Of a stretch of DNA of 25,363 bases, positions 1 to 25,363 are shown in pieces. A model generated the notes under the pieces. It saw nothing but the letters and a program-made list of their open reading frames with translations. It did not search any database and was not told the DNA's origin. A program made the translations under genes and the position numbers. This DNA comes from Entrophospora sp. SA101. Lineage: Eukaryota; Glomeromycota; Glomeromycetes; Entrophosporales; Entrophosporaceae. The stretch is taken from positions 1-25,363 of the forward strand of contig CAUDNR010000710.1 of assembly GCA_958430865.1 (NCBI GenBank), given 5' to 3'. Each line of letters starts with the position of its first letter. Position 1 is the stretch's first letter.

Positions 1-115
1 AAAAAAAACTAATCAAGGTCCATCAAAAGCTCGGATTGATACCAAAGACGTTATCTTTAGCAATAAATTTATCGGATCAATAGTAACGTAATCGTTCTAT
101 TTTATTTTATATTTT

Positions 116-275
116 ATTGGACGAAACCATGTAAAAAGTCATGTTATCTGTAATACTCCAAGAAATATTTCAACACTTAGAAATGAAATTGCTCGAGTTA
201 AAGAGTAATTAATTAATAATGTTAATAATCTCCTTGTAATAAAATAGTCTTGACTGAATTAATTAATAAAGTCAG
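116..275 (+). repeat. Diverged repeat A, copy 1; possible DDE transposase C-terminal relic
   Basis: The stretch from ATTGGACGAAACCATG onwards recurs, diverged, at 2124-2275. In the frame starting at 116 it reads without a stop to the TAA at 206 (IGRNHVKSHVICNTPRN is visible). A second shared patch, TTAATTAATAAAGTCAGTGT, follows near 258. The tail could be compared with the 'LINKxGxxIEHL' endings of some Tc1/mariner transposases, but that is a weak resemblance. What is firm is the pair of related copies about 2 kb apart. Confidence 0.5.
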
Positions 276-1689
276 TGTAATTGATCCTAAATCCTTTATT
301 TATTGATTAGATGTACCTCAAGTAGTATCGCTGTATATAGTTTAGTTTGAATATTTGACAGTGTAAAGTATATCTGGACTTGGTATCGGATATAAAAGAC
401 TACAGATCAAGTAGCTCATATTGTACGGTTCATTATAACTTGCTCGTATAATGCTTAATGGGTTGGTGTTTGTGGATTGGAATGAATATTAAGATTTTGC
501 CTAATCATAAAAATTTAAATAACAATAATTAATGGACAAAATTAAAATAGAAATTACTGAAAGAAAAGAGGTTAATTTTTTAAAAAATGGTGACGAGAGC
601 TATTCTAAATCAAATTTATAAAATGGTGTTTTCAAAATAGTCAATTAAAGAATTCGACAACGACGAATATGATAAATTATTTAAAAACGCTAAAATATGA
701 TTCATATATATTTCTGGCAATCATCTTAATTAATTATATGATACATTTCTTTTTACATTATGTGGTTGGCTAACAGGAAGAAAACTTATTTGTTTTGATA
801 ATGTAGAATAGATAAAAACTTATAAAGTTTGTTATTTCGAACTATATAGAATTAACATACGAGACATTGTTCTTGGCCGTAAACATAGCATATTATTCAA
901 ATTGAAACTTTTAGGTGGCCGAAATTATTTAGCAAATCCGGAATAGTTTCGCCCATAAAAATCAGGTTTAGTCTCCTAAACTAGTGACAAAACTTTAAAA
1001 TTGGCTAAACTGTGGTTAAATTGTCAAACATATGAGCTAAATAAAACGGATTTATCGAAGTGCCGTCTAATCCGTATGTCGGACATGTGACTTAGTATCT
1101 AATTTTAATTTTAACATTTAAATTATTTTATTATGTTTTTTTTATATTGATTTCTTATATACGCAGTCTAGTTATTAACCATACTTTTTTTGGCCAAGTG
1201 AGTTTTTTTTATCAATGAATTTTAAATTAATTAAAATTAATCAATCGGGTAATTAAAGAATAAACCAGAGCTTTGCTTGAGAGTAAAGCAGAAAAGTTAA
1301 TATAAATTTAATGACAAAGCAAATTAATTCTTTTTTTTTTTTGTCTAATAAAACACCTTTGTTAAATTAATTATCCGTTTGTTTTCGCCCGCAGTTTAGG
1401 AGCTTCACCCATAGTTGCTCATAGTTTAGGAGTTTCGCCAAAAAATGCTCGTGAGCGAAAACCGAAATTGCCTAATTGCCTAAACTATGGGTTAGTTTTG
1501 GGCACCATCACTAAGCTTTCTATCGTTTTATATGAAGCATGTGTAGAAAAAAAGAGTGTGTTTGTAATGTAGAAGGTCATGCTAATCATAAAAACCAAGA
1601 AGAAATCAGATATTATTACTGTTCGAAGATAGTGAATTGAGGTCCAACCTGGGTCTCGATTATTAATTTCTTTTATATAATGACATCAT
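209..1689. other. AT-rich, gene-free stretch with decayed repeats
   Basis: No credible coding frame is seen. Patches near 586-630 and 700-780 resemble patches near 2319-2365 and 2670-2790 (for example GGTGAYRAGAGCTATTCTAAATC), so this region and 2120-2800 seem to descend from the same repeat family. Between 975 and 1490 the motif CCTAAACTA and its complement TAGTTTAGG occur at 975, 1393, 1422 and 1479 in opposing orientations. That suggests a worn inverted-repeat element of about 0.5 kb, but its ends cannot be fixed by eye. Confidence 0.5.
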
Positions 1690-1912
1690 CATCAATGGCG
1701 CGTTTTTAGCAAAGAGCAAATTTATTTTAAAATGATTCACGCGTTGCAAAAACTTATATCCTGAAAAAAGAATTCGTGTAATGTACTGGCCATCCAACAA
1801 TCCTGCTGACCTTAATCCATTGAAAATATGTGGTGTATCATAAAAAATAACGTTGAAAAAGGAAGCCAAGGAATGACAATCGAAAAGATTTATTATGTAT
1901 ATGAAACGGAGA
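1690..1912 (+). pseudogene. Tc1/mariner-type DDE transposase fragment, dead
   Basis: In the plus frame from about 1692 one reads NGAFLAKSK, a stop, then RVMYWPSNNPADLNPLKI. This matches the Tc1/mariner signature in which a DNAP-like segment is followed by 'WPxxSPDLNPIENxW', the last part of the DDE catalytic domain. Just after it a frame change is needed to continue with WCIIKNNVEKG. The in-frame stop near 1730, the frameshift near 1827 and the missing N-terminal two thirds mark it as a relic. The overlapping minus-strand reading frame (1663-1869) is a shadow. The assignment rests on one short motif, but that motif is distinctive. Confidence 0.7.
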
Positions 1913-2123
1913 TGTGAAAAAAAAAAATCGGTGATTGAATTTCTTATTTATTTAATTTTTTTTATTCAATAAAGTATTTGATAAGCTTTCACATGAATCT
2001 AGTTTGTTTATCCATCTTGCATAATTGTTGAGATGTGTGATTTTTTGTGCGCGCCTTTTTTTTTTTGAAACACACACTGTAGCATTAGTAATCATTCATT
2101 CTTTCTATTCTAATGTATATGTT

Positions 2124-2275
2124 ATTGGACAAAACCATGTAAAAAGTCATGTTATCTGTAACACGCCAAGAAATATAAATACACTTGAAATTTCCTTCAT
2201 CAATCAATCTTCCTGGTAACATAATAAATCTTAAAAAATAATAATAACACATTAATTAATAAAGCCGGTGTGATT
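2124..2275 (+). repeat. Diverged repeat A, copy 2
   Basis: Second copy of the repeat at 116-275. The reading frame IGQNHVKSHVICNTPRN is kept almost intact (Q for R at position 3), and TTAATTAATAAAGCCGGTGT matches the second shared patch. Conservation of a protein frame between diverged copies suggests both come from a once-coding transposon, possibly the same kind of element as the DDE fragment at 1690. Confidence 0.5.
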
Positions 2276-3286
2276 GATTTGTCACATCAGCTTGTTTTTT
2301 ATCTTGTTAACAATGCCAAAAAAAATGGTGATAAGAGCTATTCTAAATCGAATTTTTTAAGAAGGTATGGTTCATCTATATTTTTTAAAGGGAAGAAATA
2401 AATATATTATTTGTGATTGGCTGACAGAATGAATTTATGGCAAATTACCAAAAATCAAAATTAATATATGAAGAGCAACTGATCAAGTATACTATCCCAA
2501 GCTCTAGTTGATGCCGGAAACACACTATAAACATGTCAGATAGATTTTTGGAGAAATGCAAAGCATCATTCTAGCTTTAATATAATCAAGAGTTATTGAA
2601 AAAGAACACAACGAGGTAGACGAGGAATACGAAGACGAGGAGATTACAAATCATTTGAAAAGTTTAAAAGTATGATTCATCTATATTTTTGGAAATAAAT
2701 AAATGTTGTTGTTATTATCTATTGATTTGCTTGCATCATCTTAATTGATTATATGATTCGTTTCTTTTTACATTACAGTATAAACCTTGTTACAATGAAG
2801 TGTGGCTGGACATATAAGAAAATTTCATTTCATTCAAATTGATTATTATTATTAATTCGTTAGAATTGAAATTACATTGGAACTATTATATTCAAAATCT
2901 CTGAAAAAAAAGATATAATATATATATATATATTACATATATGTATATATATATATATAGAATATAAGAAATTTCATTCAAACTGATTATTAAGGTGATT
3001 ATATCTCAATTCTTTAACGAATTGAAAGTACATTGGAACTATTATTTCCAGTTGTGTTGGAGTGTTTGGATACAAATTCTGATTGGCTGATTTTGAATTT
3101 CACGCGCGTGGATTTTAAATTGATACGCACGCACAACACTATCATTAATTATATATATTATATATATATATATATTTTAAATAAAATTTAATAAAATTAC
3201 TATCATTGCTATATTAACATATTATATATATTATACTAAATAATTCAAGTCCGTATAATAATAATTATCGTCCCATATGAATCGCA
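2276..3286. other. AT-rich intergenic sequence with TA microsatellites
   Basis: No gene is recognised. It holds (TA)n tracts near 2918-2960 and 3150-3176, and further diverged patches of the repeat family seen at 586-780. It ends at the 3' side of the Ral gene, so the last 100-200 bases probably include that gene's 3' untranslated region. Confidence 0.5.
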
Positions 3287-4187
3287 CTATAAACACACAC
3301 ATTTACTCCTTTTGTCATTCCGCTCTCTCTCTTTCTGTGCATCTTTTCTCGCTTTTATTTTTCTCATTAATTCATTATAAACCTCTTCAACATTTAATCT
3401 TGTTTTCGCTGATGTCTCATAATATGCACAGCCCCATTCATTTGCTTTGGCTATGGCTTCTTCTTTAGACACCTTACGTATTTGATCTAAATCTTCTTTA
3501 TTACCAATTAGAATGAAAGGGACCTTTTGAATAATAAATGGTTGATTGGTTGGTTGGTTGGTTGGGAGAGAAGAAAAATTAGTTTAAAATTTGAGATTTC
3601 GGGGGGTTTTTTTTTTTTAAAAAAAAAAAAATATTAAATGTTTTTTAGAACAAAACTTTCTAATATTCTAAAATTCTATTCGTCAATTGATTTCATATTA
3701 AATAAACCTACAGTTTCATCATCAAGTACACGAGAAATTTGATCTCGAAAATCTTGGGTATGTACAAATGATTCATATTCACAAATAGAAAATACACAAA
3801 GAAATCCTTCACCTGAACGATAATAATTATCACGTATCTTTATTGAAAATATTGATGATTATTATTATCATCATCATCATTAGAAATAATGTTAAGGACA
3901 ATAATCTTTAATGCATACTATAATTCATTATATACATTTTAAATGTTTCGATTTTAAAAGGATACAGCGGCATACTCTTCTTGTCCTGCTGTGTCTAATA
4001 TATCAATTTGACATTCTTGTCCATCCAAGGTGACTTTCTTACGATAAGAATCTGCTTTTGTTGGATCATATTCTTCAACAAAATCACCATACATATATCT
4101 TAAAGTCAAGGCTGATTTTCCTACCCCACCCGAACCAACCATAATAACTTTGTGAAGTGGAAGATCTGGTTTTGCTTTTTTACCCAT
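3287..4187 (-). CDS. RAL: Ral-type small GTPase of the Ras family, three exons
   Basis: Exons read on the minus strand: 4187-3966, 3837-3712, 3523-3287. Donors are gtatcc and gtaggt, acceptors aaag and aaaag. All joints are in phase 0 and give 194 residues, close to the ~206 of animal RalA. Visible motifs: P-loop GSGGVGKS (18-25), switch [10 protein letters not shown] (40-48), DTAGQE (65-70) with the catalytic Gln at 69, NKED (124-127), ETSAK (152-156), then a basic tail and a C-terminal CaaX box CVCL (191-194). The final Leu predicts geranylgeranylation and membrane anchoring. The switch I and following residues ([25 protein letters not shown]) are the Ral signature and separate it from Ras, Rap and Rsr1. 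In animals Ral-GTP binds exocyst subunits and steers vesicle delivery; a similar role here is inference. It lies divergent to RRP9 with an 890-base gap. All residues needed for nucleotide binding are present, so it should be functional. Confidence 0.95.
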
Positions 4188-5079
4188 TTCTTGATAATTT
4201 TTTTATCAAAAAAAAAAAAAAAAGAACTTTATGGACTCTTTTCCCGAGAGATTATTTGTCAAACAGTTGATTGGTTCAAGTGATGAATTCGTCAAAAAGG
4301 GAGGTTTTAGGGTGATGGATGTTGAAAGGATATTGGAAGTAAAGGTAGTAAGTAATTATGAAAATATTTTCTAAAAAATATTTTATTTTCAAAAGAAAAA
4401 AAAAAAAGGAAAGTGAAAAGATGAAAAAATGAAGAAATATTAATAAATTAATATTAATGAAATAAAATAATATTAATATAATAATTATTATTATTATTTC
4501 CCTCAATAAATAATCCTATTTTCTATTTTTAAAAAAAAAAAATAAAGGAAGAGAAATAGCTTAATTAAATAGTTCAATATTTAATTAATTTATTTTATTT
4601 ATTTATTATGCCGTAATTGTAACATTAATATGACCTCATGGTAGGTCTGGTCACTTTTGTTAAAATGTAAGATTTCAGGGGTAACACAACACCGTGACTT
4701 GTTACAACCACTTATAATAATGATGTGAAAAAGATACATATATCATTGGTTATAAATGATTTTTACATTTTAATAATTTAGAAATCTTGAAGAAGGAAAA
4801 AAGTAAGAATTGAAAGGAATTTCATTATTATTCTTACCACTATTATTATTGTTACTACTATTATTGTTATTACTACTACTACTATTATTATTATTATTTT
4901 CTCTCCTCAGCTAATTAATTAATTTTGTTATTATTGTTGTTATGAAAATGGCAAGGCATTAGTAATTATTAATTACTATAATAATCACGTGTAGTTTAGA
5001 TCGAAATGTATGTTGTAAATCATTAACATAAATAAAATAATCGGATTAAAAAAAAATTTTTTTATTTCCTTCAAAAAAG
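4188..5079. other. Divergent intergenic region between Ral and RRP9
   Basis: This gap holds both promoters. It contains A and T homopolymers (near 4205 and 4390), a long ATT/ACT-rich microsatellite (about 4825-4900) and no convincing coding frame. The 76-residue minus frame at 4276-4506 is nearly all Ile, Phe and Leu, as expected from AT-rich DNA. I cannot place a TATA box or start site with confidence. Confidence 0.5.
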
Positions 5080-7509
5080 ATGTCTTTTGATCCATTTTTT
5101 GTTTCAACAACGAATAAAAAACGTAAAACCAGCAAAAATAACAAAACTAATAACATTAAATTTAATAAGAAAAATAAAGGTAAAGGTAATATCGTTAGCA
5201 ATGATGGTAGTAGTAATGACGATGACGACGAAATTGGAACTGGTGGAATTGATGATATGGACCTTGAAATAACCTCAGAAGAAGAAGAAGAAGAAGAGGA
5301 TGATATTGATATTGATACAACAACAACAATCAGCAACAACCTTGACGTTGGTAATGGAAGTGATAGCGAAGCCGAAGAAGATAAGATTAGAGACATTGCA
5401 GAGAAAAGAAGACGTCTAGCTAAAAGATATTTAGATACTCTTAAAGAAGAAATAATAAATAATGATGAAGATGATCAAATAATGGGATTTGATGCAAAAG
5501 AGATTGATCGAGATTTGATTGCCGCACGATTAAGAGATGATGCGTTGGATAGAGCGGGCCGATTACATCATCTTGTGGCTGATAAATTTGATTTCTCGTC
5601 AGTTGCATTGCATTCAACAGCCAAAATCAAATCCGGTCGTCATGATTTATCAGTTACTTGTTTAGCAGTCCCTGAGTCAGGCCAATACTTTTACACCGCC
5701 TCAAAAGATCATTCAATAATAAAATGTAGGTAAGAAACTATCTAAAAAAAATTTCTTTAAAAAAAAAAAATAATGAATAAACAAACAATTTATTTATTGC
5801 GTGCATATGTAATTTATAGGGGATTTAGCAACTGGGAAGAAATTGCACGTATTTCCTGGTGGTAGAAAAGAAATTAAAAATTTTGATGGTCATACTAAAC
5901 ATATTTTGTCATTAGCAATAAGTTCTGATGAAAATTATTTGGTTTGTGCTCTTTTATAAATGTTAATTTTATTTGTTTATTTTATTAATGTAATTATAAT
6001 TATAATCAATTTTGTTGTTTTGTTGTTGTTATCTGGTAAGGCTAGTGGTGGTGCAGACAAAAAGATTAATATTTGGTCAGTTAAGGAAAATAAATTTATA
6101 AAATGTTTATTACAACATAAAGATTCTGTTTCTGTAAGTATAAACAAACACATTATATATACATATACACATATAGATATAAACACAATATTTTTTATTT
6201 TTTGTTAAGGGGCTTGTATTTCGTAAAGGTCACAATCAACTATACAGCGCTTCCTTCGATCGTACTATCAAATTATGGGATATTGATCAATTGGGCTTCA
6301 TAGAAACATTGTAACTATTTTCCTTTTATCTCCATATCTATTGATTGATATCTATCTATTATTCTATATTTACAATTTTTTCCTTTCCTACTCTCTTTAA
6401 AAAAAATTTTTTTGTAATTTTTACAATATATAATCGATAGGTTTGGACATCAAGATCAAATAATGTCAATAGATACCATTTCAAAAGAACGATGCATCAC
6501 TGCTGGTGCTCGTGATCGTACATGTAGACTTTGGAAGATTGTTGAGCAAACACAATTGGTTTTCAGAGGTGATACAAAAGGAGCAAATTTCACTCCTACT
6601 ACACCTACATCTATTACGCAAAACCAAAAAGAAGATGGAGGAGGAGGGTCAAAAAATACAGGAGATGCTGCTACAAATAATAATAATAATGGTAATAATG
6701 GAAATGGAGTTGGAGGAGGAGTGTATAAAGAAGGAAGTATTGATGTGGTGGCGATGATAGATGAAGATAATTTTCTTAGTGGTGGTGACAGTGGGTATGT
6801 ATCTCAATTAATTAATCAATCAATCATGCTTATTTATTTATTTAGTCTGGTCAGTGTATTATTAATTTTATTCATATAACACTAATTCTTTCTAAGAGCC
6901 ATTTCATTATGGAATATAAATAAAAAGAAACCAATATTTGTTTACTACTTGGCACATGGCGTGCCAATAAATATGACAGAAAACAATAATAATAACGATA
7001 ACAACGGTAGTAGTAGTAGTAGTAGTAGTAATGGTGCAGTTTCTAGTGATGTTTATTGGATCACAGCGTTAACAACTATTAGGCATTCTGATTTATTTGC
7101 ATCTGGCTCATGGGATGGATATATTAGATTTTGGAAGTTGGTTAATAATATTCGCTCATTTGTTCCACTTGCTAAGATACCAATACTGGGATTTATTAAT
7201 TGTTTACATTTTATTACACCAACTATAAAAAAATCAAAAAATTTATTATTAGCTAATAAGATAGATGGTGATGATAAAAATGGAGTTGATGGTGAAGATG
7301 TTATGGACATTGAAGATATAAATGATAATAATGATGTCAAGGAAAAAAATGGTGAATATGAGGATGAGATGACAAAAATGATTACTACAACTAAAGGCAA
7401 AACTTATATTTTAGCTGGTGTTGGACAAGAACATAAATTAGGTAGATGGTTAAGATTGAAAAAGGCTAGGAATGGTTGGAAATTAGTTGAACTTGATGTT
7501 AAAAAATAA
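5080..7509 (+). CDS. RRP9: U3 snoRNP-associated WD40 protein (Rrp9 / U3-55K), six exons
   Basis: Exons: 5080-5725, 5820-5941, 6041-6133, 6210-6310, 6441-6794, 6897-7509. All introns (76-130 bases) are GT-AG and the joined frame gives 642 residues. The N-terminus is Lys/Asn-rich (KKRKTSK, a likely nuclear signal) and then acidic. The helical DIAEKRRRLAKRYLDTLKEE segment precedes the beta-propeller, as in Rrp9. WD40 blades follow, with typical ends IIKWDLATG, INIWSV, IKLWDI, CRLWKI and ISLWNI. The C-terminal AGVGQEHKLGRW is the hallmark of Rrp9. The protein sits on the box B/C motif of U3 snoRNA and is needed for early 18S pre-rRNA cleavage in the nucleolus. It is longer than the human protein (475) because of Asn/Gly- and Asp-rich low-complexity inserts at about 386-415 and 450-460 and near 560-600. 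These coincide with AAT, AGT and GAT trinucleotide runs. Confidence 0.96.
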
Positions 7510-7925
7510 AAATAAAAAATTTATTTATTTGTCCATTCGTTCTACTCGTTACTTTTCTACAATTCATTGAAGTTACTATTTGGTAGTGCAGCGAATGAAT
7601 TATCGAAATCATGATCTCAAATTAGAGATTATTCTAATTTCTTTTTTGAATATTCAATGATCATGGTTTTAAACCGTTCGCTGATAGTAAAATTCTTTTT
7701 TCGCAGAACGATAAAAAACATATTAATTAAAGTTTTATCGTGTTGAGAGAAAGAAACATGTCAGTAAAAAAACTTGGTTTTTTTATTCAGAATTTATCCC
7801 AACAACAATAATACAATAAATAATATTACAATTATATATAGTAATTTAAGATCTTTAAAACTTGTCATAGTGGCAAATCTGATAGCCTGACTTCATAATA
7901 TGTTCGTTTGATGTGACTTTTGGCT
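7510..7925. other. RRP9 3' flank, no gene seen
   Basis: AT-rich sequence with no coding frame of note. It runs from the RRP9 stop to the left edge of the duplicated block. The sequence just left of the edge (GACTTTTGGCT) has no counterpart left of the second block copy. Confidence 0.5.
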
Positions 7926-8272
7926 AGCAAGTGCCGTTTTTCCACGAAAAACTAAAAGTGTTCTCCAATCTGATTTTAAAATTTTTTTTTAAAAAAAAAT
8001 CATAAATATCTTTATTATTGCCCTTTTCCAATAGAGAACTTTAACCCCAAGAATGAGTGGGCGCTCCTGCTAATAAAGAAACTCTTAATTTATTTTCTTG
8101 CATTTTACTTGTCTATTCGCTAATTTTACATTGCTACTACCACCTGCTACTTTTTTCATTAGTATATACCAAAATAACATTTTTCTAAACAAAACTTACC
8201 CCAAGACATTCTCTTCTAATTTCGTTGGTATTTTTGGTATTTCATTTTTTTTTTTAATTAAGGAACAAAATT

Positions 8273-8759
8273 ATGGGATATGCACTGGTAAATTATCACA
8301 CTCAAAGTCGAATCATCAGACACGGTCAATTCTAATACGGTAAAGCAAAAAGAATCTACACTTTATTTAGTGCGAATCCTCTGATACCATCAATACCGTA
8401 AATCAAAAATTCAAGGCAAGGAAGATGGCACCCTACCAGATCAACAATGTTTAATATTTACAGGAAAACAATCGAAAGACAGACGATCGTGCTCTTTCTG
8501 ATTACAACATTCAAAAAGAACCAACCCTTCCACTTTGTGTTTCGTTTTCGTGGTGACATGCAAATATTCGTTATTTAAACACTTGCCGGTAAAACAATCA
8601 CATTTGAAATCGAATTATTTGATACCATTGACGCTGCAAAACAAAAGGTCTGAAACAAGGAAATGAGCAAAGATTAAATTTTTTTTGCGGATAAACAATT
8701 GTATTCTTCCTGGTTATAAAAGAATCAACCATCCACCTTGTTTCTTTGTCTCCGTGGTA
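8273..8759 (+). pseudogene. Degenerate polyubiquitin (about three repeats), block copy 1
   Basis: Head-to-tail ubiquitin units are recognisable in shifting frames. Unit 1 (from 8273) shows the TGK...ESSDT region after a one-base correction. Unit 2 (about 8368-8555) shows ESSDTINTVNQK, then DYNIQKEPTLPL. Unit 3 starts at ATG 8558 as MQIFV followed by an inserted codon and a stop, then TLAGKTITFEIE, DTID, further stops, FADKQL, and ends near KESTIHLV...CLRGS. At least three in-frame stops and several frameshifts make it dead. No introns are visible, so it may be a retrocopy or an old duplicate. The plus-strand 81-residue frame at 8098-8343 partly overlaps it and is not a gene. Confidence 0.88.
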
Positions 8760-9375
8760 GTGTCAATATAAAAAATGAATGAGTCGAGTAAAACAAAATA
8801 AATAATATATTCAAGGCAAATTATATAATATTGCGATAGATTATTTAAAAATTAAAAAAGTTTTATATTTAAAAATACTTGTTAAATATATATATAAATT
8901 ATTAAATATGTAAATATTGGTCTTATTATGAAGTTTAAAATAAATAAACAATTCTTATAAAATAGTCTCATGAGATTTGATGGTATAAATATTATTTAAG
9001 TTTTTTTTATTAAATAAAACTTTTCAACCGACTTAATATATATATATATATATAATTAATTATGTATTCGTACATTTTTTTTAAAAAGAATAAATAATTA
9101 AAGAACATTTACAAAGAAAGAAAGAAAGAAAGATAAAGAAAAAAAAAGGATAGGACATGAGGAATTTAAAAATATAATATATAAAATACAAAAATAAAAA
9201 ATATATATATATATTATATACAATAGAAAGAAAGAAAGAAAAATATAATTTTATACAAAAAGAAATAAAAAGGAAGTAGGTTGAAGACGTTGATATTTAA
9301 ATAAAAAAAATTTTATAATAATAATTTAATAATAATAATAAAATTAATACTTGTGGAGTGAGTAACAATTTGTCT
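8760..9375. other. AT-rich 3' flank of the peptide gene with microsatellites
   Basis: Contains a TA run near 9034-9052, GAAA repeats near 9115-9132 and 9224-9242, and a TA run near 9201-9215. No coding frame is supported. The part next to 9376 probably includes the 3' untranslated region of the minus-strand peptide gene. Confidence 0.5.
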
Positions 9376-9885
9376 CTAGTAGTATTTGTGCTTGTAGTAT
9401 TTATTGTAGTATTTATGCTTGTAGTATGCATCAGCATCAGCATCACGTTTGTAGTATTTATGCTTGTAGTATTTATTGTATTTATGCTTGTAGTATGCAT
9501 CAGCATCAGCATCACGTTTGTAGTATTTATGTTTGTAGTATTTATTGTAGTGTTTCTTGTAGTATGCATCAGGGTTGGCGTCACGTTTTGCGAGATCTTC
9601 TTCTTCATCATCTTCTTCGTCGACACCACGTTTGTAGTATTTATGTTTGTAGTATTTCTTGTAGTATTTCTTGTAGTATGGATCAGGGTTAGCGTCCCGT
9701 TTTTCGACTTTTTATTTTGTAAAAATAATAATTATTAAAAAAATTGTGGTTTTTATTTAATTGGATTAGAGAATAATATAACTTTTTTTACCTTCGATGT
9801 CCTCACTATCTTCCTCTGGTCCTTCAGCAAAGACCAAGGCGATGAACATGGCAATTAAAAATAAGATACTAAGATTCAACTTCAT
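9376..9885 (-). CDS. Secreted Kex2-type repeat-peptide precursor, copy 1 (four peptide units)
   Basis: Two exons on the minus strand, 9885-9792 and 9707-9376, with an 84-base intron (gtaaaa...aaaag). They join in frame to 141 residues. Residues 1-20 are a classic signal peptide (MKLNLSILFLIAMFIALVFA), with cleavage likely before EGPEEDSEDIE, an acidic pro-segment. From 34 the protein is a series: KR, DANPDP, YYKKYYKKYYKHKYY, KR; an acidic spacer (59-71) and KR; DANPDA, YYKKHYNKYYKHKYY, KR; DADADA, YYKHKYNKYYKHKYY, KR; DADADA, YYKHKYYNKYYKHKYY and stop. Kex2 would cut after each KR; X-Ala/X-Pro dipeptides would then be trimmed as in yeast alpha-factor maturation. The family fits fungal Kex2-processed repeat proteins. 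The mature role (pheromone, symbiosis signal, wall or metal-binding peptide) cannot be read from sequence. A TATA box lies 118 bases upstream. Confidence 0.9.
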
Positions 9886-10002
9886 TTTTAAATGAATTAT
9901 TTTTTTTTTTATTGTATTTTATTTTTATTTTTTTTTATTATTTATTATTATTTACTTTTTTGAAGTGAAGAAAGAAATTGGAAGTTGACGAGAATTTGCG
10001 TG

Positions 10003-10011
10003 TTTATATAG
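10003..10011 (-). promoter_or_regulatory. TATA box of peptide gene, copy 1
   Basis: On the minus strand the sequence reads CTATATAAA, 118 bases before the ATG at 9885. It is followed by a C/T-rich stretch (TTTCTTTCTTCACTTC) typical of a fungal transcription start region. It is identical in copy 2. Confidence 0.55.
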
Positions 10012-10019
10012 ATGTTTTT

Positions 10020-10794
10020 ATTCCCAAGTATTACTAACGAATTATTATTATCTCTTAGTATATTTGTTTAATAAAGGAAAAAAAAGCCACCATTTACTAA
10101 CATTGAATAATCGAGTTTTAGCAAAGCCCAAGAATAAATTTGTACATAGCCATTTATTTCCTATATTAATTGTTAATTGATTCGATTGTGATAATTATAA
10201 TAATAAATTTTGTTATTATAAAATATACAAGAAAAATATTTCATAGCCACGTCTTTTTAATAGATTTTACATCACTGTCTTTAAGCCTTCTCCTTGATCC
10301 GGTAGTTTTCATAGCCACGGGTTTTTTTTTTATAATGATTTCGTATCCCCCATCCTGTCTTTAAGCCTTCTCCTTAATCTCGACATCTCTATGATTATTA
10401 TTATTATAGTCAATAATTATATATAATCAATTTAACCATTTATCCAATCGAAGGCTTTGCTTTTTTTTCCGCAAGGAAAAAAATCTTTATATGCTTACAT
10501 AGCCTCTCCGCGTACCTCATCGATCTACGGTTGTATCCAAAATAAAACAAAAGCCCTAATTACTTATTTGGAGATCAAGAATGTGTGATTGTATTCTCGA
10601 GATGGCATTTATTTATTTAATTTCCTTTTATGTCATAATAAAAAATTATTTTTCTTTAAGGCTTCGCAATTGTGCAATTGGGCTTGGTAAATTTTCAACG
10701 GTAGTACAAGTCCTAATTTCTAAAAAATTTTTTTAATCCAAGCCGCTTTAATATTTGTAATACTTTATTAGCAAATAGTAATGGTGATAAACAT
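10020..10794. other. Non-coding upstream part of the block, copy 1
   Basis: No gene is seen. CTGTCTTTAAGCCTTCTCCTT occurs twice (10275-10295 and 10355-10375), and TTCATAGCCACG twice (10240-10251 and 10308-10319). These form an imperfect direct repeat with a spacing of 68-80 bases. The 64-residue frame over this area (10170-10364) begins without an ATG and is not supported. Confidence 0.55.
10462..10483. other. Perfect hairpin with GCAA loop, block copy 1
   Basis: TTTTTTTCC and GGAAAAAAA form a 9-bp perfect stem around a GCAA tetraloop (GNRA class, unusually stable in RNA). It is repeated exactly at 15231-15252 in copy 2. Its role is unknown; it could be part of a small decayed element. Confidence 0.6.
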
Positions 10795-11008
10795 AGCATA
10801 GTGGAAATTTGAAATGTTACACTAATTTTTTATATTGTGCAACGTAGCTTTACAATACACAGCAAACATTCTGGCAATAAAAAGTAAGTGATAAACTGTA
10901 TTTGAATTGGATCTCCAATTTAGAGAGGTAACAACTATATACCGGAGAAGTTTCAGAAGCAATGAGTTCTGTATAACGTTTCGTGTAACAACAAACTTCC
11001 ACTATGCT
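10795..11008. mobile_element. MITE, copy 1, ends at duplication breakpoint
   Basis: The ends are AGCATAGTGGAA and TTCCACTATGCT, a perfect 12-bp terminal inverted repeat. Weaker inverted similarity continues inward (TTTGAAATGTTACA against TTTGTTGTTACACG). It is 214 bp with no coding capacity. The left flank TGATAAACAT is not repeated on the right here, whereas it is in copy 2. A second TIR-like end, CCACTATGCTAAT, lies 71 bases beyond (11070-11082) and is preceded by AAATCAAATG, which resembles the other TIR in reverse. The right side of this copy may therefore be chimeric. Confidence 0.75.
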
Positions 11009-11345
11009 AATTTTTGCGTGATATCTGGAGGGGAGATCGTCACATAATTTAGCCAATGAAATCAAATGTCCACTATGCTAATAAGGACTAATGATGTACT
11101 GTGTAACCTAACCCTTAAATCATCTGACCATAATGATCATCAGACAATAGTGCTATATTGGTTTTAAAATCAATAATTAAATTAAATCATAAATTTTGAA
11201 TCTTAACTATTTAAGATATATAATAATAATGACGATCCCCCGGGTATTTTTATTAATCATTGATCGGCAGACCACGAATTAAAATTTGATGTTACGCACT
11301 GAATGACTGTTACTAATACTAATACTAATAAAATTTTCGATAAAA

Positions 11346-12490
11346 ATGCATGCTTATTATCATGATGACAACGATGATTCAGACCCAAAAAAACCTCATG
11401 AAAAAAATCCACTTACCATTGTTACCCCTGAAGAACTTGCACATATTGGTATTTCACACTCACATATAGAAGAAGAGGATTTTCTTAATAAAATTAAAAA
11501 AATATCTGAGGAAAGACGTTATAAAAGTCATGATGAAGTAATAATTTGAATTTTTTTGGGGAGAACAATTTTATTATTATTATATATTTATATATAAGTA
11601 TGTATAAATAGATTACATTCTCGAAAGAAGCAATGGGTGATTTGTATGATAGTAAATTGAAAATTTTTTATGAAGAGTAAGTAAATGAAATAGTTAATAA
11701 TTTTCTTTACTTTGTATTATTTTATAAATAAATACTAATTATGATTATTATGTTTTTGTTAAATTAGACATTTTCATGAAGGTGAAGAAATTCGTTATAT
11801 TCTTGATGGTTCTGGATATATTGATGTTCGAGGTATGTATGTATCTTTGAAATGTGGAAGTATCTTTTTTTACATAATTACGAATATTTGCGTTTACTTG
11901 AATTTGATTTAGATTTGCAAGACAAATGGATTCGTATTGCACTCACTAAAGGAGATTTGATTGTTTTTGTAATTAATAAATTATCAATAAATTATCTAAT
12001 AATATATATATGATTAATAAATTATTGATAATTCATTCATTTTTATATGAAGCCTCCAGGAATTTATCATCGTTTCACACCTGACACCAATAATTACATG
12101 AAGGCTATGCGTAAGTATTTTATTATTATTTTCATTCATTATGATTATTATTAAAATAATATTTACCAATGTTTATTTAATATTAATAATATGTTTATAG
12201 GTTTATTTAAAGAGGTAATATTTTCATTAATATTACAATGATTAAAAAAAATATATAATCAAATAATTTAACAACAAATTTATAATCTAATATTAATATT
12301 ACAAGGAACCAATACGGGTAGCAATTAATCGTAAGTTATTTCATTCATTTTCACAAAAAAAATCATTAATTCATATTTACTTTGTGTGTGTATATATATA
12401 TATATATTGGTACTTATAGGTCCAGCTGATGATAATAGTTTTCATAAAAATTATTTAAAATCACTTCAAGGCGTTGGATTGTATAAATAA
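11346..12490 (+). CDS. ADI1: Acireductone dioxygenase (Ni/Fe cupin, methionine salvage), eight exons
   Basis: Exons: 11346-11537, 11612-11676, 11768-11832, 11913-11968, 12053-12110, 12201-12214, 12306-12330, 12420-12490. All introns (74-91 bases) are GT-AG, and the joined frame gives 181 residues against ~179 in human ADI1. The enzyme oxidises acireductone (dihydroxy-keto-methylthiopentene) with O2. The Fe form gives the methionine precursor KMTB plus formate; the Ni form gives CO, formate and methylthiopropionate. The cupin metal ligands are all present: His87, His89 and Glu93 in EEHFHEGEEIRYILDGSGY, and His132 in PPGIYHRF. The C-terminal NRPADDNSFHKNYLKSL matches the family. Exons 6 (14 nt) and 7 (25 nt) are microexons. 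The gene lies between the two block copies; its stop is 82 bases from the left edge of copy 2. It should be functional. Confidence 0.97.
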
Positions 12491-12918
12491 ATAAATGAAT
12501 GAATGAAAGGGCTTGTTTATTATTTTTTTAAAAAAGTTACTGATAAATTATAAACTTATTTTTATGCATAAAGCAAGTGCCGTTTTTCCACGAAAAACTA
12601 AAAGTGTTCTCCAATCTGATTTTAAAATTTTTTTTTAAAAAAAAATCATAAATATCTTTATTATTGCCCTTTTCCAATAGAGAACTTTAACCCCAAGAAT
12701 GAGTGGGCGCTCCTGCTAATAAAGAAACTCTTAATTTATTTTCTTGCATTTTACTTGTCTATTCGCTAATTTTACATTGCTACTACCACCTGCTACTTTT
12801 TTCATTAGTATATACCAAAATAACATTTTTCTAAACAAAACTTACCCCAAGACATTCTCTTCTAATTTCGTTGGTATTTTTGGTATTTCATTTTTTTTTT
12901 TAATTAAGGAACAAAATT

Positions 12919-13405
12919 ATGGGATATGCACTGGTAAATTATCACACTCAAAGTCGAATCATCAGACACGGTCAATTCTAATACGGTAAAGCAAAAAGAA
13001 TCTACACTTTATTTAGTGCGAATCCTCTGATACCATCAATACCGTAAATCAAAAATTCAAGGCAAGGAAGATGGCACCCTACCAGATCAACAATGTTTAA
13101 TATTTACAGGAAAACAATCGAAAGACAGACGATCGTGCTCTTTCTGATTACAACATTCAAAAAGAACCAACCCTTCCACTTTGTGTTTCGTTTTCGTGGT
13201 GACATGCAAATATTCGTTATTTAAACACTTGCCGGTAAAACAATCACATTTGAAATCGAATTATTTGATACCATTGACGCTGCAAAACAAAAGGTCTGAA
13301 ACAAGGAAATGAGCAAAGATTAAATTTTTTTTGCGGATAAACAATTGTATTCTTCCTGGTTATAAAAGAATCAACCATCCACCTTGTTTCTTTGTCTCCG
13401 TGGTA
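12919..13405 (+). pseudogene. Degenerate polyubiquitin, block copy 2
   Basis: Same sequence as 8273-8759, with the same stops and frameshifts. The gene was therefore dead before the block was duplicated. The third unit begins at ATG 13204. Confidence 0.88.
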
Positions 13406-14021
13406 GTGTCAATATAAAAAATGAATGAGTCGAGTAAAACAAAATAAATAATATATTCAAGGCAAATTATATAATATTGCGATAGATTATTTAAAAATTA
13501 AAAAAGTTTTATATTTAAAAATACTTGTTAAATATATATATAAATTATTAAATATGTAAATATTGGTCTTATTATGAAGTTTAAAATAAATAAACAATTC
13601 TTATAAAATAGTCTCATGAGATTTGATGGTATAAATATTATTTAAGTTTTTTTTATTAAATAAAACTTTTCAACCGACTTAATATATATATATATATATA
13701 ATTAATTATGTATTCGTACATTTTTTTTAAAAAGAATAAATAATTAAAGAACATTTACAAAGAAAGAAAGAAAGAAAGATAAAGAAAAAAAAAGGATAGG
13801 ACATGAGGAATTTAAAAATATAATATATAAAATACAAAAATAAAAAATATATATATATATTATATACAATAGAAAGAAAGAAAGAAAAATATAATTTTAT
13901 ACAAAAAGAAATAAAAAGGAAGTAGGTTGAAGACGTTGATATTTAAATAAAAAAAATTTTATAATAATAATTTAATAATAATAATAAAATTAATACTTGT
14001 GGAGTGAGTAACAATTTGTCT
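13406..14021. other. AT-rich 3' flank of peptide gene copy 2
   Basis: Identical in the parts compared to 8760-9375: TA runs and GAAA microsatellites of the same length, no coding frame. Equal microsatellite lengths in both copies point to a very recent duplication. Confidence 0.5.
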
Positions 14022-14654
14022 CTAGTAGTATTTGTGCTTGTAGTATTTATTGTAGTATTTATGCTTGTAGTATGCATCAGCATCAGCATCACGTTTGTAG
14101 TATTTATGCTTGTAGTATTTATTGTATTTATGCTTGTAGTATGCATCAGCATCAGCATCACGTTTGTAGTATTTATGTTTGTAGTATTTATTGTAGTGTT
14201 TCTTGTAGTATGCATCAGGGTTGGCGTCACGTTTTGCGAGATCATTTTGTTCTTCTTCATCTTCCTCTTCGTCATCGAGATCACGTTTGTAGTATTTATG
14301 TTTGTAGTATTTCTTGTAGTATTTCTTGTAGTATGCATCAGGGTTGGCGTCACGTTTTGCGAGATCTTCTTCTTCATCATCTTCTTCGTCGACACCACGT
14401 TTGTAGTATTTATGTTTGTAGTATTTCTTGTAGTATTTCTTGTAGTATGGATCAGGGTTAGCGTCCCGTTTTTCGACTTTTTATTTTGTAAAAATAATAA
14501 TTATTAAAAAAATTGTGGTTTTTATTTAATTGGATTAGAGAATAATATAACTTTTTTTACCTTCGATGTCCTCACTATCTTCCTCTGGTCCTTCAGCAAA
14601 GACCAAGGCGATGAACATGGCAATTAAAAATAAGATACTAAGATTCAACTTCAT
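14022..14654 (-). CDS. Secreted Kex2-type repeat-peptide precursor, copy 2 (five peptide units)
   Basis: Two minus-strand exons, 14654-14561 and 14476-14022, with an 84-base intron, giving 182 residues. Signal peptide, pro-segment, first unit and last three units equal those of copy 1. The extra 41 residues (74-114 in the joined protein, with the flanking repeats allowing other phasings) consist of a unit DANPDA + YYKKYYKKYYKHKYY + KR and a distinct acidic spacer DLDDEEEDEEEQNDLAKR. The unit thus adds another copy of the same 15-mer as unit 1. All Lys-Arg sites and dipeptide leaders are intact, and TATA box, intron and coding frame are all kept. Both copies therefore look expressible. Function is unknown; processing is inferred from the alpha-factor-like layout. 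Confidence 0.9.
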
Positions 14655-14771
14655 TTTTAAATGAATTATTTTTTTTTTTATTGTATTTTATTTTTATTTT
14701 TTTTTATTATTTATTATTATTTACTTTTTTGAAGTGAAGAAAGAAATTGGAAGTTGACGAGAATTTGCGTG

Positions 14772-14780
14772 TTTATATAG
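14772..14780 (-). promoter_or_regulatory. TATA box of peptide gene, copy 2
   Basis: CTATATAAA on the minus strand, 118 bases upstream of the ATG at 14654, identical to copy 1. The upstream sequence is shared to beyond 15500, so both genes should have the same proximal promoter. Confidence 0.55.
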
Positions 14781-14788
14781 ATGTTTTT

Positions 14789-15563
14789 ATTCCCAAGTAT
14801 TACTAACGAATTATTATTATCTCTTAGTATATTTGTTTAATAAAGGAAAAAAAAGCCACCATTTACTAACATTGAATAATCGAGTTTTAGCAAAGCCCAA
14901 GAATAAATTTGTACATAGCCATTTATTTCCTATATTAATTGTTAATTGATTCGATTGTGATAATTATAATAATAAATTTTGTTATTATAAAATATACAAG
15001 AAAAATATTTCATAGCCACGTCTTTTTAATAGATTTTACATCACTGTCTTTAAGCCTTCTCCTTGATCCGGTAGTTTTCATAGCCACGGGTTTTTTTTTT
15101 ATAATGATTTCGTATCCCCCATCCTGTCTTTAAGCCTTCTCCTTAATCTCGACATCTCTATGATTATTATTATTATAGTCAATAATTATATATAATCAAT
15201 TTAACCATTTATCCAATCGAAGGCTTTGCTTTTTTTTCCGCAAGGAAAAAAATCTTTATATGCTTACATAGCCTCTCCGCGTACCTCATCGATCTACGGT
15301 TGTATCCAAAATAAAACAAAAGCCCTAATTACTTATTTGGAGATCAAGAATGTGTGATTGTATTCTCGAGATGGCATTTATTTATTTAATTTCCTTTTAT
15401 GTCATAATAAAAAATTATTTTTCTTTAAGGCTTCGCAATTGTGCAATTGGGCTTGGTAAATTTTCAACGGTAGTACAAGTCCTAATTTCTAAAAAATTTT
15501 TTTAATCCAAGCCGCTTTAATATTTGTAATACTTTATTAGCAAATAGTAATGGTGATAAACAT
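14789..15563. other. Non-coding upstream part of the block, copy 2
   Basis: Equivalent of 10020-10794. The internal direct repeats lie at 15044-15064 and 15124-15144, and the GCAA hairpin at 15231-15252. No gene seen. Bases 15554-15563 (TGATAAACAT) are the left target-site duplication of the adjacent MITE. Confidence 0.55.
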
Positions 15564-15788
15564 AGCATAGTGGAAATTTGAAATGTTACACTAATTTTTT
15601 ATATTGTGCAACGTAGCTTTACAATACACAGCAAACATTCTGGCAATAAAAAGTAAGTGATAAACTGGATTTGAATTGGATCTGAACTTGATCTCCAATT
15701 TAGAGAGGTAACAACTATATACTGGCGAAGTTTCAGAAGCAATGAGTTCTGTATAACGTTTCGTGTAACAACAAACTTCCACTATGCT
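15564..15788. mobile_element. MITE, copy 2, with target-site duplication
   Basis: 225 bp bounded by AGCATAGTGGAA and TTCCACTATGCT. The left flank TGATAAACAT (15554-15563) is matched on the right by TGATAACAT (15789-15797). This is a 9-10 bp target-site duplication with one base lost in an A run. A 9-bp duplication fits Mutator-like elements best, hAT (8 bp) less well. No coding capacity. Compared with copy 1 it has an 11-base insertion and several substitutions in its right half. Confidence 0.8.
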
Positions 15789-15797
15789 TGATAACAT

Positions 15798-16374
15798 AGC
15801 CTCGTTAAAATATTAGTAGTTTATTAAGAAAAAATTCAGGAAGATCAAATTTTCAAAAATAATCCTCAAAGAAATAATTTCTTATTTATGTTTATTTATT
15901 GAAAAAAATCCGTATATTTGTTACGATTTTCCATTATATAGTAATAGTGAAATCTTTTCTTATGACATGAACATTATTATTTCACCACGGCCAAAGTAAA
16001 CCATATGCAATTTTTCACTCACTGTAGCGAGATTCGACTGTATATCGTAACGGGAGCTTAATTATGGCAAGATATGGTTTAATTAATTAAATCAGTAAAA
16101 AAAAATAAGTATATTTACTCACTCTCATGAAAGATAACACACGAGAATAGCAAAATAATTGAATCCAAACAATTTGCTGAAAAACGAAACTTTTGATCGC
16201 CCATCCAGCATTCACTCCCAAGTAAGTATAACAGCGATTGGTTTGACGAACTTGGCTCTGACTTTATATCCTTCCTGTACTTCTGGTCTGGGAATAATGG
16301 TATCGAGAATTTGACGCTTCTACTAAGAGGAGGGGATGGGCGTAGATAGAGTCAACTGATGTGGCAAAACGGAT
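15798..16374. other. AT-rich intergenic sequence, nothing recognised
   Basis: No coding frame, RNA gene or clear repeat is recognised. The part near 16190-16340 is less AT-rich than its surroundings but matches nothing I can name. Confidence 0.4.
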
Positions 16375-16760
16375 CAAGCATCACCACTAACTAAAAAAGT
16401 AATTCAACAAATTTTAGATCATCCTCAAATGCAAAGCAATAATAACGAAAGCCTTATATGTAGAATTTCTTTCTAATTTGTTTATTATGTGGTTTAAGAG
16501 AAGGTGGTGCATATAAGCTTGAAATGCAAAGTTTTTCTAGATGTTTAGACGGAGGGTTAAATTTATCGTTATATACTGAAAAAAAATAATCAAATGGGAG
16601 TATTTAAACGAAATAATGATGGTGTACCTGAAGATGAAATTATCAAATTTTCTGAACACAGATCAAGAGAAGAATCGTGCTTATATGCTTTTTTGGGGGT
16701 TGGGTGTGTAGGACCTATAATTGTACTTACTATACTCAAATTCTTCTACTTATGTTCGTA
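16375..16760 (+). pseudogene. Crypton-like tyrosine recombinase relic
   Basis: Three frames must be joined to follow it. Frame one from 16375 reads QASPLTKKVIQQILDHPQ, the lead-in seen in eukaryotic tyrosine recombinases of the Crypton/KIAA1958 type. After a shift near 16470 it reads FFLICLLCGLREGGAYKLE, where GLR(x)GG carries the first catalytic Arg. After a second shift near 16590 it reads GVPEDEIIKFSEHRSREES, equivalent to the 'GVPEDxIxxxxGHRS' box with the conserved His. The catalytic His/Arg box before it, and the nucleophilic Tyr, are missing or not recognisable. It is therefore a deleted, frameshifted pseudogene. I assign it from motif order; the exact subfamily is uncertain. Confidence 0.7.
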
Positions 16761-16839
16761 ATATACTCACTGCACGAAGTGTACTGTATTCAAACTGCAT
16801 ATACCCTTAAAAATACACAAGAAAATCACTTGTCACGTC

Positions 16840-17160
16840 TCAACGAATTTTATATGTGAAGCAAAAATTTTAAAAGTTTGTTATAACGCGAATTTATTTA
16901 TAATTCATTGAAATAAGATTCGTTGAATGAAGTTTGATTGTATAACAAAAAAAAAAATCATTATTTTGTGACTTAAGCACTCAAAATTATTTCCTAAACC
17001 ATTTCTAAACTAATAATGCCAACACTATTAGTAATTTTACGAATAATAAATTTGAGACATTAACTATATTTATTCATAACATTATTATTACCATTCTCAG
17101 CGAATTATAATTAAATTCGCGTTATAAAATGTTTTTTGCTTTACATATAAAATTCGTTGA
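16840..17160. mobile_element. MITE with long (about 70 bp) imperfect terminal inverted repeats
   Basis: The left end TCAACGAATTTTATATGT...AAGCAAAAA...ATAACGCGAATTTA..TTATAATTC (16840-16906) is matched in reverse by 17100-17160. The two arms differ by a few substitutions and a 6-8 base indel. The inner 190 bases are AT-rich and non-coding. No clear target-site duplication is seen next to the ends, so they could extend a little further. It overlaps the tail of a spurious 60-residue frame (16677-16859). Confidence 0.8.
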
Positions 17161-17417
17161 AATACAATAAGTAATGAAATTTTCTTTGATATTATTTATT
17201 ATCAAACTGGAAAGAAAATTAAGTTAAAATTCGTTATACAAGTTAAATAATAAACAAGATTTTGTTCCTCTTCCTTTACCAAGAAACTGAGAAATAAATA
17301 AAATTAATATTCGCCAAAGTAAATTAAAATAAACAACTTCCATTTTAATCGCGTTTTGTAGATAAAATAGAGTGTCTAAAGTATGACAGGTCTTGTAACA
17401 CTTGAACAAGAAGTGAA

Positions 17418-17687
17418 GTGTGGAGTCATTTTACAGTTGTGCCAAATGTATTATTATACCAGGTAAATATCTTTATTGACTTTCGGAACCATTTATTTCC
17501 AAAGGCGACTAACTCTTTGGAATTCAGATTATTTCATATGGTATATATTCGAATTAGATTCGAACAAAGTCAAATCAAATTAATGCACGATTCGAATGAA
17601 ACAAATCAAAAATTAGTCAATGCGAATTTCATTGATTCGTTCGAAGCCTTAAGGAGACACAAAAAGGTTGAACTGATGAAGGGATAA
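17418..17687 (+). pseudogene. Possible gene fragment of unknown origin
   Basis: An open frame runs from after the TGA at 17403 to the stop at 17685. It has no ATG near its start; the first in-frame ATG encodes the Met of HMVYIRIRF. The C-terminal half (RFEQSQIKLMHDSNETNQK and following, ending HKKVELMKG) has a balanced, amphipathic composition unlike random AT-rich DNA. A 42-base segment, GTAAAT...CCAAAG (17463-17504), could be an in-frame mini-intron, but it is shorter than every other intron in the window. I do not recognise the family. It may be a relic exon of a transposon or host gene. Confidence 0.3.
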
Positions 17688-18439
17688 TCCTTCCGGGCTT
17701 TTTTTTGTTTCTCTTATCCAAATGGTTGATGAGGAGCAATTCAAACATCGCAAATTACAGAATTAATTAACTTAATTGTTATCAGCTAGTCAAGAATAAA
17801 CATTATGAGTGGAGATTAACTAATTACTTGAATGCGCAAATTCGACAGTATTGAATTTAGTCTGGCCGGAATGTACTTTATTTTTACAAAATATATAAGG
17901 TTTATTATCTTTCTGCCGTCATTTTATTGTCAACAGTGATGTACGTGATATCATTATTATAACCAGTCATCTAAACCCTTATTATTGTTTTTATTGTATG
18001 AATTTTATTTATGGATATGATCAAACTATATATTTATTTATTTACTATTACATCATTCGTTAATGACGAAGCCACCCAGCACAATAGTTCTTTCTAAAAG
18101 GATTACATTTTGACTTGCACTTGCTACAACAATATCAGACTTTGGTGTTGGTGTAGCTCAATTAATCGGTTCAACCCTTGCATCTCCCATCGGCCAAAAC
18201 TTTACGTGGTTTTTTTTTAAAAAGATATGTTTTAAATGAGTGGCGGGTGATAACCACCACCATCCTTAAAACACTTACCCAGAAACATCAACAATGAATT
18301 CTTTTCTTCTTCTATTATTTCCTGATGACATTTTTTTAAAAAAAGTTTGTGATTTGATCGACACATACACATTAATTATTTATCCTATTGGTTTTTTTTT
18401 TGGCGAATTGATACCAATAATAATATTCAGCAACAATCA
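17688..18439. other. Intergenic sequence with a repeated motif
   Basis: No gene seen. TGACGAAGCCACCCAGCACAATA at 18064-18086 recurs as TGACAAAGTCACTCAGCACAATA at 20575-20597. GTTGGTGTAGCTCAATTAATCGGTTCAACC at about 18146-18175 resembles pol III A- and B-box sequence set too close together. It cannot be folded into a tRNA. Confidence 0.45.
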
Positions 18440-18679
18440 ATGTTGGCAGACATGGTTGTAGGTAATACAGTAAAGTTAATGTTACCTGTAGAAACAAAGA
18501 AACAGAAGACTACTGAAGAAGGAACAGGTGTAGCAATGGACATACAATCAGATGGAAGTGATTCAAGACAAAAAAAAGAACCTAAAAATAATGAAGGATC
18601 AAAAGAAACAAAGAAAAAGACTATGAAGAAAGCACCCAGAAAAAGAGAAATACAGTACAACATCCAATTTCGAATTTGA
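18440..18679 (+). pseudogene. Upstream frame of a retroelement-like gene (gag-side, broken by frame change)
   Basis: An ATG-started frame of 79 residues, Lys/Glu-rich, with a basic tail (KKTMKKAPRKREIQYNIQF) leading directly into the next frame. The following ORF lies in the -1 frame relative to this one and overlaps it by about 85 bases (open after the TGA at 18592). Such a Lys-rich linker upstream of a retropepsin is usual in Gag-Pol proteins of fungal retroelements. Either one base was gained or lost, or the second ORF is made by ribosomal frameshifting. No canonical heptanucleotide slippery site is seen. The breakage reading is more likely. Confidence 0.55.
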
Positions 18680-19686
18680 TACAACCATACTCAGTAGTAA
18701 CCGACATCAAGAAGCAGAAAGCTGATATTACCTTCGGGCAATTATTCCAAGCAGTACCAAAATTGAGATTGGAATTGTCTGGGAGTTTACGAACCCTACA
18801 AACAACCAGAGTTAAGAAAACAACACCACAGTCCGAGCAATTAAATGCCGAAATAAGATCAACCGTAATGTACTGCAAAGCAAGTATCAATGGAAGAAGC
18901 TTTCCTATCATTATAGATAGCGGAGCAGCAGGAAGTATAGTTTCAAAAGGATTGTTAGATAAACTAGGAGTAAAAATTACCATCAATGTAAATGGACAAA
19001 AAACTTCACCTTTGGGAGAAGTAGATGACTTACCACTAACCATTGGAGGAATAACAATTCCATTATCAGCAATCGTAACAGAAGCAAACACTTATAATGC
19101 TATCCTAGGAAATGATTGGTTATCCAAATTAAATGCTGTAGTAAATTGGAGCGATTTGAAATTAACATTCTATTGGGATGATCAAAAAGCAACTATAGAA
19201 GTGGCACATAAGTATGGAGAAGAACTATCATCAGATGATAATGAATCCAATTCGTCGGAACATGAAAGCTCAGATTCAGACGGAGAATTAGAAGTATTCA
19301 TGTTGGAACAACACTCCAGAAAAACGTCCCAAATGGTGATAAGATATGAAGAAGAAACCGAAGAGGAAACTAAAGAAGAAGACACCAATTATAATGATGA
19401 CACATACCCAGGAATCATAGAAGCATACAACTTCACAATGGATAAAGTTGAAAGACCACTTACGACTATGAAGGAGGAGTGGCACATATTTCGAGGAAGA
19501 CACTACCCATGTGAATGCGGAGAAGAAGACCATCATAACCATTTCCGATGCATATGGTGCAAACAAATATGCAAAGGTTTCCATCAAAGATGTAGATGCA
19601 ATTGGGAAGAAAAGATACAAACCTATAATCTAAATGTCGGAACCGAAGATGAAAAAGAAATAGACCAATCCCTACAAAAAGTTTAG
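18595..19686 (+). CDS. Retropepsin-like aspartic protease ORF of a retroelement, with Cys/His cluster
   Basis: The frame is open from about 18595 and has no obvious own ATG upstream of the conserved part (codon 18676 is TTG). Numbered from 18676: PYSVVTDIK and ITFGQLFQ (4-25) are a segment common just before the protease in retroelement polyproteins. DSGAAGSIV (81-89) is the catalytic Asp-Ser-Gly flap motif, and ILGNDWL (about 144-150) is the second conserved retropepsin element. A very acidic region follows (170-260). Then comes a Cys/His-rich end (HYPCECGEEDHHNHFRCIWC, then KQICKGFHQRCRCNW), likely zinc-binding. The stop is at 19684. No reverse transcriptase, RNase H or integrase follows. 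This is either a truncated retroelement or a domesticated protease gene; the intact catalytic motif over 336 codons leaves the second option open. Confidence 0.75.
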   Translation, partial: RIKRNKEKDYEESTQKKRNTVQHPISNLIQPYSVVTDIKKQKADITFGQLFQAVPKLRLELSGSLRTLQTTRVKKTTPQSEQLNAEIRSTVMYCKASINGRSFPIIIDSGAAGSIVSKGLLDKLGVKITINVNGQKTSPLGEVDDLPLTIGGITIPLSAIVTEANTYNAILGNDWLSKLNAVVNWSDLKLTFYWDDQKATIEVAHKYGEELSSDDNESNSSEHESSDSDGELEVFMLEQHSRKTSQMVIRYEEETEEETKEEDTNYNDDTYPGIIEAYNFTMDKVERPLTTMKEEWHIFRGRHYPCECGEEDHHNHFRCIWCKQICKGFHQRCRCNWEEKIQTYNLNVGTEDEKEIDQSLQKV

Positions 19687-20606
19687 ATGCTTAAAATCTA
19701 CTTGAAGGTGCTTAAAATGTGCTTAAAACATACTAATACCTTTTTTTAATAATGAACAAAATTAAGTATGTTTTAAGTAACCTTTAAGTGTATTAAACTT
19801 CCAGGGCCATGCGCCTCCTCCCTGGAATTCAGTTGCATAATCATATTCGTAGGGCGAAGCAGGTCAGATTAGCCTTATGTACATGAGGAACATGTGTGAA
19901 TGACTGTAAAGTGTTCAAGGTAGCGCGCGTGCCTCAAAATCTGTAAATTTCCGATAATCAAACATTGCATTTCGAAATTTTTCTTATGCAACAGTCAATG
20001 CTGCATTGACATCTTGTAATTATAATATATTATTAATAATAATATATTTATTAGCTAAAATAAAAATATCAATACAAATAAAAAAAAGTACCTCTGATTA
20101 GTTATTAGCACGTACTCTTTAGGAGACCCAAGCCAAACCAAACAACAACACTCAAGTTTTGTCACCTTGAACACTGTCAAAAAATAAATTGTTTTTTGTT
20201 TTTCCAAAAAAAAAAAAATCAATCAATTCGCGTCTGTCCTACCAATTAAAGAAAGCTACCCACACCAACATATTGTTTCCTGGACATCATAGCTTTATAA
20301 ATTGCACTGCAATCGTGCATGTAGATTATAAATAATAATAATAATAATAATAACATACAATAAATTCTGATAACATGCGCATAAGTAACCAGCCAGTGTT
20401 TCGAATTCTGGCTGGAGATTACAAATATACATACTGTGGGAATTTATATCATTTTATTTATAGATACATACATTTATATCGAGAATATGTTTAAGTTATA
20501 TTTTTATTAAATAAAAATATCTCTTTATTTTTAATATATGATGATGTAATATAATAAATAAAATATATTGTTAGTGACAAAGTCACTCAGCACAATAATC
20601 AAATTA
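19687..20606. other. Intergenic sequence with several hairpins
   Basis: No gene seen. CTTAAAACATACT (19723-19735) is inverted as AGTATGTTTTAAG (about 19766-19778). TTCCAGGG and CCCTGGAA bracket 19799-19827. GTGTTCAAGGT (near 19913) is inverted as ACCTTGAACAC (near 20163). CCAGCCAG and CTGGCTGG form an 8-bp stem at about 20390-20416. An (ATA)n run lies at 20329-20353. AGTGACAAAGTCACT (20573-20587) is a perfect palindrome. These suggest nested small elements whose limits I cannot define. Confidence 0.5.
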
Positions 20607-20614
20607 TTATTGTG
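20591..20614. other. Hairpin spanning the stop codon of the membrane-protein gene
   Basis: CACAATAAT and ATTATTGTG form a 9-bp perfect stem with a 6-base loop. The TAA stop of the minus-strand gene (20607-20609) lies inside one arm. It directly adjoins the 15-bp palindrome AGTGACAAAGTCACT. It may act in 3' end formation or mark an element boundary; neither is shown. Confidence 0.55.
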
Positions 20615-21659
20615 GTTTATCTTTTTCACCCATTATATGCCTTGATTTTTCCATTTTATCCATTCTTTCAGCCATTGACTTGTTCATTTCGGCCATTGAT
20701 TCTTTCATTTCAATCATTATTGATCTTTTTATTTCGGCCATTGTTTTTTTCATCTCGTTAATAATTCTATCTTCTTGACTTTCACTTTCACCACCCTTCT
20801 CTATCGTTTTGCGCAGCCAACATTGAGTCATTGTTGTTGAAGTAACCAGAAAGTCACCAGGTGCTGGTTCCTTCTCTGTAAAGAAAGACATGTTTCTTGT
20901 TAAAGAAAGAACCAGTATAAACACGCATGCTTTGACAAAGTAAAAATCGATTGGCCATTTTAACACAATAAATAATGTTTGCAGAATATTCGGGAGATAA
21001 AACAATCCAGGAAATAATATAACAGAAACAATCCGTTCAATTATTATATCCGATCTCTCTGAGCCACAACGCCCTATAAAACCAATTATTATAAAAGGAA
21101 TGAACATTGTAGCCAACAATATCCCAAATAATGTAAGGAATATCATACTAATTGGATCAAAGAGATGTCTAGTTGTAATAATGACAATCCAGAATGTTGG
21201 AATGATTATAGCTGGAAAAAATAGCAAGAAACACCCGGAAAATCCCAAAAAAGTAGGTAGATATCTATGAATATTTTTAACTCTATCATTCTTAATTATC
21301 GCGTCTACCGCGCAAGTTACATGCAAAGCCATGTTTACAAATGAAAATATCTTGATACTCTGCAAATCATCATAGGCAAAAGAAACTACCAGCGGAATCA
21401 CCCAAGTGACAATGTTGTATAATAAATCATCCAATAATGGCAACAGCACATTTTTTATTGGTCCAGTTTTCCCTGAAACATTGAACAGAATGATAAAAAA
21501 TACTGGAAAGAGTGTGTTGAGAATTGCATCATACACATCATCTTCAGATTTATAATTTTCGTTGACAATTGATCCATTCGTAAGTGGAATGAATGAAAGT
21601 AATGTCAAGAAACTTGCTTTCACTTGCTTGCTTTGGTTGAATAGAGATCCTTGGTTCAT
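20607..21659 (-). CDS. Multi-pass membrane protein with C-terminal coiled coil, unknown function
   Basis: A single-exon frame. I choose the ATG at 21659 (MNQGSLFNQSKQ), giving 350 residues. The open frame extends upstream to 21740 but starts there only with TTG. About six or seven hydrophobic segments are visible, near residues 45-63, 79-96, 102-121, 136-161, 170-195, 210-231 and 237-255. They include FFPAIIIPTFWIVIITT and FIPFIIIGFIG. After residue 290 the chain is charged and heptad-like (MKKTMAEIKRSIMIEMKESM, then AEMNKSMAERMDKMEK), a likely parallel coiled coil facing one side of the membrane. I do not recognise a family. It is not a known transporter motif set. The long uninterrupted frame and coherent topology argue for a real gene, possibly one of a lineage-specific family. 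Confidence 0.72.
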   Translation of the reverse strand: MNQGSLFNQSKQVKASFLTLLSFIPLTNGSIVNENYKSEDDVYDAILNTLFPVFFIILFNVSGKTGPIKNVLLPLLDDLLYNIVTWVIPLVVSFAYDDLQSIKIFSFVNMALHVTCAVDAIIKNDRVKNIHRYLPTFLGFSGCFLLFFPAIIIPTFWIVIITTRHLFDPISMIFLTLFGILLATMFIPFIIIGFIGRCGSERSDIIIERIVSVILFPGLFYLPNILQTLFIVLKWPIDFYFVKACVFILVLSLTRNMSFFTEKEPAPGDFLVTSTTMTQCWLRKTIEKGGESESQEDRIINEMKKTMAEIKRSIMIEMKESMAEMNKSMAERMDKMEKSRHIMGEKDKPQ

Positions 21660-22240
21660 ATCGAATAATATGATAAGTTTCTCTCGTAGGCTTATTTTAT
21701 TGATATTTATAGACAGTGTATTTGTAATTCGGCCAATCAATAAATATTGATTAAATATTAATTAGTATATATTAATAACTGAAATAAAAAAATTATTTCT
21801 TTTTGGGACTTGTGTAACTGCAATTCACCTATGTGAAATTCAAAAATTAGCCAACCAGAATTTCATATCCAAAATACCCACCCCAATTTAATTATATGTT
21901 TCAATTTCACATAACTACTATGCAAGCAAGCAAACTTTATGAATAAAAAAGGCTATATAATCGTTATTCACTTTGTCTCCGTAAAATAATAATACTTGGG
22001 GAACAAAAAATAAAATATTATTTGTTGGAATTGAGAAAATGATCAATTATGAGTTTTAATTATTTTTTAGGAAACCAGTCCGAATAAAAGAAACGGGTAG
22101 GTTTATAGAAAAAATTTTAATCAAAAAATAAAATTTTATTTATTTCTTAGACAAGTAAAAGAAGCGTCGTCAATTCTGAAGGCACCCGTTTCCAAATAGA
22201 ATATAATTCTCTTATTTCCATATTATTTTGTTGATAATTT
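21660..22240. other. Promoter side of the membrane-protein gene and AT-rich repeat sequence
   Basis: No coding frame is supported. The stretch AAGCAAACTTTAT...AAAAAAGGCTATATAATC (about 21926-21962) is echoed by AAGCGAACTTTAT...AAAATGGCTATACAATC (about 22311-22357) inside the next element. This 0.4 kb thus seems to be an older relative of the MITE at 22241. Confidence 0.45.
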
Positions 22241-22545
22241 AATTCAAAATTAGTTTGGACTTTGTGCACTTGCTATTTTATTGGACCAATTTGTATAACT
22301 ATTATACAGTAAGCGAACTTTATTTTGATTCATTCGGATAAAAAATGGCTATACAATCACTTTGTAAAGATTTTTTTTTTCCTATAATGATCAATATGAA
22401 GAAACAATGTCTAAATAAGGCAAGAAAAAATAATTTTCTCCGATGGGTAGATTTATAATTTTAAATTAAAAAATCAAAAATAAAATTAAAAATAAAATCT
22501 TTCCTAAATAGAATTTATGCACAAGGTCCAATCTAATTTTGAATT
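22241..22545. mobile_element. MITE with 28-bp terminal inverted repeats
   Basis: The left end AATTCAAAATTAGTTTGGAC, then TTTGTGCA (22241-22268), is matched in reverse by 22518-22545 with two mismatches. It is 305 bp, AT-rich and non-coding. The flanks (GATAATTT on the left, ACATACAT on the right) show no obvious target-site duplication. Confidence 0.75.
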
Positions 22546-23024
22546 ACATACATTATTGATTATTTTACTTTTTTATAATAAAAATTGTAATAATAATGGC
22601 ACTACACTATTAACGAATCTTTTCAATTTCTCTTTTAACTAATGTAATCCTGAAAACACAACAGCCACTGCCTATATTAAAAGTTGCAAATATTAACAAC
22701 GAAGATACTTTTTTAATCATTCATTGATGCTTGACTTAATAGGGAAACAGTGAAATTAAAAAGACGTAAAATTTTGGGGTGGGTGGGGTGTTTTGGATAC
22801 AAAATCTCACGTGAGTTTCATAAAATAAATCGCCTAGTTTTCTTTCCTTTTAAGTGATAAACTTTTAGGGACTGTCAGCTAGCTTCTTTTTTGTAACCTA
22901 TTATAATATTGGCTATTATTTAAATAACTTTAGAATAAAATTATTAAAAAAACAAGGCAAAAAATCCTGCAAATAATTCATATAAAACTGACATGGTCCA
23001 AGAGAAAGAAGTAAAAGTCGGGAA
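22546..23024. other. AT-rich intergenic sequence
   Basis: No gene recognised. GGGGTGGGTGGGGTG at about 22777-22791 is a rare G-rich island in this AT-rich DNA. A 19-codon frame from ATG 22993 is too short to support. Confidence 0.4.
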
Positions 23025-23219
23025 ATGTATGATTATATTAAGAAAGTAATTACAAATAATAAGGTCACCGATTCCTTCCGCTCACAAACTTCTGTTAGTT
23101 CAGATATCAATGAAGGCAAAACCAACAAAAAAAAAATCATGGTAACATTTTTAACAACGAATATACTTGTTGGTATTAATTTAATTAAAATGCAACGATT
23201 GCAAAAACAACACAATTAA
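23025..23219 (+). CDS. Small hypothetical ORF, weak
   Basis: 64 codons from ATG 23025 (MYDYIKKVITNNKVTDSFRS to KMQRLQKQHN). The composition is balanced and slightly basic, with a short hydrophobic patch (VTFLTTNILVGINLI). About 110 bases further on, at 23331-23409, lies another open stretch rich in Ser/Glu/Asp (PEVSQSDSSKESSEGEEKDD) after a possible acceptor TTCACCAG. The two could be exons of one small gene, but I find no donor that joins them cleanly. No family is recognised, and a chance frame is quite possible. Confidence 0.22.
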   Translation: MYDYIKKVITNNKVTDSFRSQTSVSSDINEGKTNKKKIMVTFLTTNILVGINLIKMQRLQKQHN

Positions 23220-23409
23220 CCATTGACCAAATGCGAAGAGTAGAAACTCCAGCAGAATCTAGCGTTGTGGGCATAATTTGAAATTTCAACAAAATAAACA
23301 ATTGAATATGTTTCTTTATTATTCACCAGAAGTTTCGCAATCAGACAGCTCCAAAGAGAGCTCTGAAGGAGAAGAAAAAGATGATTCAGAAGAGGCAAAA
23401 GAGAGGTGA

Positions 23410-23973
23410 ACATTAATAGGATTTGATTATTTTAAATTTTAAAATCATTTCACATTGGGTTATCATTATCATTTGAAAGTAAATCAATTTGAAAATATTC
23501 TAAATTAGAAATAAAATAAAAATAAATTCGCATTCAAATAAAAGTCAATCGGATATATATATATGACGCATGGTGAGCTAATCCTAGCCAGAATACTGAT
23601 GATTTTAAATGATCATATAAAGTCCAACCAGGTATTCGCTATATAACATACCAATTGAAAATAGAGTAAGGCAATCGTTTATTACTAAATGAGAATTTTC
23701 ATTAACTAATATCAATTTACTTATCCAAAAAGTATCCAATCAGACTTTGAAATTGCTGTCCGATTGTATTTAGGCTTTTAAAATAAATACGTTTTTATTT
23801 CATTTTAGATTTTAGATTTTTTGAAATCTGTCTGTTAATATTAATATTAAGGTATTTTCGAAATGTCGAAATTATTGTCGAAACAAAACTATCTCGCCAT
23901 CATTATCATGATCTTACCCACACCACCCAGGTTACACTAACTGATCCCGTTCTTTATTTTGATTGGGTAGGAA
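23410..23973. other. AT-rich intergenic sequence, nothing recognised
   Basis: No coding frame, RNA gene or repeat with clear limits is seen. The hAT-like terminal sequence starts at its right edge. Confidence 0.4.
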
Positions 23974-23984
23974 TAGGGATGGGG

Positions 23985-24051
23985 CGGTTCGGTTCGGTTC
24001 GGTTCTGGTTCCATGGAACCGGTTACAATAGAACCGAACCGAACCGAACCG
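23985..24051. repeat. GGTTC-repeat palindrome (22-bp perfect arms)
   Basis: Four direct CGGTTC-type repeats at 23985-24006 are followed by a 23-base centre and by their perfect reverse complement at 24030-24051. The centre itself contains the palindrome GGTTCCATGGAACC. Further GAACCGGTTC palindromes follow to about 24078. It is GC-rich within very AT-rich DNA and could extrude as a cruciform. Repeated subterminal motifs are typical transposase-binding sites in hAT elements. Confidence 0.8.
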
Positions 24052-24365
24052 TTCGAACCGGTTCTTGGAACCGGTTCCAAAATAGATGTAACACAAAATA
24101 TTATTGTCAAAACTAATTTTCTTTGAAAATTTTCACTACATATAAAATTTTCTTTAAGGGTATTACTTCCTAATATGAAAACAGTCTATGTACTATCTAG
24201 TCATTGTCCATATTTAATGTTGACGATTATTTTTGTTTTGCCAATTACTAAATTGACCAATAGGAATGAAGGAAGGTAAATGAAAATGACAAAAACGGAT
24301 ATTAAAATATCCCGATATGGCGAAGTGGTTTTGACCTCAAATAAATTTAATTAATATTAACAGAT

Positions 24366-24985
24366 GGTCTTTTAGCGAATTGCAAATGGTTTTTTTTGAA
24401 TTGTATTAAAAAAAAATGGACCTTTGGCAAATTGCAAAAAGGCTTTTGACATAAATCATTTTAATTTTAAAAAATGGACTTTTGCATGAATTGTAAAAAG
24501 AATTGTAAAAAATAGACTTATGGCGTGAATTGTAAAAATAATTTTTGAATTGTAAAAATGGTCTTTTGGTGAATTGTAAAAAAAAGACTTTTGACATTAT
24601 CATTTAAATTGTAAAAAATAGACTTTTGGCGTGAATTGCAAAAAGATTTTTTGAATTGTAAAAAATGGTCTTTTGGCGAATTGTAAAAAAAAGACTTTTG
24701 ACATTATCATTTAAATTGTAAAAAATAAACTTTTGGCGTGAATTGTAAAAAAAGACTTTTGACATTATCCTAATAAATCATTTAAATTGTAAAAAATAGA
24801 CTTTTGGCATGATTTTTGAATTGTAAAAAATGGTCTTTGGCGAATTGTAAAAAAAGATTTTTGAAATTATCTTAACAGATCATTTAAATAAAAAAATACA
24901 CTTTTGGCGTGAATTGTAAAAAGATTTTTTGAATTGTAAAAAATGGTCTTTTGGCAAATTGTAAAAAAGATTTTTGAAATTATCT
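24366..24985. repeat. Degenerate tandem array, GAATTGTAAAAA core
   Basis: Variants of TGGTCTTTTGGCGAATTGTA and AGACTTTTGACATTATC recur throughout, separated by AAATTGTAAAAAATAGAC blocks. The short unit is about 30-55 bases and a longer composite of roughly 100-120 bases can be made out. The copies differ by small indels and A-run length, and no reading frame survives. The 65-residue minus frame at 24406-24603 only reflects the repeat (FYNS/FLQF recurrences). Confidence 0.8.
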
Positions 24986-25012
24986 TAATGGCACGGGATT
25001 TATCTTACAATA

Positions 25013-25143
25013 AAAGCAACCAATGTTCCATCAGAACGTGCTTTCTCAGTTGCTGGAAATACAATCAGTAAGGTGCGGAATTGCTTATTGCCAGAAACTG
25101 CAAGAGCATGAAGAGTTGGATAATCAATAAAGTAGGGGTTTAG
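25013..25143 (+). pseudogene. hAT transposase C-terminal dimerisation domain, fragment
   Basis: From 25013 the frame reads KATNVPSERAFSVAGNTISK and then RNCLLPETARA to a stop at 25109. This is the hATC signature (VPSERxFSxAG...R..L.P). Shifting one base gives MKSWIINKVGV and a stop at 25141, the natural end of the family. A frameshift near 25107 and the missing catalytic part show it is dead. Confidence 0.88.
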
Positions 25144-25324
25144 AGTGCTAGAATAATATTCTCGAAATTACTTATATATTTTTTTCCTTATACTTTCTTT
25201 ATGTTTTTTTGTAATTCTATACTAATTACTAATAAAAAATCATCAATGTTTGTTTTATTTTATGCACTTTTTTTTGTATATTAATATCTATCATATTCAT
25301 TCATTGTTTGTCCGTTTATTCGTT

Positions 25325-25330
25325 ATTTAC

Positions 25331-25363
<33 letters not shown>
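25325..25363. repeat. (AAT)n microsatellite at window end
   Basis: A run of ATA/AAT trinucleotides continues to the last base, so its full length is not known. The 180 bases before it are AT-rich and hold nothing recognisable. Confidence 0.85.

Follow-up and report, generated by a model that had tools for sequence, protein, structure and literature searches.

Many KEX2-processed repeat proteins (KEPs) have been described from Rhizophagus irregularis, most of them with STE13 signatures nearly identical to those of yeast, and the peptides deduced from them are Tyr-rich (Le Marquer et al. 2019, PMC6339444). One KEP type, common to Rhizophagus, Diversispora, and Trichomonascus, gives a hit with the Apidaecin profile (PMC7329392). 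R. irregularis also secretes Kex2-type proteins, including SP7 and its relatives as well as a group expressed mostly in planta (PMC5293756). Kex2-like sites occur in Geosiphon proteins, and S9 proteases are present in fungi generally (PMC8786786, PMC5567314). In Pichia, a mushroom KEP has been shown to lose its XA/XP dipeptides after dibasic cleavage, and there are indications of such trimming in Pleurotus (Vogt et al. 2022, PMC9769878); the hymenoptaecin and apidaecin precursors of insects, with their KR plus X-A/X-P layout, have been likened to the alpha-factor type (PMC3415428). In the available portions of this literature, no peptide ligand is named for the STE3 pathway of AM fungi and no role for Tyr-rich KEPs; SP7 is an effector and of another sequence kind.

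The window, i.e. the whole stretch of 25,363 nucleotides of Entrophospora sp. SA101 DNA that was analyzed, has a GC content of 23-36 percent per kilobase and contains a gene, here called A, that has the KR-separated repeats of a KEP; a Kex2-type protease is encoded in the same organism. Its class is not new because PMC6339444 already reports Tyr-rich KEPs with STE13 signatures from R. irregularis. With a probability of roughly 0.5, we favor the reading that gene A encodes a KEP-type precursor whose cores are released by a Kex2-type protease, freed of their leaders through a dipeptidyl peptidase, and exported as cationic peptides of 15-16 residues, which would act by charge and aromatic contact and not as a mate pheromone.

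Gene A and its relatives in the assembly

Gene A occupies positions 9885-9376 of the minus strand in two exons and encodes 141 residues (Table 1). Position, strand, and frame were re-derived and agreed with the preliminary description of this DNA. A hydrophobic N-terminus is followed by an acidic segment and then by four units, each consisting of KR, an X-Ala/X-Pro leader, and a core. The cores are rich in Tyr, Lys, and His and have lengths of 15, 15, 15, and 16 residues, the last one ending the protein; all four differ, and the three shorter ones share 12-13 of 15 residues. The four secreted products predicted earlier match those of the present gene model, which in addition contains an acidic spacer followed by KR between cores 1 and 2 that had gone unmentioned. 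The splice choice adopted for gene A is one among several possible in silico. The proposed 84-nt intron gains credibility from a GTAA donor that would be usable at the matching phase-1 place in four modeled relatives (window copy B and the members on contigs C264, C560, and C223).

Table 1. Positions of gene A, gene B, their parts, and the duplicated blocks in the window
Feature	Position	Strand	Content or basis
Gene A, exon 1	9792..9885	-	MKLNLSILFLIAMFIALVFA (signal-peptide-like, judged by eye) and start of acidic pro-segment
Gene A, intron	9708..9791	-	84 nt, phase 1, GTAAAAAA...AAAAAG; place and phase common to five modeled precursors
Gene A, exon 2	9379..9707	-	End of acidic segment, four KR-leader-core units, one acidic spacer
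Gene A, stop TAG	9378-9376	-	Closes gene A
Leader 1, DA-NP-DP	9679..9696	-	Coordinates counted off gene model
Core 1, YYKKYYKKYYKHKYY	9634..9678	-	Gene model
Acidic spacer, GVDEEDDEEEDLA	9589..9627	-	Between KR sites, cores 1 and 2; not an X-A/X-P run
Leader 2, DA-NP-DA	9565..9582	-	Leader analysis
Core 2, YYKKHYNKYYKHKYY	9520..9564	-	Gene model
Leader 3, DA-DA-DA	9496..9513	-	Leader analysis
Core 3, YYKHKYNKYYKHKYY	9451..9495	-	Gene model
Leader 4, DA-DA-DA	9427..9444	-	Leader analysis
Core 4, YYKHKYYNKYYKHKYY	9379..9426	-	Gene model
Gene B (second copy)	14022..14654	-	182 aa, five cores, two acidic spacers
Gene B, exon 1	14654-14561	-	
Gene B, intron	14560-14477	-	
Gene B, exon 2	14476-14025	-	
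Gene B, stop	to 14022	-	
Duplicated block, copy A	7926..11008	none	Gene A and flanks; alignment
Duplicated block, copy B	12572..15788	none	Gene B and flanks; alignment

A six-frame search of the organism's own assembly (101.3 Mb, 2,123 contigs) yielded a family of five precursors: A and B, both in the window, a further version on C264, and two diverged members, one each on C560 and C223, which have the signal exon and the phase-1 intron in common with gene A. In all five gene models, exon 1 measures 94 or 97 nt and is followed by a phase-1 intron of 84-99 nt with a GTAA donor and by an exon 2 made up of KR-bounded units, and the N-terminus, as judged by eye, is hydrophobic with small residues at its end (5/5). 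The precursors contain 4 (A), 5 (B), 6 (C264), 7 (C560, where the array runs into an N gap), and 4 (C223) cores, i.e. 26 units in total, each bounded by KR or a stop.

Blocks A and B differ by only 3 mismatches in 3,083 aligned bases, apart from one 123-bp unit and 11 gap columns. The 123 bp present in addition in B correspond to one whole repeat unit and keep the reading frame. C264 matches window positions 14157-18133 at 99.87 percent in inverted orientation; the match does not continue leftward of window position 13771, and the first 8,822 bases of C264 are N. The A, B, and C264 versions could represent alleles, recent duplications, or products of the assembly, and copy number should be read with caution also because mirrored pieces and N gaps occur at C560 and C223.

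Searches of a protein database, in which fungal proteins may be few, returned no relative at E <= 0.001, either with gene A (344 candidates) or with an alignment of the three precursor types (7,994 candidates scored). Among viral contigs, 16 stretches fitted a pattern in a search with the C223 protein, and none was a relative. Neither an Rfam nor a tRNA scan gave a match in the window. Elsewhere in the window, an open frame on the plus strand (18595-19686) encodes a retroelement-type aspartyl protease domain (PF13975), and positions 24463-24988 hold an imperfect tandem repeat array with a unit of ~107 bp.

Leaders consist of X-Ala/X-Pro dipeptides in a single phase

The preliminary description had read gene A as a precursor for Kex2 and a dipeptidyl peptidase, with KR sites followed by leaders of X-Ala and X-Pro only. 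As a prediction, this layout held across the family: from KR to the first YY, the leaders are pure X-A/X-P runs in 26 of 26 units, in five precursors of three divergent types. All 93 dipeptides end in A or P, and in the other phase A or P was found in 0 of 93. Leaders comprise 1, 2, 3, or 10 dipeptides. For the ten-dipeptide leaders of C223, e.g. DA-SP-EP-VA-DA-EP-NA-EA-DP-EA, permutation gave P = 5.4e-6 each; these values are not to be multiplied, given the kinship of the three leaders of this length and the near-identity of A, B, and C264. Of the 13 acidic segments, not one consists purely of X-A/X-P dipeptides (a 14th entry, the two-residue tail DA of C560 before the N gap, was set aside), so the rule would serve the removal of leaders ahead of cores. 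The leader data are strong evidence, on the level of sequence, that the X-Ala/X-Pro phase has been kept under selection for trimming by a dipeptidyl peptidase.

Over the 101-Mb assembly, a DNA pattern for KR-[DE]A-X[AP] gave 38 matches and its reversed form 6; 26 of the 38 lie inside the five-precursor family. A looser pattern, KR-(X[AP])x3, was too noisy (at least 206 matches against at least 120 in the control), and the tighter one was used instead. Beyond the family, the tight pattern occurs at 12 places, of which 11 (all but the second on C410) were inspected by eye, and none was clearly a further KEP. Four places on C86 belong to an array of 12-residue repeats that includes KREALP; no signal is visible in its frame, and a coding role is conceivable. 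On C848, no frame of 30 aa carries the motif. C86 contains two similar arrays of 12-residue KREALP/KRETLP units ~28 kb apart (L055 1013-1309 and L056 1020-1193, minus). The C410 candidate (C410:48932-49717; L060 933-1718) encodes a protein that looks secreted, has several KR sites and a Gly/Ala-rich C-terminal part, and contains one KREAEP; it was not accepted as a clear KEP.

Low-complexity repeat DNA can be open in several frames, and further frames on both strands are indeed open at this locus. It is nevertheless extremely unlikely that no gene is present, given that the two-exon architecture is common to five precursors of three types and that the leader rule survives their divergence. Changes between repeat units are also least frequent at second codon positions (positions 1/2/3: 11/0/14 in A, 21/6/29 in C560, and 2/0/4 in C223).

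Processing enzymes and receptors encoded in the assembly

A Kex2 homologue, the presence of which had been proposed as a check, was found. Kexin-type genes are encoded in the assembly: P-domain profile matches lie at three loci (C1444, C1694, and C10), and one C10 exon matched the Kexin entry of the PDB with an E value of 6.6e-45.

The outcome of the corresponding check for a Ste13 homologue speaks against a simple scheme. The DPPIV_N profile identified a single DPP-IV-like locus, C1306, where the DNA pattern coding for GWSYGG also has its single occurrence in the assembly. With one exon as query, the nearest proteins were DPP8 (E 8.9e-26) and DPP9 (3e-25), whereas the best DPP-IV reached 3.7e-8. 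DPP8 and DPP9 are cytosolic in animals. The sole plausible methionine of the N-terminal open frame of C1306 (MINSTW) lies in a stretch without signal or anchor; immediately upstream of it, the open frame encodes a hydrophobic segment that no methionine precedes, and an anchor contributed by an unseen upstream exon is conceivable. A search with the S28 peptidase profile, run without a control, gave no match in the assembly. The Peptidase_S9 profile added only a match on C2074, which was dismissed as a fungal trimming enzyme since its neighbors are bacterial. This contig (locus L077, 20500-26500) encodes a bacterial S15 protein that passes its cut-off (E 1.5e-22), a DnaJ/TopJ-like start that, as a piece, stays below the cut-off set for the whole protein (E 9.7e-23), and one frame that is open only if TGA is read as Trp. 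C2074 looks like DNA of a Mollicutes-related endobacterium within the fungal assembly; such endobacteria are known from Mucoromycota (PMC11423566). Together with the GC content of the window and the Tyr-rich KEPs with STE13 signatures, this contig makes an arbuscular mycorrhizal (AM) fungus the probable source; the AML2 primer had no match, a result that either speaks against this or is uninformative, as the rRNA may be mismatched or missing from the assembly.

No clear gene for a secretory Ste13-type dipeptidyl peptidase was thus seen in the assembly, in which an intron-split or unassembled gene could escape the search. With the DPP8/9-like C1306 as the only DPP-IV-like gene found, a flawless dipeptidyl-peptidase code has no clear Golgi enzyme to match it; this unexpected discrepancy is the point of the analysis that is most useful to take further. 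In PMC6339444, the presence of STE13 was scored by BLASTP at E 0.001, and a DPP8/9 homologue could pass that threshold as well.

Receptors had also been suggested as a check, with a divided outcome. STE3 profiles matched 16 stretches on five contigs (C1293, C1329, C1226, C1948, and C1664), some of them duplicates, to judge by the identical scores that several share. A STE2-type receptor gave no match in the assembly, in a search without positive control against genes that are intron-split. The short and insensitive Pfam profiles MF_alpha and MF_alpha_N had no match at E <= 0.1 in A and C223, two of the five precursors. Yeast STE3-type receptors bind farnesylated a-factor, and the STE3 ligands of Dikarya are farnesylated a-type peptides. 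For Rhizophagus, one STE3 gene and STE6 have been reported and no pheromone gene was found (Halary 2013, PMC3834313); STE3, STE6, mating-like expression, and no pheromone precursor are the picture given by the accessible text of this paper together with PMC7490403. The 16 STE3-type matches on five contigs stand here beside that one Rhizophagus gene.

These data bear on the idea that the cores are linear ligands of G protein-coupled receptors like alpha-factor and serve as a fungal peptide signal, be it a pheromone or a hyphal hormone. The layout equals that of alpha-factor precursors, STE3-type receptor exons occur at several loci, hormone-like roles were proposed for KEPs with STE13 signatures in PMC6339444, and STE3 plus STE6 without a pheromone gene in Rhizophagus leaves a ligand to be found (PMC3834313). 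Yet core sequence and length vary within one precursor and between genes, the MF_alpha search and the STE2 search (run without positive control) gave no match, the Dikarya ligands of STE3 are of the farnesylated a-type, and the mating-pheromone genes followed in PMC7490403 were not upregulated in co-inoculated isolates. A peptide signal is therefore in our view rather unlikely. The layout itself is no pointer to mating, because it is found in insect antimicrobial precursors too; being common to alpha-factor, mushroom KEPs, and these insect proteins, it does not name a function. The step from layout to pheromone taken in the preliminary description was not upheld, considering the variable cores, the missing MF_alpha match, the finding of STE3-type but no STE2-type receptors (STE2 search without positive control), and a single DPP-IV-like gene that is closer to DPP8/9 than to DPP-IV, and a pheromone reading of gene A appears weak. 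Variable cores fit a sequence-tolerant function better than a specific receptor ligand.

Core properties and possible functions

The five precursors contain ten distinct cores, between 9 and 22 residues long. Despite their divergence, a grammar is kept: every core starts with Tyr-Tyr, and YY doublets alternate with mostly basic residues. Computed linear monoisotopic masses of the gene A cores are 2228.146, 2188.089 (cores 2 and 3, which are isobaric), and 2351.153 Da. A helical reading was discarded: the aromatic periodicity peaks at 60-85 degrees, and the moment at 100 degrees is 0.08-0.43 for the ten cores, so that no clear amphipathic helix is apparent. Four core strings had no match in the main texts of the papers searched.

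The net charges of the five precursors are +4, +1, -4, -2, and +5. Acidic spacers bring A, B, C264, and C560 near balance, long leaders do so in C223, and the absolute net charge stays below 0.62 binomial SD in these five related proteins; with few independent precursors, the balance is suggestive and not significant. Under the favored reading, the precursor would enter the secretory pathway via its predicted N-terminal hydrophobic segment and would be cleaved by Kex2 after each KR, with K and R taken off by a Kex1-type carboxypeptidase. One to ten X-A/X-P dipeptides would then be removed stepwise until the enzyme halts at the initial Tyr-Tyr of the core. KK pairs inside the cores could provide further cut sites. 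Acidic leaders and spacers would nearly offset the basic residues in the precursor, and since the latter is close to charge balance (net -4 to +5), trimming would unmask positively charged peptides. Likely targets would be the fungal wall, the root interface, or microbial surfaces. For the predicted processing of the gene A precursor, our confidence is fair. The favored reading is in line with the 26/26 leaders and 93/93 dipeptides, the kexin-type genes, the frame-keeping 123-bp unit, the YY grammar, the low number of changes at second codon positions, and the trimming seen with a mushroom KEP. Against it speak the proximity of C1306 to DPP8/9 and findings in mushrooms, where synthetic KEP peptides from Coprinopsis had no effect on bacteria and knockout of kep genes caused no phenotype (PMC9769878, as far as its available text reports).

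Because no clear secretory Ste13-type enzyme was found in the fungus, we also considered that the acidic leaders form a removable charge mask, which a dipeptidyl peptidase from a partner, i.e. the root or hyphosphere bacteria, strips away once outside the hypha. This is quite improbable. If true, cationic Tyr/Lys/His peptides would be switched on only at a living interface, and leader length (1-10 dipeptides) would set a delay.

The core sequence is of low complexity and tolerant and is present in many copies, and Tyr and Lys are cross-linkable residues. The cores might hence coat the hyphal wall or cross-link into it as structural or surface peptides, a possibility that we regard as doubtful. 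The model would be Ustilago Rep1, like gene A a KEP with many similar peptides, which form fibrils and serve attachment (PMC9769878, PMC5293756). Rep1, however, has no STE13 signature in the account of PMC6339444, whereas the leader rule is strict here, and no wall anchor was seen. Tyr-rich cores might also point to a Tyr-cyclized RiPP of the ustiloxin/dikaritin type, all the more as cyclization was raised as a question for the Rhizophagus peptides in PMC6339444. UstYa (PF11807, DUF3328) had no match in the assembly, in a search without positive control, nor among the window ORFs scanned with Pfam (5 of 24 long ORFs), and we consider a RiPP very unlikely.

One strict rule of processing defines a set of short peptides that can be synthesized, by which both a ligand for STE3 and a role for Tyr-rich KEPs become testable. 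Among known systems, the alpha-factor precursors (MF-alpha) of ascomycetes share with gene A the pro-region, KR followed by X-A/X-P leaders, tandem peptides, and a signal that is putative in gene A. The family described here differs in lacking an MF_alpha match and in its variable Tyr/Lys/His-rich cores without Trp, and the assembly differs from the MF-alpha system in having neither a STE2 match (no control) nor a clear Ste13-type dipeptidyl peptidase. Mushroom KEPs with STE13 motifs have the same layout outside the Ascomycota, and there trimming has been seen; the detected cores named in PMC9769878 are short, mostly Trp-ending, and not Tyr/Lys-rich. In apidaecin and ant hymenoptaecin precursors, repeated antimicrobial peptides stand behind RR/KR and EAEP-type spacers, and the same processing in three steps has been proposed; these precursors belong to another kingdom, and the ant cores have 97 residues (PMC3415428). 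The likeness to gene A noted here is one of layout. SP7 and its relatives are, like the predicted gene A product, secreted repeat proteins of AM fungi with Kex2-type sites bounding the repeats. Unlike the reading given here, SP7 is described as an effector acting as native protein, and a STE13 signature is unmentioned in the description of PMC5293756 on which this likeness rests. Acidic spacers and ten-dipeptide leaders, found in the present family, are not mentioned for the R. irregularis KEPs in the available portions of PMC6339444. With these KEPs gene A has in common the KR-separated repeats, the near-canonical STE13 dipeptides, the richness in Tyr, and a signal peptide that is putative in gene A; judged by description, they would form one class with gene A, and the genes themselves may be the same.
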